A stretch of DNA of 64,000 bases from Anaerolineales bacterium (GTDB taxonomy: Bacteria; Chloroflexota; Anaerolineae; Anaerolineales; UBA11579): contig JAHCIJ010000003.1 of assembly GCA_026129255.1 (NCBI GenBank), positions 124,001 to 188,000 on the forward strand, read 5' to 3'. Numbering within the stretch: position 1 is the first letter of the stretch; each line of letters begins with the position of its first letter. Below the pieces are notes generated by a model. The model was not told the DNA's origin. It ran no database searches and was given only the letters and a program-made list of their open reading frames with translations. Both the position numbers and the translations under genes were made by a program. This document shows positions 1 through 64,000 of this stretch, piece by piece.

Positions 1-80
1 TCATTGCGAGGGCTGCCGCAGAATCACTGCCATTGCGAGGACGTGAGGCGGCGTAGCCGCTGAGCGACGAAGCAATCTCC
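1..80. repeat. Dispersed palindromic repeat, type A (one partial and one full copy)
   Basis: Constant outer arms ATTGCGAGG and GACGAAGCAATC enclose a variable inner stem, here GCGGC/GCCGC. A broken copy occupies about 1-30 and a full one 31-80. The same arms recur at 792-848, 896-954, 1002-1053, 10811-10860, 44831-44891 and 50044-50113. Read in frame, the arms give spurious peptides of the RHCEE/DEAIS kind that appear in many bacterial genomes. No gene is visible in this segment. Confidence 0.85.
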
Positions 81-109
81 AAGATAAAGCCTGAATAGGT
101 CCCAAGGAA

Positions 110-147
110 TCTTTGTGCTCTTTGTGCCTTTGTGGTTAAAGTTAAGC
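110..147. repeat. Dispersed repeat, type C (CTTTGTG motif)
   Basis: A CTTTGTGC..CTTTGTGCCTTTGTGGTTAA stretch ends only a few bases before the ATG of the first GNAT gene. Near-identical copies lie at 1082-1119, just before the second GNAT gene, and at 2134-2164. It replaces any recognisable Shine-Dalgarno sequence in front of both GNAT genes. Confidence 0.8.
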
Positions 148-151
148 ACTA

Positions 152-772
152 ATGACTAAACAGCCCATCGCCGCAGACAGCCTCACCATCCTACCCGCCA
201 ATAGGGCCGCCTGGGATGACCTAATGGCAATCCTCGGCTCAGCACGCTGCCATGGCAAGTTCTGCTTCTGCCAGCGCTTCAAAGTGCGTGACCGCGGCTG
301 GTACACCGTAGACGAAGAACAACTGGCCCATAACCTGCGCACGCAAACCAACTGCGGCAAACCGGCCGCTAAGCAGACCAGCGGCCTGGTGGCCTACCTG
401 GACAATGAGCCGGTCGGCTGGTGTTCGGTAGGGCCGCGCCTCGACCATCCGAACCTGATCTTGAATCGGATGCTGTCCGCCGGGCGTGACGAAGATCTCT
501 CCAACGAAGGTGTGTGGGCAGTCACCTGCTTCATCATCCGCAAGGGCTACCGCAACCGCGGCTACACTTATGAACTCGCCCGCGCCGCTGTAGATTTTGC
601 CCGCAGCCGCGGCGCTCGCGCTTTGGAAGGCTACTCCATGATCACTCACCCAGGCCAGACCATTACCTGGGGCGAACTGCACGTCGGCAGCTACAAGGTC
701 TTCAAAGCCGCCGGCTTCAACGAGGTCAGCCACCCCAGCAAACGACGCGTCGTCATGCGCATTGATTTTTGA
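152..772 (+). CDS. GNAT-family N-acetyltransferase (tandem copy 1)
   Basis: A predicted cytoplasmic 206-residue acetyltransferase; the substrate is unknown. The GNAT core can be followed as a beta-strand with ..EPVGWCSVGPR (about residues 85-96), then VWAVTCFIIRKGYRNRGYTYEL (about 125-146), where the R-x-x-G-x stretch is the acetyl-CoA pyrophosphate loop, then ARSRGARALEGY and a C-terminal VGSYKVFKAAGF. An N-terminal Cys-rich patch (CHGKFCFCQ) is shared with the paralogue downstream. ATG 152 is the only sensible start. No Shine-Dalgarno is seen because a type C repeat abuts the start codon. It is roughly half identical to the protein at 1123-1743, so the pair arose by duplication. A more distant relative sits at 31906-32454. 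Confidence 0.88.
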   Translation: MTKQPIAADSLTILPANRAAWDDLMAILGSARCHGKFCFCQRFKVRDRGWYTVDEEQLAHNLRTQTNCGKPAAKQTSGLVAYLDNEPVGWCSVGPRLDHPNLILNRMLSAGRDEDLSNEGVWAVTCFIIRKGYRNRGYTYELARAAVDFARSRGARALEGYSMITHPGQTITWGELHVGSYKVFKAAGFNEVSHPSKRRVVMRIDF

Positions 773-791
773 AAAGTGCCCGAGAGTGACC

Positions 792-1053
792 GTCATTGCG
801 AGGAGTGTGCTGCTGCGCTACGCGCAGCAGCACCGACGAAGCAATCCCCAACATCTTTGAATAGGTCCAAAACTTTGGCTATAGAATCGCTGTTTATTGC
901 GAGAACTGCTGAAGGTTGCATTTTTCATGCAACTTTCAGCGACGAAGCAATCCTCAACACCGTTTGCTTAGGTCCCAAAAATTTTGTGCACCAGAATGAC
1001 CGTCATTGCGAGGACGTGAGGCGGCGCAAGCCGCTGAGCGACGAAGCAATCTC
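792..1053. repeat. Cluster of three type A palindromic repeats filling the intergenic space
   Basis: Copies at 792-848, 896-954 and 1002-1053 share the outer arms but have unrelated inner stems. The inner stems are GTGCTGCTGCGC/GCGCAGCAGCAC (12 bp, perfect), CTGAAGGTTGCA/TGCAACTTTCAG, and GCGGC/GCCGC. The 350 bases between the two GNAT genes hold nothing else that I can identify. An open frame of about 110 codons here is only the repeat read as protein. Confidence 0.85.
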
Positions 1054-1081
1054 CAACATTAGCTGGACTGGTTCGAAAAAA

Positions 1082-1119
1082 TCTTTGTGCTCTTTGTGTC
1101 TTTGTGGTTAAAGTTAAGT
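1082..1119. repeat. Dispersed repeat, type C, upstream of second GNAT gene
   Basis: Differs from the copy at 110-147 by very few bases over about 37 nt, and both end in GGTTAAAGTTAAG just before a GNAT start codon. The upstream sequence was therefore duplicated together with the gene. Confidence 0.8.
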
Positions 1120-1122
1120 TAC

Positions 1123-1743
1123 ATGACCAAACACCCCATCCCCGCAGACGCCCTTACCATTCTGCCCGCCAACAAAGCGCGTTGGGAAGATTTGCAGGCC
1201 ATCTTCGGCCAACGCGGCCAGGCCGCCCACTGCATGTGCCAGCACTACAAAGTACGCGCCAGTGATTGGTGGGAGCTGCCGCGTGAGGTGCGCCCGCACA
1301 TGCTGCGCCAGCAGACGCAGTGCGACCATCCGCGCGCCCACAGCACCAGCGGCCTCGTCGCCTATTTAGATCGCGAGCCGGTCGGCTGGTGCGCCGTCGA
1401 GCCGCGCCCGGAGTACCTGCGCTTGCTGGACAAAGCCACTCCCTGGGATGGGCGCAGTGAAGACCCCGCCGATACCAACGTATGGGCGCTGGTGTGCTTC
1501 GTGGTGCGCATTGGCTACCGAGGCCGCCGCATCACCTACGCGCTGGCCGAAGCCGCGGTGGAGCATGCCCGCGCCCGCGGCGCCCGCGCACTGGAGGGCT
1601 ACCCGATGCTGCCCAAGCCCGGCCAAACCATCAGCTGGGGCGAGATGAACGTCGGCAGCCGCGGCGCCTTCGAGGCTGCTGGCTTCAGCCTGGTGCACAG
1701 ACCCTCCCCACGCCGCGCCGTCATGCGCATTGATTTCAAGTAG
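1123..1743 (+). CDS. GNAT-family N-acetyltransferase (tandem copy 2)
   Basis: Predicted 206-residue cytoplasmic acetyltransferase, paralogue of the gene at 152. It keeps the same layout: MTKHPIPADALTILPAN at the start, EPVGWCAVEPR, VWALVCFVVRIGYRGRRITYAL with the acetyl-CoA loop, ARARGARALEGYPM, and C-terminal RRAVMRIDFK. ATG 1123 aligns with the start of copy 1. A frame extension to 1087 only translates the repeat and is rejected. No Shine-Dalgarno is visible. The GQTI(T/S)WGE(L/M)..VGS motif is identical in position in both copies. Substrate not predictable from sequence. Confidence 0.88.
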   Translation: MTKHPIPADALTILPANKARWEDLQAIFGQRGQAAHCMCQHYKVRASDWWELPREVRPHMLRQQTQCDHPRAHSTSGLVAYLDREPVGWCAVEPRPEYLRLLDKATPWDGRSEDPADTNVWALVCFVVRIGYRGRRITYALAEAAVEHARARGARALEGYPMLPKPGQTISWGEMNVGSRGAFEAAGFSLVHRPSPRRAVMRIDFK

Positions 1744-1749
1744 CGTCCC

Positions 1750-2104
1750 TCTCGTCATTGCGAGGAGTGTGCTGCTGCGCTACGCGCAGCATGTGCGCCC
1801 CAGCACCCCTGTCATCCTGAGCGGGTACAAACAGCCACACCAGACCGCCGAACCACCACCAGCGAAGGATCCTTGCTGCCACATCTTCTATGCTGAACCT
1901 ATCATTGCGACGTGGCAAATCTTGCTCCTACAAAAACCGCGTCTAAACCCTATCATTGCTTAGGGGCGCAACATGCTGCGCCCCAGCACCCCCTGTCATC
2001 CTGAGCGGGTACAAACAGCCACACCGGACCGCCGAACCACCACCAGCGAAGGATCCTTGCTGCCACATCTTCTACGCTGAGCTTGTCATTGCGACGTGGC
2101 AATC
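1750..2104. repeat. Direct repeat of about 120 bp, two copies, with type A fragments
   Basis: The segment from 1800 to 1920 recurs at 1983-2104 with only a few changes, an offset of about 184 bases. Each copy contains GTCATCCTGAGCG and AGCGAAGGATC arms, a common dispersed-repeat pair in bacteria, and ends in ATTGCGACGTGGCAA. A truncated type A repeat (1754-1790) precedes the first copy. Together with the type C copy at 2134-2164 this fills the 554 bases before sdhC. I see no gene here. Confidence 0.8.
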
Positions 2105-2133
2105 TGTTTTTGCTCGTCTCTAAGACATCCCTT

Positions 2134-2164
2134 TCTTCGTGCTCTTTGTGCCTTTGTGGTTGGT
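2134..2164. repeat. Dispersed repeat, type C, third copy
   Basis: CGTGCTCTTTGTGCCTTTGT followed by GGTT, the same core as at 110 and 1082, but here not next to a GNAT gene. Confidence 0.75.
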
Positions 2165-2249
2165 TTACTCTGTGTTCCTATGCGCAACTTTCATCAGATG
2201 AATTAAATAGCCCGCGTTCGTGCAAAACAGCACGCAGGCCGCGCGGTGC

Positions 2250-2255
2250 TATAAT
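2250..2255 (+). promoter_or_regulatory. Probable -10 element of the sdh operon
   Basis: A perfect TATAAT lies 44 bases before the chosen sdhC start. No good -35 is seen at 16-18 bases. An in-frame ATG at 2254 overlaps the TATAAT, which argues against translation starting there. Confidence 0.5.
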
Positions 2256-2298
2256 GCTTTTTAACATCCGCGGAGATCGATTTTCAAAGGAGTTGTAC

Positions 2299-2751
2299 GT
2301 GGCTGCCCCCAGCACACCGCTCAAAAATACCGTAAAAGGATACGCTACCTATATGGGGCGTGAAGGGCATTACGCTTTCCTCCTTCACCGCCTGACCGGC
2401 CTGGGTGTCCTGCTCTTCCTTACGATCCACATCCTGGATACCGCCACCGTTTACTTCTACCCTTCGCTCTACGAACATGCCATCGAGCTTTACCGCGCTA
2501 CGCCATTCATGTTGGGTGAGATCGGCTTGCTTTTCGCCGTCATCTACCACGGCGTCAATGGCTTGCGCATCGCCGTCACAGACATGTGGATGCCCAAACG
2601 CTGGGCCATCGAGAAGCAGCGCAAAGCCGTACGCCTGACCTTGGTAGTAGCCATCCTGCTGTGGACGCCTGGCGCGCTGGTAATGCTTTACAACCTCCTC
2701 CTGCACAACTTCGGCGTTGACCTGTTGGCAATGCTGCCTTTCGGGAAATGA
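2299..2751 (+). CDS. sdhC: Succinate dehydrogenase cytochrome b subunit (SdhC)
   Basis: 150-residue membrane anchor of succinate dehydrogenase (complex II), which passes electrons from succinate to quinone. Three hydrophobic helices are visible. The family signatures are HRLTGLGV at the start of helix 1, with a further His in the same helix (TIHILD), and YHGVNGLRIAVTDMW around helix 2. The start is GTG 2299, six bases after AAAGGAG. Upstream in-frame codons only read through repeats or overlap the -10 box. The sdhD start follows directly, and the order sdhC-sdhD-sdhA-sdhB is a standard operon. Confidence 0.92.
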   Translation: MAAPSTPLKNTVKGYATYMGREGHYAFLLHRLTGLGVLLFLTIHILDTATVYFYPSLYEHAIELYRATPFMLGEIGLLFAVIYHGVNGLRIAVTDMWMPKRWAIEKQRKAVRLTLVVAILLWTPGALVMLYNLLLHNFGVDLLAMLPFGK

Positions 2752-2753
2752 TC

Positions 2754-3131
2754 ATGGCTAGCAAAGCAAGCGTAAAACCTTCTTTTGAGACCACCGCGTG
2801 GCGCTTCATGCGCTACAGCGGCATTTTGCTCATCCCACTGGCCTGGTTCCATGTCTATCTACAAGACGTCATTGTGGGTGTGCACGCCATCGATATTGAT
2901 TATGTGGCCGTGCGCCTGGCGGATACCGGCTGGGTGATCTACAACTTCCTGCTACTGGGGTTCGCCTTTGCCCACGGTATGTATGGTTTGCGCCAGGTGA
3001 TGTTCGACCTGGTGCACAAAGAGAGCACCCGACGTGTGCTCAGCATTTTGATGCTCATCTTCTGGCTGGTGGTCACTGCCATTGGCGCCACCGCCTTGGC
3101 AATGGGCGCCCGCCCAGAATTGGTTCAATAA
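2754..3131 (+). CDS. sdhD: Succinate dehydrogenase hydrophobic membrane anchor (SdhD)
   Basis: Second membrane anchor, 125 residues with three predicted helices (about residues 20-40, 60-85 and 98-118). [14 protein letters not shown] is the usual second-helix signature with a His likely to lie near heme or quinone. ATG 2754 is preceded by CGGGAAA at suitable distance. An alternative ATG at 2748 overlaps the sdhC stop. Four bases separate its stop from the sdhA start, so the operon is translated as a unit. Confidence 0.88.
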
Positions 3132-3135
3132 GACT

Positions 3136-4929
3136 ATGACGCAAACTCACCAACATGAAGTCGTTATTGTAGGCGCCGGTGGCGCCGGCCTCATGGCCGC
3201 GCTATACGCCTCGCGCAGCGCAGACACCGCCGTACTCAGCAAGCTGTATCCCACCCGCTCGCACACCGGTGCAGCCCAAGGTGGCATTGGCGCCGCCTTG
3301 GCGAACCTCGAGCCTGACAAAGTGGAGTGGCACAGCTTCGATACCGTGAAGGGTAGCGACTACCTGGGTGACCAGGACGCCATCGATTACATGTGTGCCC
3401 AGGCGCCCGAAGTGGTCTACGAGCTGGAGCACATGGGCCTGCCTTTCTCGCGCAACCCAGACGGCACCATCGCCCAGCGCCGCTTTGGTGGCCACACCAA
3501 CAATGAAACCAAGCAGCCTGTGCTGCGCTCCTGCTATGCCGCCGATCGCACCGGCCACATGATCCTGCAAACGCTGTATCAGAACTGCATCAAGAACAAG
3601 GTGCACTTCTATGATGAGTTCCATGTGCTCGATCTGCTCATGAAAGATGGAGTAGCCAACGGCGTGGTCGCTGTTGAGCTGGCCACCGGCGAGCTGCACG
3701 TCTTCCACGCCAAGTCGGTCGTCTTCGCTACTGGCGGCCACGGCCGCATCTGGGAGCTCACCTCCAATGCCTACGCCTACACGGGCGACGGTGTGGCCAT
3801 CACGCTGCGCCGCGGCCTGCCCGCTCAGGATCTGGAGTTCTTCCAGTTCCATCCCACCGGCATCCTCAAGCTCGGCATCCTCATCACCGAGGGTGTGCGC
3901 GGTGAGGGCGGCATCCTTGTCAACGGCAAAGGTGAGCGCTTCATGGAGCGCTACGCTCCCACAGTAAAAGACCTCGCTTCGCGTGATGTCGTCAGCCGTT
4001 CGATCTATCTCGAAATTCGCGATGGCAATGGCATCAACGGTGACCGCTACGTGCACCTGGACATGCGCCCCGAAGTCGTCAACAAATATGCCGAGCTGGA
4101 TGGGCGCACCCTGCCGGATGGCTCGCCGTACCGTGTAACCGGAGAGCAGTTGCTCTCCAAAGTGCCAGACATCGTAGACTTCTGCCGCACCTACCTGGGC
4201 ATTGACCCCATCAAAGAACCCATGCCCATCCAGCCCACGGCGCATTACGCCATGGGCGGCATCCCCACGAACGTGCACGGCCAGGCGCTGAGCGACGCCC
4301 AGGGCACCATCGTGCCCGGCTTGTTCGCTGCCGGTGAGGTGGCCTGTGTTTCCGTACACGGCGCCAACCGCCTCGGCACCAACTCCCTGCTCGACCTGGT
4401 CGTCTTCGGCAAAGAAGCCGGCAAGAAAGCCGCTGAGCACGCCAAGAGTTCAGACTACAAGCCGCTTGAGGCCAACCCGACCGACTTCACCCGCCAGCAG
4501 CTTGACCGCATCCTCAACAACACGGGCGGCGAGAAGATCGTGCACGTGGCCGAGGAAATGAAGACCAAGATGATGGACGATGTGGGCGTCTTCCGCACGG
4601 CAGACGGCATGGCCAGCGCCATCGAGAAGATGCGCGAGTTGCGTGAGCGCTATAAGAACATCAGCATCGATGACCACGGCAAGCGCTTTAACACGGATCT
4701 GCTCAACGCCTGGGAACTGGGCTGCCTGCTGGATGTAGCCCTGGCCACCGCCGTCTCCGCCCACGCCCGCCCCGAGAGCCGCGGCGCCCACGCCCGTGAA
4801 GACTTCCCCAACCGCAATGACGCCGAATGGCTAAAGCACACCATGACCTGGCTGGATGGCGACCAAGTGCGCCTGGACTACAAACCGGTCACCATCACCA
4901 AGTACGAGCCAAAAGAACGTGTCTACTAG
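3136..4929 (+). CDS. sdhA: Succinate dehydrogenase flavoprotein subunit (SdhA)
   Basis: 597-residue flavoprotein that oxidises succinate to fumarate. The dinucleotide-binding motif GAGGAG is at residues 12-17. SHTGAAQGG contains His43, the expected covalent FAD attachment site. HPTG, the RGEGG segment with its active-site Arg, and [22 protein letters not shown] follow in family order, then a C-terminal helical domain. ATG 3136 aligns with normal family starts; the in-frame extension to 3082 lies inside sdhD. The length is typical. The + strand here is C-rich, unlike genes right of 49 kb. Confidence 0.97.
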
Positions 4930-4941
4930 AACGGGAGCGTT

Positions 4942-5009
4942 ATGCTAGGCTATTTGAAAATCTACCGCAAAGCGAGAACGCAATGCTTGTTTATCTGAAA
5001 ATCTACCGC
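4942..5009 (+). repeat. Partial tandem duplication of the sdhB start region
   Basis: The 27 bases from ATG 4942 match the 27 bases from the real sdhB ATG at 4983 in 23 positions, an offset of 41. The first copy has the better ribosome-binding site (GGGAG at 4933-4937) but is out of frame with sdhB. It encodes an 18-codon peptide whose TGA (4996-4998) lies past the sdhB start. It is either a decaying duplication or a short upstream reading frame that couples translation to sdhB. Confidence 0.8.
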
Positions 5010-5693
5010 TACAACCCCGAAGCTGGCCGCAACGTGCCCAGTTTCGATACCTACAACATCGAGGCTGAGCCCACGGACCGCGTGCTGGATCTGCTTGAGC
5101 ACATCAAGGGCGAGATCGACGGCACCATCTCCTTCCGCCGCTCCTGCGCCCACGGCGTGTGCGGCTCGGATGCCATGCGTATCAATGGCCGCAACTTGCT
5201 GGCCTGCAAAGCACTGGTGAAGGATGTCGGCAACGAGATCACCGTAGAGCCTATTCTCGGTTTGCCGGTGCTCAAAGACATGATCGTGGATATGGAGCCG
5301 TTCTTTGACAGCTACAAGTCGATCATGCCCTTCCTCGTCAACGAGGATGTGCCCGCGGATGGCAAAGAGCGCCGCCAGTCCCCCGAGCAACGCGAGCGCT
5401 TTGATGACACCACCAAGTGCATCCTGTGCGCCGCCTGCACCACCTCCTGCCCGGTCTTCTGGGCAGATGACCAGTACGTCGGCCCGGCCGCCATGGTGAA
5501 CGCTCACCGCTTCATATTCGACAGCCGCGATCAGGCCGCCGACAAGCGTCTGGAGATCCTGGCTGACCATGGCGGCGCCTTCCGCTGCCGCACCGCCTTC
5601 AACTGCACCGAAGCCTGCCCGCGTGAGATCCACGTCACCCAGGCTATCGCCGAAGTCAAGAACGCCATCACCAGCGGCGGCGTTGAGTACTAA
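4983..5693 (+). CDS. sdhB: Succinate dehydrogenase iron-sulfur subunit (SdhB)
   Basis: 236-residue iron-sulfur protein linking SdhA to the membrane anchors. The 2Fe-2S motif is CAHGVCGSD...LLAC; the third ligand is Asp instead of Cys, a variant also known from E. coli SdhB. The 4Fe-4S and 3Fe-4S clusters are bound by CILCAACTTSCP and C-x5-C-x3-CP (CRTAFNCTEACP). Start chosen at ATG 4983 because the N-terminus (MLVYLKIYRYNPEAG) matches the family; a 41-base upstream copy of this start precedes it. A strong terminator follows at 5712-5741. Confidence 0.96.
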   Translation: MLVYLKIYRYNPEAGRNVPSFDTYNIEAEPTDRVLDLLEHIKGEIDGTISFRRSCAHGVCGSDAMRINGRNLLACKALVKDVGNEITVEPILGLPVLKDMIVDMEPFFDSYKSIMPFLVNEDVPADGKERRQSPEQRERFDDTTKCILCAACTTSCPVFWADDQYVGPAAMVNAHRFIFDSRDQAADKRLEILADHGGAFRCRTAFNCTEACPREIHVTQAIAEVKNAITSGGVEY

Positions 5694-5711
5694 GCCCAAT
5701 TACGCTAAATA

Positions 5712-5741
5712 AAAAGAGCCTCCCCTAGGGGAGGCTCTTTT
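5712..5741. terminator. Rho-independent terminator after sdhB
   Basis: Perfect stem AAAAGAGCCTCCCC/GGGGAGGCTCTTTT around a TA centre. The core GAGCCTCCC/GGGAGGCTC is shared with terminators at 6483-6515 and 8248-8281. Confidence 0.93.
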
Positions 5742-5799
5742 GTTTCCCCGGTCCTTATCAATAACAGCATCCATGTCCCCACGTTATTGTCTATATCCT

Positions 5800-6468
5800 A
5801 TGAAGCTACTGGCATTGTTACTGATCCCGCTGCTTTTGGTAGCCTGCAACCCCGGCATGTCGCCCGAGACGCAAGCCACGACCATGGCGATGGCCGTGCA
5901 ACTGACACTGCACGCCAACTCAGCCACGCTCACCGCCCAGGTGACGGAGACTGCAACCGCCACCGAGACCGCCAGCCCCAGCGAAACGCCTGAAGCCACT
6001 GCCACCAGCCAACCTTCGGCCACATCCACGGTGACGCCGTATCCGGTGCCCAATTGGCCGCTGTTCCGCAACGGTGACAGCGGGCCGGAAGTGTATGCGA
6101 TCCAGTACCTACTGCGCGCTCACGGCCACAACCTGACCCCGGACGGCCAATTCGGCCCGCAGACCCGCCAACGTGTGATTGCATTCCAGGGCTCGGCAGG
6201 CCTGGGCGCAGACGGCATCGTTGGGCCGCAAACCTGGGCCGCTCTGATCAATGGGCACACCTTGTACCCCGGCAATACCGGTGAAGCGGAGCGGGCCATG
6301 CAATACCTACTGAGCAGCAAGTTTGGCTATGCTCAGGTAGCTGTCAGCGGAAATTACGATGCCACAACTGTGGCCGCCGTGAAGAGCTTTCAGACCAATT
6401 ACGGCCTCAACGCCGAAGGTATTGTCGGCCCGTTCACCTGGCAAGCCTTGGTCGCCATCAAGCCCTAG
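5800..6468 (+). CDS. Lipoprotein with two peptidoglycan-binding domains
   Basis: 222-residue secreted protein. The lipobox is LLVAC (Cys about residue 16), after the hydrophobic MKLLALLLIPLLL. A Thr/Ser/Glu/Ala-rich linker runs to about residue 85. Two PG_binding_1 repeats follow. The first is LFRNGDSGPEVYAIQYLL..DGQFGPQTRQRVIAFQ..GLGADGIVGPQTWAAL, the second GEAERAMQYLLS..GNYDATTVAAVKSFQ..GLNAEGIVGPFTWQAL. ATG 5800 is preferred over ATG 5773 because it gives a clean lipoprotein signal. No catalytic domain is present, so a wall-binding anchor role is inferred. It converges on the sortase gene across a shared terminator. Confidence 0.85.
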   Translation: MKLLALLLIPLLLVACNPGMSPETQATTMAMAVQLTLHANSATLTAQVTETATATETASPSETPEATATSQPSATSTVTPYPVPNWPLFRNGDSGPEVYAIQYLLRAHGHNLTPDGQFGPQTRQRVIAFQGSAGLGADGIVGPQTWAALINGHTLYPGNTGEAERAMQYLLSSKFGYAQVAVSGNYDATTVAAVKSFQTNYGLNAEGIVGPFTWQALVAIKP

Positions 6469-6482
6469 ACAGGTTGCATAAT

Positions 6483-6515
6483 AAAAAGAGCCTCCCGGGT
6501 GGGAGGCTCTTTTTT
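6483..6515. terminator. Bidirectional terminator between convergent genes
   Basis: AAAAAGAGCCTCCC/GGGAGGCTCTTTTTT with loop GGGT. The stop codon of the minus-strand sortase gene (6514-6516) lies in the T tract. Confidence 0.93.
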
Positions 6516-8178
6516 ATTTGACATCCACCAGCACGGCGCTGACCGCCCGCCGGAAAATATAGTCTTGCGTAAAAGGGTTGTAGCCTTCGCAAGTAATCAG
6601 CGTCAGCCAGGCGTAGCCGTCGTTCTTGTCGAGGACGCCGAGGTTGCGCGCCGAGACGAGCCGCGTCGTGCGCACTTCATAGACGTAGGTCTGCCCACCG
6701 GCGTGCACCTCGATCTGGTCACCGTACGCCAGGTTGCGCACACCGGCAAACACGCCAGCACTGTTATCGCTATTCCACACATGGCCGGTGATCACGCTGT
6801 TGCCAACCCAGGTGGGCCAGGTTGTGCCCCCCAGGTGGCCGGCCTGGCTGCCCAGCCAGCTCACATCCCAGGCTCCGTCCGAAACAGGCACGCCGACAAT
6901 ACGAGTGTCCACCCCAAGCGCTGGAATGACAAGGCTGAAGTCCGTAGCGGCATAGGCAGCCGTCTGTTGTGGGAGCACGGTCTCGCGGCCCATGGCAAAA
7001 CCGGTTTGCGGCAGCGCCTGGGGAGACTGGGCCTCCGCTTCGGCCGGCGCTGGGTCTGGGCTGGGCACAAAAGCCAGCATGAGATTGCCATTGGTAACGT
7101 CGTAATAGCTGATATGTGCGCTGCCCAGTTGCAGTGAGGTGTCCCAACCCACATCACCAACGGCATCCACCACGATGATGTCAGCAGATGCACAATTAAC
7201 ATCCTGGCAGCGTGCCAGCTTAAGATCGCCGTTGGTTTCATCGTAATAACTGATGACGGGCAGACCGCCATCCAGCTTCATGGAAGAATACTGGCCCACA
7301 TTGGCGCTGTCATCCACTACATTGATGGTGATCGCCCCGGTACAGAAGAGGTCGCTGCAGTGTGCCAACTTGAGGCGGCTGTTGGTTATGTCGTAGTAGC
7401 TCATCACCGGGAAGCCGGATGAATCCAGCTGCAGTGAGATGCCATTGAAGCCCACGTGGGCGCTGTCATCCACCGTGTTGATGGTGACTGCGCCGGAGCA
7501 ATCCGTAGCGGAGCAGCGCGCCAGCTTGACACTGTCATCGTCGGCATCGTAATAAGCGATCACCGGAAGGTCTCCCGCGCCAAGCTTCAAGGAGGAGTTC
7601 ATGCCTTCATCGTTCGGGCCGCCCGCTACTGTGTTAATCGTATTGAGAGTGCAAAGCGTGTTGTCGCAGCGCGCTAGTTTAAGGTTGCCGTTGCTGCCAT
7701 CGTAATAACTGATCACGGCGTTGTCGCTGCTGTTCATCGCCAGTGAGGTGTACGCGCCCACTCCAGGATCGTCAACCAAGTGGTTGATACCCGAACTACA
7801 CAGCGCATCAAAACAACGGAAGAGCCGCAAGGCTTCAGTGCCAAGCAGGGCGTAGTAACTGACCAACGGGAACCCGTTGGCGTCCAGCGCAATGCTGGTG
7901 AATGTCCCCTGGCCGCCCACGGCGCTATCCAACTCCACAATCACGGGGCTGCTGCAGGCGTTGTCATTGCAAATGGCAATCTCGAGAGATTGATTGGTCC
8001 GGTTGTAATAGGCGATCATGGCATTGCCGTTGGCGTCGATCGCCAAAGCGGTGTAATAGCCGACATCCTGGCCAGCGCCGTCGTCTACGGTATAGACCGA
8101 AATCGCGGCGGCATACGCCACAGTGATCGCCAACAAACTGGCAAACAAGACCAAAATCAGAGCAAGGCGTTTACGCAT
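6514..8178 (-). CDS. Secreted seven-repeat (propeller-like) protein with C-terminal sortase domain and internal LPQTG
   Basis: 554-residue exported protein. A signal peptide (MRKRLALILVLFASLLAITVAYA) is followed by seven repeats of about 50 residues, each with an (I/V/M)(S/A)YYD..N..LKLA.C core, which suggests a seven-bladed propeller. A Pro/Ala-rich linker then holds LPQTG at residues 389-393. The last 135 residues are a sortase: TGHVW with catalytic His466, TLITCEGY with Cys530 and YIFRR with the Arg. Start at 8178 is chosen over 8211 for the signal sequence. Sortases join LPxTG proteins to cell-surface amines, so a cognate-like motif inside the enzyme is odd. I cannot tell whether it is cleaved or acts as a pseudosubstrate. 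Confidence 0.85.
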   Translation of the reverse strand: MRKRLALILVLFASLLAITVAYAAAISVYTVDDGAGQDVGYYTALAIDANGNAMIAYYNRTNQSLEIAICNDNACSSPVIVELDSAVGGQGTFTSIALDANGFPLVSYYALLGTEALRLFRCFDALCSSGINHLVDDPGVGAYTSLAMNSSDNAVISYYDGSNGNLKLARCDNTLCTLNTINTVAGGPNDEGMNSSLKLGAGDLPVIAYYDADDDSVKLARCSATDCSGAVTINTVDDSAHVGFNGISLQLDSSGFPVMSYYDITNSRLKLAHCSDLFCTGAITINVVDDSANVGQYSSMKLDGGLPVISYYDETNGDLKLARCQDVNCASADIIVVDAVGDVGWDTSLQLGSAHISYYDVTNGNLMLAFVPSPDPAPAEAEAQSPQALPQTGFAMGRETVLPQQTAAYAATDFSLVIPALGVDTRIVGVPVSDGAWDVSWLGSQAGHLGGTTWPTWVGNSVITGHVWNSDNSAGVFAGVRNLAYGDQIEVHAGGQTYVYEVRTTRLVSARNLGVLDKNDGYAWLTLITCEGYNPFTQDYIFRRAVSAVLVDVK

Positions 8179-8247
8179 GGATCTGTATTTCCCACTGCTA
8201 TTGCATAGCAAGTAAAAAATTCTAGCACAACCTTTCCCCCATCCAAA

Positions 8248-8281
8248 ACAAAAGAGCCTCCCGGTTGGGAGGCTCTTGTTT
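8248..8281. terminator. Terminator downstream of clpC
   Basis: AAGAGCCTCCC/GGGAGGCTCTT with loop GGTT and A/T tracts on both sides. It carries the same stem core as the two other terminators within 2.6 kb. Confidence 0.9.
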
Positions 8282-8286
8282 AGCGT

Positions 8287-10767
8287 TTACGCAGCGTTGA
8301 CGTCTTCCTGTTGCTTATCTACCCGCACGGGCTTGCCTTCTTTGAAGACGGTGCCCTCACGCTTTTCGTCCACGTCCACCACTACGGTGGTGCCGGGCTT
8401 GAACTTGCCGGCCAGCAGCTCCTTGGAGAGCGGGCTCTCGACGAACTTCTGGAGCGCACGGTTGAGCGGGCGGGCGCCGAAGGCGGTGTCGTAGCCTTGC
8501 GTGGCCAGCCACTGGCGGGCGTCTTCGGTCAGCTCGACGTGGATGCCCTTCTCGGCCAGGCGGTCCTGCACTTCCTTCATCTGCAGGTCGACGATCTCCT
8601 TCATGTCATCCACCGAGAGCGGCGAGAAAGTGATGATCTCGTCGATGCGGTTGATGAACTCAGGGCGGAAGGTGTCGCGCAGGGCCTTCTGAATCTTCTG
8701 GCTGGAGGCGCGCTCTTCATCATCACCGCTGTTCTGCAGGAAACCCAGTGAGCCAGCCTTGTGCACGAACTCGGTGCCGAGGTTGCTGGTCATGATGAGC
8801 ACGGTGTTGCGGAAGTCGACCGTGCGGCCCTGTCCGTCGGTCAGGCGACCGTCGTCCAGGATCTGCAGCAGGGCGTTCCACACATCCGGGTGGGCCTTTT
8901 CGATCTCATCGAAAAGGATCACGCGGTAGGGGCGACGGCGGACGGCCTCCGTCAGCTGGCCGCCTTCCTCGTAGCCGATGTAGCCCGGAGGAGCGCCGAA
9001 CAGGCGCGCCGTGGTGTGCTGCTCGCGGTATTCGGACATGTCGATGCGCACCAGCGCATCTTCATCATCAAACATGAACTCGGCCAGTGCCTTGGCTAGC
9101 TCGGTCTTGCCGACGCCGGAGGGGCCGATGAAGATAAACGAGCCGATGGGGCGCTTGGGATCCTTAAGGCCCGAGCGGGCACGGCGAATAGCGTCCGAGA
9201 TGGCGCTGATGGCGTCACCTTGGCCCACGATGCGCTCGTGCAAGCGGGCTTCCATGTTGAGCAGCTTCTCGGCTTCCGTCTCCATCATCTGGCTGACGGG
9301 GATGCCGGTCCACTGGGCGATCACCTCGGCGATGTCGTTGATGTCCACCACCTCATCGAGCTGGTGTTCGCTCTCCCAGGTCTCGCGCTTGGCTTTGAAC
9401 TCGCCTTCGATGCGCAGACGCTCGGATTTCTTCTCGGCGGCGCGCTCGTAATTGCGTTCCACGCCGGCTTGCTCTTCTTCGGCTTGCAGACGCTCGATCT
9501 CAGTCTTCATCACCTTGAGCTCATCCGGCAGCGAGTACAGCGCCACGCGCAGCTTGGCCGCCGCCTCGTCCATCAGGTCGATGGCCTTGTCGGGCAGGCG
9601 GCGGTCGGGCACGTAGCGGGCGGAGAGCTTGACAGCTTCCACCAGCGCATCGTCGGCAAAGCGCACGTTGTGGTGCGCCTCGTAACGGTCACGCAGCCCC
9701 ATCAGCATCTGAATGCTGTCTTCCATAGAAGGCTCTTCCACGTACACGGGCGCAAAGCGGCGCTCGAGCGCGGCGTCCTTCTCAATATGCTTGTGATATT
9801 CGTCCAGCGTGGTGGCACCCACCGCATGCAGCTCGCCGCGCGCCAGCGCCGGCTTGAGCATGTTGCTGGCGTCCATGGCGCCTTGGGCCGCGCCGGCCCC
9901 GACGACGGTGTGCAGCTCGTCAATGAACAGAATGATCTCGCCTTCGGCGCGCTGGATCTCCTCCAGCGTGGCCTTGAGGCGCTCTTCGAACTCGCCGCGG
10001 AAGCGCGAACCGGCGATCATGGCGCCCAGGTCAAGCGAGAGCACCTTCTTGCCGGAGAGGATCTCGGGCACATCGTTGGTGGCGATCTTCTGCGCCAGCC
10101 CCTCGACGATGGCAGTCTTGCCAACGCCAGCCTCACCGATGAGGACGGGGTTGTTCTTGCTGCGGCGCGAGAGGATCTGAATCACGCGCAGGATTTCGCT
10201 GTCACGCCCAATGACCGGGTCCAGCTTGCCCTCGCGGGCGGCCTGGGTCAGGTCACGCGAGTATTTTTCCAGCGTGCGATAGCGCGTCTCGGCCTGCGGG
10301 TCCGTCACGCGTTGGCCGCCGCGCAGCTGTTGCACCGCGTCAAACACGCGCTCGCGCGTGATGCCGGCGCCTTCCAGCAGGCGGGCGGCGGGAGTGCTGC
10401 GCTCGTTAAGGATGGCCAGGAAGATGTGCTCGGTTGAGATGTACTCGTCCTTGAGGCGGTTGGCCTCCTCATTGGCGATGTCTACGATGCGCTTGACGCG
10501 CGGGGTGATAAAGATCTGCCCGGCGCCGCCGCCAAAGATGTTGGCTTTGGGGCTGGTGCGCAGCACGTAGTCCAGGCGCTCCTTCAGGGAGGCCGGGTCT
10601 ACTTTGAGGATCTCCAACAGCTGGCCGATCACGCCTTCCGGCTGCTCGATCAGCGCCAGCAGTATGTGCTCGGTGTCAATTTGGTTGTGCCCATAGCGCT
10701 GGATAATCTCAGCAGCCCGCTGAGCAGCTTCCTGGGCACGTTCGGTAAAACGGTCAAATCGCATCAT
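8287..10767 (-). CDS. clpC: ATP-dependent Clp protease ATP-binding subunit ClpC
   Basis: 826-residue AAA+ unfoldase that feeds proteins to ClpP. It has two N-terminal Clp_N repeats (about residues 1-150), AAA1 with GEAGVGKT and the Walker [14 protein letters not shown], a UVR-type coiled middle segment ([16 protein letters not shown]), and AAA2 with [16 protein letters not shown] loop in AAA2 is of the LGF/VGF type that docks on ClpP. Together with the short middle region this points to ClpC and not ClpB. ATG 10767 has GAGG seven bases upstream. A promoter is predicted at 10874-10903, leaving a leader of about 100 nt that contains a type A repeat. No CIRCE element was found. Confidence 0.93.
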
Positions 10768-10810
10768 TGTGGGTACCTCATAAGAATCCAAGCACATTTA
10801 AAAACAGCTT

Positions 10811-10860
10811 GGGGATTGCTTCGTCAGCACTGCTACGCAGCGCATCCTCGCAAAGACGAC
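10811..10860 (-). repeat. Type A palindromic repeat in the clpC leader
   Basis: ATTGCTTCGTC....CCTCGCAAAGAC, the inverted orientation of the type A arms. It lies between the predicted clpC promoter and the start codon, so it would be transcribed. Confidence 0.75.
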
Positions 10861-10873
10861 AAAGGATGAGGCG

Positions 10874-10903
10874 ATTATATAGGAGCGGGTTTTGGACTGT
10901 CGT
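10874..10903 (-). promoter_or_regulatory. Probable clpC promoter
   Basis: On the minus strand, -35 ACGACA (10898-10903), an 18-base spacer and a perfect -10 TATAAT (10874-10879). Confidence 0.55.
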
Positions 10904-10933
10904 AGAAACGCGTAAGAGAAATATTGGATTCGT

Positions 10934-11000
10934 ATACGAGGCGGCTGGCGCCCCCTCGTATGAGGAGTTTCTACTCGGCTGCGCCGAGCGATGAAACTCC
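10934..11000. repeat. Two adjacent hairpins, the second a type E (GGAGT..ACTCC) element
   Basis: ATACGAG/CTCGTAT (10934-10940, 10955-10961) is followed by GGAGTTTC..CTCGGC-TGC-GCCGAG..GAAACTCC at 10964-11000. The nested outer/inner stem design recurs at 42866-42902 and 47941-47978 with compensating base changes. The 768 bases between clpC and the next gene also contain a type A repeat and the inverted repeat at 11204-11247. I see no credible gene in that stretch. Confidence 0.7.
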
Positions 11001-11203
11001 AGGTGCTTTTGGGCAAGAAGCATGCAGCTGTAGTGGCTTAGGGAGCGTTTCACTACAACTTTACAGAGATTCTGGGCAAAGTTTGCACCTGGAAGAGCGG
11101 CTAAGTTAAATGTTTTACGGGTAAATGTTTTAACTTTTAACTTCCCGACGAAATGGTTAAAACTTGACGCTTTCCCCTGCTTCGCTCGTAAGGTAGCTGA
11201 ATT

Positions 11204-11247
11204 ATGAGAATCACCTGCCCCGGGGGAACTGGTTAGGTGATTCTCAT
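11204..11247. repeat. 13-bp perfect inverted repeat upstream of the AT-rich gene pair
   Basis: ATGAGAATCACCT (11204-11216) and AGGTGATTCTCAT (11235-11247) flank 18 bases containing CCCCGGGGG. There is no T tract, so it is not a normal terminator. No matching copy was found on the far side of the gene pair. Confidence 0.7.
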
Positions 11248-11535
11248 CAAGTTTGGTTGACAGGGCGCCAGGGCGAGCGATGTGCGGGTCAGGGCGCGTG
11301 AGGGCGAAGGCTGCAAGTTTGGCCATGCGCCAGTTATGCCAGGGGAAACCGGGAACGGGCGCGATTGGCGGGCAGTGTCAAGGGAGCAGATTCTTCATGA
11401 CCAGAAAAACGGTAGTGGACAGGATGGTGGTGTCAGAACAAGAGCTAATTAGAATATTAGTATGAGGCATAGACCATTTACAAGTGGGTCTATTTCGCCG
11501 CAAGACCCTCGTGATGAATAAGGGATGGACTTTAA

Positions 11536-12372
11536 ATGATTACTTTTTCTGCCAATCAAAAGACTTTATGCGACATCGCGCAGGTCGCATTTGAGGCCAC
11601 AAGTCATTTACTTTCGCTCGATCAAAACTTCGCCCATCAACTTCGTTCTGGAGCAAGGAGTTCGCGCCAATTTATTAGAGAGGAAACAATTACAGAAACT
11701 TTGGTCGGAGAGCTTGTTTCAAATTTTCCGAGGCATATAGAGCTAAAACTTTTTACACAGCCAGAAGAATCTCAGAATGGGGCTGATTGGTATTGGCGTA
11801 TCGAACGTGGCACCGACGCCATTCACGCGGTAGTACAAGCTAAGCGAATTCAGAGAAGTGAAGTTGGTGCCTTCGACGACATCGGAGATATCGAGATAAA
11901 CCAGAAGCAAATGAATAGGCTTATAAACGGAGCTGCTAAAATCCCGGGGTTAGAGGCGTGGCTCGTTACATATGCGCGTTTCGACGCTACGCCTCCATGT
12001 GGATGCGACATCGTTAAAGAGTGCAGCCATCACTTTCACGCCGGCTTTTGCAGAAACCAGCAGCCATCGGTATGGGTAGCCAAGGCGCAGGATGTAGCTA
12101 ATTTAGTAAGTTCGGGGGCGACGACGCTGGAGATCAAAGAGGTTATCCAAGAGTCGTTACGCCTCGACTGTCTTCTGCCTTGCATTAATGGGATAGGACA
12201 TCCTCTATTTAGTGGGCTTGGCCCAACAGGAATGCCCGGACCAGGCATGAAGGGTTTCATTCTTAAAAGCGATTTGTGGCACTATGAAGAATGCTTGGCA
12301 ACTATCGAGAATGATGAACAATTACGGAAGCACTTTAGGGGTGCACTTCGAATTAAGTTGTCCGCTTTGTGA
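11536..12372 (+). CDS. Putative PD-(D/E)XK nuclease-like protein (DUF6615-like)
   Basis: 278 residues, with no signal peptide or membrane segment. The segment EETITETLVGEL (about 49-60), then GADW (82-85) followed by an AVVQAKRI strand (98-105) gives D84...Q101-x-K103, a layout seen in PD-(D/E)XK nucleases and, as I recall it, in the DUF6615 family. A Cys/His cluster (CGCD...CSHHFHAGFC, about 155-172) may bind metal. Base composition is clearly more AT-rich than the flanking genes, so recent acquisition is likely. The next gene, 76 bases downstream on the same strand, is also AT-rich and encodes a HEPN-like protein. Nuclease activity and a defence role are inferences. Confidence 0.6.
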   Translation: MITFSANQKTLCDIAQVAFEATSHLLSLDQNFAHQLRSGARSSRQFIREETITETLVGELVSNFPRHIELKLFTQPEESQNGADWYWRIERGTDAIHAVVQAKRIQRSEVGAFDDIGDIEINQKQMNRLINGAAKIPGLEAWLVTYARFDATPPCGCDIVKECSHHFHAGFCRNQQPSVWVAKAQDVANLVSSGATTLEIKEVIQESLRLDCLLPCINGIGHPLFSGLGPTGMPGPGMKGFILKSDLWHYEECLATIENDEQLRKHFRGALRIKLSAL

Positions 12373-12448
12373 GGTCGGTCGTAAACAACGGAGTTATTCA
12401 GCAATTCTTTCCAATTTTCAATCCAGAGATGTCAAAGTGAGTTAATCA

Positions 12449-13237
12449 ATGCTTAAATTTTCCCTCCTCGAGAACGCCCTGGACTCTTTGCGCCTGGGCT
12501 TAGAGTTCGTATTAGAGCTACAAAAAGACAAAAGCAAGTTAAAGCTTTCAATACTTTTAGTCGCTCAAGCAGTAGAGTTAACACTGAAAGAAAGGCTACA
12601 CAGGGAACATTGGTCACTTGTTTATCGAAACATAGATGCTGCAGGCAACGAGGATGCTTATACAGTTAGCATTGATGAGGCAAAGAAGAGGTTACGGGCA
12701 GTAGCGGATATCAATCTAACGGATGATCAGAACGAGACACTGAAAGAAATTTCAGGCATTAGAAACAAAATACAACACTTTCAAATTGACGCTTCTGCTG
12801 AACAAGCTGTTGTAACAGTAAATTTAGTTTCAAATTTCTTAATTGGTTTTCTACACACTCATCTTGGGATTGATATTCAACAACATATAAGTGAAGAGAC
12901 CTATAGAAAGATGCTGGAAGTCTCAGAGCTAGAGGAGGGTCTCCTGAATGTAGCTGACGGAAGAATCAAGCGCATCAAGAAAGAACATCTGCCAACTCAC
13001 ATGAGTGATATAGCAGCATTTGACTTTCAAGTTCTGATGTGTCCAATGTGTTACACAGAAAAGTATGTCTTTATTCCAGGCGCATTCTCGGAATGTCAAC
13101 TTTGTAATTACAAAGGGGAGCAAGTTGAGTGTGCCCGATGTGGAATTGCGCTACCCAAGGGCCATGACGATTTGAGATTTTCTGGGCCAGATTATGCCCT
13201 GTGCGAAAATTGCTGGAATTGGCAAGAAGAGCAATAA
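12449..13237 (+). CDS. HEPN-like domain protein with two C-terminal zinc ribbons
   Basis: 262-residue soluble protein. The N-terminal all-helical part contains RNKIQH (R105-x4-H110), which fits the R-x4-6-H active-site motif of HEPN RNases, placed after a helix with an acidic face as in that family. The C-terminus has four CxxC pairs: C198/C201, C216/C219, C228/C231 and C252/C255, consistent with two zinc ribbons. AT-rich and colinear with the preceding nuclease-like gene. HEPN proteins are common in toxin-antitoxin and phage-defence modules, so an RNA-cleaving effector is plausible but untested. A non-catalytic HEPN scaffold is the alternative. Confidence 0.6.
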   Translation: MLKFSLLENALDSLRLGLEFVLELQKDKSKLKLSILLVAQAVELTLKERLHREHWSLVYRNIDAAGNEDAYTVSIDEAKKRLRAVADINLTDDQNETLKEISGIRNKIQHFQIDASAEQAVVTVNLVSNFLIGFLHTHLGIDIQQHISEETYRKMLEVSELEEGLLNVADGRIKRIKKEHLPTHMSDIAAFDFQVLMCPMCYTEKYVFIPGAFSECQLCNYKGEQVECARCGIALPKGHDDLRFSGPDYALCENCWNWQEEQ

Positions 13238-13290
13238 ACATCCTTGTTTCGAGACAATTAGGCTCTTTTTAGACCCCAGCTTACCTCCTC

Positions 13291-13320
13291 TTGACATTAC
13301 TGTGTAATACACAGTACAAT
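13291..13320 (+). promoter_or_regulatory. padR promoter with overlapping palindromic operator
   Basis: TTGACA (13291-13296), an 18-base spacer and TACAAT (13315-13320). The perfect palindrome ACTGTGTAATACACAGT (13299-13315) fills the spacer, where a bound repressor would block RNA polymerase. The padR ATG begins eight bases after the -10, so the mRNA is probably leaderless. Confidence 0.8.
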
Positions 13321-13327
13321 TCCCCAC

Positions 13328-13684
13328 ATGGTAACCAAAGAGGAGTACCCATCCCTGCTCGAAACCCTCATCGGCGAGCTGCGCCGCGGCGCCCTGAGCC
13401 TGGCCGTGCTCAGCCAGCTCGGCCAGCCCGAGTACGGCTACTCGCTCAAACAGCAGCTCGCCGCCCAAGGCATGGATATCCCCGAGGGCACGCTGTACCC
13501 GCTGCTGCGCCGGCTGGAGGCCCAGGGCCTGCTGGAGAGCGAATGGCGTGTAGTAGACGAGGCGCGGCCGCGCCGCTACTACCGCATCAGCCCCCAGGGC
13601 CGCCAGGCGCTGGGCGACCTTACCAAAGAATGGCAGGCCATCAGCGCCGCGCTGAACAGCCTGCTGACTGGAGACAAGCAATGA
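13328..13684 (+). CDS. PadR-family transcriptional regulator
   Basis: 118-residue DNA-binding protein with the PadR winged helix: GALSLAVLSQLGQPEYGYSLKQQL, then the recognition region PEGTLYPLLRRLEAQGLLESEW and the wing RPRRYYRISPQGRQAL. A C-terminal helix would mediate dimer formation. The palindrome in its own promoter points to autoregulation. No Shine-Dalgarno precedes ATG 13328, in keeping with a leaderless start. Its TGA overlaps the ATG of the next gene (ATGA), so the regulator and the HAAS membrane proteins are co-translated. Confidence 0.93.
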   Translation: MVTKEEYPSLLETLIGELRRGALSLAVLSQLGQPEYGYSLKQQLAAQGMDIPEGTLYPLLRRLEAQGLLESEWRVVDEARPRRYYRISPQGRQALGDLTKEWQAISAALNSLLTGDKQ

Positions 13685-14655
13685 CCGATACCCTGATTGA
13701 CCGCTACATCCACGAGGTCGGCGCGCACCTGCCCGCCAAGACCCGCGCCGACGTGCAGCTGGAGCTGCGCAGTACCCTGCAAGACGGCCTGGCGGAACGC
13801 GGCCTCGACGCCAGCAAGCCGGAGGACGCGGAAGGCGTGGCCGCCTTGCTGCGCGAGTTCGGCGAGCCGGAGCACTTCGCCGCCCGCTACCAGCCGGAGC
13901 GCTTCCTCATCAGCCCGGCGGCTTTCCCCGCCTTTCGCCTCAGCTACGGCATCGCCGCCGTCGTGGTCACCATCGTGCACCTCATCGGTCTGGCGCTGCA
14001 AATCAACCGCGGCGGCCTCAGCCTCGAGTGGTGGGGCAGCTTCATGGGCAACTATGTCAGCAACATGCTGCTCAACCTCGGCCTGGTGGCCTTTGTCTTC
14101 TATTTACTGGAGGGCTTCAAGGTCATCAAACCCACCAAGGCTGACCCGGCCTGGGACCCGCACAAGCTGCCCGCCATCAAAGACCCCAACCGCATCAATC
14201 GCACCGAGGAGTTGGTCGGCATCGTCTTCACCATCGCCGCCCTGCTGGTGTTCAACTTCGCCCCGCACTGGATAGGCATCATCGGTTGGGACGAGGGCGC
14301 GCCGAGCGTCTTCCCCGTGCTGGCCGAGAGCTTCCTGGCCTACGTGCCCTGGCTGACTGCGCTGTGGCTGGGCGAGCTGGCGCTCAAGGCGCTGGTCTAC
14401 CGCCGCGGGCGCTGGAGCAGCGTGCTGCGCGCCGGCGAATTTGTGCTGCAGCTGGCCAGCATCTTTGTGCTCTACACCATCATCCAGAACGCCCAGATCG
14501 TGAACATCGCCATTATCGACAGCCTGGTGAAGTTCGGCATTTCAATCGCACTGGTCGTGATGGTCATCGAAGCCGCCAAGCAGCTGTTCGTGTTACTGCG
14601 CGGCGAGCAGCCTGCGCTCAGCCTTGAGCACATCATCGAAAGAATTGGAAAATAA
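13681..14655 (+). CDS. HAAS-domain-type membrane protein
   Basis: 324 residues. An N-terminal helical domain (about 1-75: TLIDRYIHEVGAHLPAKTRADVQLEL....LLREFGEPEHFAARY) resembles the HAAS/DUF1700 domain found in proteins coded next to PadR regulators. Five or so hydrophobic segments follow (around residues 85, 120, 180, 215 and 270-300). Starts at ATG 13681, overlapping the padR stop. The next gene is a paralogue. PadR-HAAS pairs are usually read as membrane stress or signalling modules; the exact role here is unknown. Confidence 0.8.
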   Translation: MTDTLIDRYIHEVGAHLPAKTRADVQLELRSTLQDGLAERGLDASKPEDAEGVAALLREFGEPEHFAARYQPERFLISPAAFPAFRLSYGIAAVVVTIVHLIGLALQINRGGLSLEWWGSFMGNYVSNMLLNLGLVAFVFYLLEGFKVIKPTKADPAWDPHKLPAIKDPNRINRTEELVGIVFTIAALLVFNFAPHWIGIIGWDEGAPSVFPVLAESFLAYVPWLTALWLGELALKALVYRRGRWSSVLRAGEFVLQLASIFVLYTIIQNAQIVNIAIIDSLVKFGISIALVVMVIEAAKQLFVLLRGEQPALSLEHIIERIGK

Positions 14656-14680
14656 ACAGCGCATACGCGCAGAGAGAGCT

Positions 14681-15657
14681 ATGAAAGAAACCTTGATTGA
14701 CCGTTACGTACAAGCTGTGGGCCGCCGCCTGCCCGGCAAGACGCGGGCGGATGTGCAGCTGGAGCTGCGCACCGCCCTGCTGGATGCGGCCGAGCAGCGC
14801 GGGCTCAACCCCGCCGCCGAGCACGACCAAGCAGGCATCATCACCCTACTGAAGGAATATGGCCGCCCGGAGGCGATGGCCGCCAGCTACGGCGTGGGCC
14901 ATTCACTCATCCATCCGCAGGTCATGCCGGCCTACCGCCGCGTGCTCGCCATCAGCGGCGGCCTCATCACCCTCATTCACCTGGTGGGGCTGATGCTGGT
15001 CATCGGCAACACTGGCTTCGACTTCACCGTTGGCGATGTGATCGCCAACTACATCAAGGTGATCTTGATGAGCTTCGGCGCCATCACTATCGTCTTTGCC
15101 GTGATCGACCGCACCTTGCCAGACCTGCAAATCGAGGAGCCCGAATGGGATCCGGCCACGCTGCCAGCCCTGCTGCCACAGGCCGACCGCCTCGACTATG
15201 CCGATACCGTCGCCGAGCTTATTACCCAAGTGGCCTTGGTGGGCGTGTTCACTTCGCTGCCCTGGGACATCACGCTGCCCGGCGGCCCCAGTTGGGCGCT
15301 GATCCATGATGTGCTCACGCGGCTCACCGCGCTGCTGCCCTGGTTCATCGCCCTCTCCGCGGCGGATGTGATCATCCAAACCGCCAAGCTGTTCCAGGGG
15401 CGCTGGACCCGGTTCACGCGCTGGGCCACCGTCCTGCAAAGCCTGGCCGCCGTTGGCCTGCTGGGCTACGTCACCGGGCAGATCATCCGCATCCTGCAGC
15501 CGGCCCCTGGGATGACCGCGTGTTCGCCAGCATTGCCTGGACCCTGCTGGTGGTCATCATCATTACGCTCGGCACTGCCGCCAACCAGCTGCGCAAGCTG
15601 CTGCAGCCCAAGCCCACACCGGAGGAGGCCCTCGGCCTGCCCAAGGTGGGGAAATAG
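14681..15657 (+). pseudogene. Second HAAS-type membrane protein, frameshifted near its 3' end
   Basis: Paralogue of the preceding protein (MKETLIDRYVQAVGRRLPGKTRADVQLEL...). It reads correctly to ..IIRILQPA at about 15505. There the frame shifts: the expected C-terminus (WDDRVFASIAWTLLVVIIITLG, then ..PEEALGLPKVGK) continues in the -1 frame to the TAG at 15655-15657. One extra C in the CCCC run at 15505-15508 would restore it. The uncorrected frame runs on to 15721 through a terminator and looks wrong. This is either a real recent mutation or a homopolymer sequencing error. ATG 14681 has weak GAGAGAG upstream. Confidence 0.85.
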
Positions 15658-15675
15658 CCGCCTATGCAAAGCAAA

Positions 15676-15704
15676 AAAGCACTCCTTTCAAGGAGTGCTT
15701 TTTG
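15676..15704 (+). terminator. Terminator of the padR operon
   Basis: Stem AAAGCACTCCT/AGGAGTGCTTT, loop TTCA, followed by TTTG. It lies after the frame-corrected stop at 15657, which supports the frameshift reading. Confidence 0.88.
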
Positions 15705-15787
15705 TTAGGCCCAAGGCGTAGTATCCTTAAGACGCGCCAATTCGGCGCGCGCCGGGTTGTGGCGCACAATTCCTATGGAGAGTGTGA

Positions 15788-17476
15788 ATGGATATTCGCG
15801 GAAAGAATGCCCTTGTCTTGGGTGGTTTTGGCTTGGTCGGCAGCGCTGTCTGCCGGGAGCTATTGGTACACGAGCCAGCTCGGCTGGTGGTGGCCTCGCT
15901 CAAAAAATCCGAATCGGATCAAGCGATCGCAGAACTTAAAACAGCTTTCCCGAATAGTAAGACCAAATTCCTCCCGGCCTGGGGCGACATTTTCGTACGG
16001 GCTGAGTGGCAAAGTGAAGAAACTCCGCCGCGCGCCAACATTCTGGCTGACCCGGCCAAGCGCAAAGTGCTCATCAATGACATTGTGGATGAGCTGAACG
16101 AAGAGATCCTCTCTGCCTCCCAGTTGCACCGCATCATCATGGGCACTGCCGAGGGATTGGATGGCCAACCGGCGCACATCGTAGTGGACGCCATCAACAC
16201 CTCCACTGGCGTGGCCTACCAAAACATCTTTGCCGCAGCGCGCAAGCTACAGAGCGAGATTGCCAAGGGCAGCCCCGAAACCAGCTGGGAAGATGAGATC
16301 GAACAGCTGCTCGCCGCCCTGTATATTCCGCAGTTGGTGCGCCACATCCAGATCATGCACGAGAGCATGCTGCAAGCTGGCACACAGGCCTACGTCAAAG
16401 TAGGCACCAGCGGCACCGGCGGCATGGGCTTGAATATTCCCTATACACACGGCGAAGAAAAGCCCTCGCGCGTGCTCATGTCTAAAGCCGCCCTGGCCGG
16501 CGCGCAATCGCTGCTCACCTTCCTGATGGCGCGCACCCCTGGCGGCCCCACCGTGGTCAAGGAGTTCAAGCCCACCGCCCTCATCGCCTGGAAGGAGATC
16601 GGCTACGGCAAGATCAGCCGCGGTGGCAAAGACTTCATGCTCTACGACTGCCCGCCAGAGCAGGCCCTGCCGCTCAATGAGGCCAACTTGGCGCCCAGCG
16701 GTGACTTTGGCGCCGCCACCGGCAAAGCCATGCAAGCCGTGTATATCAACACCGGCGAGAACGGCCTGTTTGCCGCGGGCGATTTTGCCGCCATCACCTC
16801 CTACGGGCAGATGGAATTCGTGACGCCGGAGGAGATCGCCTTCAACGTGGTGCGTGAGATCATGGGCGGCAACACCGGGCGCGACATTGTGGCCGCGCTG
16901 GACAGCGCCGTGATGGGCCCCAGCTTCCGGGCTGGCACGCTGCGCGATTCCGCGCTGCGCCGCCTGCGCGAGCTGAGCGCTGAGCACGGCGAATCAGTGG
17001 CCTTCGAGATCCTTGGCCCGCCGCGCATGTCCAAACTCATGTTCGAGGCTTATTTACTGAAGCAGGAATACGCCAACAAGATGGCCAACGCCCTGGCGGA
17101 CACACCGCAGCAGATGGCCGCCAAACTGGAAGCGCGCATCGGCAGCGATGCCAAGATGCGCCAGGAGATCATCTCCGTGGGTCTGCCCATCCTGCTCTCC
17201 GATGGCAAACGCATCCTGCGCGGGCCGCTGGTCAAGTCTGAGAACGCCTACCGCGGCTGGGTGGACCTCACGCCCGAGAATATGGCGCAATGGCAACAGC
17301 GCCTGGAAGGCATCCGCGCCATGGTCAAAGCCGAGTTGAACGGTGGCAGCTCTTCGCAGCATGACCGTTCGTACTCCTCGGTGCGTGACTGGGCCGATGA
17401 TGACCGCTTCGAGATCGGCGAAATGGCCGGTTGGGTGGCGATCAATGAGGATATGGGGCGTAGAGGGAAGCAGTAG
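15788..17476 (+). CDS. NAD(P)-binding Rossmann-fold protein, function unknown
   Basis: 562 residues. The N-terminus has a dehydrogenase/epimerase-type nucleotide motif (NALVLGGFGLVGSAV, G-x2-G-x2-G). A large uncharacterised portion follows, containing VKVGTSGTGGMGLNIPYTHGEEKPSR and a helical C-terminal half. The conserved-looking stretch VVDAINTSTGVAYQN suggests a sugar-nucleotide or short-chain dehydrogenase relative. I do not recognise a specific enzyme. ATG 15788 sits in a spacing consistent with GGAGAG upstream. Monocistronic by position. Confidence 0.65.
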   Translation: MDIRGKNALVLGGFGLVGSAVCRELLVHEPARLVVASLKKSESDQAIAELKTAFPNSKTKFLPAWGDIFVRAEWQSEETPPRANILADPAKRKVLINDIVDELNEEILSASQLHRIIMGTAEGLDGQPAHIVVDAINTSTGVAYQNIFAAARKLQSEIAKGSPETSWEDEIEQLLAALYIPQLVRHIQIMHESMLQAGTQAYVKVGTSGTGGMGLNIPYTHGEEKPSRVLMSKAALAGAQSLLTFLMARTPGGPTVVKEFKPTALIAWKEIGYGKISRGGKDFMLYDCPPEQALPLNEANLAPSGDFGAATGKAMQAVYINTGENGLFAAGDFAAITSYGQMEFVTPEEIAFNVVREIMGGNTGRDIVAALDSAVMGPSFRAGTLRDSALRRLRELSAEHGESVAFEILGPPRMSKLMFEAYLLKQEYANKMANALADTPQQMAAKLEARIGSDAKMRQEIISVGLPILLSDGKRILRGPLVKSENAYRGWVDLTPENMAQWQQRLEGIRAMVKAELNGGSSSQHDRSYSSVRDWADDDRFEIGEMAGWVAINEDMGRRGKQ

Positions 17477-17480
17477 TTTA

Positions 17481-17550
17481 AGTGAACAGTGATAAGTAAT
17501 CAGTGATCAGGTTTCCTGCTCACTATTCACGGCTCACTCATCACTAACTT
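17481..17550. repeat. Dispersed repeat, type D (GTGAACAGTGAT motif)
   Basis: GTGAACAGTGAT..TCAGTGATCAG followed by complementary CTCACTATTCACGGCTCACT, able to fold. Related copies lie at 18089-18171, 25219-25312 and 28573-28660. Two copies flank msrA. Confidence 0.75.
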
Positions 17551-17563
17551 GTAGGATTGAACT

Positions 17564-18103
17564 ATGACGACACAAACAGCAGTTTTTGGCGGCGGGTGCT
17601 TCTGGTGCACGGAAGCCGCACTCAAGATCCTCAAGGGCGTGGTGCGCATTGAACCCGGCTACGCGGGCGGGCCAGTTGGCGCGCCGGCGCCCAGCTACGA
17701 GCAGGTGTGCACCGGGCGCACGGGCTTCGCCGAGGTGGTGCGCGTGGAGTATGACCCAGCGGTGCTGAGCTACGGCGATCTGCTGGCAGCGTTCTTCGCC
17801 ACGCACGACCCGACGACGCTCAACCGCCAGGGCAACGACATCGGCACGCAGTATCGCTCGGTGATCCTGTACGCTGACGAGTCGCAGAAGGCGCAGGCCG
17901 AAAGCTTCATCGCAGAACATGCTAGCGAGTACACCCGCCCGATCGTGACGGAAGTAGTGCCGCTGGGCGATTTCCACCTGGCCGAGGAATATCACCACAA
18001 TTACTTCGAGCGCAATCCGTTCTCAGGCTATTGTATGGCGGTCATACCGCCGAAGATCAGCAAGTTGCGCAGCAAATATAGTGACTTGGTGAACAGTGAT
18101 TAG
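17564..18103 (+). CDS. msrA: Peptide-methionine (S)-S-oxide reductase MsrA
   Basis: 179-residue repair enzyme that reduces methionine-S-sulfoxide in proteins with thioredoxin as donor. The active-site motif is GGGCFWC, with catalytic Cys12; [18 protein letters not shown] and [11 protein letters not shown] are family signatures. NPFSGYC near the C-terminus carries a candidate resolving Cys. AGGA precedes ATG 17564. The last residues (..VNSD) and stop codon lie inside a type D repeat, so the C-terminus appears to have been set by the repeat. Confidence 0.95.
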
Positions 18104-18171
18104 TGATCAGTAGAGATCAGGTCAAGATTGGTGCACCCCTAATCCCTCATCACCAATCACTCTTCACTCGC
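18089..18171. repeat. Type D repeat overlapping the msrA stop codon
   Basis: GTGAACAGTGATTAGTGATC pairs loosely with the downstream TCACCAATCACTCTTCACTC. The msrA TAG (18101-18103) is within it, and the repeat ends at the 3' end of the convergent phosphoribosyltransferase gene. Confidence 0.75.
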
Positions 18172-18173
18172 TC

Positions 18174-18668
18174 TCAATAGTCCCGCATGGCCCAACCTGC
18201 GGTTGGCTCATGCTCCCAGGGGTAGACGATGAAAGCGTCGGTACTGGCGGCGAAGTAATCTGGGCGGGTATTGTCAAATAAATTGCGATGGGGGTTGAAA
18301 TGCAGCACACTAGTGAACGGTACGCCACCGGCGGCGGAGACACGGTTCTTGACGGCTGTACTGGTACGGCCAGAGCCCCACACATCATCCACCACCAGAA
18401 TACGGCGGCCGCGCAGCAGTTCATCATCAGGGAATTGCACAAATTTGGGGAAGACCAGCATTTTTTGGCGGGCGATCTCCATCTGGGCGGGGAAATCTAC
18501 GGCAGCGGTAAGGATCTCGGCCAGGCCCATGCGCTCAGCCAGCATGCCGCCGGGCACAATGCCGCCGCGCGTGACCATCAACATGGCCTCAAAGTCATGC
18601 TCAAATTGCTGGATCAGCAAATTGATAAGATGCTGCACTTCTTCCCAACTGACCAATTCTTTGCGCAC
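18174..18668 (-). CDS. Phosphoribosyltransferase-family protein
   Basis: 164 residues. The PRPP-binding signature is RRILVVDDVWGSGRTS (about residues 86-101), with the upstream VTRGGIVPGGML phosphate/pyrophosphate loop. Overall it fits purine-type phosphoribosyltransferases (xanthine/guanine class), but the base specificity cannot be read from the sequence. Starts at GTG 18668 with AGGAG eight bases upstream. priA lies 20 bases upstream in the same direction, so the two are probably co-transcribed. Confidence 0.85.
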   Translation of the reverse strand: MRKELVSWEEVQHLINLLIQQFEHDFEAMLMVTRGGIVPGGMLAERMGLAEILTAAVDFPAQMEIARQKMLVFPKFVQFPDDELLRGRRILVVDDVWGSGRTSTAVKNRVSAAGGVPFTSVLHFNPHRNLFDNTRPDYFAASTDAFIVYPWEHEPTAGWAMRDY

Positions 18669-18687
18669 AGTAGCTCTCCTGCGGTGA

Positions 18688-21132
18688 TTATAGTGGCGCT
18701 GGCGGGTTTACTTCGATACGCCAGCCCGGCAATCGCAGCCCGCGCAAGAGCTCGGCGGGCTGCGGGCCGCGCAGCATCAGCTGCCAGCGGTATTCCTTGT
18801 TGACGCGGGCATAGAAGCTGGGCGCTGGCCCGATCACATCCGTGGCGCCGCGCCCTTGGCGAGCGATCTGCGCGTGCAGCTCGGCCGCCAGGGCGCTGGC
18901 CTCTTGCTCGGCCTTGCGCGCATCCAGGTGGCGGTACTCCAGGCGCACTAGCTCGGCATACGGCGGGTAGCGCAGCTGGCGGCGATAGGTGCTCTCTGTT
19001 TCATAGAAAGCGGCGTAATCGTGGGTGGCGGCGGCCCGGATGGCATAGTGCTCCGGCTGGAAGGTCTGGAAGATAACACGGCCGCCCAAGGCACTGCGCC
19101 CGGCGCGCCCAGCCACCTGGGTGAGCAGCTGAAACACGCGCTCCGCAGCGCGGTAGTCTGGCATTTGCAAACCGACGTCGGCCAGCACCACGCCCACCAG
19201 AGTCACCTTGGGTAGGTCCAGCCCCTTGGTGAGCATCTGTGTGCCCACCAGTACATCGGCGCGGCCCTCAGCAAACTGGGTCAGGATGCGCTGGTGCGAT
19301 CCTTTGCTGCGCGTGCTGTCACGATCCCAGCGCAGGCTGCGCGCTTGCGGCAAGCTGCGCGCAAGCTCGGCCGCTACGCTTTCGGTGCCCATGCCGTAAT
19401 GGCGGATCTGGGTGCTCTCACACTGCGGGCACTGCTTAGGCGAGCTGCGCTGGTAGCCACACTGGTGGCACACCAACTCCTGGCTGAGCTCGCCGCGCGC
19501 GTGCTGGGTCAGCGGTGTCTCACAATTGGGGCAGCGCAACACGTAGCCGCAATCGCGGCAGAAGACGTAGGTGGCGCTGCCGCGGCGGTTGAGGAACAGG
19601 ATGGCTTGCTGGCCGCGTTGCAGCACCTGCTCCAGCTCGCCTTGCAAGGCGCGGCTAAAGATAGAGCGGTTGCCAGCCTTGAGCTCGCGGCGCATATCAA
19701 TGATCTCGACCGGCGGTAACTCCGGGGCGCCACTGGCAACGCCGTGGCCGCTGTGCGCCTGCACGCGCTCGGGCAGCTCAAGGAGCTGCCAGGCGCCGGT
19801 GCGCGCCTGAGTATATGAACCCACATCCGGCGTGGCCGAGCCGAGCAGCACGAGTGCATTGCAGATCTGCGCATATTGCAAGGCGGCGCCGCGTGCATGG
19901 TAATGCACATCCTGATGGGCTTCGTAATAGCTGTCATCGTGCTCTTCATCCAAGACGATGAGGCCGATGTTTTGCAAAGGCGCGAACAATGCGCTGCGCG
20001 GGCCAACTACGACGCGCAGATCGCCGCGGCGCGCACGGCGCCAGGTGTCGTAGCGTTCGCCTTCGGAGAGCTCGGAGTGCAACAAACCGACACTATCGCC
20101 AAAACGGGCAAAGAAGCGCTGCACAGTCTGCGGCGTGAGGGCGATCTCGGGCACCAGCACCAGAGCGGTGTGCCCGGCTTGCAAAGCCTCGGCCACGGCG
20201 CGTAGATAGATCTCTGTCTTGCCGGAGCTGGTCACGCCGTGAAGCAGAATCGGCTTGGCGCTTTGTGCATGCAAACTGGCCTGCACTGCCTGCCAGGCTG
20301 CCTCCTGTGCGGGGGTGAGGATGTGCGGTACATCCATGGCGGTCTGCAAATCCTGCAGCGGGTCACGCACCTGCTCCGCCTGGCCGAATTCAACGTAGCC
20401 ATGCTTTTCAAGATAGGTCAGGTCAGACAAAGATGCGCCGCTCTCGGCGTACAGCCACTCGGCCGCCATGTAGCCGCTCTCACGCTGCAGCGCATCCAGC
20501 AAGGCGGCGCGGCGGGCGTGGATCGCTGCAGTCTTACTGAGCTGCGTGTCTGCTGGCGGCTGCTGCAGCAGGCGGGCAGTGCGTACCAGCTTGGCTTTCT
20601 GGCGCGGCAACGGGATAACGGGCTCTGTGGCGATCAGCCCGTGGCCTTGCAGGGCGCGGATGGAGGCGCGCCAGTTGCGGCGCGGCAGCGCTTTATCCAG
20701 CTGGCGGGCGCGCAGCGGGCCGCGTGTCTGCAAGGTCTGCAGCAGCAACGCCTGGGCGGGCGTGAGCTCCGGCGCAGGCGTATCGAAGGGGCTGTAGCGC
20801 ACATCGGCCAACTGGCCGATGCCAGGCGGCAGCATGAGCGCCACGCAGGCGGCCAGCGGCGCCAGCGTGCTGTGGCTGAGCTGGCGCGCCAGCTCGATCT
20901 GCTGCGGGGTGAGCACGGGCGCATCATCCAGCAGGCTGTCGATCGGCTTGGTCTCGGCCACATCCGGCCGGTCGATGCGGCGCAAAACCACACCCTGCAC
21001 GATCTGCGCGCCGAACGGCGCCAGCACCAAGTGGCCGGGACGCAGGGTGTGCTCCAGCTCGGGCGGCACATGGTAGTGAAAGACACCCGAAACTTTGGGG
21101 ACGTTTACGGCGAGTTCAACATACTCTGGCAT
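18688..21132 (-). CDS. priA: Primosomal protein N' (replication restart helicase PriA)
   Basis: 814-residue DNA helicase that reloads the replisome at stalled forks. It has an N-terminal 3' DNA-end-binding domain (YVELAVNVPKVSGVFHYHVP..LRPGHLVLAPFG), Walker A HGVTSSGKTEIY, DEEH Walker B (LIVLDEEHDDSYY), zinc-binding Cys pairs CRDCG..CPNC and CHQCG..CPQC, and helicase motifs VLVGTQMLTKGLDLPKVTLV and QVAGRAGR. ATG 21132 has AGGTG upstream. A second possible start is 21147, just 9 bases from the upstream gene. It forms a unit with the gene at 21156. Confidence 0.95.
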   Translation of the reverse strand: MPEYVELAVNVPKVSGVFHYHVPPELEHTLRPGHLVLAPFGAQIVQGVVLRRIDRPDVAETKPIDSLLDDAPVLTPQQIELARQLSHSTLAPLAACVALMLPPGIGQLADVRYSPFDTPAPELTPAQALLLQTLQTRGPLRARQLDKALPRRNWRASIRALQGHGLIATEPVIPLPRQKAKLVRTARLLQQPPADTQLSKTAAIHARRAALLDALQRESGYMAAEWLYAESGASLSDLTYLEKHGYVEFGQAEQVRDPLQDLQTAMDVPHILTPAQEAAWQAVQASLHAQSAKPILLHGVTSSGKTEIYLRAVAEALQAGHTALVLVPEIALTPQTVQRFFARFGDSVGLLHSELSEGERYDTWRRARRGDLRVVVGPRSALFAPLQNIGLIVLDEEHDDSYYEAHQDVHYHARGAALQYAQICNALVLLGSATPDVGSYTQARTGAWQLLELPERVQAHSGHGVASGAPELPPVEIIDMRRELKAGNRSIFSRALQGELEQVLQRGQQAILFLNRRGSATYVFCRDCGYVLRCPNCETPLTQHARGELSQELVCHQCGYQRSSPKQCPQCESTQIRHYGMGTESVAAELARSLPQARSLRWDRDSTRSKGSHQRILTQFAEGRADVLVGTQMLTKGLDLPKVTLVGVVLADVGLQMPDYRAAERVFQLLTQVAGRAGRSALGGRVIFQTFQPEHYAIRAAATHDYAAFYETESTYRRQLRYPPYAELVRLEYRHLDARKAEQEASALAAELHAQIARQGRGATDVIGPAPSFYARVNKEYRWQLMLRGPQPAELLRGLRLPGWRIEVNPPAPL

Positions 21133-21155
21133 GCGCACCTGCGGCATCGCCCATG

Positions 21156-23399
21156 CTAAGGCATGGGGCCAAAGTAGACTTGGTTCTTGAGCGCAAGGAA
21201 CACCAGGCGATTGGGGGAAATGGTGAAGGCGGTCACCAGCTCTTTGGGCAGCTCGGTTCGGCTGCGCAGCTGGCGCACGATGTTCATCCGTGTGCTGAAC
21301 TGATATACCGAGGGCGTGATGGGGTCTATGAAGAATATAGAAGGCCCTGGGGGGTCTGTGAGCAACAACTCAGAGAAGTTGGCGCCGGCCACTGTGCGGC
21401 CGCTTTGCTGGCCCGGGCGCGTATCCACGAACTCCACAGGGTCCACACAGGTAGTGGGATTCTCGAGATCATCGCTGAATTCGCATTGGGCCACATGGCC
21501 ATCCAGATCCAGCAAGTAGAGCGTATTGCCATCCAGCGCAATGTCTTGGGTGTGCTGCATGCTGGGTACTTGTGAGCCAAAGAAGAACCGCGGCGCCGAG
21601 GGGAAGGAGCTATCCTCGCCGAAATAGACCCACACCGCGTTGGTAACCGGGTCGAGCACGTACAGATTGCCGTTCTCGATGGCAATCGAATGGGGCGCGC
21701 CCCAAAAGCTATCTGGCTGCATCAGAGAGATTGCCAGCGGACGCGCTTCCGGGATGCAGAAGATCATGTTGCCGTTGACATCCAAGGCAGCCACGGTTGC
21801 GCCCTGGGAGTGGTTGGTCACCAGGGCAATATCCACCAGCTCACTGACGATGACACCGCCATAGGGCCCGGGCTCACAGGCGAACCTGCCATCCACCTGA
21901 TAGCCGCTGGAGGTGAGGAAGGCGCGTATCACCTTGCCAGAGTATGCATCCAGCAGGTATAGGTCACGATTGTCGGCCACCATGCGGATGATGTTGGTGT
22001 TGCGCGGCAGGTTGGTAAACAGCGCCAGCTGAAAGTCGATACGCTCGATGAAGTCCAACCCATCCAGCTCCAAGCGTGACTCGGCCAGCAACTGGGCGGC
22101 AACGTCTGCATCGCGCTCATAAGCGGCGGCGCGCTCGGCGAAGTACACGGCGGCGATCCAAGCCTGGCGCACCTCGATGGGGTCAGTGCGCTCCTGAGCC
22201 AGGGTGGCTGCACTTTGCGCCTGGGCGAGGTAATTGTCATAGAGCTGCACGCGGCCAAACTGCAAATAGACCACAGAGACCAGGATGACCACAGCCAACG
22301 GAACAACGATGGCAATAATGGCTAGCGTTTGACGCGGCAGGTTGAAGACGGGTTCATCTGGCAGGAGGCGCAGCAATACGCTGCGCAGAGTGGGCGATAC
22401 CCGCTGCCAAAAGGCCGAGGCACGTGCCGAAATTTCGCTCCATAGCACCGAAAAACCACCAGGCTCCTCGTCCTCGTGCCGCGGCGGCCAGTCTGCTATC
22501 GGGGCGGCTGGCGCATCCTCCCAACGGAGCTCACTGGGGGCAGCGGAGTCCTCAGTGGCAGCCGGAACGCTGGGAGCCGCTTCCTGAATGGGTGCGTGGC
22601 TGGCGGAGTCAGGCTGCACCGCCTCCCAGGATTGTGCGTTGCTGAGGCGCGGCCGCGGCTGCAAGGGCGATACAGGCGCCGGGGCTGCTGGCGCCGGGGC
22701 ATCCTCAAAGCTGGTCATCAAACTGAGGCGCTGGCTGCCCGGCTGAGCCATAACCAGCACGGCGCGCAGGTGATCACCCGATTCGCTCAAGAAACGGCGG
22801 CGCAGGGTGGAGAGCTTCTGGCCCTTGACGTCTGTAAGGGTCTTTTCATTCCAGGTGCTGGGTATGTCTGGCGCCAACAGCAAACAGTCGCCTGCGGCCA
22901 ACTCCGCCTGGTAGAAGCGGATGCTGGTCTGGCTGCCCAAACCCAGGCCGCGGCCAGCGGCGGGCGCATCGTAAAAGTGCTGGATACTGCCGCCGAGATG
23001 GAAGGCATGCTGCGCGCCAGCCTGCGCCAGCGTGACGCGCTCCTCGCGCACCGAGATGGCAGTAAGACGCGCCGCCTGCGCACCGGCGGCGGACGGGTTG
23101 CGTTGGTTGAGCTGCAGAAAATACGCATTGAGGCGATCAAATTGATCGCGCAGGGCAGTGGTGACGGAGCCCGACATGCGGAAGTAACCCTCCGCTAGGT
23201 CAGAGAGCAGGGCGTGCTGCTGGTCTGCGCTGAGGGTGATCTCGGGCGGCAAGCTGAGGTGCAGGATCAGGCGCTCACCGGCGCGGCCGCGCGCCGCGCG
23301 CCGCGGCGCGGCCAACAGGTGCAGGCCAGGCAGGTAAGCTTGGTCTTGTCCGTTGCGTCTAAAAAGAGGAACTGCGAAGAGATCGAGCGCGTTTGCCAT
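21156..23399 (-). CDS. Membrane protein with PP2C-like N-terminus and C-terminal propeller-like region
   Basis: 747 residues. The first ~230 residues resemble a degenerate PP2C/SpoIIE-type phosphatase fold (LSDLAEGYFRMSGSVTTALRDQFDRLN, then GDCLLLAPD) but I do not find the usual metal-binding Asp motifs. A Pro/Ala-rich linker leads to one transmembrane helix (LAIIAIVVPLAVVILVSVVYL, about 370-390). The extracytoplasmic part holds repeated ..NLYVLDPVTNAVW.. and ..NTLYLLDLDGHV.. strands like a beta-propeller. It ends a few bases before priA. The function is unknown; an envelope sensor is a guess. Confidence 0.55.
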   Translation of the reverse strand: MANALDLFAVPLFRRNGQDQAYLPGLHLLAAPRRAARGRAGERLILHLSLPPEITLSADQQHALLSDLAEGYFRMSGSVTTALRDQFDRLNAYFLQLNQRNPSAAGAQAARLTAISVREERVTLAQAGAQHAFHLGGSIQHFYDAPAAGRGLGLGSQTSIRFYQAELAAGDCLLLAPDIPSTWNEKTLTDVKGQKLSTLRRRFLSESGDHLRAVLVMAQPGSQRLSLMTSFEDAPAPAAPAPVSPLQPRPRLSNAQSWEAVQPDSASHAPIQEAAPSVPAATEDSAAPSELRWEDAPAAPIADWPPRHEDEEPGGFSVLWSEISARASAFWQRVSPTLRSVLLRLLPDEPVFNLPRQTLAIIAIVVPLAVVILVSVVYLQFGRVQLYDNYLAQAQSAATLAQERTDPIEVRQAWIAAVYFAERAAAYERDADVAAQLLAESRLELDGLDFIERIDFQLALFTNLPRNTNIIRMVADNRDLYLLDAYSGKVIRAFLTSSGYQVDGRFACEPGPYGGVIVSELVDIALVTNHSQGATVAALDVNGNMIFCIPEARPLAISLMQPDSFWGAPHSIAIENGNLYVLDPVTNAVWVYFGEDSSFPSAPRFFFGSQVPSMQHTQDIALDGNTLYLLDLDGHVAQCEFSDDLENPTTCVDPVEFVDTRPGQQSGRTVAGANFSELLLTDPPGPSIFFIDPITPSVYQFSTRMNIVRQLRSRTELPKELVTAFTISPNRLVFLALKNQVYFGPMP

Positions 23400-23501
23400 T
23401 GGATCGCGCTGCAGTTATACGTACAACACGTAATACGCGCGCAAAAAATTATACTGGTAAAATCCCAGAGCCAATTTATATACGCAGCCCCAACTCCCTA
23501 G

Positions 23502-24521
23502 ATGAAGATAGACATTATTCGCAGCACAGACTCCTGGGCAGCTTTGCAGCAGGAGTGGGATACGCTTTTGCAAGAAAGCCATCTCAACTTGCCTTTTCTC
23601 ACATATGCCTTCCAGCGCGCCTGGTGGCAGCACCTGGGCGGCGGCGAGTGGGCGGCGGCCGACCTGCACATCCTGACGGGGCGCGACGAGCACGGCGCGC
23701 TGGTGGGCATCGCCCCCCTGTTCAGCGCAACGGGTGAAGACGGCAAGACGCGCCTGCAATTGATCGGCAGCCACGAGATCGCTGATTATTTGGACCTGAT
23801 CTGCCGCCCGGCGGACCTGGCAGCTTTTACGCAGGCGGTGGTGAGCGCACTGCAAGCGGATGCGAGTTGGAGCGAGCTGAGTTTCTACAACCTGCTGGAC
23901 GAATCACAAAGCATCAACGCACTGCAAGCTGCAGCTGAAGCGAGCAGCCTGCAATTCGATGAAGAGTTGCTGCAAGCGTGCCCGTATATCGCGCTGCCAG
24001 CCAGTTTTGACGAGTACCTGGAAAGCATCGACAGCAAACAAGCGCACGAGTTGCGCCGCAAGATGCGCAAGGCGGCGCGCAATGTGCTGCCCGTCACGGT
24101 GGAGTTCATCAGCGAAGCAGAGCAATTGGACCAGGCGCTGGAAGACTTCTTTGGTCTGATGGCGCAGGAGCAAGACAAGCTGGAGTTCCTCCGGCCCGCC
24201 ATGCGCGCCCAGATGGAAGCTATCGCCCACACCGCGTTTGCGGGCGGCTGGTTGCAACTTATCTTTCTCAAGGTGGGCAAACAGCGCGCCGCCGCCTATC
24301 TCAATTTTGATTACGACAACCGCATCTGGGGCTACAACGCCGGCTTTAGCAACGCACATGCCCAACTCTCGCCGGGCTGGATCATGATGGCCGAGATGAT
24401 GGAGTGGTGTATTGCCAACAGCCGCAGCGTCTTTGACTTCATGCGCGGCGATGAGGAATACAAGTACCGCTTCGGCGCGGTGAACCGCTACGTCAAGCGT
24501 GTGACGCTGCGCCGCAGCTAA
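23502..24521 (+). CDS. CelD/FemAB-like GNAT acetyltransferase
   Basis: 339 residues of the Acetyltransf_6 type, a double-GNAT fold related to CelD/BcsL and FemAB proteins. Recognised by the start (WDTLLQESHLNLPFLTYAFQRAWW), the central helix of the HELRRKMRKAARN kind, and the C-terminal block QRAAAYLNFDYDNRIWGYNAGFSNAHAQLSPGWIMMAEMMEW...FDFMRGDEEYKYRFG, which are typical. The likely role is acyl or aminoacyl transfer in envelope polysaccharide or wall chemistry; the substrate is unknown. Divergent from the gene at 21156, with about 100 AT-rich bases between that contain overlapping TATAAT/TATACT boxes on both strands (23448-23455). Its stop overlaps the end of the convergent racemase gene by four bases. 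Confidence 0.75.
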   Translation: MKIDIIRSTDSWAALQQEWDTLLQESHLNLPFLTYAFQRAWWQHLGGGEWAAADLHILTGRDEHGALVGIAPLFSATGEDGKTRLQLIGSHEIADYLDLICRPADLAAFTQAVVSALQADASWSELSFYNLLDESQSINALQAAAEASSLQFDEELLQACPYIALPASFDEYLESIDSKQAHELRRKMRKAARNVLPVTVEFISEAEQLDQALEDFFGLMAQEQDKLEFLRPAMRAQMEAIAHTAFAGGWLQLIFLKVGKQRAAAYLNFDYDNRIWGYNAGFSNAHAQLSPGWIMMAEMMEWCIANSRSVFDFMRGDEEYKYRFGAVNRYVKRVTLRRS

Positions 24522-25210
24522 CCGGCGGCGGCGTAGCGCAAGGCCGCCCGCGCTAACAAGCGCGTCGAATCCAAGCTAGGTAGCACCGAATCCTGCGGCT
24601 CGATCAACAACGGGATCTCAGTGCAGCACAAGCCCACCGCATCACATCCCTGCTGCGCAAACTGCTCGATCAACGATTGAAAATACTGGCGCGCGCTGGG
24701 GGTCAGCGTGCCGTAGATCAGCTCATCCACAATGTATTTATGCACCTGCTGGCGCTGCTCGAGGCTGGGCGTGAGCAGCTCGATGCCAAGCGGCTCAAAT
24801 TTGCGCGGGTAGACCGGGCCTTCCATCAGCGGTTGGGTGCCCAGCAAGCCCACACGCTGATAGCCGCGGGCCTGGGCCTCGTGCGCCACTTCCTCGGCGA
24901 TATGTAGCCAGGGCAACGGTGAGCGCTCAATGATGGGGTCAATGGCTACATGCACCGTGTTGTCTGGGCAGATCAACACCTCAGCCCCGATGTGAGCGAG
25001 TTTGCGCGCCGACTCGAGGATGGTTTCACTCACCTGGTCCCACTTGCCCTCCTCAGAAGGGAAGTGATAGGCGGCCATACTGAAATTATGCATGGTCACT
25101 TCTGGATTCTGGAAAGGGCCAAGAAAATCTTTGCCCTCCTGAATGATGGTGCGATAGCACAGGGCTGCACCTTCGTAGGAGACGCCAACGATACCGATGT
25201 GTTTTGTCAT
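24518..25210 (-). CDS. Aspartate/glutamate racemase-family protein
   Basis: 230 residues, with a GIVG..YEG N-terminus and the second catalytic motif GLCCTEIPLL with its Cys near the C-terminus. At the first catalytic site the usual CNTxH reads PDNTVH, so Asp replaces the expected Cys (a Cys occurs two residues earlier). Family members with a changed first residue are known, so it may act on a different substrate or be a one-sided epimerase or hydrolase. ATG 25210 has no Shine-Dalgarno because a type D repeat abuts it; an upstream TTG at 25216 is less likely. Confidence 0.75.
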   Translation of the reverse strand: MTKHIGIVGVSYEGAALCYRTIIQEGKDFLGPFQNPEVTMHNFSMAAYHFPSEEGKWDQVSETILESARKLAHIGAEVLICPDNTVHVAIDPIIERSPLPWLHIAEEVAHEAQARGYQRVGLLGTQPLMEGPVYPRKFEPLGIELLTPSLEQRQQVHKYIVDELIYGTLTPSARQYFQSLIEQFAQQGCDAVGLCCTEIPLLIEPQDSVLPSLDSTRLLARAALRYAAAG

Positions 25211-25218
25211 AAACAAGT

Positions 25219-25312
25219 GATGAGTGAGCAGTAATCAGTAAGGAGGATTGGAGAAATTAGTGATTGTGATCAATTCTACTCCCTGTTCACTGGTCACCAC
25301 TCACGGCTCACT
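25219..25312. repeat. Type D repeat between racemase and R3H genes
   Basis: GTGATGAGTGAGCAGTAATC ... CTGTTCACTGGTCACCACTC in inverted arrangement fills nearly the whole gap between the two minus-strand genes. Confidence 0.7.
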
Positions 25313-25313
25313 T

Positions 25314-27008
25314 TTATTCTCGAAAGATCCTCACTCTACGATTGGGCTCTTTGCCGTACGAGTGCGAGACCAGCTTGGAGTCTTCCACCATCTGGTGTTG
25401 TAGGCGGCGAATGTACGAAGACGCAGGCGGCAGCTCGACCCAGCGCTCGCCGTTGAGCACAGCATCGATCGCTTGGCGGGTTTCGCCCAACTGCTCGTTC
25501 AGGTCACCGGTCTCCTCCGGCTGGCCGGGCAACTCAAAAATGTCAGAGAGGAAGCGCTCCATTTGGGCCACGGTGTTGGCGCGCAACACGTACACAGGCA
25601 TGCCGCGCTGCTCGGCGTCCACGATGGGGCGCTGGCGTTTGCGGTAGTAGGTGCGCAGGGTGACGAGCACATCCGCCTCGCCGGGCTCTTTCACCGGGAT
25701 GACCGGTACACCCACATGCTTGGCGGCATTCATCAGCCGGTTGCGCGCCACCCCAAAGGGGTAGATGCGCACCGGTTGCAGGCTACTGGCGCTGCGCGTG
25801 GTGACCGCAGGCGCTACACCAGCCGCCTGCGGCTGGGTACGCGCATAGGCTTCATCGGCTACGGCTACGCCGGGTCCGGCCTGGGCGGCAGGCTCACGGC
25901 GGCGCGGGGTGCGCGAGGGGGCCGGTGGGGCAACCTGGGCGCCGAGGCGCGTGCTGCCGCGCGCCGGTGCGGTCTCGTTGCGGCGGCCGGGGGTCGGGCG
26001 CGGCGGTTGCGGCGCCTGGCTGATGTGGATCTGGCCGTCCTCGCTGCGCGTGCGCTGCTCGGGCTCCATCGGGTAGCCGCGCAGCAAAGAGTCAACCGCG
26101 GAGGCTACATCGCGGTGCACGGCGAACTGGCTGCGAGACTGGATCTCCACCAGCACATCGAAAGTGGGTGGGGAGCGGCGCTCGAGCACGGTCTTTTGCG
26201 TACCGCGGCGGCGGGCTTCTTCATCCGAGAGGGTGACCGACTCAATACCACCGACGAGGTCAGACAAGGTGGGGTTGAGTAGCAGGTTCTCCAGCGAATT
26301 GCCGTGCGCGGTGCCGATCAGTTGCACACCGCGCTCAGCGATGGTGCGGGCGGCTTTGGCCTCCAGCTCACGGCCAATCTCATCGATCACGATGACCTGC
26401 GGGTTGTGGTTCTCCACCGCTTCGATCATCACTTCATGCTGCATGGACGGCGTGGCCACCTGCATGCGGCGGGCACGGCCGACGGCCGAATGGGGCACAT
26501 CACCGTCACCGCCGATCTCGTTGGAGGTGTCGACGATGATGACGCGGTTCTTTTCGGCCAGGATGCGAGCCGCCTCGCGCAGCAAGGTGGTCTTGCCTAC
26601 GCCGGGGCGGCCAAGGATCAGCAAACTCTTGCCATCCTGGATCAGGTCTTCAATGATGTCGATGGTGCCATAAACCGCACGGCCTACACGCAGGGTGAGG
26701 CCGACCACATCGCCGCGGCGGTTGCGGATGGCAGAGATGCGGTGCAGACTGCGTTCAATGCCGGCGCGGTTATCTTCGTCAAAATCGCGTAGACGGCTGA
26801 CGACGTACTCGAGGTCATCTTTATCAATTTCGCGCTCCAGCAGGATCACTTCTTCGTTCACCAGGCGCGTGGTGGGAACACGGCCCAGGTCGAGAATGAT
26901 CTCGAGTAGGTCGCTGCTGTTGTTGTGCTCGCGTACGGCTGCCTGAACATCTTCAGGCAGCACACCCAACAGAGCATCCAAGTCATCAGTTATTTGGCGT
27001 CTTGTCAT
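25314..27008 (-). CDS. R3H-domain AAA ATPase (Ycf45/SpoIIIAA-like)
   Basis: 564 residues. The ATPase domain has Walker A GRPGVGKTT (133-141), Walker B VIVIDEIG and sensor-like GTAHG, and resembles SpoIIIAA and plastid Ycf45. A Pro/Arg-rich disordered stretch (about 320-400) follows, then a small alpha/beta domain and a C-terminal R3H nucleic-acid-binding segment (LPPASSYIRRLQHQMVEDSK..SHSYGKEPNRRVRIF). A single-stranded nucleic acid role is likely; the exact function is unknown. ATG 27008 overlaps the stop of the upstream gene by four bases, so the two are coupled. Confidence 0.85.
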   Translation of the reverse strand: MTRRQITDDLDALLGVLPEDVQAAVREHNNSSDLLEIILDLGRVPTTRLVNEEVILLEREIDKDDLEYVVSRLRDFDEDNRAGIERSLHRISAIRNRRGDVVGLTLRVGRAVYGTIDIIEDLIQDGKSLLILGRPGVGKTTLLREAARILAEKNRVIIVDTSNEIGGDGDVPHSAVGRARRMQVATPSMQHEVMIEAVENHNPQVIVIDEIGRELEAKAARTIAERGVQLIGTAHGNSLENLLLNPTLSDLVGGIESVTLSDEEARRRGTQKTVLERRSPPTFDVLVEIQSRSQFAVHRDVASAVDSLLRGYPMEPEQRTRSEDGQIHISQAPQPPRPTPGRRNETAPARGSTRLGAQVAPPAPSRTPRRREPAAQAGPGVAVADEAYARTQPQAAGVAPAVTTRSASSLQPVRIYPFGVARNRLMNAAKHVGVPVIPVKEPGEADVLVTLRTYYRKRQRPIVDAEQRGMPVYVLRANTVAQMERFLSDIFELPGQPEETGDLNEQLGETRQAIDAVLNGERWVELPPASSYIRRLQHQMVEDSKLVSHSYGKEPNRRVRIFRE

Positions 27009-27928
27009 TGTTCATCCATCGGTGCAGTGGTCTGCACTGGGTATTGGATCGTTGAGGCCTCTATACCGGCCGCACGGGCGATCCTTTGCACATCGTGCAC
27101 TTTGACGGGCTGCACCATGCGGCGCACCAGCACCACTTGGCGCGGGCCGGGCTGTGCATCCAAGCCTTCTAGGATCGGCTCCAGCCAATCCTGATGCGTG
27201 CGCACAGAGATATATACAGGGCGGGCCGCGCGGGGGCGCAGCTGGATCAGCAGCGCCATCAGGCTGTCTGCCATGTTGGCATGCGGCTCGGCCGCCAGTT
27301 GCACCCAGATGCCCTGTGGCCCGCGCTGCACATCCGCAAAGGCACACAGCTTGCCATCCAAGTGCAGCACAAAACTATCGCGTGTGTCTGCCACGCCGTA
27401 TTCCAAATGCTGCAACTGCGCCGGGACCAGGTTGTTGCGCAGCAAGCGCACGGCCAGCGCGTGGCGGTTGAGGCACGGCTGCCAGGGCAGGTTGTCCTGC
27501 CCTGCGGCTGGCGCCGCCACCACCTTCCAGATGCGCTGGTGTGCCTGCACACTGAGCCCGGCCTGCTGCAATGCAACGTTGGCGGCGCTGTGCTCATCCA
27601 GCTCGGCAGCAATGCCTTGCACCCCATGGGGGCCGAGCTGCTTGAGCAAAAACTCCACCATGGGCGTGAAGTTGGCCGCCGAGTGCGGCGCGAGGAAGAT
27701 GAGCGCCGCCAGCGTGCGGCCAGCAAAGCGCTGGGCTTGCAGAATAAGCCCGTCTCTACGGCTGACTGCGGTGTGCACGCCGGTGAGGCTGCACAGCGGA
27801 GCCAAAATGGCTCGGCGAGTGAGGGCAGCCGGGCCGCGTGTCAGCACGGATTGATTGTGGAGGAAGAGAGCCTGTTGACGGGCGATGTGTAGCGCCCCAA
27901 GATCTGCAATTGTAAAGTCTTGCGACAC
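27005..27928 (-). CDS. Unrecognised protein, possibly GNAT-like, coupled to the R3H ATPase
   Basis: 307 residues, no signal or membrane segment. A stretch around residues 105-130 (GVQGIAAELDEHSAANVALQQAGL..QRIW) looks like GNAT motif B, so a degenerate acetyltransferase fold is possible. The start is GTG 27928. Its end overlaps the start of the R3H ATPase gene (ATGA), which suggests a shared task. I do not recognise a named family. Confidence 0.55.
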   Translation of the reverse strand: MSQDFTIADLGALHIARQQALFLHNQSVLTRGPAALTRRAILAPLCSLTGVHTAVSRRDGLILQAQRFAGRTLAALIFLAPHSAANFTPMVEFLLKQLGPHGVQGIAAELDEHSAANVALQQAGLSVQAHQRIWKVVAAPAAGQDNLPWQPCLNRHALAVRLLRNNLVPAQLQHLEYGVADTRDSFVLHLDGKLCAFADVQRGPQGIWVQLAAEPHANMADSLMALLIQLRPRAARPVYISVRTHQDWLEPILEGLDAQPGPRQVVLVRRMVQPVKVHDVQRIARAAGIEASTIQYPVQTTAPMDEQ

Positions 27929-27990
27929 CCTGATATTTTACAACAGCGCTATTTGTGTTGCATCAAGGTTGTGTTAATTTTCTGGCCGCT

Positions 27991-28569
27991 TTAGGCGGCC
28001 AGTTTTAGAAAGTAACGGTGAAAGCGGTCATCCCCTGAGATCTCGGGGTGGAAGGCAGTGGCGAGCAGCTTGCCCTGCTGGGCGGCAATGATGCGCCCAT
28101 CCGGCAGGCTGGCGAGCGACTTGGCGTCTCCGCTCACGGTCTTGATGAGCGGAGCGCGGATGAAGACGGCGCGCACCGGCGGGTCGCCATCTGCCAGACC
28201 GTTGAGGGCGGGCACAGGCACTTCCACGTCAAAGCTTTCGACCTGGCGGCCATAGGCATTGCGCTCCACGGTAATGTCCATCAAACCGAGCAGCGGCTGG
28301 TTACGCTCAGCGTCTTTGGAGAGGAAGATGGCGCCGGCGCAGGTGCCGTAGATGGCCTTGGTCTGGCCAAAGGCGCGCAGCGGCTCGATCAAGCCGTAAT
28401 CGGTGGCTAGCTTGCCGATAGTGGTGGATTCGCCGCCGGGCAGCACCAGGCCATCCAGCCCATCGAGCTCCTCGGGCAGGCGCACCTCGCGCACCTGAGC
28501 GCCGAGGCGCGCCAGCATAGCGGCATGTTCCGCAAAGTCACCTTGGAGGGCGAGGACGCCTACAAGCAT
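27991..28569 (-). CDS. pdxT: Pyridoxal 5'-phosphate synthase glutaminase subunit PdxT
   Basis: 192-residue glutaminase that releases ammonia for PdxS in the ribose-5-phosphate route to vitamin B6. Signatures are LALQGDFAEH, PGGESTT, GTCAGAIFL with nucleophile Cys77, and AFHPEIS with the catalytic His and Glu. ATG 28569 directly abuts a type D repeat, and no Shine-Dalgarno is seen. The gene follows pdxS in the same direction, so the operon is interrupted by about 95 bases of repeat. Confidence 0.96.
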   Translation of the reverse strand: MLVGVLALQGDFAEHAAMLARLGAQVREVRLPEELDGLDGLVLPGGESTTIGKLATDYGLIEPLRAFGQTKAIYGTCAGAIFLSKDAERNQPLLGLMDITVERNAYGRQVESFDVEVPVPALNGLADGDPPVRAVFIRAPLIKTVSGDAKSLASLPDGRIIAAQQGKLLATAFHPEISGDDRFHRYFLKLAA

Positions 28570-28572
28570 TTT

Positions 28573-28660
28573 AGTGATTGGTGAGCAGTTCCGGGTGAGC
28601 AGGGGAGCGAACGTTTAAGTGATTTCCTAATCACTGCTCACTTGTCACTAGTCACTCGCC
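28573..28660. repeat. Type D repeat inside the pdxS-pdxT operon
   Basis: GTGATTGGTGAGCAG ... ACTGCTCACTTGTCACTAGT can fold on itself. It occupies the whole spacer and starts three bases from the pdxT ATG. Confidence 0.75.
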
Positions 28661-28663
28661 TTC

Positions 28664-29551
28664 CTACCAACCCCGCTTAGCGATCAAATCCGCTTCGGGG
28701 ATATCGGTGACCTGGCGGCCCACCATGGGCTCGCCGAGGTTGCGGCTGACCTCAGCCAGGATCTTGGCGTTGTTGTAGTGGGTAGTGGCCTTGACGATCG
28801 CCTCGGCGCGGCGAGCAGGGTCACCGGACTTGAAGATGCCGGAGCCGACGAAGACACCATCCACACCGAGCTGCATCATCAGCGCGGCATCCGCCGGAGT
28901 GGCGATGCCACCGGCGGCAAAGTTGACCACCGGCAGGCGGCCGAGTTCTTTGGTTTCCTTCACCAGCTCATACGGTGCACCCAGCTCTTTGGCCAGCGCC
29001 ATCACTTCTTCGTCTGGCATGGTTTGCAAACGGCGAACGGTACCCAGCACGGTGCGGGCATGGCGCACCGCTTCGACCACGTCGCCGGTGCCGGCTTCGC
29101 CTTTGGTGCGGATCATGGCGGCGCCTTCACCGACGCGGCGCAGGGCTTCGCCCAGGTTGCGGCAGCCGCATACGAAGGGGATCTTGAAGTCATGCTTGTT
29201 GATGTGATTGGCTTCGTCTGCGGGAGTGAGCACTTCGGACTCATCCACATAATCCACGCCGAGCGACTCGAGGATCTGGGCTTCCACAAAGTGGCCAATA
29301 CGCACTTTGGCCATCACAGGGATGCTGACAGTGCTCATGATCTCTTCGATGAGGCCAGGATCGCTCATGCGAGCGACGCCGCCATGGGCACGAATGTCAG
29401 CCGGTACGCGCTCCAGCGCCATCACGGCGGCTGCGCCAGCATTCTCAGCAATGCGGGCATGTTCTGCAGTGACCACATCCATGATCACGCCACCTTTCAA
29501 CATCTGAGCCAAACCTTTTTTGACTTCAAATGTAGCGACTTGTTTTTCCAT
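28664..29551 (-). CDS. pdxS: Pyridoxal 5'-phosphate synthase subunit PdxS
   Basis: 295-residue synthase subunit, a TIM barrel that builds PLP from ribose 5-phosphate, glyceraldehyde 3-phosphate and ammonia from PdxT. Signatures are [70 protein letters not shown] and [14 protein letters not shown]. Full length, with conserved Lys in MAKVRIGH and RTKGE. ATG 29551 follows GGAGCCGC. A TAGAAT box on the minus strand at 29591-29596 may be its -10. Confidence 0.97.
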
Positions 29552-29738
29552 TACAGCGGCTCCTTGGCGAGCAAATTGGGTACGGTGGCGATTCTACCAC
29601 CCGTGGATTTAAGCGCTTGCACGCTAAAAACCCCATACATGTTGAAGATGCGATTCAAGGATAGGCAAACTGAGGTTACTGGGATGAACTAGATTTACCA
29701 ATCGACTCTTTCTATACTGCGCATGAAAGGAAGTATCC

Positions 29739-30128
29739 ATGCACAAGATAGACGCTTCGCAGAGCCCACTGATTGTGATGCACACCTACGAACCCATCAT
29801 GAAGGCCGATATGTTTGCCATCACGGGGGCCGGGGATGAATTGATCGCGCAGGGAAAACCATTTGCCCTGGTGATCGTGAATGATGGCGGTGATGGCAAA
29901 GAGCGCGAGAAGGGCGCCAACGCCGTGCTCACTCAGTGGGTAAAAGACAAAAAGCCAGACTTGCAGAGATTGTGCGTAGGCATGGCTTCAGTTGTCCCCA
30001 CCAGCGCTATGCTGGCCTTCTATGGCCCATTGGTAAAGAAGGTGGCCAGCAAAATGTACGGCTTCCCTTTTGAAATGTTTATGGATGTAGACGACGCGCG
30101 TGCCTGGGTCAGCGCCAGACTCAGCTAA
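29739..30128 (+). CDS. Small conserved-looking protein, unknown function
   Basis: 129 residues, cytoplasmic, alternating alpha/beta. The ending (FPFEMFMDVDDARAWVSARL) and the overall pattern recall STAS/SpoIIAA-like domains, but this is weak. AAGGAAG precedes ATG 29739 by seven bases, and a TATACT box at 29713-29718 may be the -10. It stands alone, divergent from pdxS, and ends at a strong terminator. Confidence 0.65.
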   Translation: MHKIDASQSPLIVMHTYEPIMKADMFAITGAGDELIAQGKPFALVIVNDGGDGKEREKGANAVLTQWVKDKKPDLQRLCVGMASVVPTSAMLAFYGPLVKKVASKMYGFPFEMFMDVDDARAWVSARLS

Positions 30129-30129
30129 C

Positions 30130-30160
30130 AAAAAGCCCCGGTCGTGCCGGGGCTTTTTTT
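30130..30160. terminator. Bidirectional terminator
   Basis: AAAAGCCCCGG/CCGGGGCTTTT with loop TCGTG and a T7 tract, between convergent genes. Confidence 0.93.
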
Positions 30161-30171
30161 AGTGCGAACAA

Positions 30172-30533
30172 TCAGCCAAGGCTTGCACCAAACAAGGTGG
30201 TTGGTACCAACAGCGCCAGAAACAGCAGGTGATACCACAACGGCATCAACTTCCAGTACTGGCGCTGTACAGCGATACCCACCAGCAGCAAGACGACGCC
30301 GAGGATCAGCGGCAAAGTTGCGCTGGCGCTCACAAGCGTGACGACGTAGCCTGCGGCCATGGGGAAACCAGCCCGGCAAAGACGAGGGTGGTGGCGAGCG
30401 CGCCTGTATGGTTCACAGAGCCGTCTTTGTGGAGCGCGCCGGGGAACAGCTTGAGGATCTGTAGACTGCCGCCCAGCCACAGCACGCTCCAAGCGGCAAA
30501 ACCAGCCACTACGGCCAAGATATCTTTCAACAT
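30172..30533 (-). pseudogene. Small membrane protein, frameshifted
   Basis: The first part reads MLKDILAVVAGFAAWSVLWL..LATTLVFAGLVSP from ATG 30533, which has GGAGG upstream. It then loses frame at the GGGG run 30361-30364 (CCCC on the coding strand). The other half, MAAGYVVTLVSASATLPLIL..QRQYWKLMPLWYHLLFLALLV, is in the next frame to the stop at 30172. One extra base in the run gives a continuous protein of about 120 residues with four hydrophobic helices. The family is not recognised. It is the last gene of the minus-strand run from 35.9 kb. Confidence 0.8.
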
Positions 30534-30549
30534 ACTGTCCTCCAGAGAG

Positions 30550-30984
30550 TTAAGTTGCGCGGCGCTCAAAGCTGGCTTGCATGACTTGCTGCTCGCCGTC
30601 TTCGCTGAGCGAGTACAGGGTCCAGTCGTAATGATCGTTATCGGTGAAGCGCCATTCCTCACGGTAACGCTGTGTGCCTGAATCATCGTGCGTGAGCAGC
30701 GCGCAGATCATGGTGTCACCCTCACGTTTGACTTCGGTGTACTCGGCCAGGCTGACGCCGTTCAGCGCTTTGCCCAGCGCGATCATCTTGACCTTGTGCT
30801 CGCCCGGGTGCCAGTACCAGTAGCCAAAACTCTCGCCGCCAGATGAGACACTTTTGGACACCACCAGCGAATCAGGCACCTGCCAGCTAAATTTGTGCAC
30901 CATGGTGAGCCCTTGCTGCCCGCCGGGCGGCAGGAAGTGCCATTCTCCACCCACCAGGTGAGCCAGAATATTCATTCCACTCAT
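30550..30984 (-). CDS. Unknown small beta-rich protein
   Basis: 144 residues with no signal peptide. The pattern LVGGEWHFLPPGGQ..HKFSWQVP...SFGYWYWHPGEHKV...YREEWRFTDNDHYDWTLYS looks like a small beta-barrel of the DUF1579/nitrobindin type, but there is no clear heme His motif. ATG 30984 has GAGGAG five bases upstream. Encoded 16 bases before the frameshifted membrane protein and downstream of an AraC regulator. Confidence 0.6.
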   Translation of the reverse strand: MSGMNILAHLVGGEWHFLPPGGQQGLTMVHKFSWQVPDSLVVSKSVSSGGESFGYWYWHPGEHKVKMIALGKALNGVSLAEYTEVKREGDTMICALLTHDDSGTQRYREEWRFTDNDHYDWTLYSLSEDGEQQVMQASFERRAT

Positions 30985-31039
30985 GCCGTCTCCTCAACAA
31001 GGATGATAGAGAAAAGGCGAGCGTTTGTATTGGAAAAAA

Positions 31040-31894
31040 TTAACCGAGGGGGACGAAGCGCGAATCTTCGGTGGAGCCGTAGTTGCTGTAGTGTGAACGC
31101 AATTCAATGTACTGGCTGGGAGTGAGACCAGCGAAGAGCTGGAACTCGCGATTGAAGTGCGACTGGTCGTGATAGCCCGCTTTGTGTGCCAGGGCGGCCC
31201 AATCAGGCAAGTTACTGGAAAACAACTCCGGCAGCAGGGAACTGAAGCGGATGACGCGTGCAAACTGTTTGGGTCGCAGTCCCACGGTGGCTGTGAAGAC
31301 CTCAATGAGATGCTTATGGCTGACGTGCAGACTGGTGCTTAGCTCAGCGATACCCAGGTTGCCTTCGGCTGCCTGGATGCGCTGCACCGCCTCGAGCGCC
31401 AGCTCCAGGCCCGGGCGGCTCTCTTGCAAGCGTTGGAGCAGGAAGTCTTCGAGCACGGCGAAGCGGGTGGCATCCTCGGTTGCGGCGCTCAGTGCCGCGT
31501 GCAAAGCCGCGGCCGCCTCGGCGCCGATGATGGCATCGAATGGAGTGACACGGTCGCTGAGCTGGCTGATGTCGCCGGGGAAGAAGGCGGCTGCGCCAGC
31601 GGGCTTGAGGCGGGCGCCGATCATGTGGCTGGTGCGCGACTCAATGGCAAAGTAGCGGCTTTGCAGCCCAGCTAACCAGGCTTTTTCGTGGGTGGTGAAC
31701 TGAGCCAGATCGGGTGTAGTGAAGACCTTGTGCGGCTCTCCAAAATTGAAGATGAGCTCAAGGTGCGGGCTGGGCAAAATGATCTCGCGGGCACTGTAGA
31801 TGGGGATGTGCTGATACCACAGCACTTCAATGTAGCGATCCAGCGGGGGCGTAGGCGGCTGGACTGCGCTGTGGATGGGCACGTTGGGCAGCAT
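31040..31894 (-). CDS. AraC-family transcriptional regulator
   Basis: 284 residues. The C-terminal AraC DNA-binding domain shows two helix-turn-helices: NLGIAELSTSLHVSHKHLIEVFTATVGLRPKQFARVIRF and then PDWAALAHKAGYHDQSHFNREFQLFAGLTPSQYIE. The N-terminal domain (PLDRYIEVLWYQ....ILPSPHLELIFNFGEP) is of the DUF6597-like type found in many such regulators. It sits 11 bases after a GNAT gene in an apparent operon, so it may control that set. The effector is unknown. Confidence 0.9.
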   Translation of the reverse strand: MLPNVPIHSAVQPPTPPLDRYIEVLWYQHIPIYSAREIILPSPHLELIFNFGEPHKVFTTPDLAQFTTHEKAWLAGLQSRYFAIESRTSHMIGARLKPAGAAAFFPGDISQLSDRVTPFDAIIGAEAAAALHAALSAATEDATRFAVLEDFLLQRLQESRPGLELALEAVQRIQAAEGNLGIAELSTSLHVSHKHLIEVFTATVGLRPKQFARVIRFSSLLPELFSSNLPDWAALAHKAGYHDQSHFNREFQLFAGLTPSQYIELRSHYSNYGSTEDSRFVPLG

Positions 31895-31905
31895 AGCGTC
31901 CCTGC

Positions 31906-32454
31906 TTATTTGCCATCCAGGCGTAAGTGCATCACATGGCGGCGCTTGCCGGCGCGCCCGGTTTCGGTGAAGCCCGCCTGCTCGAAGTTAGAGACGAAGC
32001 CCATGAAACGATAGGAGGGTGAGTCAGGGTCGACTGGATAAGCCTCCACGATCTTGGCGCCACGGCTGCGCGCGGTTTTGATAGCCGCGGCCAGCAATTG
32101 CTTGCCAAGGCCTTCGCCACGGCGGACACGCGGCACAAAGAAGCAGGCCAGCGACCACACCTTCTCTTCGGCTACGCCTTCGTACGCCTCGCCGCCCAAC
32201 GGGATGTAGCTGAGGCGCGGCGCGATTGAGCACCAGGCCAGCGGCGTCTCGCCGTCGTAGGCAAGGATGCCGACCGGCGTGCCAGCACTCACGATCTGCT
32301 GCAGCGCTTGCTTGCGATCCGCATTGCTGGCCTGCTGCCTGTCACCCGGCATTGGACGCCAGGCCATGCACCAGCAATACGAAGGGCAGCCCTTGCTCTC
32401 GAAGAGCTGCACGAAATCATCCCAGTTTGTTTGGTCTACTTCGCGGAATTTCAT
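31906..32454 (-). CDS. GNAT-family N-acetyltransferase
   Basis: 182 residues. The core is TPLAWCSIAPR, VWSLACFFVPRVRRGEGLGKQLL (acetyl-CoA loop R-R-G-E-G-L-G) and ARSRGAKIVEAYP, with C-terminal NFEQAGF. Distantly related to the tandem GNAT pair at 152 and 1123, including the Cys-rich N-terminal patch (CPSYCWCMAW). Start ATG 32454 overlaps the stop of the reductase-like gene upstream (32451-32453), indicating translational coupling. Substrate unknown. Confidence 0.88.
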   Translation of the reverse strand: MKFREVDQTNWDDFVQLFESKGCPSYCWCMAWRPMPGDRQQASNADRKQALQQIVSAGTPVGILAYDGETPLAWCSIAPRLSYIPLGGEAYEGVAEEKVWSLACFFVPRVRRGEGLGKQLLAAAIKTARSRGAKIVEAYPVDPDSPSYRFMGFVSNFEQAGFTETGRAGKRRHVMHLRLDGK

Positions 32455-32996
32455 GATTTCCGGTAATGCAGGGCGACGGCTCCCGAACCAAACACCTTTG
32501 AGTTCACCAGTGTGAGGGAACGCCCGCCGCCCGGCTGGAACAAACGCGGGCCTCGGCCAGCAATGATGGGATGCACGACGAAGTGATACTCATCGATCAG
32601 ACCCCATTGCTCGGCCTGGGCAGCAATGTTGATGCTGCCGAGGGCAATACTCTTGCCCGGTTGCTGTTTCAGCTCCAGGATCTTTTCTTGCAGGCCGGAG
32701 CGCAGCAACGTGGTGTTGTTCCAGTCGGCGCGCTCCAGTGTCGTAGAAAAGACAATTTTGGGGATCGCATCGAAGGCAAGCGCGAATTCATTGATGAGTT
32801 CGCTTTCTGACTGAGCTACAGCCACATCGTGCCAGAAAGGATACATGAGCTCATAGGTGTTGCGGCCAAGGATATGGATGCCCGACTCGTGCAACAGGTC
32901 GGTGAAATGTTGGTGCAGCTCGTCGTCGGCGATGGCTGTTTCGTGGCCGCAATAGCCGTCTATGGTCATATTGATGGCAAAGACTACTTTTCGCAT
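32451..32996 (-). CDS. Dihydrofolate reductase-family (RibD C-terminal) protein
   Basis: 181 residues. The signatures are MRKVVFAINMTIDGYCG, HILGRNTYELMYPFW, IALGSINIAAQAEQWGLIDEYHFVVHPIIAGRGPRLF. It belongs to the large group of DHFR-like NADPH reductases of unknown substrate, not true FolA. ATG 32996 is preferred over 33014 because it aligns with the family start. Lies in the same-direction run after the anti-sigma-like gene and overlaps the GNAT gene. Confidence 0.9.
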   Translation of the reverse strand: MRKVVFAINMTIDGYCGHETAIADDELHQHFTDLLHESGIHILGRNTYELMYPFWHDVAVAQSESELINEFALAFDAIPKIVFSTTLERADWNNTTLLRSGLQEKILELKQQPGKSIALGSINIAAQAEQWGLIDEYHFVVHPIIAGRGPRLFQPGGGRSLTLVNSKVFGSGAVALHYRKS

Positions 32997-33028
32997 AACT
33001 GGATTATAGGGCACGCCGCGCCAACGGC

Positions 33029-35305
33029 CTATGGCTGGTGACCAGCCACCACCTGCACGCCGGGCAACGGCAAAGCATAGCTCTGGCAGGTATTTAGGTT
33101 TAGTAGCAAAGGCGGCTTGTAAGATGTAGTGTTTGCTTCATACAAGTTGACTACCAGCCAATCTTGCCCCAGCCACGCGCCCGCGCTGTACATTACATCA
33201 TTACTGGATTCGGCCAGCAGGCGCGAGGTGCTACCATCCAAAGGAGCGGCGAACAAGCTGTACTGAAAGCCGCCGAAAACGGCCTGCGCAAATGTGACTT
33301 GGCTGCCATCCGGCGAGAGGGTGACAAAACCGCCCTTAAGGTTGTTGATCTCAGCTTTGTCGCTCAATACGCCCGTGTGAATATTCAGGGTCTGCAGCAG
33401 CGTGCCGCCTGGGACTCTACGGCTCACCACAATGTGCTCACCGTCCGGCAGCCAACCTGCGATATCGGTCATATCGCTGCTGCTGCCAGGCAGCTGTTGC
33501 AAACCAGAGCCATCGGCCTGGATGCGGAACACGCCCTGCCCGCCGCGCACAAAGGCTAACTGTGTGCCGTCAGGCGACCAGGCCATGGCATACGAACTAT
33601 CTTCCTGGATTAAGGTGCGCGTCTGGCGCGTGGTCAGATCTAGCACCTGCAGTCCATTATGTGCATAAGCCAGCTGGCGACCATCCGGCGATAGCGCCGG
33701 CCAGCTGCCCGTATCGATGAGTTGCTTGTCGCTGCCATCCAATGAGATTAGATACAGGTTGGGCAGCATGCCACCAGCAAACTCCTGGATCAGCAGGCGA
33801 CCGTGCACGTCTTCTGGCAACTGGCTGCTGGCTTGCTGCCAGTCGCCCGGCCGCAAGCACACTTCGCTTGTGGGCGGGGCGGCTTCGCTGGGCGCGGGCA
33901 GGCTGAGTTCAGCCTGCCAAGGCCCTGCCAGGCGAACAAAGTAGTTGTCCACCCAGAAGCGATGGATGCCCGTGGGCAGATAGTCATAAATCAGGCCCTG
34001 CTCCAGGATGCCAGGTTCAACGGGGCCGCCATACAGCCCGATCCATTGGCTGCGGTTGTCTTTATCCAGTAGCGTGATATAGGTAATAGCCGCAGGGTCG
34101 AAGAAGATACGTGTCTCCAGAGCATAGGTGCCATCGGCGCGGGAGACAAAGCTGAGCGATTCAACCTGGGCGGTATGTATACCCAAAGGTAACTCGACGC
34201 CAACCTGCCACTGCTGACCATTGCTGGGATTCATACCCAGATCCAGGGAGAATTGAGCCACCGTATCCGCTGGCTCAGTGATTCGCACCGATAAGTCTTC
34301 GAGCACGACGCGCGCCGGGCTGGTGATGTGCTTCGTGTCCGTGCGCAGTATCCAAGTGAGGAAGCGCTGGCTGGGGTCACTGGGTGGGTTGGGAAATTCT
34401 TCAAATTCTGTGGGGATGATGTTGCCGTGTGCATCCACGAGGGTGAGACCGATCCACCAGAATTCTGGCGAGGTGAATTCGCTTTCCTCCCAGGAGAGGC
34501 GGCCGCGGATCAGATACCCATCTTCAAGCTCAACATAGTCCTCCACGCTCAGGGCAAAACCGTGCGGCGTGGGGGCGGTTTCGGTGGGCTGTGTGAGCGG
34601 CTGCACTGGCAAGGTTTGGAAACCCGCAGGGGCTGGCGCAAACAGCAGCGGCATGGTCATAGTTTCCGGCCCCAGGCCGGGCAGCACCTCGGGTACACAG
34701 GGCACCAGAAGCGTGGCCTCATTTACATCTGCGGGGATGGCTGGGTAGCTGAGTTGCAACTGCATCCAGCTGTGCCCGCCGCCGCCACTGCCGCCAAGTA
34801 CTTCAAGAATCTTTCCGTTGGGAAGCTGAATCCTTGGATTCTCGAAGCAGCCTGGCACATCTTCAGAGGTTGGTTTTTGCTCCTGGCGAATACCCTCAAA
34901 CAGGAAGGTAAGCACGGTGTGCTGATCATCCACCAAGCCATCCACCGTTGAGACGCGAATACCGTCTTGCTCCAGTGTGTGGGGATTGGCAAGCACGCGC
35001 AGGCCGGCTTCGCTTTCCACATAACCGGTACCCGGTACATAGCCAAACCAACCCAGCACCTGGGCCAGCACGCGCTGCGGGCCTAGGGCCAGCGTGATGG
35101 CCAGTACCACCGCAGCCACCAAGGCTGCCAGAGCCAGGCGGCGGCCTGGCTGCCAGCGTGGCGCAGCTGTGCCCGCCGCGCCCTGGGTCTGGGCGGCGCG
35201 TTGCAGCCGCTGGCGCAGGGCAGTGGCAAACTGCGGACGCAACGGTGGCGGTTGCAGGGCCGCTGCCACCGCGGCTTCGAGCGGATGCGAGATGGGATTA
35301 GACAT
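33029..35305 (-). CDS. Anti-sigma-like membrane protein with C-terminal TolB/WD40-type propeller
   Basis: 758 residues. A cytoplasmic N-terminus of about 55 residues (PRWQPGRR..) precedes one membrane helix (LALAALVAAVVLAITLAL). The long external part has a DUF4179-like region (GYVESEAGLRVL..TLEQDGIRVSTVDGLVDDQHTVLTF), more beta domains, then PD40/TolB repeats (WPALSPDGRQLAYA, MAWSPDGTQLAFVRG, FVTLSPDGSQVTFAQ). It overlaps the ECF sigma gene by eight bases, the usual place for an anti-sigma factor. No zinc HxxxCxxC motif is present, so the sigma-binding role is inferred from position and topology. Confidence 0.75.
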   Translation of the reverse strand: MSNPISHPLEAAVAAALQPPPLRPQFATALRQRLQRAAQTQGAAGTAAPRWQPGRRLALAALVAAVVLAITLALGPQRVLAQVLGWFGYVPGTGYVESEAGLRVLANPHTLEQDGIRVSTVDGLVDDQHTVLTFLFEGIRQEQKPTSEDVPGCFENPRIQLPNGKILEVLGGSGGGGHSWMQLQLSYPAIPADVNEATLLVPCVPEVLPGLGPETMTMPLLFAPAPAGFQTLPVQPLTQPTETAPTPHGFALSVEDYVELEDGYLIRGRLSWEESEFTSPEFWWIGLTLVDAHGNIIPTEFEEFPNPPSDPSQRFLTWILRTDTKHITSPARVVLEDLSVRITEPADTVAQFSLDLGMNPSNGQQWQVGVELPLGIHTAQVESLSFVSRADGTYALETRIFFDPAAITYITLLDKDNRSQWIGLYGGPVEPGILEQGLIYDYLPTGIHRFWVDNYFVRLAGPWQAELSLPAPSEAAPPTSEVCLRPGDWQQASSQLPEDVHGRLLIQEFAGGMLPNLYLISLDGSDKQLIDTGSWPALSPDGRQLAYAHNGLQVLDLTTRQTRTLIQEDSSYAMAWSPDGTQLAFVRGGQGVFRIQADGSGLQQLPGSSSDMTDIAGWLPDGEHIVVSRRVPGGTLLQTLNIHTGVLSDKAEINNLKGGFVTLSPDGSQVTFAQAVFGGFQYSLFAAPLDGSTSRLLAESSNDVMYSAGAWLGQDWLVVNLYEANTTSYKPPLLLNLNTCQSYALPLPGVQVVAGHQP

Positions 35306-35828
35306 GGTGAACCTCTAGCTCACGCTGCAAACGATCAAGGCAGCGATAAACGGATTTTTTGACGGCGCCTTCGCTGCGGCCAAGCAGAACGCCGATGTCA
35401 GCAAAACTGAGATCGGCGACATAGCGCAAACGCAGCAGTTCGGCTTGCTCGCTGGGCAGGGTGGCAATGTGCGCGCGCAGGGCATCAAGCTGTTCACGCT
35501 GAGCGATGGTGTGCAGCACATCGCTATCCTCGGCCAGTTGTTGGGCTGCTTCCAGCATTTCTGTGGGGCGCACGCGGAAGCTATCGGCGGCCTTATGGCG
35601 GGCGATGGCAAATAGCCAGGCGGCGAAGTGGCCTCTGTGCTTGTAGCGCGGCAACTGTTCCAGCGCCGCCAAGAAGGTTTGTGCGGTGAGCTCTTCGGCC
35701 TCCGCGCGTTGGCCGGTGTGGCTGTACAGATAACCAAAGACGCGCGGGGCATAGGCCAGATACAGCGCGTCAAAGGCGGCCAGGTCTTGCTGAGCCGCGG
35801 CGATCTGCTGGTCTTCGGTGATTTGCAT
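35298..35828 (-). CDS. ECF-type RNA polymerase sigma factor
   Basis: 176 residues from ATG 35828 (MQITEDQQIAAAQQD). Region 2 is FDALYLAYAPRVFGYLYSHTG..AEAEELTAQTFLAALEQLPRYKHRGHFAAWLFAIARHKAAD. Region 4 is LPSEQAELLRLRYVADLSFADIGVLLGRSEGAVKKSVYRCLDRLQREL. No region 3, as expected for ECF sigmas. The frame stays open upstream to 35897, but ATG 35828 aligns better and has GAGG. It heads a same-direction run of seven genes down to 30172 and is divergent from the GntR operon. Confidence 0.92.
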   Translation of the reverse strand: MQITEDQQIAAAQQDLAAFDALYLAYAPRVFGYLYSHTGQRAEAEELTAQTFLAALEQLPRYKHRGHFAAWLFAIARHKAADSFRVRPTEMLEAAQQLAEDSDVLHTIAQREQLDALRAHIATLPSEQAELLRLRYVADLSFADIGVLLGRSEGAVKKSVYRCLDRLQRELEVHHV

Positions 35829-35883
35829 ACGAGGTCCCTCATTAAGCGTATCGTTCCAATTAGAAAAAAGGGACACCTGGCTA

Positions 35884-35945
35884 TTGACAAAAAACAAATT
35901 TCATACAATAATACATATATACATTCATACAGAGGTACAGTGATA
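35884..35945 (+). promoter_or_regulatory. Promoter and probable operator of the GntR operon
   Basis: TTGACA (35884-35889), a 17-base spacer and AATAAT (35907-35912). Alternating TACAT/CATAC units (ATACATATATACATTCATAC, 35911-35930, then TACAGTGATACAG) follow downstream, a plausible binding site for the GntR/YtrA-type regulator coded next. Confidence 0.6.
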
Positions 35946-35947
35946 CA

Positions 35948-36358
35948 GTGAGCCCGTTATCTCAAATCCGTGTGGACCTTACCGTGCACACCCCGGCCTA
36001 CCTGCAGATCATTGGCGAGATCAAGCAGGCCATCGCCAACGGGGAGCTCAAGCCCGGCGACCAGTTGCCAACAGTGCGCCAGCTTGCAGCCGACCTGCAG
36101 ATCAACTTCAACACAGTGGCGCGGGCCTATCGCCTGCTGGACGAAGAAGGTGTTATTTCCACACAGCACGGCCGGGGAACCTACATTTTGGATACACCTA
36201 CCGGGCGAGATTTGCAACGCCTGCGCCAGCAGCAGATCACCATGCTGGGCGAGCATTACGTAGAGGAGGCTGAAAAGCTGGGCTACGAGCCGGATGAAGT
36301 GCGCAAGTTAATTGAAGAACAAATTCGTTCATGGGAACGAAGAACAAATCCTAAATAA
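35948..36358 (+). CDS. GntR-family (YtrA subfamily) transcriptional regulator
   Basis: 136 residues with a winged helix at the N-terminus (PAYLQIIGEIKQAIANGELKPGDQLPTVRQLAADLQINFNTVARAYRLLDEEGVISTQHGRGTYI) and a short C-terminal helical dimer domain, the size typical of the YtrA group. YtrA-type regulators usually repress ABC-transporter operons, and the genes downstream fit that. The start is GTG 35948 with AGAGGT about 11 bases upstream. Autoregulation is inferred from the repeated TACAT/CATAC sites in the promoter. Confidence 0.92.
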   Translation: MSPLSQIRVDLTVHTPAYLQIIGEIKQAIANGELKPGDQLPTVRQLAADLQINFNTVARAYRLLDEEGVISTQHGRGTYILDTPTGRDLQRLRQQQITMLGEHYVEEAEKLGYEPDEVRKLIEEQIRSWERRTNPK

Positions 36359-36370
36359 AAGGAGCTACCA

Positions 36371-37297
36371 ATGGCTACACCTTATGTAACGACCACACAA
36401 CACAAGAATCGCTCCGGACATGTGCCCGGCATCGCTGTGCTGCTCAACTTGCTGATTTGGGCGGCTGGCATTATCGGCGCCATGTGGCTGGCCTTCAATA
36501 CCAACGGATGGCTGGCCGCGCTGTGGGGCAACCTCACTTTTTGGGGCGGCCTCTACGTTTTGCTTGGCCTCAAGCTAGCTAATCAATGGGAAAAAGCGAT
36601 TGTGCTGCGCTTCGGTAAGATGATCGGCCAGCGCGGTCCGGGACTGTTCTGGATCGTGCCAGTGATCGACAGCATTGCACAATGGATCGACCAGCGCGTG
36701 ATCGTAGCGCCCTTCAGCGCCGAGAAGACGCTTACCAAGGATACAGTGCCAGTCAACGTGGACGCGGTCATGTTCTGGCTGGTGTGGGACCCAGCCAAAG
36801 CGGCCCTCGAAGTGGAAGACTATCGCAGCGCCATCAGTTGGGCGGCGCAAACCGCCCTGCGCGAAGTCATCGGCGCCAGCGAACTGGCTGACATCCTGGT
36901 GGGGCGCGCCCGCATGGATGCCGACCTACAAAAGATCATCGATGAGCGCACTACGCCTTGGGGTGTGAGCGTGCAGTCGGTGGAGATCCGCGATGTAGTC
37001 ATTCCACAGGACCTCGAAGACGCCATGTCTCGCCAGGCACAAGCTGAGCGCGAGCGTCAGGCGCGTGTCATTCTGGGTGAGTCGGAAAAGCAGATCGCCG
37101 ACTCCTTCGCCGAAGCCTCGCGGGCGTACCGTGACAACCCCACTGCTCTGCACCTGCGTGCCATGAATATGCTCTTTGAAGGTCTGAAAGAGAAGGGCGC
37201 CATGGTCATCGTGCCCAGCAGCGCAGTGGACACCATGAACCTGGGTGGCCTTAGCGGCATGGTTTCACTGGCCCAGCACAACACTCCAGAGGCGTAA
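36371..37297 (+). CDS. Slipin/stomatin-type SPFH membrane protein
   Basis: 308 residues. Two N-terminal hydrophobic segments (about 20-65) precede the SPFH/band 7 domain: EKAIVLRFGKMIGQRGPGLFWIVPVIDSIAQWIDQRV, then TVPVNVDAVMFWLVWDPAKAALEVEDYRSAIS and TPWGVSVQSVEIRDVVIPQDLEDAMSRQAQAERERQARVI. A coiled C-terminal segment follows. Slipins form oligomeric membrane scaffolds. ATG 36371 has AAAGGAG upstream, 12 bases after the GntR gene, so it is in the operon. A role in organising the ABC transporter is only a guess. Confidence 0.92.
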   Translation: MATPYVTTTQHKNRSGHVPGIAVLLNLLIWAAGIIGAMWLAFNTNGWLAALWGNLTFWGGLYVLLGLKLANQWEKAIVLRFGKMIGQRGPGLFWIVPVIDSIAQWIDQRVIVAPFSAEKTLTKDTVPVNVDAVMFWLVWDPAKAALEVEDYRSAISWAAQTALREVIGASELADILVGRARMDADLQKIIDERTTPWGVSVQSVEIRDVVIPQDLEDAMSRQAQAERERQARVILGESEKQIADSFAEASRAYRDNPTALHLRAMNMLFEGLKEKGAMVIVPSSAVDTMNLGGLSGMVSLAQHNTPEA

Positions 37298-37364
37298 GAT
37301 GACCGCCGCCGTAGGCGCCGCGGCTGCAGCCGCCGCCCGCATCTTACAACATGAGGAGGAAGAG

Positions 37365-37691
37365 ATGACAAACTACCGAAGAGAAGATATGGACGGCTGG
37401 GAATTCAAGATCCTGCGCTCGGCCACCAACGCATTCAAAGACCCGGAAAAGCTCAACTTGGCCGTGGCAGAAGAAGCCGTCTTTGGCTGGGAGCTGCTGG
37501 AGAAGTTTGATAATGGGCGCCTGCGTTTCAAGCGTTCCACAAACGCTCGCAAGATGCCGGCGCCCACCGGCAGCGACCCGTATCGTACTGAATTTGGAAT
37601 GAGTGAAGGCCGCATAGCAGCCTATGTGGTGTTGGGCATTATTGCGTTCTTTGCGATCGTGGGTATAGTCGTTACAGTATTCGTCAACTAG
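37365..37691 (+). CDS. Small single-pass membrane protein, unknown
   Basis: 108 residues from ATG 37365, which has GAGGAGG five bases upstream. A cytoplasmic part (WEFKILRSATNAFKDPEKLNLAVAEEAVFGWELLEKFDNGRLRFKR) precedes a C-terminal helix (IAAYVVLGIIAFFAIVGIVVTVFV). The tryptophan-rich GWELLEKFDNGRLRFKR resembles small DUF4177-like domains. An earlier ATG at 37299 would add an Ala-rich extension and is less likely. It lies between slipin and the CPBP-ABC gene. Confidence 0.75.
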   Translation: MTNYRREDMDGWEFKILRSATNAFKDPEKLNLAVAEEAVFGWELLEKFDNGRLRFKRSTNARKMPAPTGSDPYRTEFGMSEGRIAAYVVLGIIAFFAIVGIVVTVFVN

Positions 37692-37706
37692 GTTTCACGT
37701 GAAACA
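37691..37706. promoter_or_regulatory. parS: parS-like centromere site 1
   Basis: GGTTTCACGTGAAACA matches the chromosomal parS consensus TGTTTCACGTGAAACA in 15 of 16 positions; the inner 14 bases are a perfect palindrome. It lies 12 bases before the start of the CPBP-ABC gene. Confidence 0.85.
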
Positions 37707-37718
37707 TCGGGAGCATTT

Positions 37719-39623
37719 ATGAACACATTGGACACCCGCCGCATCGGAATATTCCTGGCAATTGCCTTTGCCCTGTGCTGGGCCTTTGCCGCGGTGATCT
37801 ACGCCACCGGCGGTTTGATTGATAGCCCCGAGATCCTTCCGGGCACCGGCATCACCCTGGCAGTGGCGTTGCTGGCCCTGGGCTGTATGTGGTCACCGGC
37901 CATCGCCCACATCCTGACGCGTGTGATCACGCGCGAAGGCTGGAAGGATCTGTGGCTGCGGCCCAACACCGGGCGCTCCTGGTTCAGCTGGGTACTGGCC
38001 TGGTTTCTACCGGGCATCATCACCCTGCTGGGCTTGGTGGTGTACTTCAGCGTGTTCCCGGCCCACTTTGACCCGAGCCTCTCTCCTCTGCAAGGCTTGC
38101 TTGACCAGGCCGCCGAGCTGGCCGGGCAGCCGCTGCCTTTTGATGTCTGGACAGTGATGCTCATTCAAATCGGCCAGGGCATGTTGCTTGCCCCCATCCT
38201 CAATGGCTTCTTTACCTTTGGCGAGGAGTTTGGCTGGCGTGCCTACCTGCAGCCCAAGCTGATGCCGCTGGGTTTCCGCAAGGCCATGCTGGCCGTCGGC
38301 GTCATCTGGGGCTTGTGGCACGCGCCGATCATTGCCATGGGGCATAACTATGGTTTTGGCTACCCTGGCGAGCCGTGGACCGGCATCCTGGCTATGACCT
38401 GGTTCGCCATCCCACTGGCGGTCATCATCGGTTGGCTGACCCTGCACAGCCGCAGTGTATGGCCGGCGGTCATCTTCCACGGCGGCATCAACGCGCTTGG
38501 CGGCATTGGGATCTATATGCTGCAGATGGAAGCGCCTGGCCTCAACTCGCTGCTCGGCCCGGTGCCAACCGGCGTGCTGGCCGGCCTGCCCTCGGCCCTG
38601 TTTGCAGCTTACCTGCTGTGGAAGAACGGCGATGTGGGCGGCGCCATGACGGATGTTTCACGTGAAACATCCCCAAAAGCCCCAGCCCCTAGTGCGACAG
38701 ACGCCATTGTCGCGCAGGGGCTGACCAAGCGCTTTGGCGACCTGGAAGCCGTCGACCATCTCGATATCAAAATCCCGGTTGGAGAAGTATTCGGGTTGCT
38801 TGGCCCCAACGGTGCTGGCAAGACCACCAGCATCCGCATGCTGGCGGCGCTGATCGCCCCCACGGAAGGCGAGGCCTGGGTGGCCGGTCACCGCGTGGGG
38901 GAGGATGACACAGCGCTGCGCAAGGACATTGGCATCCTCACGGAAACTCCGGGGATGTACGAGCAGTTGAGCGCCGAGCGCAATTTAGGTTTTTTTGCCC
39001 AGATGTATGAAGTGGAAGACATCCCTGGCCAGGTCGAGCGCTATCTGCGCATGCTGGGTTTGTGGGGCCGCCGCCACGAAGCGGTGGGCGGCTTCTCCAA
39101 AGGTATGCGCCAGAAGCTGGCGATCGCGCGTGCGCTGCTACACGAGCCCAAAGTGATATTTTTGGATGAGCCCACCAGCGGGTTGGATCCCGAAGCTTCT
39201 CGTGTGGTGCGTGATTTCATCGAGGAGTTGCGCGGCGAGGGACGCACCATCGTCATCACGACGCATAACCTTGACGAAGCGGACCGGCTGTGCGACCGCA
39301 TCGCCGTGTTCAAATCCAAGCTGCTGGCGGTAGACACGCCCAATGCGCTACGGCGCAAGCTGTTCGGCCGCTCAGTAGTGTTCCACTTGGCCGCTGCCCA
39401 AGAGGCTTTTGCCAACGCGCTGCGCCAAAAAACCTATGTGCATGAAGCCAATTTGCGCGGCGACAAGATCGTAGTGAAGTTGGATGACCCAGAAACCCAC
39501 AACCCTGAGCTATTACGCGAGCTGGTGGGCCTGGGTGCGGATGTGCAGTTTGTGGGCGAGATCCGCCAGAGCCTTGAAGACGTGTACTTCCAGCTGCTAG
39601 GTGCACAAGGAGTGCAGGCGTGA
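37719..39623 (+). CDS. CPBP intramembrane protease fused to ABC-transporter ATPase
   Basis: 634-residue fusion. Residues 1-310 form a multi-helix CPBP (Abi-type) glutamic intramembrane protease with FGEEFGWRAYLQP (EExxxR), WGLWHAPI and FHGGINALGG carrying the catalytic Glu/His set. Residues about 325-634 form an ABC-2-type ATPase: LLGPNGAGKTT, the Q-loop region LTETPGMYEQLS, GGFSKGMRQKLAIARALLHEPKVIFLDEPTSGLDPEA. The linker DVSRETSPKAP is encoded by a perfect parS-like palindrome. An internal ATG (38646) could start the ATPase alone. ATG 37719 has GGGAG upstream. The ATGA overlap with the permease gene shows they form one transporter. Confidence 0.9.
   Translation: MNTLDTRRIGIFLAIAFALCWAFAAVIYATGGLIDSPEILPGTGITLAVALLALGCMWSPAIAHILTRVITREGWKDLWLRPNTGRSWFSWVLAWFLPGIITLLGLVVYFSVFPAHFDPSLSPLQGLLDQAAELAGQPLPFDVWTVMLIQIGQGMLLAPILNGFFTFGEEFGWRAYLQPKLMPLGFRKAMLAVGVIWGLWHAPIIAMGHNYGFGYPGEPWTGILAMTWFAIPLAVIIGWLTLHSRSVWPAVIFHGGINALGGIGIYMLQMEAPGLNSLLGPVPTGVLAGLPSALFAAYLLWKNGDVGGAMTDVSRETSPKAPAPSATDAIVAQGLTKRFGDLEAVDHLDIKIPVGEVFGLLGPNGAGKTTSIRMLAALIAPTEGEAWVAGHRVGEDDTALRKDIGILTETPGMYEQLSAERNLGFFAQMYEVEDIPGQVERYLRMLGLWGRRHEAVGGFSKGMRQKLAIARALLHEPKVIFLDEPTSGLDPEASRVVRDFIEELRGEGRTIVITTHNLDEADRLCDRIAVFKSKLLAVDTPNALRRKLFGRSVVFHLAAAQEAFANALRQKTYVHEANLRGDKIVVKLDDPETHNPELLRELVGLGADVQFVGEIRQSLEDVYFQLLGAQGVQA
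38652..38671. promoter_or_regulatory. parS: parS-like centromere site 2 (perfect, inside coding sequence)
   Basis: GATGTTTCACGTGAAACATC is a 20-base perfect palindrome containing TGTTTCACGTGAAACA (38654-38669), an exact match to the ParB-binding consensus. It encodes DVSRETS at the junction of the CPBP and ABC halves. Confidence 0.9.
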
Positions 39624-40411
39624 AGAAGATTTTTGTTCTTGTCAAAAAAGAGTGGGAGGAGGTCTTCCGCAACAAGCTGGTGATCTTTAGCGTGGTCTTT
39701 ATGCCGCTGCTCTTTGCCGTTATTCCGCTAGGCATACTGTATGGCACGGTCAACGCAGACCTCTCGGCCATCCAATCAGAGTTCGGGCCGATGCTCTCGA
39801 TGCTGCAAGACGCCTGTGGCTCGCTGGAAGGCATACAGTGCACTCAGCTGTTGCTGCTGCAGCAATTCCTGGTGCTGTTTCTGCTGATGCCTGCCATCAT
39901 CCCGATCACGATCGCGTCATACAGCATTGTGGGCGAGAAGACCACGCGCACGCTGGAGCCTCTGTTGGCCACGCCCATCACCACCGCGCAATTGCTGGCG
40001 GGCAAGGCGCTGGCCGCGGCGCTACCGGCCTTGCTGGCCAGCCTGGGCAGCTTCGCCATCTTTGCTGTGGGAACGTCCATGCTGGCTGGCAGCGAAGTGG
40101 CCGGGCGCCTGCTCTCGCCATTGTGGCTGCTGGGCATCTTTGTCGTCGGCCCGCTGATCTCGGTGACCGGCGTCAGCCTGGCGATCATGATCTCCTCACG
40201 CGTCAATGATCCGAGGGCGGCTGAACAATTGGCGGCCCTATTGATCCTGCCGGTGATGGCTGTGTTTCTCGGCCAGATGTTTGGCGCCGTAGTGCTTGAC
40301 CAATCTCTGTTGTTGAGCATCGCTGGCGCACTGGTCATTGTGGATCTGGCGCTGCTGTATTTTGCGATCCGTTTGTTCCAGCGCGAAACCATTCTGACGC
40401 GCTGGAAGTAA
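39620..40411 (+). CDS. ABC-2-type transporter permease
   Basis: 263 residues with about six membrane helices. The start (MKKIFVLVKKEWEEVFRNKLVIFSVVFMPLLFAVIP) and the motif EKTTRTLEPLLATPITTAQLLAGKALAAALPALL are characteristic of ABC-2/NatB-type permeases. Its ATG overlaps the stop of the CPBP-ABC gene (ATGA). With the ATPase half of that protein it should form an exporter; the substrate is unknown, with peptides or sodium as guesses from relatives. Confidence 0.92.
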   Translation: MKKIFVLVKKEWEEVFRNKLVIFSVVFMPLLFAVIPLGILYGTVNADLSAIQSEFGPMLSMLQDACGSLEGIQCTQLLLLQQFLVLFLLMPAIIPITIASYSIVGEKTTRTLEPLLATPITTAQLLAGKALAAALPALLASLGSFAIFAVGTSMLAGSEVAGRLLSPLWLLGIFVVGPLISVTGVSLAIMISSRVNDPRAAEQLAALLILPVMAVFLGQMFGAVVLDQSLLLSIAGALVIVDLALLYFAIRLFQRETILTRWK

Positions 40412-40423
40412 CTGAGGTATCTG

Positions 40424-41155
40424 ATGAAGAAATTTGTTTTGCTTGCACTTGCTGTCGCCGTGTTGGCGTTGGCTTCACCCGCGCACGCACAAGATGCCGG
40501 GCTGCGCTTGGGAATGAGCCGCGATCTGGGCTATGCCGGTTTCAGTAACGACATTGAAGGCCTGTTCAGCTTGCGCGCCGAGGGGCCAGCCAACCTGCAA
40601 CGCGTAGAGTTTTATATCGACTCCACGTTGATTGGCACCGTGACCGAGAGCCCCTTCCGCATCCAGTTCACCACCAAAGATCACACGCCCGGCGAGCGCA
40701 CTATGTACGCCATTGGGTACACCGCAGATGGGCAAGAGTTGCGCTCCAACGAGATCACGCGCGTCTTTCTTTCACCTGAAGAAACGCGCGGCAAGGTGGT
40801 TGAGTTGGTGGTGCCGATCCTGGGCATTGTTGTGCTGCTGATGCTGCTCACTACGGTGTTGCCGGCGCTGCTCACGCGCAAGAAACCACAGCGTGGTACG
40901 TATGGCCTCTCAGGCGGCGGCGTGTGCCCCAACTGTGCGCTGCCGTTCCCGCTACGCTTCTTCAGCTTCAGTATGGGCGCCAGGCGGTTTGACCGCTGCC
41001 CGCATTGTGGCAAGTGGGTCATGGTACGCCGCGCCAAGAAAGACGAACTGGCCGAGGCGGAAGCGCGCTGGGCCGCGCAGGACGAGCCAACCGGAGCACC
41101 GCTTCGCACAAGCCGAGAAGACGAACAAATAGACAGTAGTCGATATGAAAATTAG
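40424..41155 (+). CDS. Exported single-pass protein with Ig-like domain and cytoplasmic zinc-ribbon-like tail
   Basis: 243 residues. Signal peptide MKKFVLLALAVAVLALASPAHA, an external beta domain resembling Ig-like repeats (ANLQRVEFYIDSTLIGTVTESPFRIQF..GERTMYAIGYTADGQ), a transmembrane helix (VVELVVPILGIVVLLMLLTTV), then CPNC...CPHC, a zinc-ribbon-like pair, and an acidic tail. Encoded 12 bases after the permease and before a terminator, so it is the last gene of the transporter operon. Function unknown. Confidence 0.75.
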   Translation: MKKFVLLALAVAVLALASPAHAQDAGLRLGMSRDLGYAGFSNDIEGLFSLRAEGPANLQRVEFYIDSTLIGTVTESPFRIQFTTKDHTPGERTMYAIGYTADGQELRSNEITRVFLSPEETRGKVVELVVPILGIVVLLMLLTTVLPALLTRKKPQRGTYGLSGGGVCPNCALPFPLRFFSFSMGARRFDRCPHCGKWVMVRRAKKDELAEAEARWAAQDEPTGAPLRTSREDEQIDSSRYEN

Positions 41156-41168
41156 TGGATAGTAAACA

Positions 41169-41199
41169 AAAAACTGCGCCGAACGGCGCAGTTTTTTTA
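41169..41199 (+). terminator. Terminator of the GntR/ABC operon
   Basis: AAAACTGCGCCG/CGGCGCAGTTTT, loop AA, T7 tract; it also serves the convergent kinase gene. Confidence 0.93.
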
Positions 41200-41204
41200 T
41201 TCTC

Positions 41205-41840
41205 CTATTCAAGGGGCAGCTGGGTTTGCCGCGGCGCAGAGTCCAATGCCTGGCGGATCTGTTGCTCAACCTGGTCTTGAGCGGCCGGGCTGCTGACAAT
41301 ATCGAGTTCGTCAGTCGGGATACGCAGAACAGGAACGCCCTTGAAGTAGTCGTCAAAAAAGCCGTCATAGGCGACGTTGAGCGTGTCAATATAGGCGCGC
41401 TCCATCTGGCGCTCGTAGGTGCGGTCTCGGCGGGCGATACGCTGCATGAGCACATCGGTTGAAGCCTGCAAATACACGATGAGTTCAGGCAGCTGGATCT
41501 TCTCAGCCAGTGCATCGTGCACGTTGTAGTACATCTCCAGCTCGTCCCCCACCAGGTTGATGCGCGCAAACAGCGCGTCTTTGGCAAAGGTGTAATCAGT
41601 GATCAGGTTCTTGCCCTGGGCCAAAATATCCGGCGCAAAGCGGTTTTGCTGGTGATAACGACTGAGCAGAAAGAATATCTGAGTTTGGAAGGCATAGCGC
41701 GCCCGGTCCGCATAAAAGTCTGACAAGAAGGGATTCTCATCAAAAACTTCGAGACGCAGCTCGGCATCAAAACGTTGTTGGAGTAGGCGCGCCAGCGTGG
41801 TCTTGCCCACACCGATCACGCCCTCAATGGCAATATACAT
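41205..41840 (-). CDS. Deoxynucleoside kinase
   Basis: 211 residues. P-loop GVIGVGKTT (residues 7-15), EVFDENPFLSDFY, the ..FQTQIFFLLSRYHQ helix and ITDYTFAKDALFA (DRS-like site), and a lid with RIARRDRTYERQ. It phosphorylates deoxynucleosides in salvage. ATG 41840 is chosen over 41879 because MYIAIEGVIG is the family start. A second family member is at 62017-62694, as in bacteria with paired dAK/dGK enzymes; specificity is not assigned. Confidence 0.92.
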   Translation of the reverse strand: MYIAIEGVIGVGKTTLARLLQQRFDAELRLEVFDENPFLSDFYADRARYAFQTQIFFLLSRYHQQNRFAPDILAQGKNLITDYTFAKDALFARINLVGDELEMYYNVHDALAEKIQLPELIVYLQASTDVLMQRIARRDRTYERQMERAYIDTLNVAYDGFFDDYFKGVPVLRIPTDELDIVSSPAAQDQVEQQIRQALDSAPRQTQLPLE

Positions 41841-41983
41841 GACGCCAGTTTTTATACCAGTGTGGGTATGGCTTATCAAGCAAATGGGGGTGTTTGCAGC
41901 TTAATAATTTGCTTGCCTGCCCTGCCGTGCAGAAATGTGGAGCTTGCTCTATATTTTAAAGTGGAGATAGAAGGACACTACCT

Positions 41984-42844
41984 ATGAAAAGAACTTTGCC
42001 CTTACTGGCTTCTTTGAGCTTGTTGTTAAGCGCATGTGCGTTGCCGTTTGTGCCAACGCCCACGGCGACCGCCACCGCAACCCTGGAGCCGACGGCGAGC
42101 TTTACGCCCTCGCCCACGGTGACCGAGACGCCATTGCCCACAAACACCTCTGAGCCTACCGAGCCGGCGCCGCCAACAGAGACGCCCATCCCATCAGAGA
42201 CGCCAACACCGACCGCCACACCCACACCGCTGCCGTTTGATGCACGCGCCGAATACGGCAACACCCCCACGCTGTATGACAGCATGGACAATGACCGCAA
42301 CTGGGCGGATTCGACCGGCCTACCCAACGACAACCTGTTGCGCCTGGCGCTGGGCGGCGGTCACCTGCACGTAACCGGCAAGCAGCCTGGCTTTGACACC
42401 TGGTGGTTCACCGCTCCCACGCCCAACAACCTGTTCTTGCAGATGACGGTGAAAACTGACAACTGCAGCGGCAAACAAGCGTACGGCTTCATTGTGCGCG
42501 GGCCACAGAGCAGCGGCGGTGCTGGAGCACGCGGCTACATCTTCGCCTTCGCCTGCGATGGCACCTACCGGCTGGATCGCCTCGAGACCACCTCGCCGTA
42601 TGTCAAGACCGAGCTGGTCGGCTGGACCGAGAGCGACTTCATCCGCCGCGGCAGCCAGGAGACCAACGTGATCGGCATCCGCTTGATCGGCGATGTGATC
42701 ACGCTGTACGCCAACGAATTCAAGATTGACGAGATCGAGGATGGACACTTCTCTGGCGGGCGCTTTGGCCTGTATGTGAACGGCGGCGCCCCAGGAGACT
42801 ACACCTATCGCATTGACGACCTGTGGTATTGGCGGCTTGACTAG
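41984..42844 (+). CDS. Lipoprotein with Thr/Pro-rich linker and laminin-G-like domain
   Basis: 286 residues. Signal MKRTLPLLASLSLLLSAC with lipobox LSAC, then about 65 residues rich in Thr, Pro and Glu as a wall-spanning stalk. The C-terminal domain (YDSMDNDRNWADSTGL...DTWWFTAPTPNNLFLQMTVKTDNCSGKQAYGFIVRG...GRFGLYVNGGAPGDYTYRIDDLWYW) looks like a concanavalin/laminin-G beta-sandwich as in DUF1080 proteins. It may bind carbohydrate outside the cell. Monocistronic. Confidence 0.8.
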   Translation: MKRTLPLLASLSLLLSACALPFVPTPTATATATLEPTASFTPSPTVTETPLPTNTSEPTEPAPPTETPIPSETPTPTATPTPLPFDARAEYGNTPTLYDSMDNDRNWADSTGLPNDNLLRLALGGGHLHVTGKQPGFDTWWFTAPTPNNLFLQMTVKTDNCSGKQAYGFIVRGPQSSGGAGARGYIFAFACDGTYRLDRLETTSPYVKTELVGWTESDFIRRGSQETNVIGIRLIGDVITLYANEFKIDEIEDGHFSGGRFGLYVNGGAPGDYTYRIDDLWYWRLD

Positions 42845-42865
42845 TGCGCCGAAAAGCACGGCGCG

Positions 42866-42902
42866 GGAGTTTTACTCGTCAAGCCGAGTAGGCGCAAACT
42901 CC
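42866..42902. repeat. Type E nested hairpin
   Basis: Outer stem GGAGTTT/AAACTCC and inner TACTCG/CGAGTA. The same design as at 10964-11000 and 47941-47978. Confidence 0.65.
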
Positions 42903-42920
42903 ACGCTGAGCTCTAAGAAC

Positions 42921-42952
42921 AAAAAGGCCGGTGCAATGCACCGGCCTTTTTT
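42921..42952. terminator. Bidirectional terminator
   Basis: AAAAGGCCGGTGC/GCACCGGCCTTTT with A and T tracts, between the convergent lipoprotein and pepF genes. Confidence 0.93.
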
Positions 42953-42989
42953 AGATACGGGGTTGTGCGCGCGGGCTTGCCTGCGCCGG

Positions 42990-44759
42990 TTACGCCAGCT
43001 TCTCGAGCTCGTCCACCATGTTGGCTACGACATCGTAGCCGCCCTGCCAGAAGGCTGGGTCTTTGATATCCACGCCGGCGTTCTTGAGGATGTTCTCGGG
43101 GGAGTCAGAGCCGCCTGCAGAGAGCAGCTGGATGTAGCGCGGCTTGAACGAGTCGCCCTCGGCTTTGTATTGCTGGTAGAGAGAGAAAACGAGCAACTGG
43201 CCGAAGGAGTAGGCGTAGACGTAGAACGGGTAGTAGAAGATGTGCGGGATGGAGACCCACTCATACTTGAACTCATCCGGGATGGTCATAGAGTCGCCGA
43301 ACTGGTTGTTCAAGTTGGCCATGTAGGCAGTAGAAAGCTCATCCACGCTGGCGCCCTTGCTGACCATCTCGTGGGCTTGGCGCTCAAAGAGGGCGAAGCC
43401 GACCTGGCGCATGATGGTGGCATACGCATCATCCACCTGGCCGAAGAGGATGTCTCGGCGAACGGCCGGGTCAGTTTCCTCTTCCAGCAGGCGCTCAATG
43501 AGCAGCATCTCGCCGAAGGTAGAGGCGGTCTCAGCAAGTGGCAGCGAGGAGTGGAAGTTGAAGACGTTGTGCTTGTCTGCCAGCACGGCGTGTACGGCGT
43601 GGCCAAACTCATGGGCCAGGGTGGATACATCACGTGCGGCGCCAGTGTAGTTGATCAGCACGTAGGGCAGCAGCGCCGGGTCAGCCGAGGAGCAGAAAGC
43701 ACCGCCGCGCTTGCCCTTGCGGACTTCGCTATCCACATGGCCGGCGTCAAAGATGCGGCGGGAAATATCGGCCAGCTGGGGGTCAAAGCTACCAAAGGAT
43801 TCCAAGGTAAGGGCAACGGCCTTATCGTAGGAATATTCCTTGGTGGACTTGGCCACCGGGGCATAGATGTCGTAGCGGCGCAGCTTGTCTACACCGAGGG
43901 CTTTGGCCTTCATGCGGAAGAAGCGCTGGAAGACGCGTGTATTCTCCTCTGAGACGCCAAGCAGGGTGTCGACCACTTCGTCTGAAATGTCGTTGCCCAA
44001 GTTGCGTACAGAGATGGCGCTCTTGAACTTACGCAGGTCGAGATTCTCAGACTTCCAGTCACGCGTGACGGTTTGGTACATCTGGCCCAGAATCGGTGCA
44101 TCGTCGCCATAGACGCGATAGAGCTCCTGATAGGCATCACGGCGGTGATCTGGGTTGGGGCTGTAGGCCAGCTTCATCAGCTCGCCGCGGGTGAGCTCCT
44201 GGGTCTCGCCATCCACGTCGACTTTGAAGACGTAGCGATCCGTAATGGCGGAGTACAAAGCCTGCATGGCCTTGGCGCCAGTGACGTCTTTAAGGTTGAC
44301 GATCTTCTCTTCGGCTTCGGTGAGGGTGTAGGGCTTGAAGTTGCGGATCTGGCGCAGCCAGTAGTCAAAGTCTGGCCCAGCAGCAGCTTGTAGTTTGCTG
44401 GCGACGGCATCGTCAAGCGCCTTCCACCAGATGCTGAAGAAGAGGGTCTTGTTGCTGAGCTCAGCCATAAGCTGGTCTACGCGCGCCTGGAAGCTTTGCG
44501 CCTCCTGGTTCTGCGTATCCTCGCTGAACCACAGACCGGCGAACTGGTCGATGCGGGCGGCCAGGCGGGTGTTCTGCTCCATCTGGGTGACGATGGCTTT
44601 GAAGTCGGCGTCACTGATCGTGTCGCTGAGTTTTTCACGCTGCTTTTCAAAGACGGCAACGTTGCTCTCGAGCTTTTTGATGGCGGCTTTCATCTCGGAG
44701 CTGTCGGCGCCGGGGAAGAGGTCTTTGAGGGACCAGCGGCTGAGGGTGTATTCGGTCAT
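42990..44759 (-). CDS. pepF: M3-family oligoendopeptidase (PepF type)
   Basis: 589-residue zinc metallopeptidase that trims short peptides in the cytoplasm. LAHEFGHAVH is the HExxH zinc site and the downstream LAETASTFGE supplies the third ligand. An N-terminal helical region (W.LKDLFPG......IDQFAGLWFSEDTQNQEAQSFQARVDQLMAEL) is typical of the PepF group. ATG 44759 gives MTEYTLSRWSLKDL; the extension to 44783 is not needed. Full length. Confidence 0.95.
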   Translation of the reverse strand: MTEYTLSRWSLKDLFPGADSSEMKAAIKKLESNVAVFEKQREKLSDTISDADFKAIVTQMEQNTRLAARIDQFAGLWFSEDTQNQEAQSFQARVDQLMAELSNKTLFFSIWWKALDDAVASKLQAAAGPDFDYWLRQIRNFKPYTLTEAEEKIVNLKDVTGAKAMQALYSAITDRYVFKVDVDGETQELTRGELMKLAYSPNPDHRRDAYQELYRVYGDDAPILGQMYQTVTRDWKSENLDLRKFKSAISVRNLGNDISDEVVDTLLGVSEENTRVFQRFFRMKAKALGVDKLRRYDIYAPVAKSTKEYSYDKAVALTLESFGSFDPQLADISRRIFDAGHVDSEVRKGKRGGAFCSSADPALLPYVLINYTGAARDVSTLAHEFGHAVHAVLADKHNVFNFHSSLPLAETASTFGEMLLIERLLEEETDPAVRRDILFGQVDDAYATIMRQVGFALFERQAHEMVSKGASVDELSTAYMANLNNQFGDSMTIPDEFKYEWVSIPHIFYYPFYVYAYSFGQLLVFSLYQQYKAEGDSFKPRYIQLLSAGGSDSPENILKNAGVDIKDPAFWQGGYDVVANMVDELEKLA

Positions 44760-44787
44760 GGTGGCGTACCTTTCTAGGGTCAAAAAT

Positions 44788-44942
44788 TACCACAGATAAA
44801 CGCAGATGGACACAGATAAAAACTCAAATCAGATTGCCTCGTCGGCCAGGGCTCGCCAAAAAGCAGGCTCGCCTGGCCTCCTCGCAATGACAACAAGGCG
44901 GGCTGCACCGCAAGTGGCGCGGGAGATTGCTTCGCAATCTCC
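44788..44942. repeat. Repeat cluster between pepF and the methyltransferase gene
   Basis: ACCACAGATAAACGCAGATG and GACACAGAT (type F, also at 50011-50030) are followed by a type A repeat (44831-44891) with inner stem GCCAGGGCTCGCC/GGCTCGCCTGGC. A perfect GGAGATTGC-TTC-GCAATCTCC hairpin (44922-44942) sits just beyond the methyltransferase stop and may act as its 3' end structure. Confidence 0.75.
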
Positions 44943-44944
44943 AT

Positions 44945-46030
44945 TTACTTGGCTTTGCTCTCCTCTCGCAACAGCTGGCGGAGGTGGTCGATGGGGCGGC
45001 GCTGGCTGGTATGCGGGTCGACGTAGTACCAGTGCTGCCAGCCGTTGGCGGGGCCATCCAGCGCGTCTTTGGCGAGCTGGTGGATGGAGCCGCGGCGGCC
45101 GTTGTACTTGAGCGAGCCGTCGGCGAGGATGCGGGCGCTCTCGCGGCCCTTCTCGCCTAAGTAGAGGCGCTGGCCAGCCTCGAGCAGGCCGGCTTCCAGC
45201 AGGTTGCCGAAGGGCACGCGTGGCTCGCGGCGGGGCTCGTGGGGTTCAAAGAGGGCTTCTTCGTAGGCCACGGGTTCGATCTGGCCGAGGCGGCGGCGGG
45301 CGAGGCGCACATAGGCGGCATCTCGCTCAATGCCGAGCCAGTTGCGGTGCAGGCGCTTGGCGACGGCGCCGGTGGTGCCGGAGCCAAAAAAGGGGTCAAG
45401 CACCAGGTCGCCGGGGTTGGTGCTGGCGAGCAGCACACGGTAGAGCAATGATTCCGGCTTCTGGGTCGGGTGCGCACTCTCGCCATCGGCACGCAAGCGC
45501 TCTCCCCCGGAGGCGATGGGCAGCAGCCAATCGCTGCGCATCTGCTTGTCTTCGTTGAGCGATTTCATGGCATGGTAGTTGAAAGTGTAGGGCGCACCCT
45601 GCTCCTTCTGCGCCCAAAGTAGGGTTTCGTGGGCGTTGGTGAAGCGCGTGCCGCGGAAATTGGGCGTGGGGTTGGCTTTGACCCACACGATGGAATTGAG
45701 CAGCCAATAGCCGAGGTCTTGCAGGATGCTGCCGACGCGATGGATGTTGTGATAGCTGCCGATGACCCATAGGGTGCCACTTGGCTTAAGAACGCGTCGG
45801 CAGCCAGCCAACCAGGCACGCGTGAATTCGTCGTAGGCGGCGAAGTCATCGAAGCGATCCCAGTCCTCCTGCACGCCGCGCACTTTGGTGTTGTTGGGGC
45901 GGCGCAGCTCACCGCCGAGCTGCAGGTTGTAGGGGGGATCAGCGAATACGAGGTCTACCGAGTTGGCGGGGAGCTTGGCGAGCTCATCCCGACAATCGCC
46001 GTGGAGGATGGTGTTGTGAGGCAAAGACAT
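44945..46030 (-). CDS. Beta-class adenine-type DNA methyltransferase with C-terminal RAMA-like domain
   Basis: 361 residues. Motif IV DPPY (31-34) precedes motif I FGSGTTGAVA, the beta-class order shared with CcrM and HinfI methylases. HPTQKPE and the C-terminal GRESARILADGSLKYNGRRGSIHQLAK..GWQHWYYV match the RAMA domain found in CcrM-like enzymes. N6-adenine methylation, perhaps of GANTC, is likely by family but not proven. No restriction gene is adjacent, so it appears to be an orphan methylase. ATG 46030 is chosen; a hairpin overlaps its upstream region. It lies 2 kb left of the putative origin. Confidence 0.9.
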   Translation of the reverse strand: MSLPHNTILHGDCRDELAKLPANSVDLVFADPPYNLQLGGELRRPNNTKVRGVQEDWDRFDDFAAYDEFTRAWLAGCRRVLKPSGTLWVIGSYHNIHRVGSILQDLGYWLLNSIVWVKANPTPNFRGTRFTNAHETLLWAQKEQGAPYTFNYHAMKSLNEDKQMRSDWLLPIASGGERLRADGESAHPTQKPESLLYRVLLASTNPGDLVLDPFFGSGTTGAVAKRLHRNWLGIERDAAYVRLARRRLGQIEPVAYEEALFEPHEPRREPRVPFGNLLEAGLLEAGQRLYLGEKGRESARILADGSLKYNGRRGSIHQLAKDALDGPANGWQHWYYVDPHTSQRRPIDHLRQLLREESKAK

Positions 46031-46056
46031 CGGCCCCATTATGGATAATGGGGCCG
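46031..46056. promoter_or_regulatory. Perfect hairpin directly upstream of the methyltransferase start
   Basis: CGGCCCCATTAT/ATAATGGGGCCG with a two-base centre, touching ATG 46030. There is no T tract. In RNA it would sequester the ribosome-binding region, and in DNA it is a 26-base palindrome, so it is a candidate regulatory site. Confidence 0.55.
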
Positions 46057-46094
46057 ATTTGTGCTGAGAATGTGGATGTTTAGTTGCAGGGGAT

Positions 46095-46742
46095 TTAATC
46101 GATTTCACCCTCAAATATCCAAGGGCCATACACAGTCTCGACAAAGGCGTCATAAATTAGCCGATTGGCCTCGTCGTCAGATAGTGCTTCAGGCTTGGTC
46201 TCGATACGATAGCCCTCCATGCCGCCGTTATCCAAAGCCTGTGAGTAGCATGAAATTGTGATGCCTGTATTGGCAGCATTGAGCTTCGCCTGAGCGCCGT
46301 CGCAATCATGCGTAGCGAAACTGGTCTGCAAGAATGGAATGACGATGCGGAATTTGTTTATCGTTTCGTTTCCTAAAGGGAACCGGACAAAGTCACAGCG
46401 AACCGCGGATTCAATATCGGTCTCGGGAACCAGCAAGCCTATTTCAAACACACGCGAACTCTGTGTGTTGTACTCCAACACAGTCTGGTCTCCAATTAGC
46501 CAGTCGAGTCCGATTATGGGACGTTCAAAGCAAACATCCGCAACAAAATACATTTGCTCCACGCGGAAGTTGCTTGCCGTAACAGTGATGCCGTTTGCTT
46601 CTGCTTGGAAGCTGGTTGTAGCGACGGCGCTGCGGTTACCTTCAATCTCTTGTGCGTTTTGTGGAACACTGTCAATTGGGGCAGCCTGGCTGTTGCAGGC
46701 CGCTAATATAAGTAGCCCTGCTGCAAACGAGAGTTTGGACAA
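46095..46742 (-). CDS. Putative lipoprotein, unknown function
   Basis: 215 residues. The start is taken as TTG 46742, which has GGAGG at ideal distance and gives a clean signal (SKLSFAAGLLILAAC, lipobox LAAC). The upstream ATG at 46784 would bury that signal behind 14 extra residues. The mature part is beta-rich (NGITVTASNFRVEQMYFVADVCFERP...DWLIGDQTVLEYN) and has several Cys. No family recognised. Less GC-rich than its neighbours. Confidence 0.75.
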   Translation of the reverse strand: MSKLSFAAGLLILAACNSQAAPIDSVPQNAQEIEGNRSAVATTSFQAEANGITVTASNFRVEQMYFVADVCFERPIIGLDWLIGDQTVLEYNTQSSRVFEIGLLVPETDIESAVRCDFVRFPLGNETINKFRIVIPFLQTSFATHDCDGAQAKLNAANTGITISCYSQALDNGGMEGYRIETKPEALSDDEANRLIYDAFVETVYGPWIFEGEID

Positions 46743-46826
46743 GTTGCACCTCCGACCATTTGGTAGTTGGATGCTACCCTCCAAGAAGCGGATGTGCCTA
46801 TGCGCTGTGTTTTCTAATCTTCCCCA

Positions 46827-47885
46827 TTACACATTAAATCGCACATTGATGATGTCCCCGTCCTGCATGGGATACTCCTTGCCCTCCAGGCGCAGGCGGC
46901 CTTTATCGCGCGCCTGGGGCATGCCTCCCAGATCGAGCAGCTCGTCACCGGAGACAATCTCGGCGCGGATGAAGCCGCGGGCGATGTCGGAGTGGATGGC
47001 GCCGGCGGCCTCCAAGGCGCTGGCGTGCTTGCGCAGCATCCAGGCGTGCGCTTCCGGCTCGCCGACGGTGTAGAAGGTCTGCGTATCCATCAGGTCGTAG
47101 GCGGCACGGATGACGCGCAGAGAGCCGGGCTCTTGCAAGCCGTACTCCTCCAGGAACATGGCTTGCTCGCCCGCGGGCAGCTGAGCCAGCTCCATTTCAA
47201 GCTTGCCTTGCAAAGCGAGCACAGGGAGCGGGGTATCGAAGCTGGGCGCAGGCTGGCCCTCACCGAGGTTGGCGACGACCAGGATGGGCTTGAGGGTCAG
47301 CAGGCCGATGCCGGCGCTGGCGGCGATCTCGTCATCGGTCAGGCCAGCGGTGCGCAGAGGTTTGTTGTCTGAGAGTACGGCGTGCAATTTTTGGAAGTGG
47401 GTCAGCTGGCGATCGAGAGCGGCGATGTCGCGGCCGCCTTTGCCGCGCTCCTCGGTGAGCTTTTGCAGCTTGCGCTCGACGATGATCAGATCATTGAGCA
47501 GCAGCTCATCGGAGATGGCGCCCAGATCACGGGCAGCGTCAACGGTGAGCGAGGGATGTGCCACACTGTCGTCCTCAAAAGCACGCACGACCACCAGCAG
47601 GCCGTCCATGCCGCTGAGGGCGTTTAGCAACTGGCCGCTGAGGCCCTGGCTGGCTTCGCCGGAGCCCATGCCAGCCACATCGGCAAAGGAGATCTGCGCG
47701 TGCACGATCTTCTTGGAAGTGAAGAGCGCTGCCAGCTTGAGCAAACGCTCGTCCGGCACATCCACCACGGCGGTGGTGGTCTCAATGCGGCCGGCGCTCA
47801 TGGAGAGCGGGCGGTTGCTGCGGGTGAGGGCGTTGAAGATGGTGGTCTTGCCGGATTGCGGCAGCCCGATGATACCTAGTTTCAT
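46827..47885 (-). CDS. ychF: Redox-regulated GTPase/ATPase YchF
   Basis: 352 residues of the Obg-related YchF/OLA1 family. P-loop GLPQSGKTT (7-15), FADVAGMGSGEASQGLSGQLLNAL (switch II with DVAG), the helical insert, and the C-terminal TGS domain (IHSDIARGFIRAEIV..RDKGRLRLEGKEYPMQDGDIINVRFNV). It binds ribosomes and hydrolyses ATP. The leader upstream contains a type E hairpin. Starts at ATG 47885. Confidence 0.94.
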   Translation of the reverse strand: MKLGIIGLPQSGKTTIFNALTRSNRPLSMSAGRIETTTAVVDVPDERLLKLAALFTSKKIVHAQISFADVAGMGSGEASQGLSGQLLNALSGMDGLLVVVRAFEDDSVAHPSLTVDAARDLGAISDELLLNDLIIVERKLQKLTEERGKGGRDIAALDRQLTHFQKLHAVLSDNKPLRTAGLTDDEIAASAGIGLLTLKPILVVANLGEGQPAPSFDTPLPVLALQGKLEMELAQLPAGEQAMFLEEYGLQEPGSLRVIRAAYDLMDTQTFYTVGEPEAHAWMLRKHASALEAAGAIHSDIARGFIRAEIVSGDELLDLGGMPQARDKGRLRLEGKEYPMQDGDIINVRFNV

Positions 47886-47940
47886 ACGTTGTATAAGTCC
47901 TTATAGTTTTTGGCTGCGCTATAAAACCCGTACACCTTCG

Positions 47941-47978
47941 GGAGTAGTTACCGAGCTGACGCTCGGTCACGCTACTCC
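47941..47978. repeat. Type E nested hairpin upstream of ychF
   Basis: Outer GGAGTAG/CTACTCC and inner ACCGAG/CTCGGT around a six-base loop; third member of the family at 10964 and 42866. Confidence 0.65.
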
Positions 47979-48013
47979 GCGCTTTAGCTGTACATAGGAA
48001 TTCTTGCCTAGCG

Positions 48014-48043
48014 TTGACCTTCGTTCGTGTCGTGGATTATACT
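48014..48043 (+). promoter_or_regulatory. tRNA-Leu promoter
   Basis: TTGACC (48014-48019), an 18-base spacer and TATACT (48038-48043); the tRNA begins 18 bases after the -10. Confidence 0.75.
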
Positions 48044-48061
48044 TTCACGCTCAATGCAATA

Positions 48062-48143
48062 GCCGAAGTGGCGGAACTGGCAGACGCGCGCGACTCAAAA
48101 TCGCGTTCCCTTGGGAGTGTGGGTTCGATTCCCACCTTCGGCA
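48062..48143 (+). tRNA. tRNA-Leu(CAA)
   Basis: Class II tRNA with acceptor stem GCCGAAG/CTTCGGC, anticodon stem CGCGA/TCGCG around loop CTCAAAA (anticodon CAA, reads UUG), a long variable arm (TCCC-TT-GGGA) and the T arm GTGGG-TTCGATT-CCCAC. CCA is not encoded. A terminator follows at 48150. Confidence 0.96.
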
Positions 48144-48149
48144 CAACCT

Positions 48150-48176
48150 AAAACGCCCCTTTTGCAGGGGCGTTTT
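48150..48176 (+). terminator. Terminator after tRNA-Leu
   Basis: AAAACGCCCCT/AGGGGCGTTTT, loop TTTGC minus closing pairs, followed by a short T run. Confidence 0.88.
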
Positions 48177-48199
48177 GCGTTCTCTCTGCAGCTTCTTTT

Positions 48200-48600
48200 T
48201 GTGTATAAGTCGCCCTGTTTCTGTGGACAAGTGCGTGGATTTGTGGATAGCAACCCGTGCCTATCCTGTGGGCATCCCAAGCGGCTACTCGCTAGTTATC
48301 TACGTCTGTTTCCTGGTAACTCTGTGGGGGTATTGGGTATAAGGCGGATAACAACGCTGTCTGCGAAACGACGCTGGGTACTCCGCATCCCGTACAGCGT
48401 CCCTGTGTGTGTAACGAGCACCCCAAAAAGCGGCGCATACAGGGAACATTAGCCAGAAGGAGAGCTATACAGGGGGGAAACAACTCACAAGGGCTACCTA
48501 TCCACAAATCCACAGCCCCTAGTATTAAGACTAAATAGACAGATACAAGAACTAAAAAGGAGGTTAGGGTTTAAAAGAATTAGAGACTTTTTATTGCCTA
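48200..48600. other. oriC: Putative chromosomal replication origin (oriC)
   Basis: A gene-free 430-base region with DnaA-box-like 9-mers. One mismatch from TTATCCACA: 48200-48208 (TTATACACA on the minus strand), 48222-48230 (TTGTCCACA, minus), 48242-48250 (CTATCCACA, minus) and 48498-48506 (CTATCCACA, plus). Two mismatches: 48334-48342, 48343-48351, 48406-48414 and 48506-48514. After the last pair comes CCCC, then TAG TAT TAA (48520-48528), like the box, GC block and DnaA-trio order of origin unwinding regions, then an AT-rich stretch to 48600. Genes diverge from here, and dnaN and parS-like sites are within 11 kb on either side. dnaA is absent. Confidence 0.75.
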
Positions 48601-48608
48601 GGAGATGA

Positions 48609-49292
48609 ATGACCACAACCTATATCTGGTATGGACATGCCACGTGCGCTTTTGTGATCAACGGACTGCATGTGGTTGTTGACCCCTTCTTTAGGGAAAA
48701 TGCTCAAGCCTCTATCGCCATGGACGATGTTCCGGCGGACTATATCTTGGTGAGTCACGGCCATTGGGACCACTCTGGGGACGTGGAACCTATTGCCCAG
48801 CGCACTGGTGCCATGATCATTGCCAATGACGAGATCGCGCGCTATTACGCCGCCAAGGGATACAAGACCCACGGGCAGCACATTGGCGGCGGCTTCACGC
48901 ACCCATTTGGGTATCTGAAGCTAACGCATGCGGCCCACGGCTCCGGTTTCCCGGATGGCTTCCCCGGGGGCACGGCCAGCGGCTTCCTGCTGACCACTCC
49001 GGAGGGCAAGAAGGTCTACCTGGCCTGCGACACCGGCCTGTTCGGGGATATGGCACTGATCGGCGATGAGGGCGTGGACTTTGCCGCGTTGCCGATCGGT
49101 GACAACTTCACTATGGGACCAGACGATGCGCTCAAGGCGGTCAAGCTGCTGCGCCCCAAGCGGGTCATGCCGTATCACTATTCGACGTGGGACGTGATCA
49201 AGCAGGATGAAGTGGCCTGGGCCGAGCGTGCTCGCAAGGAGACCGATGCCGAAGTGCTGGTGCTGCAGCCCGGCGACACGCTGGAGATATAG
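48609..49292 (+). CDS. Metal-dependent hydrolase, UPF0173 (metallo-beta-lactamase fold)
   Basis: 227 residues. The zinc site HGHWDHSGD (about residues 50-58) and the fold markers GHATCAFVINGLHVVVDPFF at the start, YLACDTGLFGDMALIG and MPYHYSTWDVI near the end match the UPF0173 group. Substrate unknown. TAGGAG precedes the start; an ATG at 48605 is out of frame. First plus-strand gene to the right of the putative origin. Confidence 0.93.
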   Translation: MTTTYIWYGHATCAFVINGLHVVVDPFFRENAQASIAMDDVPADYILVSHGHWDHSGDVEPIAQRTGAMIIANDEIARYYAAKGYKTHGQHIGGGFTHPFGYLKLTHAAHGSGFPDGFPGGTASGFLLTTPEGKKVYLACDTGLFGDMALIGDEGVDFAALPIGDNFTMGPDDALKAVKLLRPKRVMPYHYSTWDVIKQDEVAWAERARKETDAEVLVLQPGDTLEI

Positions 49293-49349
49293 CCGCGAGA
49301 TTTAACCTGCGCTCATTGCGCAACAAGAGCCCAGGCGTATACTGAGACC

Positions 49350-49994
49350 ATGTTCGATTTCTCGAAAGATCGCCGGCAGGAAGAAGAACGCGTGCGCAGT
49401 GAGGGCAGGCTGCCGCCGGGGCAATCACTGACCCAGAAGTTCCCCGTGCTGCATTATGGGCCGGTGCCGCAATTCACCCCTGAGACATGGGACCTGCGCG
49501 TATGGGGCGAGGTGGAGGAGGAAGTGCGCTGGGATTGGGAAGCCTTCCGCCAACTGCCACGCCGCAAAGTGGTGATGGACTTGCACTGCGTGACGCGCTG
49601 GAGCAAGTTTGACACCGAGTGGGAAGGTGTGTCCCTGATAGATCTGGTAGATAAGGGCTTCATCAAGATAAGGGACACAGCTAAACATTTGCTACAACAC
49701 GCCGAGTATGGTTTCACGGTCAATATTCCGCTGGATGTGGCGTTGGCGGAGAACTTTCTGTTGGCCGATACCTTCAACGGGCAACCGCTGGACCCCGAGC
49801 ACGGGCTGCCGTTGCGCGGCATCGTGGGCTACATCCGCGGGCGTGAGGACTTAGAAACGCCGTATTTGTGGAAGGGTGCCAAGTGGCTGCGTGGTCTTGA
49901 GTTCCTGGCCGAAGATCAGTTGGGATTTTGGGAACAAGCCGGATACCACAACCGCGCCAACGTGTGGAAAGAAGAACGCTTCGCGCGCGGGTAG
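49350..49994 (+). CDS. Molybdopterin-dependent oxidoreductase (sulfite oxidase-type domain)
   Basis: 214 residues, a single oxidoreductase molybdopterin-binding domain. DLHCVTRWSK carries the expected Mo-ligand Cys; ENFLLADTFNGQPLDPEHGLPLRGIVG and KGAKWLRGLEFLAED are family signatures. No heme domain, dimer domain or signal peptide, so a cytoplasmic single-domain enzyme as in YuiH-type proteins. Substrate unknown. Confidence 0.9.
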   Translation: MFDFSKDRRQEEERVRSEGRLPPGQSLTQKFPVLHYGPVPQFTPETWDLRVWGEVEEEVRWDWEAFRQLPRRKVVMDLHCVTRWSKFDTEWEGVSLIDLVDKGFIKIRDTAKHLLQHAEYGFTVNIPLDVALAENFLLADTFNGQPLDPEHGLPLRGIVGYIRGREDLETPYLWKGAKWLRGLEFLAEDQLGFWEQAGYHNRANVWKEERFARG

Positions 49995-50010
49995 TTGTTT
50001 TTTCATTTTA

Positions 50011-50113
50011 ACCACAGATGAACACAGATATGGGAACTGGCACGGAGATTGCTTCGTCTGTTTGGGGTGGTTTGCATGAAAATGCAAACCACCCCAGTAC
50101 TCCTCGCAATGAC
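50011..50113. repeat. Type F and type A repeats forming the 5' end of the esterase gene
   Basis: ACCACAGATGAACACAGAT (50011-50029) is followed by a type A repeat (50044-50113). The inner stem GGGGTGGTTTGCAT/ATGCAAACCACCCC (50064-50077, 50082-50095, loop GAAA) is perfect over 14 bp. Confidence 0.85.
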
Positions 50114-51031
50114 AGGCGGTGGCGGCTTGCTGCGCTCATCTTCGCAACTCTGTTGCTGGCTGCCTGCAGCGAGCAGCAGAGTGCTGACCCCGCAGCGGAG
50201 ACGCTTATGCCCACTACGCTGCCTGCGGCGGAGCTCTCTGCTGCCCCTACGGCGACGTTGGCGGTGGATCTGGCCAAGGCCACCGAAACACAAGCAGCGC
50301 TCTCTACTCAGCTGAGCAAAGCCGCCTGCCTAGACGAAGACGGGCAAATACATATACACCAGGTGGATTCAAGCTATCTGGATTACGGCTTGGAGTTCCG
50401 CGTCTACACGCCGCCCTGCTATACCCAGAGCGCACAGGCTTACCCGGTGCTGTATCTGGTGCACGGCCAGACCTATAACGATGACCAGTGGGACCGCCTG
50501 GGCGCTGATGAAGCCGCCAGTAGCCTGATCGCGGCGGGCGAGGTGGCGCCGTTCATCATCGTGATGCCGTATGACCGCTCGTCCAACCAGCCCTCACAAG
50601 ACAAATTTGGCGAGGCGGTGATCGAAGAATTGCTGCCGTGGGTGGATGCGCACTACCGCACCCTGGCAGAGCGGCACTATCGCGCCGTGGGTGGGTTGTC
50701 GCGCGGCGCTTCGTGGGCGATCCATTTTGGGCTAACGCAGCCGCAGCTCTTCTCCGCGGTGGGCGGTCACAGCCCGCCCGTGTTCCAGGAGGATGCGCCA
50801 CAGGTGCGCGGCTGGCTGGACGAGATTCCGGCAAATCAGCTGCCGCGGTTCTGGCTGGACATTGGCGAACGCGACCAGCGCGCCATCCTCAATTCTGCGA
50901 TCTGGTTCGAAGACATCCTGACGCAGCGCAGCATTCCACACGAGTGGTATTTATTCGCGGGGGACCATAGTGAAGCCTACTGGAGCAGCCATGTGGAGTT
51001 GTACTTGCGCTGGTATGCCAAGGATTGGTAG
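50018..51031 (+). CDS. Secreted putative esterase (alpha/beta hydrolase, esterase D type)
   Basis: 337 residues as read from ATG 50018. The first ~30 residues are encoded by dispersed repeats. The real export signal starts after RNDRRWR with LAALIFATLLLAAC, lipobox LAAC at about residue 50. The catalytic domain (about 115-337) has YPVLYLVHGQTYNDDQW, nucleophile motif GLSRGA, and a late GDHSEAYW with the catalytic His. Likely a membrane-anchored carboxylesterase. No in-frame start exists between the repeat and the signal apart from a possible TTG, so the repeats seem to supply the start codon. Confidence 0.8.
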   Translation: MNTDMGTGTEIASSVWGGLHENANHPSTPRNDRRWRLAALIFATLLLAACSEQQSADPAAETLMPTTLPAAELSAAPTATLAVDLAKATETQAALSTQLSKAACLDEDGQIHIHQVDSSYLDYGLEFRVYTPPCYTQSAQAYPVLYLVHGQTYNDDQWDRLGADEAASSLIAAGEVAPFIIVMPYDRSSNQPSQDKFGEAVIEELLPWVDAHYRTLAERHYRAVGGLSRGASWAIHFGLTQPQLFSAVGGHSPPVFQEDAPQVRGWLDEIPANQLPRFWLDIGERDQRAILNSAIWFEDILTQRSIPHEWYLFAGDHSEAYWSSHVELYLRWYAKDW

Positions 51032-51086
51032 ACCCGGCGTGCACTTACGCACGCTCCCATCGTTTCGCCTCTATAATTGACCGCGT

Positions 51087-51383
51087 ATGTTGCTATCTAA
51101 GGAAGATGTCGAACACATTGCGCTGCTGGCGCGCTTGCATTTAAGCGAAGAAGAAAAAGAACGTTACCGCGAGCAGCTCTCCAATATTTTGGATCATGTT
51201 GGCAAACTGCAGGAGCTGAATACTGCTGACGTGCCTGCCATGGCCAGCATTGCGGTGGAGCGCAGCCGCCTGCGCCCGGACGTGCCCGCGGCGGCCATGC
51301 CGCGCGCGGACTTGCTGGCCAACGCGCCGGACGCGGCCGATGAGCAGTTCCGTGTGCCGCCCGTGCTGGATGGTGGCGCGTGA
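51087..51383 (+). CDS. gatC: Asp-tRNA(Asn)/Glu-tRNA(Gln) amidotransferase subunit GatC
   Basis: 98 residues. The pattern LSKEDVEHIALLARLHLSEEEKERYREQLSNILDHVGKLQELNTADVPAMAS...RLRPD is typical. GatC helps GatA and GatB fold and joins them. ATG 51087; a TATAAT at 51072-51077 suggests a near-leaderless promoter. Its stop overlaps the GTG start of gatA. Confidence 0.95.
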   Translation: MLLSKEDVEHIALLARLHLSEEEKERYREQLSNILDHVGKLQELNTADVPAMASIAVERSRLRPDVPAAAMPRADLLANAPDAADEQFRVPPVLDGGA

Positions 51384-52867
51384 GTGCGGTGCGCAGCGGC
51401 GCGCTGCATGAGCTGAGCGCCAAACAAGCGCTAGCCGGAATGCGCGCCGGCAAATTCTCCAGCGTGGAGTTGACGCGCACATACCTCGAACGTATTGAAC
51501 AGCACAATACGCGCTTGAACGCGTATTTGTATGTGGCCCCCGAGGCCGCTCTGCAGGCCGCCGCGGCGGCCGACAAGCTGTATGCCAAGGCGCGCCGTAA
51601 GGCGGATACCAAGCTGCCCGCGCTGCTGGGCTTGCCCATTGCGGTGAAAGACGTGCTGGCGGTGGCGGGCATGCCCACCACCTGCGGCTCGCTGATCCTC
51701 GAAGATTTTGTGCCCAGCTATACCGCTACCAGCGTGCAGCGCTTGCTGGACGCGGGGGTAGTGATCCTGGGCAAGACTAATACAGACGAATTCGCCATGG
51801 GCTCTTCTACAGAGAACTCGGCGTATGGCGTGACGCACAACCCCTGGGACGAGACGCGCGTGCCTGGTGGCAGCAGCGGCGGCAGCGCCGCGGCGGTGGC
51901 CGCCCGCCTGGCGCCTGTGGCGCTGGGCACGGACACCGGCGGCAGCGTGCGCCAGCCAGCCGCGTTCTGCGGGCTGACCGGGCTCAAGACCACCTATGGC
52001 CGCGTTTCGCGCTATGGGCTCGTAGCTTTCGGCTCCTCGTTGGACACGGTGGGTGTGCTGGCGCGCGATGCGGATGATGCCGGGCTCATCCTCAAAGTGA
52101 TGGGCGGCTATGACCCGCATGATGCCACCACTGTAGAAAGGGCCCCTAAGCTGGACAAACCCAGCGGCAAATCGCTCAAAGGGTTGAAAATCGGCGTGCC
52201 CAAGGAATACTTCATTGATGGCTTGTCGGCTGAAGTGGAAGGCGGTGTGCGTGAGGCCATCGCTCAGCTGGAGGCGCTGGGCGCCAAGGCTGTGCCGGTG
52301 AGCCTGCCGCACACCGAATATGCGCTGCCGGTGTACTACATCATCGCCCCGGCCGAGGCTTCAGCTAACCTGGCGCGCTTTGACGGCGTGCGCTACGGCC
52401 TACGCGAAGAGCAGGCTGACCTGATCGATATGTTCAAGCGCAGCCGAGGCGCCGGGTTTGGCCCAGAGGTCAAGCGCAGGATCATGGTGGGCTCCTACGC
52501 CCTCTCCAGTGGTTATTACGATGCTTATTACGGCCAGGCGCAGAAGGTGCGCACACTGATCCGCCGGGATTTTGACACTGTATTCAAAAAAGTGGACATT
52601 GTTGCCGCTCCGGCTACACCGAGCACCGCTTTTCGCATCGGCGCGCACGGCAGCGACCCGCTAGAGATGTACCTGGAAGACGTATTCACCCTGCCAGCTA
52701 ATCTTGCGGGTGTACCCGGCCTGAGTCTGTGCGCCGGCTTTGACAGCCAGGGGCTGCCGATTGGCCTGCAGATGCTCGGCCCGCACTTTGCAGACGAGCG
52801 CTTGCTGGCGGTGGCCAAAGCCTACCAGCGCGTAACAGATTGGCAAACGAGGCAGCCTGCCTTATGA
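51380..52867 (+). CDS. gatA: Amidotransferase subunit GatA
   Basis: 495-residue amidase subunit that frees ammonia from glutamine for tRNA-dependent Gln or Asn formation. The Ser-cis-Ser-Lys site is visible: Lys in IAVKDVL (about residue 92), GGSSGGSAAA and DTGGSVRQPAAFCG. Start GTG 51380 overlaps the gatC TGA. Full length. The gene continues into the methyltransferase gene with an ATGA overlap. Confidence 0.97.
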   Translation: MSAVRSGALHELSAKQALAGMRAGKFSSVELTRTYLERIEQHNTRLNAYLYVAPEAALQAAAAADKLYAKARRKADTKLPALLGLPIAVKDVLAVAGMPTTCGSLILEDFVPSYTATSVQRLLDAGVVILGKTNTDEFAMGSSTENSAYGVTHNPWDETRVPGGSSGGSAAAVAARLAPVALGTDTGGSVRQPAAFCGLTGLKTTYGRVSRYGLVAFGSSLDTVGVLARDADDAGLILKVMGGYDPHDATTVERAPKLDKPSGKSLKGLKIGVPKEYFIDGLSAEVEGGVREAIAQLEALGAKAVPVSLPHTEYALPVYYIIAPAEASANLARFDGVRYGLREEQADLIDMFKRSRGAGFGPEVKRRIMVGSYALSSGYYDAYYGQAQKVRTLIRRDFDTVFKKVDIVAAPATPSTAFRIGAHGSDPLEMYLEDVFTLPANLAGVPGLSLCAGFDSQGLPIGLQMLGPHFADERLLAVAKAYQRVTDWQTRQPAL

Positions 52868-53484
52868 GCTACTTGTTCGCCGATCTACCCAAGCCGCTAC
52901 TGGAGCGTATGAGCTATCTGGAAGCACGGGATGGCAAAGACCGCCAAGACGGCACGCCACGCCTCAAACGCATGCGCCAGGTGCCGCCTGAAACCGGCAT
53001 GCTGTTGGCGCTGCTGGCTGGCAGCGCGCCCGAAGGCGCCCTCATAGAGATCGGCACCAGCGGCGGCTATTCGGCTCTCTGGTTGAGCCTGGCGGTGCAG
53101 CGTGCCGGTACGCAATTGGTGACCTTTGAGCTGCTGCCAGAGAAGGCCGAGATCGCTCGCGAGACGTTTGAGAAGGCTGAGGTGGGCAACAAAGTACAAC
53201 TCATCAATGGCGATGCACGCGGCCACCTGAGCAGTTATGAGGGTATTGCATTTGCTTTTGTGGATTGTGAAAAGGAAATGTACGCCGAGCTCTATGAAGA
53301 GATCGTGCCACGCTTGGCCGCCGGTGGGATCCTGGTGGCAGACAATGCCATCAGCCACGCCGATGATCTGGCGGCGTTGCTGCAGCGTGCCCGTGCAGAT
53401 GAGCGCGTGGACATGACGGTGCTGCCCGTAGGCAAAGGGCTGATGGTGTGCGTGAAGCGTACACTTACGAGTGAGGCCGAATGA
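52864..53484 (+). CDS. O-methyltransferase-family protein
   Basis: 206 residues, class I SAM-dependent methyltransferase of the catechol O-methyltransferase-like type. The SAM motif is ALIEIGTSGGYSALWL, followed by VTFELLPEKAEIARETFEKA and FAFVDCEKEMYAELYEEIVPRL..GGILVADNA. Overlaps the gatA stop (ATGA) and its own stop overlaps the next start, so it is embedded in the gat operon. Substrate unknown. Confidence 0.88.
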   Translation: MSYLFADLPKPLLERMSYLEARDGKDRQDGTPRLKRMRQVPPETGMLLALLAGSAPEGALIEIGTSGGYSALWLSLAVQRAGTQLVTFELLPEKAEIARETFEKAEVGNKVQLINGDARGHLSSYEGIAFAFVDCEKEMYAELYEEIVPRLAAGGILVADNAISHADDLAALLQRARADERVDMTVLPVGKGLMVCVKRTLTSEAE

Positions 53485-54500
53485 GCGAACCACTGAAGAT
53501 TATTGTGCCTATGGCGGGTTTTGGTACGCGCCTGCGCCCACACACCTGGAGCCGTCCCAAGCCGCTGCTGACCGCAGCTGGCGACACGATATTGGGGCAT
53601 GTGCTGAAGTTACTGCAGACCGCGCCGGGCGCCGAGCAAGCCGAGATGGTCTTCATCGTCGGTTGGCTGGGCGAGCAGGTGCAGGCTTATATGCAGGCGG
53701 AGCACCCCAAGGTGAAGGCGCATTTTGTGCAGCAGAAGGAAATGAAAGGCCAATCGCACGCGCTGGCCCAGGCGCGCGAGCACATGCAGGGGCCGACGCT
53801 AGTGATCTTTGTAGACACAGTGGTGGAGACGGACTTCTCCACATTGGATAAAGAAGAGGTGGACGCGGTGGCATGGGTGAAGCCTGTGCCTGATCCGCGC
53901 CGTTTTGGCGTGGCCGCGCTTGGTGAAGATGGTCTGGTGAGTGGGCTGATTGAAAAGCCCAGCGACATGAGCAACAACTTGGCCGTGGTGGGCATCTATT
54001 ACTTCAAACATGGCGAAGAGTTGATGGCAGCCATCGATGAGCAGATGGACAAAGGTGTGTTGACCAAGAACGAATACTTCCTGGCCGACGCCATCGACAT
54101 CATGCTCAAGAAGGGGCTGCGTATGCGCACCGAGATGGTGGGCGAGTGGCTGGACGCCGGCTTGCCGGACACAGTGCTGGAAACGAATCAAAAACTGCTG
54201 GAGAAGGGCCGCGACAACAGCGGCGAACTCTCTGCGCGCTCTGACGTCACGCTGCGCCCGCCCGTGTATGTACACCCCAGCGCCACGGTGGAGAACAGCA
54301 CGCTCGGCCCGTACGTCTCGATAGGAGCCGGTTCTATGGTGCGCAATAGCACCATAGAAGATGCGGTGCTGGAGCGCGAGGTCACCGTGGAAGACAGCCA
54401 GCTCAAGCATTCGCTGATCGGTGAGCGCAGCCGGGTGCGCGGCGTGCGCGGCCAGGTGAATGTGGGCGATGATTCCACGGTGAGTGGAGAGGCAGCGTAA
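53481..54500 (+). CDS. Sugar-phosphate nucleotidyltransferase with left-handed beta-helix tail
   Basis: 339 residues. The NTP-transferase motif is KIIVPMAGFGTRLRPHTWSRPKPLL (about 6-30), followed by VFVDTVVETDF and LIEKPSDMSNNLAVVGIYYF. A C-terminal hexapeptide-repeat segment (PPVYVHPSATVENSTLGPYVSIGAGSMVRNSTIEDAVL) forms a beta-helix. Resembles glucose-1-phosphate thymidylyl/uridylyltransferases; the nucleotide and sugar are not assigned. ATG 53481 overlaps the preceding stop. Confidence 0.9.
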   Translation: MSEPLKIIVPMAGFGTRLRPHTWSRPKPLLTAAGDTILGHVLKLLQTAPGAEQAEMVFIVGWLGEQVQAYMQAEHPKVKAHFVQQKEMKGQSHALAQAREHMQGPTLVIFVDTVVETDFSTLDKEEVDAVAWVKPVPDPRRFGVAALGEDGLVSGLIEKPSDMSNNLAVVGIYYFKHGEELMAAIDEQMDKGVLTKNEYFLADAIDIMLKKGLRMRTEMVGEWLDAGLPDTVLETNQKLLEKGRDNSGELSARSDVTLRPPVYVHPSATVENSTLGPYVSIGAGSMVRNSTIEDAVLEREVTVEDSQLKHSLIGERSRVRGVRGQVNVGDDSTVSGEAA

Positions 54501-54506
54501 AGTTGT

Positions 54507-55970
54507 ATGTCGAGTAAGTATCAACCCGTCATCGGGCTGGAAGTTCACGCTGTATTAGAGACGCGCAGCAAGATGTTCTGCTCCTGCCCGGTGGTTGATT
54601 CCACCATTGGCGAGCCGAACATTGCCGTGTGCCCGGTGTGCTCCGGTATGCCCGGCATGCTGCCTGTGATCAACGAAGCCGCCGTAGAATACGCTGTGCG
54701 CGTGGCACTGGCGCTCAACTGCAAGATCAACCTCACCAGCATCTTTGCGCGCAAGAGCTATTTTTACCCAGACCTGCCCAAGGGTTTCCAGATCTCGCAA
54801 TACGAGCAGCCGCTGGCACAAAATGGCTGGCTGGATATTGAGACCGCGGATGGCGAGCAGCGCGTTGCCATCCGCCGTGTGCATATCGAAGAGGACACCG
54901 GCAAGCTGACCCATGTGGAAAAAGGCGGCCAGCGTTATTCGCTGGTGGACCTCAACCGCAGTGGTGTGCCGCTGCTGGAGATCGTTACTGAGCCTGAATT
55001 GCACTCAGTGGAAGCGGTGCGCAATTGTGCCTACGCGCTGCGCAGCATCTTGCGTTATGTGGGCGTCAACTCCGGCAACCTCGAAAAAGGCTTGATGCGC
55101 ATTGAGCCCAATATTTCCATCCGGCCAATCGGCAGCAGCGAATTCGGCACACGTGCCGAGATCAAGAACCTCAACAGTTTCCGCTCACTGGAGCGTGCTA
55201 CTACTTATGAGTTAGCGCGCCAAGAGCAACTGGTCGAATCCGGCGGCCGCGTAGTGCAGCAGACGATGGGCTGGGATGATGCGCGTGGCACCACGCTGGC
55301 GCAGCGCTCAAAGGAAGTGGCCGAAGATTATCGCTACTTCCCTGAGCCTGACCTTCCACCGCTGGTGCTAGAGAAGGCCTGGGTGGAGAAGATTCGTAAA
55401 TCCCTGCCCGAGCTACCGCATGCGCGCCGTGAGCGTTTTGTGGCCACGTTTGGCCTCAAGCCCTACGATGCCGATGTGATCGTGGCCGAGCGCGAAGTAG
55501 CTGACTTTTACGAGACGGCTGTAGCGGCGGCCAAAGTGGCAGACGCAAAGCTGATCGCTAATTGGCTCACCGGTGCCTTGTTCGGCTTGATGAACGAAGC
55601 TGGCACTGAGATAGGCGAGCTGCGCTTTGGGGCTAAGCAATTGACGGCGCTGTGCGACCAGATCGCGGGCGGCAAAGTGAACCCTGCCGGTGCGCGTGAA
55701 GTGCTCGGCGTGCTGTTCGCTGAAGGTGGCAGTCCGGCGAGCATTATCAAAGCGCGTGGTCTCCAGCAAATATCCAATACCGGTCAGTTGCGCTCCTGGG
55801 TGAGCGAAGTCATTGCCGCCAACCCGCAGCAGGTGGCTGGCTACCTGGCTGGCAACGCCCCGCTACTCAATTTTCTGTTTGGCCAAGTGATGCAAAAAGC
55901 GGGCGGCAAGGCTAACCCAGCCGCCGTGCGCAGTGAGCTGCAGGCGCAACTGGATGCAAGCGCGAAGTGA
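54507..55970 (+). CDS. gatB: Amidotransferase subunit GatB
   Basis: 487 residues. IGLEVHAVLETRSKMFCSCP..CPVCSGMPGMLPVIN with a four-Cys zinc site, YFYPDLPKGFQISQYEQPL, RVHIEEDTGKL..DLNRSGVPLLEIVTEPE, and the C-terminal YqeY-like tail. It activates and amidates mischarged tRNA with GatA and GatC. Separated from gatA by two unrelated genes, yet still in one operon with six bases to the preceding gene. Full length. Confidence 0.97.
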   Translation: MSSKYQPVIGLEVHAVLETRSKMFCSCPVVDSTIGEPNIAVCPVCSGMPGMLPVINEAAVEYAVRVALALNCKINLTSIFARKSYFYPDLPKGFQISQYEQPLAQNGWLDIETADGEQRVAIRRVHIEEDTGKLTHVEKGGQRYSLVDLNRSGVPLLEIVTEPELHSVEAVRNCAYALRSILRYVGVNSGNLEKGLMRIEPNISIRPIGSSEFGTRAEIKNLNSFRSLERATTYELARQEQLVESGGRVVQQTMGWDDARGTTLAQRSKEVAEDYRYFPEPDLPPLVLEKAWVEKIRKSLPELPHARRERFVATFGLKPYDADVIVAEREVADFYETAVAAAKVADAKLIANWLTGALFGLMNEAGTEIGELRFGAKQLTALCDQIAGGKVNPAGAREVLGVLFAEGGSPASIIKARGLQQISNTGQLRSWVSEVIAANPQQVAGYLAGNAPLLNFLFGQVMQKAGGKANPAAVRSELQAQLDASAK

Positions 55971-56015
55971 CACAAAAAAAACGGTTCCATGAACTAGAAG
56001 GTGGCGCAACAATTA

Positions 56016-56324
56016 ATGAGAAAAACATTTGTAGTAACAGTATTTAATGATGAAAAAAGCCAATGGTTGTTTGTATTGGATGACGATGTATTGGAGCTAT
56101 TCAATTTTTGGGACGGAACGAGTATGAGATGTCATTTAGCGGCAATTGACAGCTTTGAATGGGAAGTTGACCGCAAAGGCAGATTCATACATCATGTTAT
56201 TAAAAATCATCATGGGCGGTTAATTCTGAACAGCCTCCGTATATGGATTGCTCCCGAATTAGAAGCAGAAGCACGAGCCTTCTCCGCTTTGGTAATGGAT
56301 GCTGCAAGGAAACATACACTTTAA
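56016..56324 (+). CDS. Small orphan protein, unknown
   Basis: 102 residues from ATG 56016, which has AAGGTGG upstream; a GTG at 56001 could add five residues. Sequence MRKTFVVTVFNDEKSQWLFVLDDD..FNFWDGTSMRCHLAAIDSFEWEV...HGRLILNSLRIWIAPE suggests a small beta-rich fold. Clearly AT-rich compared with flanking genes, so possibly acquired. No family recognised. Confidence 0.6.
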   Translation: MRKTFVVTVFNDEKSQWLFVLDDDVLELFNFWDGTSMRCHLAAIDSFEWEVDRKGRFIHHVIKNHHGRLILNSLRIWIAPELEAEARAFSALVMDAARKHTL

Positions 56325-56377
56325 TCCGCAAGGCGAGGGTGTCACCGTGCGCGTTGAGAATGTGGCGGCAGGACCTG

Positions 56378-56423
56378 GTCGCTTAGTCAGTTGGTCGATT
56401 GGTCGACCAACTGACTAAGCGAC
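56378..56423. repeat. Long perfect hairpin upstream of glutamate dehydrogenase
   Basis: Two 21-base perfect arms, from GTCGCTTAGTCAG.. (56378-56398) to ..CTGACTAAGCGAC (56403-56423), loop TTGG. There is no T tract. It probably belongs to a mobile palindromic repeat family, or shields or insulates the dehydrogenase leader. Confidence 0.85.
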
Positions 56424-56525
56424 TAACAAAGATCGCTCACTAAAAGATAGTAGAATTACAACCAGCCTTATGCTGACTGTCAGGATGAGAACAATATCGG
56501 CTGACCACAGAGGCACCCTTAGATT

Positions 56526-56560
56526 GCGGGCCGCCAGCGCCAAGCGCTGGAGCTGCCCGC
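56526..56560 (+). promoter_or_regulatory. Structured leader hairpin before glutamate dehydrogenase
   Basis: Two-tier stem GCGGGC/GCCCGC and CCAGCGC/GCGCTGG with loop CAA, ending 24 bases before ATG 56585. It could modulate translation of the dehydrogenase. No known riboswitch consensus recognised. Confidence 0.5.
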
Positions 56561-56584
56561 ATAGTTGTTTAAGCCAGGAGAGTG

Positions 56585-57871
56585 ATGTCCGAAACAACCA
56601 ACGCATTTAGCATTGCCCAGGCTCAATTTGATAACGTGGCCAAGCAGTTGCATCTGGATTCAGATGTGGCTGAACAGCTGCGTTGGCCGCGCCGTGAATT
56701 CAAGTTCCAAATTCCGGTGCGCATGGATGACGGCAGTCAGAAAGTCTTCTTTGGCTACCGTGTCCAGCATAATGAATCGCGTGGGCCCACAAAGGGTGGT
56801 ATCCGTTTCCACCAATCGGAGACGATGGACACCGTGCGCGCCCTGGCGATGTGGATGACCTGGAAATGTGCAGTGGCGGACATTCCCCTGGGTGGTGGTA
56901 AGGGCGGCGTAGCTGTCGACTCCTCTTCGCTCTCCGTGCGCGAGAAGGAAAACTTGTGCCGCGGCTGGGTGGGCCAGATCCACCGCAACCTCGGCCCGCG
57001 CACCGACGTGCCCGCGCCGGATGTGGGCACCACGCCGCAGATGATGGGCTGGATGATGGACGAATACTCCAAGTTGGCCGGTGAGTACACGCCGGGCGTG
57101 ATCACCGGCAAGCCAGTGGGCGGCGGCGGCTCCAAGGGCCGCAAAGAGGCCACGGGGTACGGTGTGATCTACAACGTGCGCGAAGCGATGAAGCACCTCA
57201 AGATCGACCCGAGCAAGACCACGGCGTCAATCCAGGGTTTTGGCAACGTGGCGCAGTTCGCTGGTCTCGGCTTCTCTGAGCTACTGGGCGGCAAAGTGGT
57301 TTGTGTTTCGTATTGGGACCGTGATGAGAAGGCTTCGCTCAGCGTGAGTAGCAAGAAGGGTTTGGACATCAACTTCTTGCAGAACATTACTGACGAGTAT
57401 GGCACTATCAATAAAGCCAAGGCACAGGAAGCTGGATACACGATCAGCGATGGCGATGACTGGATCGCTCAAGATGCCGATGTGCTCATCCCTGCGGCGC
57501 TGGAAGGCCAGATCAACGCTGAGAGCGCCAAGAAGATCAGTGACACCGTCAAGATCGTGGCCGAAGGCGCCAATGGCCCCACCACACTGGAAGGTGACGA
57601 AGAGTTGGAGAAGCGCAATATCTTTGTCATCCCGGACTTCTTGTGCAACAGTGGCGGCGTCACCGTCTCGTACTTTGAGGGTGTGCAGAACGACATGAAC
57701 TATTACTGGTCGCAGGAAGAAGTCATCCAGCGTTTGGACATGAAGATGACCGAAGCCTTCGGCAAGGTACTCAAGATGTCTGTAGGCGAGAAGGTCAAGA
57801 TGCGTGATGCCGCCTACATGGTGGCGATCAGCTCAGTCGTGGAAGCGATGCAGTTGCGCGGCTGGCTGTAA
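56585..57871 (+). CDS. Glu/Leu/Phe/Val-type dehydrogenase (glutamate dehydrogenase)
   Basis: 428 residues. Substrate-domain signatures GYRVQHNESRGPTKGGIRFH and ALAMWMTWKCAVADIPLGGGKGG (catalytic Lys), then DVPAPDVGTTPQMMGWMMDEYSK, GGSKGRKEATGYGV, and Rossmann GFGNVAQFAG; VVAEGANGPTT follows. Catalyses oxidative deamination of glutamate or ammonia assimilation; length and motifs fit glutamate dehydrogenase best. ATG 56585 has GGAG upstream. The leader carries two hairpins. A terminator follows. Confidence 0.94.
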   Translation: MSETTNAFSIAQAQFDNVAKQLHLDSDVAEQLRWPRREFKFQIPVRMDDGSQKVFFGYRVQHNESRGPTKGGIRFHQSETMDTVRALAMWMTWKCAVADIPLGGGKGGVAVDSSSLSVREKENLCRGWVGQIHRNLGPRTDVPAPDVGTTPQMMGWMMDEYSKLAGEYTPGVITGKPVGGGGSKGRKEATGYGVIYNVREAMKHLKIDPSKTTASIQGFGNVAQFAGLGFSELLGGKVVCVSYWDRDEKASLSVSSKKGLDINFLQNITDEYGTINKAKAQEAGYTISDGDDWIAQDADVLIPAALEGQINAESAKKISDTVKIVAEGANGPTTLEGDEELEKRNIFVIPDFLCNSGGVTVSYFEGVQNDMNYYWSQEEVIQRLDMKMTEAFGKVLKMSVGEKVKMRDAAYMVAISSVVEAMQLRGWL

Positions 57872-57890
57872 GCAGCGAATGCAAGAAATC

Positions 57891-57918
57891 AAAAAGCGGG
57901 CCGAGAGGCCCGCTTTTT
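57891..57918. terminator. Bidirectional terminator after glutamate dehydrogenase
   Basis: AAAAAGCGGGCC/GGCCCGCTTTTTT, loop GAGA. Confidence 0.93.
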
Positions 57919-57924
57919 TCTTTA

Positions 57925-58368
57925 CTACTCCATTGCATCGAAGACTTGTTTTGAAAGCTCCATCGATTCGATGATGCGACCAGCCGCCTGGTTAGAGTGA
58001 GCATAGAAACTATCCACATCACCATCTCGCAAGCTCTGTAAAGAGAGGATGGATAGGTCGATGGCTTCTACCAGGGCGCCGCGCGCTGGTTCGAGACACT
58101 CTGGAGTGTGAATGAACGCGGCGTCTTCTCTGCGCTTTTGCATGGCGGCGATCTCGGCGCCCAGATTCTGCATCAATGCAGCGTAAGCTGCTGGCTCTTG
58201 CCGCTCACTGGCGGCCGCTTTCATAGTGGCGATCGTAGCATCGTACATTGGCCCGCTCAGTAGGCTCCAGGCGCGCACATTGGGCGTGATACAGGCTGAG
58301 AAATCTGGCGCGGCGCACGCCGAGAGCAAAACGACGCATAGCAGCAGTAAGATGACCATTCTTTTCAT
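57925..58368 (-). CDS. Small putative lipoprotein, unknown
   Basis: 147 residues. Signal MKRMVILLLLCVVLLSAC with lipobox LSAC. The mature region is helical (YDATIATMKAAASERQEPAAYAALMQNLGAEIAAMQKR) with a second Cys pair. ATG 58368 preferred over 58383. Divergent from dnaN and one of only two minus-strand genes to the right of the putative origin. Confidence 0.75.
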   Translation of the reverse strand: MKRMVILLLLCVVLLSACAAPDFSACITPNVRAWSLLSGPMYDATIATMKAAASERQEPAAYAALMQNLGAEIAAMQKRREDAAFIHTPECLEPARGALVEAIDLSILSLQSLRDGDVDSFYAHSNQAAGRIIESMELSKQVFDAME

Positions 58369-58487
58369 AGAACCTCCCCACAATTGGCAGCAACATACAT
58401 CCTAAAGGTATTTAGCGTTATACTCAACTATGCGAGGGTATGCCCTCGCGGAGTACCATTTTGCCTGAACACGGGAGGTTTACGCCC

Positions 58488-59621
58488 ATGAAAGTCTCCG
58501 TCCCTCAAGAGAACCTGGCCCAGGGCCTTAATATAGTCTCTCGCGCCGTTTCTTCGCGCAATACCTACGCCGTTTTGTCAAATGTACTCATTTCTGCAGA
58601 GGATGGGCGTCTAAAACTGTCGGCAACCGACCGTGAGATGGGCATCACCTGCTGGATCAACGCCAAAATTAGCGAAGAAGGCGCAACCACGGTGCCGGCG
58701 CGCACCTTGATTGACCTGGTGTCCACCCTTCCCGGGGAAAATATCGAGCTGGATCTGGCGGTGCGCACGCAGACCCTGCACATCAAGGCTGGCCGCGCTA
58801 AAGCTGAGATCAAGGGCATCGATGCCCAAGAGTTTCCCCCAATGCCAGAGCCGGACAAAGCCAGCGGCATTGAATTGCCTGCTGGCGAATTGAAAGAAAT
58901 GATCCAACAGGTGGTCTTTGCTGCCTCTAAAGATGATGCTCGCCCGGTGCTCACCGGTGTGCTCACCACAGTGGAAGGCAAGGACCTTAGCTTTGTGGCT
59001 GCAGATGGCTTCCGCCTCTCGATCCGCAAAGCCAAGTTGGCCGGCAAGAGCGAACAGAATATGCGCGCCATCATCCCGGCGCGTGCCCTGAGCGAGGTGG
59101 CGCGCATCGCCACGGATGATAAAGACGTGGTGAGCATGGTGATGCCCGCTGGCCGCGGCCAGGTCATCTTCAGCATGAAGAATGCAGAGCTGCGCTGCCA
59201 ATTGGTGGAAGGCGCCTTTCCCGAGATCCAGCAGATCGTGCCTACGGGTTTCAAGACGCGCACCGTGGTGGCGACGGACGCCTTCTTGAAGGCGGCTCGC
59301 CAGGCCGAGATCTTTGCTCGCGAAAGCTCGCACATCACTCGCTTGGACATCAAACCGGGCGAGGGCAACTCGCCGGGTGTAGTGGACATCTCGGCCACGG
59401 CGGAGGAGACGGGCTCCAACGACAGCAAGGTGGATGCCACGGTGGAAGGCGGCTCGGTCTTGATCGCCTTCAATGTGCGCTACCTGCGTGAGGCGCTGGA
59501 GGCCATGAAGGCGCCCAATGTGGCCCTCGAGACGACGGCCCCGGCTGCCCCGGGCGTCTTGCGCCCTATGGGGAACGATGATTTTCTGCATGTAATCATG
59601 CCCATGCATCTGGGCAAGTAA
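58488..59621 (+). CDS. dnaN: DNA polymerase III beta sliding clamp
   Basis: 377 residues. MKVSVPQENLAQGLNIVSRAVSSRNTYAVLSNVLISAEDGRLKLSATDREMGI begins the first of three clamp domains. VVFAASKDDARPVLTGVLTTVEGKDLSFVAADGFRLSIRKAKL is the second, and the C-terminus ends with PMGNDDFLHVIMPMHLGK, the classical clamp ending. The clamp tethers polymerase III to DNA. ATG 58488 has GGGAGG nine bases upstream; a TATACT at 58419-58424 may be the -10. dnaN is often near oriC, which fits the origin proposed at 48.2-48.6 kb. Confidence 0.97.
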   Translation: MKVSVPQENLAQGLNIVSRAVSSRNTYAVLSNVLISAEDGRLKLSATDREMGITCWINAKISEEGATTVPARTLIDLVSTLPGENIELDLAVRTQTLHIKAGRAKAEIKGIDAQEFPPMPEPDKASGIELPAGELKEMIQQVVFAASKDDARPVLTGVLTTVEGKDLSFVAADGFRLSIRKAKLAGKSEQNMRAIIPARALSEVARIATDDKDVVSMVMPAGRGQVIFSMKNAELRCQLVEGAFPEIQQIVPTGFKTRTVVATDAFLKAARQAEIFARESSHITRLDIKPGEGNSPGVVDISATAEETGSNDSKVDATVEGGSVLIAFNVRYLREALEAMKAPNVALETTAPAAPGVLRPMGNDDFLHVIMPMHLGK

Positions 59622-59655
59622 GCTTTCAACGTTTTACAATCTAGTTCACAAGGTT

Positions 59656-59686
59656 GCCGCATCGCGCACGCGTGAGCGGCTTTTTT
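59656..59686 (+). terminator. Possible terminator after dnaN
   Basis: GCCGC/GCGGC outer stem with a GC-rich interior, followed by T6, seven bases before the next start codon. The interior pairing is imperfect. Confidence 0.5.
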
Positions 59687-59692
59687 GAAATT

Positions 59693-62020
59693 ATGACGCT
59701 GCCACTCAACTCGATTGACCCGGCGTATCGCATCTACCTCACGCTGGCTCAATACCCCACGCTGCGCCGGCGCATCCGCACCAAGATGCGCAATGAGCTG
59801 TTTAAGCGCGGCATCCTCCCGACTGAAGTATTTGAGGAGATGGTGCGCCAACAGGCCATCGATTCGCAGCAGCGCGAGGGCCTTCTGGATGCGATCGGGG
59901 ATGAGGCGCCGGAAGAGTGGAAGCTGCGCCTGGATATTGTGCGCGACCAGTTGACCGATGTCAGCTTTGCCAACAACCTGCCCTTCGAGATATTTGAAGA
60001 CCTGGTGAAAGAGATCCTGGCCGAACGTGGCGCCGAGAGCGAAGACCTGCTGCGCACCTTCAATCCGGAGTTGGCCTCGCAGGAGGCACTCTTTGAGCAG
60101 GCTATGGCGATTTCGCGCATGGCGCCGGAGCAACGCCGCCGCCACGACGCGCGCGAGCGCGAGATCAAAGTGGTGCTGCTCAAATCCATGATCTCAGACC
60201 AGCTGGCGTACATCAATATCGCCAAAGATTGGTTCACGCTGGATGACCTGCTGGAGATTCGCCGTTACAAGATCGGCAAGGGTAAGGTGGGGGGTAAGGC
60301 GGCGGGTATGCTGCTGGCGCTGCGCATCCTGCAGGCTGTGGCCGAAGAAGACATCGTCCAGAATGTAGACATTCCTGACTCTTATTTCCTGGGTGCGGAT
60401 GTCATGTACGCTTTCATGTCTAACAACGGCATGATGCACTGGGCCGACCAGAAATACAAAGACGAAGACCAGATCCGCGATGAGCACGAGCAGATCAAAC
60501 AAGAATATGCCGAAGGTGAATTCCCCGAGGATATTCTGACCGAGCTCTCGGGCATGCTGGAGAAGATCGGCGGTGCGCCCATCATTGTGCGCTCCAGTAG
60601 TTTGCTCGAAGATAATTTTGGTTCTTCCTTCGCGGGTAAATACGCCAGCTTCTTCTGCCCTAACCAGGGTACGCATGCCGAGAATCTGCGCGCCCTAACC
60701 CAGGCGATTGCCGCGGTGTATGCCAGCGCCCTCAACCCGGATGCGCTGCTCTACCGCCGCTCGCACGGGCTGGAAGATTACGATGAGCGTCTGGCCGTCT
60801 TGATCCAGGTGGTGCAGGGCGAGGCGTATGGCCGTTATTACTTTCCGCATTTTGCCGGCGTAGCCTTCAGCCGCAATCTCTTCCGCTGGTCTCCGCAGAT
60901 TAAACGCAACGACGGTTTTGTGCGCCTGGTGGCGGGTATGGGCACGCGGGCGGTGGACCATGTGGGCAATGACTACCCGCGCCTGGTGGCGCTCAGCCAC
61001 CCGGAGCTGCGCGCCCAGAAGGACCCGCGCGATATCAATATTTACTCACAGCACCTTATGGATGTGATCGACCTGGAAGACAATGAGTTCAAGACCTTGC
61101 CCTTTATGGAAGTGTTGGATGGTCGTTATCCGCATCTGCGGCTGGCGGCCTCCCTATACCGAGACGGGGACCTCTCTCCGATTCGTTCTACAGTAGGGGC
61201 CAAGGGTCAGTTAGTACTGACATTTGATGGGGTGATACGCAATACGCCCTTTGCCGAGCGCATGCGCCGGATGTTGGCTCATTTGGAAAAGAGATACAGC
61301 TCGCCGGTGGATATGGAATTCACCTTGCGCATGCACGAGCGCGACGGTAAGCCCGAAATTGAGTTATTTATTCTGCAGTGCCGCCCGCAAAGCCACCTGA
61401 ATGAGGTGGCGGTGCGCCTACCGGAGTTGATGGACAAGCAGCGCATTGTCTTTTCTACCAGCAAGGTGGCGCCGCACGGCCGAGCAACCGGCATCCGCTA
61501 CATGCTGTTCGTGACACCGGAAGGCTATTACGGCCTGCCCAGCTCTGAAGCACGCGGCGAACTGACGCGTGCCATCAGCAAGATCAACAAAGTGCTGGAG
61601 GGCGAGGAGTTTGTCTGCGTTGGCCCCGGCCGCTGGGGCACCAGTACGCCGGACCTGGGCGTGAGTGTGAGCTACGCGGATATTTACAACACGCGCGCAC
61701 TGGTGGAGATCACTGGCCAGGGTGTGGGCACTGCGCCAGAACCTTCGTATGGCACACATTTCTTTCAGGATCTGATCGAATCGCGCATCTATCCACTGGC
61801 TGTGCACCTGGATGATGCCGATGCGATCTTTAACAAAACCTTCTTTTACGACAGCCCCAATCATTTAACGGATTGGGCGCCTGAGTTGGATGGCTTGCAG
61901 AACACTTTGCGGCTCATCCACGTTGATGATATAGCCCCCGGCCATGTGGTGGAGCTTATAATGGACTCTGAAGCGGGCCGGGCAGTGGCATTTTTGGAAG
62001 AGGAGAGCAAGAGCGAATGA
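59693..62020 (+). CDS. PEP/pyruvate-binding domain protein (PEP synthase-like)
   Basis: 775 residues. An N-terminal helical region (about 1-190) precedes an ATP-grasp-like PPDK_N domain with GGKAAGMLLAL, APIIVRSSSLLEDNFGSSFAGKYASFFCPNQG, VLIQVVQGEAYGRYYFPHFAGVAFSRN, and ELFILQCRPQ. No phospho-His swivel or PEP barrel domain is present, so it is not a complete PEP synthase or pyruvate phosphate dikinase; the reaction is unknown. ATG 59693 lies just past a possible terminator and lacks a clear Shine-Dalgarno. Its stop overlaps the kinase start (ATGA). Confidence 0.8.
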   Translation: MTLPLNSIDPAYRIYLTLAQYPTLRRRIRTKMRNELFKRGILPTEVFEEMVRQQAIDSQQREGLLDAIGDEAPEEWKLRLDIVRDQLTDVSFANNLPFEIFEDLVKEILAERGAESEDLLRTFNPELASQEALFEQAMAISRMAPEQRRRHDAREREIKVVLLKSMISDQLAYINIAKDWFTLDDLLEIRRYKIGKGKVGGKAAGMLLALRILQAVAEEDIVQNVDIPDSYFLGADVMYAFMSNNGMMHWADQKYKDEDQIRDEHEQIKQEYAEGEFPEDILTELSGMLEKIGGAPIIVRSSSLLEDNFGSSFAGKYASFFCPNQGTHAENLRALTQAIAAVYASALNPDALLYRRSHGLEDYDERLAVLIQVVQGEAYGRYYFPHFAGVAFSRNLFRWSPQIKRNDGFVRLVAGMGTRAVDHVGNDYPRLVALSHPELRAQKDPRDINIYSQHLMDVIDLEDNEFKTLPFMEVLDGRYPHLRLAASLYRDGDLSPIRSTVGAKGQLVLTFDGVIRNTPFAERMRRMLAHLEKRYSSPVDMEFTLRMHERDGKPEIELFILQCRPQSHLNEVAVRLPELMDKQRIVFSTSKVAPHGRATGIRYMLFVTPEGYYGLPSSEARGELTRAISKINKVLEGEEFVCVGPGRWGTSTPDLGVSVSYADIYNTRALVEITGQGVGTAPEPSYGTHFFQDLIESRIYPLAVHLDDADAIFNKTFFYDSPNHLTDWAPELDGLQNTLRLIHVDDIAPGHVVELIMDSEAGRAVAFLEEESKSE

Positions 62021-62694
62021 AGCATTTTGTGGCGGTGGCGGGGAATATTGGCGTTGGAAAATCCACCTTAGTGGGGAAGCTAGCCACACACTTGCAATGG
62101 AACCCTTATTACGAACCTGTTGCTGAGAACCCGTATCTGGAAGATTTTTACTCCAATATGCGCGCCTGGGCATTTCAATCGCAGGTGTTCTTTTTGCGGC
62201 ACCGCCTAAGCATGCATCTGGATCTGCTCGCAGACCCCATCTCTGTCATCCAAGACCGCTCAGTCTATGAAGACGCCGAGATCTTTGCCAAGAACTTGTT
62301 TCTCTCTGGCCAAATGGATGAGCGCGATTACACCTCGTACCGCAACCTGTACAAGCTGCTGTGTGACCTGCTGCGCCCGCCCGATCTGGTGATCTACCTG
62401 CGCGCCTCTGTGCCCACCCTGCAGCGCCGCATTGCGCAACGTGGCCGCGACTTTGAAGCCAAGATCAGCACGGAGTATCTTGAGCAGCTCAACGGCTTGT
62501 ACGAAGATTGGGTGACCAACTTCACGTTGTGCCCGGTGCTCACGGTGCCCACCGACAAAATGAACTTTGTGGCGCATGATGGCTTGATCGAGCTGGTCAA
62601 GCTGAAGATGAGTGAAAAGCTGATGGGCAAAGAGGAGGTCGTCTTCCTGCCGGAAGAAGTTGAGACCTTTGCCAGCTACTCGTTACATTCGTAA
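62017..62694 (+). CDS. Deoxynucleoside kinase (second family member)
   Basis: 225 residues. P-loop GNIGVGKST (9-17), PVAENPYLEDFY, QVFFLRHRLS, QDRSVYEDAEIFA (DRS motif), and a lid with RIAQRGRDFEAK. Phosphorylates deoxynucleosides; specificity is not assigned. Paralogue of the gene at 41205-41840. Translationally coupled to the PEP-synthase-like gene by an ATGA overlap. Confidence 0.94.
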   Translation: MKHFVAVAGNIGVGKSTLVGKLATHLQWNPYYEPVAENPYLEDFYSNMRAWAFQSQVFFLRHRLSMHLDLLADPISVIQDRSVYEDAEIFAKNLFLSGQMDERDYTSYRNLYKLLCDLLRPPDLVIYLRASVPTLQRRIAQRGRDFEAKISTEYLEQLNGLYEDWVTNFTLCPVLTVPTDKMNFVAHDGLIELVKLKMSEKLMGKEEVVFLPEEVETFASYSLHS

Positions 62695-62712
62695 CTTGGA
62701 AACATAGAGAAT

Positions 62713-62741
62713 AAAAACGCCGCTAGTCAGCGGCGTTTTTT
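62713..62741. terminator. Bidirectional terminator overlapping the spoVS 3' end
   Basis: AAAAACGCCGCT/AGCGGCGTTTTTT with loop AGTC. The spoVS stop codon (62723-62725) lies here, and one stem arm encodes its last residues (ESKNAAD). Confidence 0.93.
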
Positions 62742-63016
62742 GATTCAAGCACAGCCTCGTGGCACTCAATCACCAGCTTGATGGCAGTGCGCACTTTGCC
62801 GTCAATTTCCACGTCCGCAAATTCCGGTGTGCAGAAGATGGTGTAGCCATCTTCTTGCAGGTATCCACGTGCCAGCACCATGGCTTTGATCGCCTGGTTT
62901 ACGGCGCCTGCGCCAATGGCTTGTACCTCTGCTCGCTTATGTTCTCGAAACACGCCTGCGATAGCGCCAGCCACCGCAGATGTACGAGATGCACCAGACA
63001 CTTTGATAACGTCCAT
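62723..63016 (-). CDS. spoVS: Stage V sporulation protein S family (SpoVS)
   Basis: 97-residue Alba-like protein: IKVSGASRTSAVAGAIAGVFREHKRAEVQAIGAGAVNQAIKAMVLARGYL..DGYTIFCTPEFADVEIDGKVRTAIKLVIE. Present in many non-sporulating bacteria; probably binds nucleic acid. Its C-terminal residues are encoded by the terminator stem shared with the kinase gene. No sporulation genes are nearby, so sporulation is not implied. Confidence 0.95.
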   Translation of the reverse strand: MDVIKVSGASRTSAVAGAIAGVFREHKRAEVQAIGAGAVNQAIKAMVLARGYLQEDGYTIFCTPEFADVEIDGKVRTAIKLVIECHEAVLESKNAAD

Positions 63017-63174
63017 TTTGGCCCTTCACGCGCCGTCAGGCCGAGAGCATTGGAAAGCGTCAACTAACGGCGCGCCCTCATTTCTGATGATACAGGAATA
63101 TACAGGTACCGGCAACCAACCCCGCGATCGGCTAGTGTAAAAAAGCACATGTGCTGCGTGATACACTGCGCAGC

Positions 63175-64000
63175 ATGGACGAAAAGGCGTTGAATACGCT
63201 GGAATTTCCCAAGGTGCTTGAACGCCTGGCGCAGCACACCGCCTTTACGGTGTCGCACGAACGCGCCGTGGCCTTGCGCCCGGCAGGCGACATCGACGCG
63301 GCGCGCACCTTGCTGGCAGAGACCAGCGAAGCACGCGCCTTGTTGGCAGACCAGCCCACCCTGGGGGTGGGCGGCGCGCGCGATGTGCGCCCCGCCCTGG
63401 GCAATGCCCGGCGCGGCATGGCGCTTACCGCGCCCGAGCTGCTGGATATCAAGGGCACGCTGGTGGCGGCGCGCACGCTGGTGCGCCAGCTACAGGACGC
63501 CGAAGCCAGTTACCCCCTACTGGCTGCGCTGGGGGCGCAGTTGCCGCAGCCCAGCGGCGTGGTGGATGCCATCACCAAGGCGATCTCAGAGCGCGGCCAG
63601 GTTCTGGATCATGCGTCTGAGCGGCTGGCAGAGATCCGCCGTGAACTGAACATTGCCCATGAGCGGCTGTTGAGCCGCATGCAAAAGATGCTGAGCAGCG
63701 AACCGTATAGCAAGGCGTTGCAGGAGCCGATCTTTACCCAGCGTGATGGGCGCTATGTGCTGCCCATCCGCGCAGAAGAGCGCAGCCGCGTCAAAGGCAT
63801 CGTGCATGACCAATCGGCTAGCGGGGCTACGTTGTTCATTGAGCCGCTGGGTGTGGTGGAGCTCAACAATACCTGGCGGGAGCTGCAACTGGCCGAGCGC
63901 GAAGAGGAGCGCCGCATCCTGCTGGCGTTGACCGCACTGGTGCAATCGCAGGCGGATGAGATCGGCGCGGCGCTGGAGGGTCTGGCCATGCTGGACCTCG
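63175..64000 (+). CDS. mutS2: Endonuclease MutS2, 5' part (runs off the window)
   Basis: 275 codons from ATG 63175 with no stop before the window end. MDEKALNTLEFPKVLERLAQHTAFTVSHERA begins the family, and VLPIRAEERSRVKGIVHDQSASGATLFIEPLGVVELNN is the hallmark lever/clamp motif. MutS2 splits collided ribosomes and suppresses recombination. The ATPase and Smr domains would lie beyond 64000. A palindrome AGCACATGTGCT (63144-63155) precedes the gene. Divergent from spoVS with about 160 bases between. Confidence 0.95.
   Translation, partial: MDEKALNTLEFPKVLERLAQHTAFTVSHERAVALRPAGDIDAARTLLAETSEARALLADQPTLGVGGARDVRPALGNARRGMALTAPELLDIKGTLVAARTLVRQLQDAEASYPLLAALGAQLPQPSGVVDAITKAISERGQVLDHASERLAEIRRELNIAHERLLSRMQKMLSSEPYSKALQEPIFTQRDGRYVLPIRAEERSRVKGIVHDQSASGATLFIEPLGVVELNNTWRELQLAEREEERRILLALTALVQSQADEIGAALEGLAMLDL

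Follow-up and report, generated by a model that had tools for sequence, protein, structure and literature searches.

Does the gap between a tRNA-Leu gene and a hydrolase gene in an Anaerolineales bacterium hold the origin of chromosome replication, as an earlier note on this DNA had proposed? The gap lies in a stretch of 64,000 nucleotides, here called the window (G000:C3:124001-188000), of a 2.38 Mb genome in 7 contigs, whose close relatives with names are the Anaerolineales MAGs ACE_CHL1, ACE_CHL7 and DTUCFX4; positions given without a contig are those of the window. A short sequence module in the gap is conserved, occurs once per genome and does not depend on the neighbouring gene; together with a pair of parS sites, the residues kept in the organism's DnaA and a roughly matching whole-genome skew, this leads us to regard 48150-48608 as very probably the chromosomal oriC. 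The gap measures 464 bp and has 48% GC. A tRNA-Leu gene adjoins the module also in the related genomes G001, G004, G007 and G008, and the UPF0173 hydrolase gene is its right neighbour across the whole family. The hairpin behind the tRNA gene (Table 1) probably insulates the putative origin from transcription. Near the module, genes on either side are mostly directed away from it: those to the right are almost all on the plus strand and the first ones to the left, ychF and the genes for a CcrM-like methylase and an M3 peptidase, are on the minus strand, just as the first reading had it. The gene for the CcrM-like adenine methyltransferase (44945-46153, minus strand), 2 kb left of the module, is found near there also in close species, and the enzyme could mark origin DNA.

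Compared with the DnaA box TTATCCACA, the segment 48200-48514 holds ten 9-mers with at most two mismatches, four of which have only one. The earlier note had counted eight near matches, four of them one base off; the four stand, and the total has to be raised to ten. Three of the one-mismatch boxes form a distal array on the minus strand, about 300 bp away from a proximal tandem pair that begins with the fourth, on the plus strand. Each box of the window species is at least one base off the consensus, which counts against an origin and is not so in its relatives; those of family f1, to which the window's genus belongs, often carry perfect TTATCCACA boxes. From 48498 to 48533 the elements are contiguous in the order CTATCCACA-AATCCACA-GCCC-CTAGTATTAAGACTA, and AT-rich DNA follows up to the hydrolase gene, so the succession of box pair, GC block, trios and AT-rich stretch was described correctly at the outset. 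The trio geometry was set after PMC10721633, and trio 4 (AGA) is the one C-centred trio of the window. By its composition the AT-rich stretch is the probable DNA unwinding element. The five weaker 9-mers between the distal and proximal boxes may be low-affinity sites or may have arisen by chance. The GGTTAGGGTTTA motif was absent from the upstream regions of the more distant species that were compared.

Table 1. Features of the proposed origin and its surroundings, in window positions.
Feature	Position	Strand	Remarks
parS GGTTTCACGTGAAACA, one mismatch	37691..37706		pair conserved in seven species
parS, exact TGTTTCACGTGAAACA	38654..38669		10 kb left of module
tRNA-Leu (CAA)	48062..48144	+	left neighbour; ARAGORN, Rfam
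Terminator-like hairpin AAAACGCCCC-TTTTGCA-GGGGCGTTTT	48150..48176	+	3' of tRNA; direct sequence reading
Distal DnaA-box array TTATACACA (48200), TTGTCCACA (48222), CTATCCACA (48242)	48200..48250	-	spacings 22 and 20 bp
Five weaker DnaA-box-like 9-mers, two mismatches (48296, 48334, 48343, 48406, 48449)	48296..48457		positions not conserved
Proximal tandem DnaA boxes CTATCCACA (48498-48506) and AAATCCACA (48506-48514), head to tail	48498..48514	+	conserved in genus and class
GC block GCCC	48515..48518	+	GGCC in most relatives
DnaA-trios CTA GTA TTA AGA CTA	48519..48533	+	lower strand 3'-GAT CAT AAT TCT GAT-5'
AT-rich stretch	48522..48608		31% GC versus 59% for contig
GGTTAGGGTTTA motif	48562..48573	+	3' of trios; alignment, conserved in six close species
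UPF0173 metal-dependent hydrolase	48609..49292	+	NCBIfam NF001911
dnaN	58440..59621	+	TIGR00663; 10 kb right of module

The clustering of boxes was set against the background in 308 kb of contig C3, where 316 bp contain on average 0.071 boxes with at most one mismatch and 0.67 with at most two. Within these 308 kb, the module region is the top window for both counts, and the module provides the sole 500-bp window with at least three one-mismatch boxes. In 2000 dinucleotide shuffles of the region, the means were 0.08 and 1.2 and the maxima 2 and 5 for one and at most two mismatches, respectively. The box count is far above what chance would give.

A 20-base module pattern was then searched in the whole genome and in 301 genomes of the order, with the reversed pattern as a control. 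In the organism's own genome and in eight further species of the genus it had a single match apiece, at this place in every case, and it was present in 62 of the 301 genomes compared with a single match for the reversed control; the conservation in related genomes that an origin should display is thus borne out. A relative of the hydrolase is present in 50 of 61 genomes. The layout with its two ends is found upstream of the hydrolase gene in the window's own genus and in the genera g2, g3, g4, g5 and g7 of family f1, and it has been kept while the sequence between the two ends has diverged. We examined 30 module loci of the order, of which 29 were taken as real and one without boxes (L247) as a chance match. 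In 27 of the 29, distal minus-strand boxes spaced at 20-22 bp, roughly two helical turns, precede the proximal pair by about 220-365 bp. In families f5 and f13, where the distal array with this spacing is also present, the module adjoins homologs of gdh, gatB, spoVS and a gene for a deoxynucleoside kinase; in the window, the same four genes are found 6-14 kb to its right, in a group that also includes dnaN. Since the neighbourhood is the same and the adjoining genes differ between families, the module is part of an old origin-proximal gene neighbourhood whose immediate neighbour changes. Among the features of an oriC we found a box cluster above chance (in 308 kb of the contig), a module pattern unique in the whole genome, an AT-rich element beside the boxes and the same place in related genomes.

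Replication landmarks lie on both sides. dnaN to the right and two parS-like sites to the left were located as the earlier note had placed them, and 0.14 parS matches would be expected by chance. The two sites, 0.96 kb apart, are the only ones with no or one mismatch in each of seven genomes, and the pair lies 10-14 kb left of the module, or 24 kb in G010; the parB gene is sited elsewhere, away from the pair. A third parS-like site, TGTTGCACGTGAAACT, has two mismatches (G000:C3:275140-275155) and counterparts in five other species. It is 9.4 kb from a second pair of DnaA boxes, both of them exact and 12 bp from each other; the pair lies where two membrane-protein-like genes leave a gap of 35 bp (G000:C3:284502-284531; L048:16502-16531). 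This second pair is conserved across three species, at a distance of 104-113 kb from the module (G004:C1:1234311; G007:C1:216871), and is possibly a DnaA-titrating or DnaA-regulated site. dnaA itself is indeed not adjacent to the module; it is located at C3:44801-46219, 126 kb to the left (116 kb in G004 and 133 kb in G007). dnaA is far from the origin in some other known bacteria, too. Two weak Bac_DnaA-like AAA+ matches were noted in one open frame at G000:C2:695080-696048, which has counterparts in the genus.

How such a region might work can be judged by comparison with the basal unwinding system (BUS) of B. subtilis. There, DnaA is concentrated locally by a distal box and directed to the trios by a proximal pair (PMC6669920, PMC8287927); in the B. 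subtilis structure, it is the first two bases of every trio that are captured (PMC10721633). The Anaerolineales module shares with B. subtilis incC/BUS (DnaA-boxes 6 and 7) the tandem boxes, the GC block and the trios, in the same order and on the same strand, as well as a distal box subregion at a distance and the conserved base-capturing residues of DnaA. When aligned with the B. subtilis BUS structure 8btg (E 7e-126), the organism's own DnaA keeps Asn187, Ile190, Ile193, Arg202, Glu228 and Arg264 along with the box-reading motif DHTTVxH of domain IV; the base-capture residues as named in PMC10721633 are thus present, while the position of Asn196 is occupied by Gln. The BUS rule (PMC8287927) allows a box up to two mismatches and a second box up to four, at no more than 16 bp before the trios; here, CTATCCACA (one mismatch) ends 12 bp and AAATCCACA (two mismatches) 4 bp before the first trio. 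Of the at least three consecutive 3'-NAN-5' trios that the rule asks for, CTA GTA TTA supplies three (3'-GAT CAT AAT-5'); several relatives would fail this part because of a middle C. Unlike in B. subtilis, the module is 126 kb from dnaA and its distal boxes form an inverted array with a spacing of 20-22 bp. The separation of oriC from dnaA resembles the rearranged origin of E. coli (PMC6669920), but in contrast to E. coli, dnaN and parS lie within about 10 kb and the BUS layout is kept. By its layout the putative origin belongs to a known kind; what deserves further attention is the A-or-C middle base of the trios.

By analogy with the B. subtilis system, DnaA binding, unwinding and firing would take place at these elements, conserved and unique in the genome as they are. 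DnaA made from the gene 126 kb away would occupy both the distal array on the minus strand and the proximal tandem pair. From the pair, an oligomer would grow across the GC block until it reached the lower-strand DnaA-trios; capture of two bases per trio would melt the AT-rich DNA as far as the hydrolase gene, the helicase would be loaded there, and ParB-parS would segregate the new origins from the sites 10 kb to the left.

Strand skew, which the earlier note had brought in with reservation, agrees in part, and here the note needs correcting. Whole-genome skew was calculated from 36% samples of the single-contig relatives G004 and G007. Cumulative skew has its minimum at 1085-1121 kb in G004 (module at 1121.6 kb) and its maximum at the antipode; in G007 the minimum is near 356 kb (module at 321 kb) and the maximum near 1460 kb. 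The sampled genome-wide minimum, in a skew that is weak and uneven, is therefore within about 40 kb of the module, but the fine sign switch in G004 and G007 is found about 36 kb to its left (window 6-16 kb) and not at the boxes. In the window's own genome this switch is less sharp; G001 has it near -24 kb, and in G010 it falls about 24 kb right of the module. Gene direction was considered as the cause of the offset and rejected, as orientation-corrected fourfold-degenerate sites still switch at -36 kb. If replication started there (window about 11-13 kb, from clpC to a small regulator gene), the module would be a mere DnaA-binding site, and the sharp fourfold-site switch in G004 and G007, kept despite a fourfold-site divergence of 0.38-0.40 between species, speaks for this. 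We nevertheless consider such a start very improbable. No species has a DnaA-box cluster or an origin-like element at the place of the switch (four were compared for genes), nor was rRNA or another known RNA found there; the nearby segment 10797-13330 beside clpC is an insertion hotspot whose accessory genes differ between all four species compared, in G010 the switch is sited elsewhere, and the full unwinding module sits at the other place. Furthermore, gene blocks have been reshuffled freely between G010 and G004 across the -36 kb line, so that blocks from both its sides are intermixed in G010 on one side of the module, whereas almost nothing has been exchanged across the module and no block near it has changed sides; the exceptions are a block at a distance of about 400 kb and some scattered genes, maybe paralogs. 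The G004-G007 dot plot was uninformative because the two genomes are collinear. With no box cluster at the hotspot and blocks mixing across the -36 kb line but not across the module, we retain the module as the origin. An old inversion beside it would be the simplest account of the 36 kb offset, although at the given fourfold divergence the skew of the block in G004 and G007 is less faded than expected.

Clusters of DnaA boxes are also known to titrate DnaA or to serve DnaA-regulated promoters, and the trios end 75 bp ahead of the hydrolase start, so that a datA- or DARS-like site or a control region of the hydrolase gene, without an origin, has to be considered. It seems very unlikely: the locus has all parts of an unwinding module (box pair, GC block and trios), which is present once per genome, and in other families the module adjoins unrelated genes, so that it does not serve the hydrolase. 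This speaks strongly for an origin and against a promoter. Least credible of all is an accidental accumulation of DnaA-box-like words in AT-richer intergenic DNA: two-mismatch 9-mers are common, but the shuffles never attained the observed count, and conservation across family and class refutes it. Read as an oriC, the locus would pin down the replication origin of uncultured Chloroflexota that have relatives in anammox reactors, enabling growth-rate estimates from read depth, and would place a B. subtilis-type unwinding module far from dnaA in Anaerolineae, within one gene neighbourhood whose immediate neighbours change.

In B. subtilis, the middle A of a trio contacts Asn187 via its amine; C can substitute for it, G and T only poorly (PMC10721633). 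The rule of PMC8287927 demands A at this position, and the use of other middle bases has been raised as a possibility only (PMC10721633). We analyzed 55 origins of the class that bear the module, drawn from 37 genera. The CTA that follows the GC block was taken as first trio and set the frame, and seven matches with another first trio were set aside as chance matches; the search pattern itself fixed the first trio, and a few of the class-wide matches may be non-origins, as their surroundings were not read. With one origin taken per genus, A makes up 67% and C 29% of the lower-strand middle bases in trios 2-4, against 4% for T and 1% for G. Amine-bearing middle bases account for 106 of 111, as against 46 ± 4.8 (maximum 65) in shuffles. 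CGA (3'-GCT-5') comes second in frequency among the trios, CTA CGA CGA CGA is the series in some origins, and C-centred trios were also seen at loci L242-L271. Going by these sequences, Anaerolineae origins, unlike that of B. subtilis, probably make natural use of cytosine beside adenine as the middle base captured by DnaA (3'-GCT-5' beside 3'-GAT-5'), whereas G and T hardly occur there. The pattern fits the amine-recognition rule established for B. subtilis with engineered origins, and our literature search retrieved neither a described Anaerolineae origin nor natural cytosine-centred trios. If true, the A-or-C middle base would confirm from evolution that the amine group at the trio middle is what DnaA reads, a natural test of the recognition proposed for Asn187 and hitherto shown on engineered DNA only, and origin finders that demand adenine would miss part of the real motif. 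The third trio base (T on the lower strand) is also strongly conserved in Anaerolineae origins, so that the DnaA of the window's genome, with Gln at the Asn196 position, may differ somewhat in how it reads the trio.
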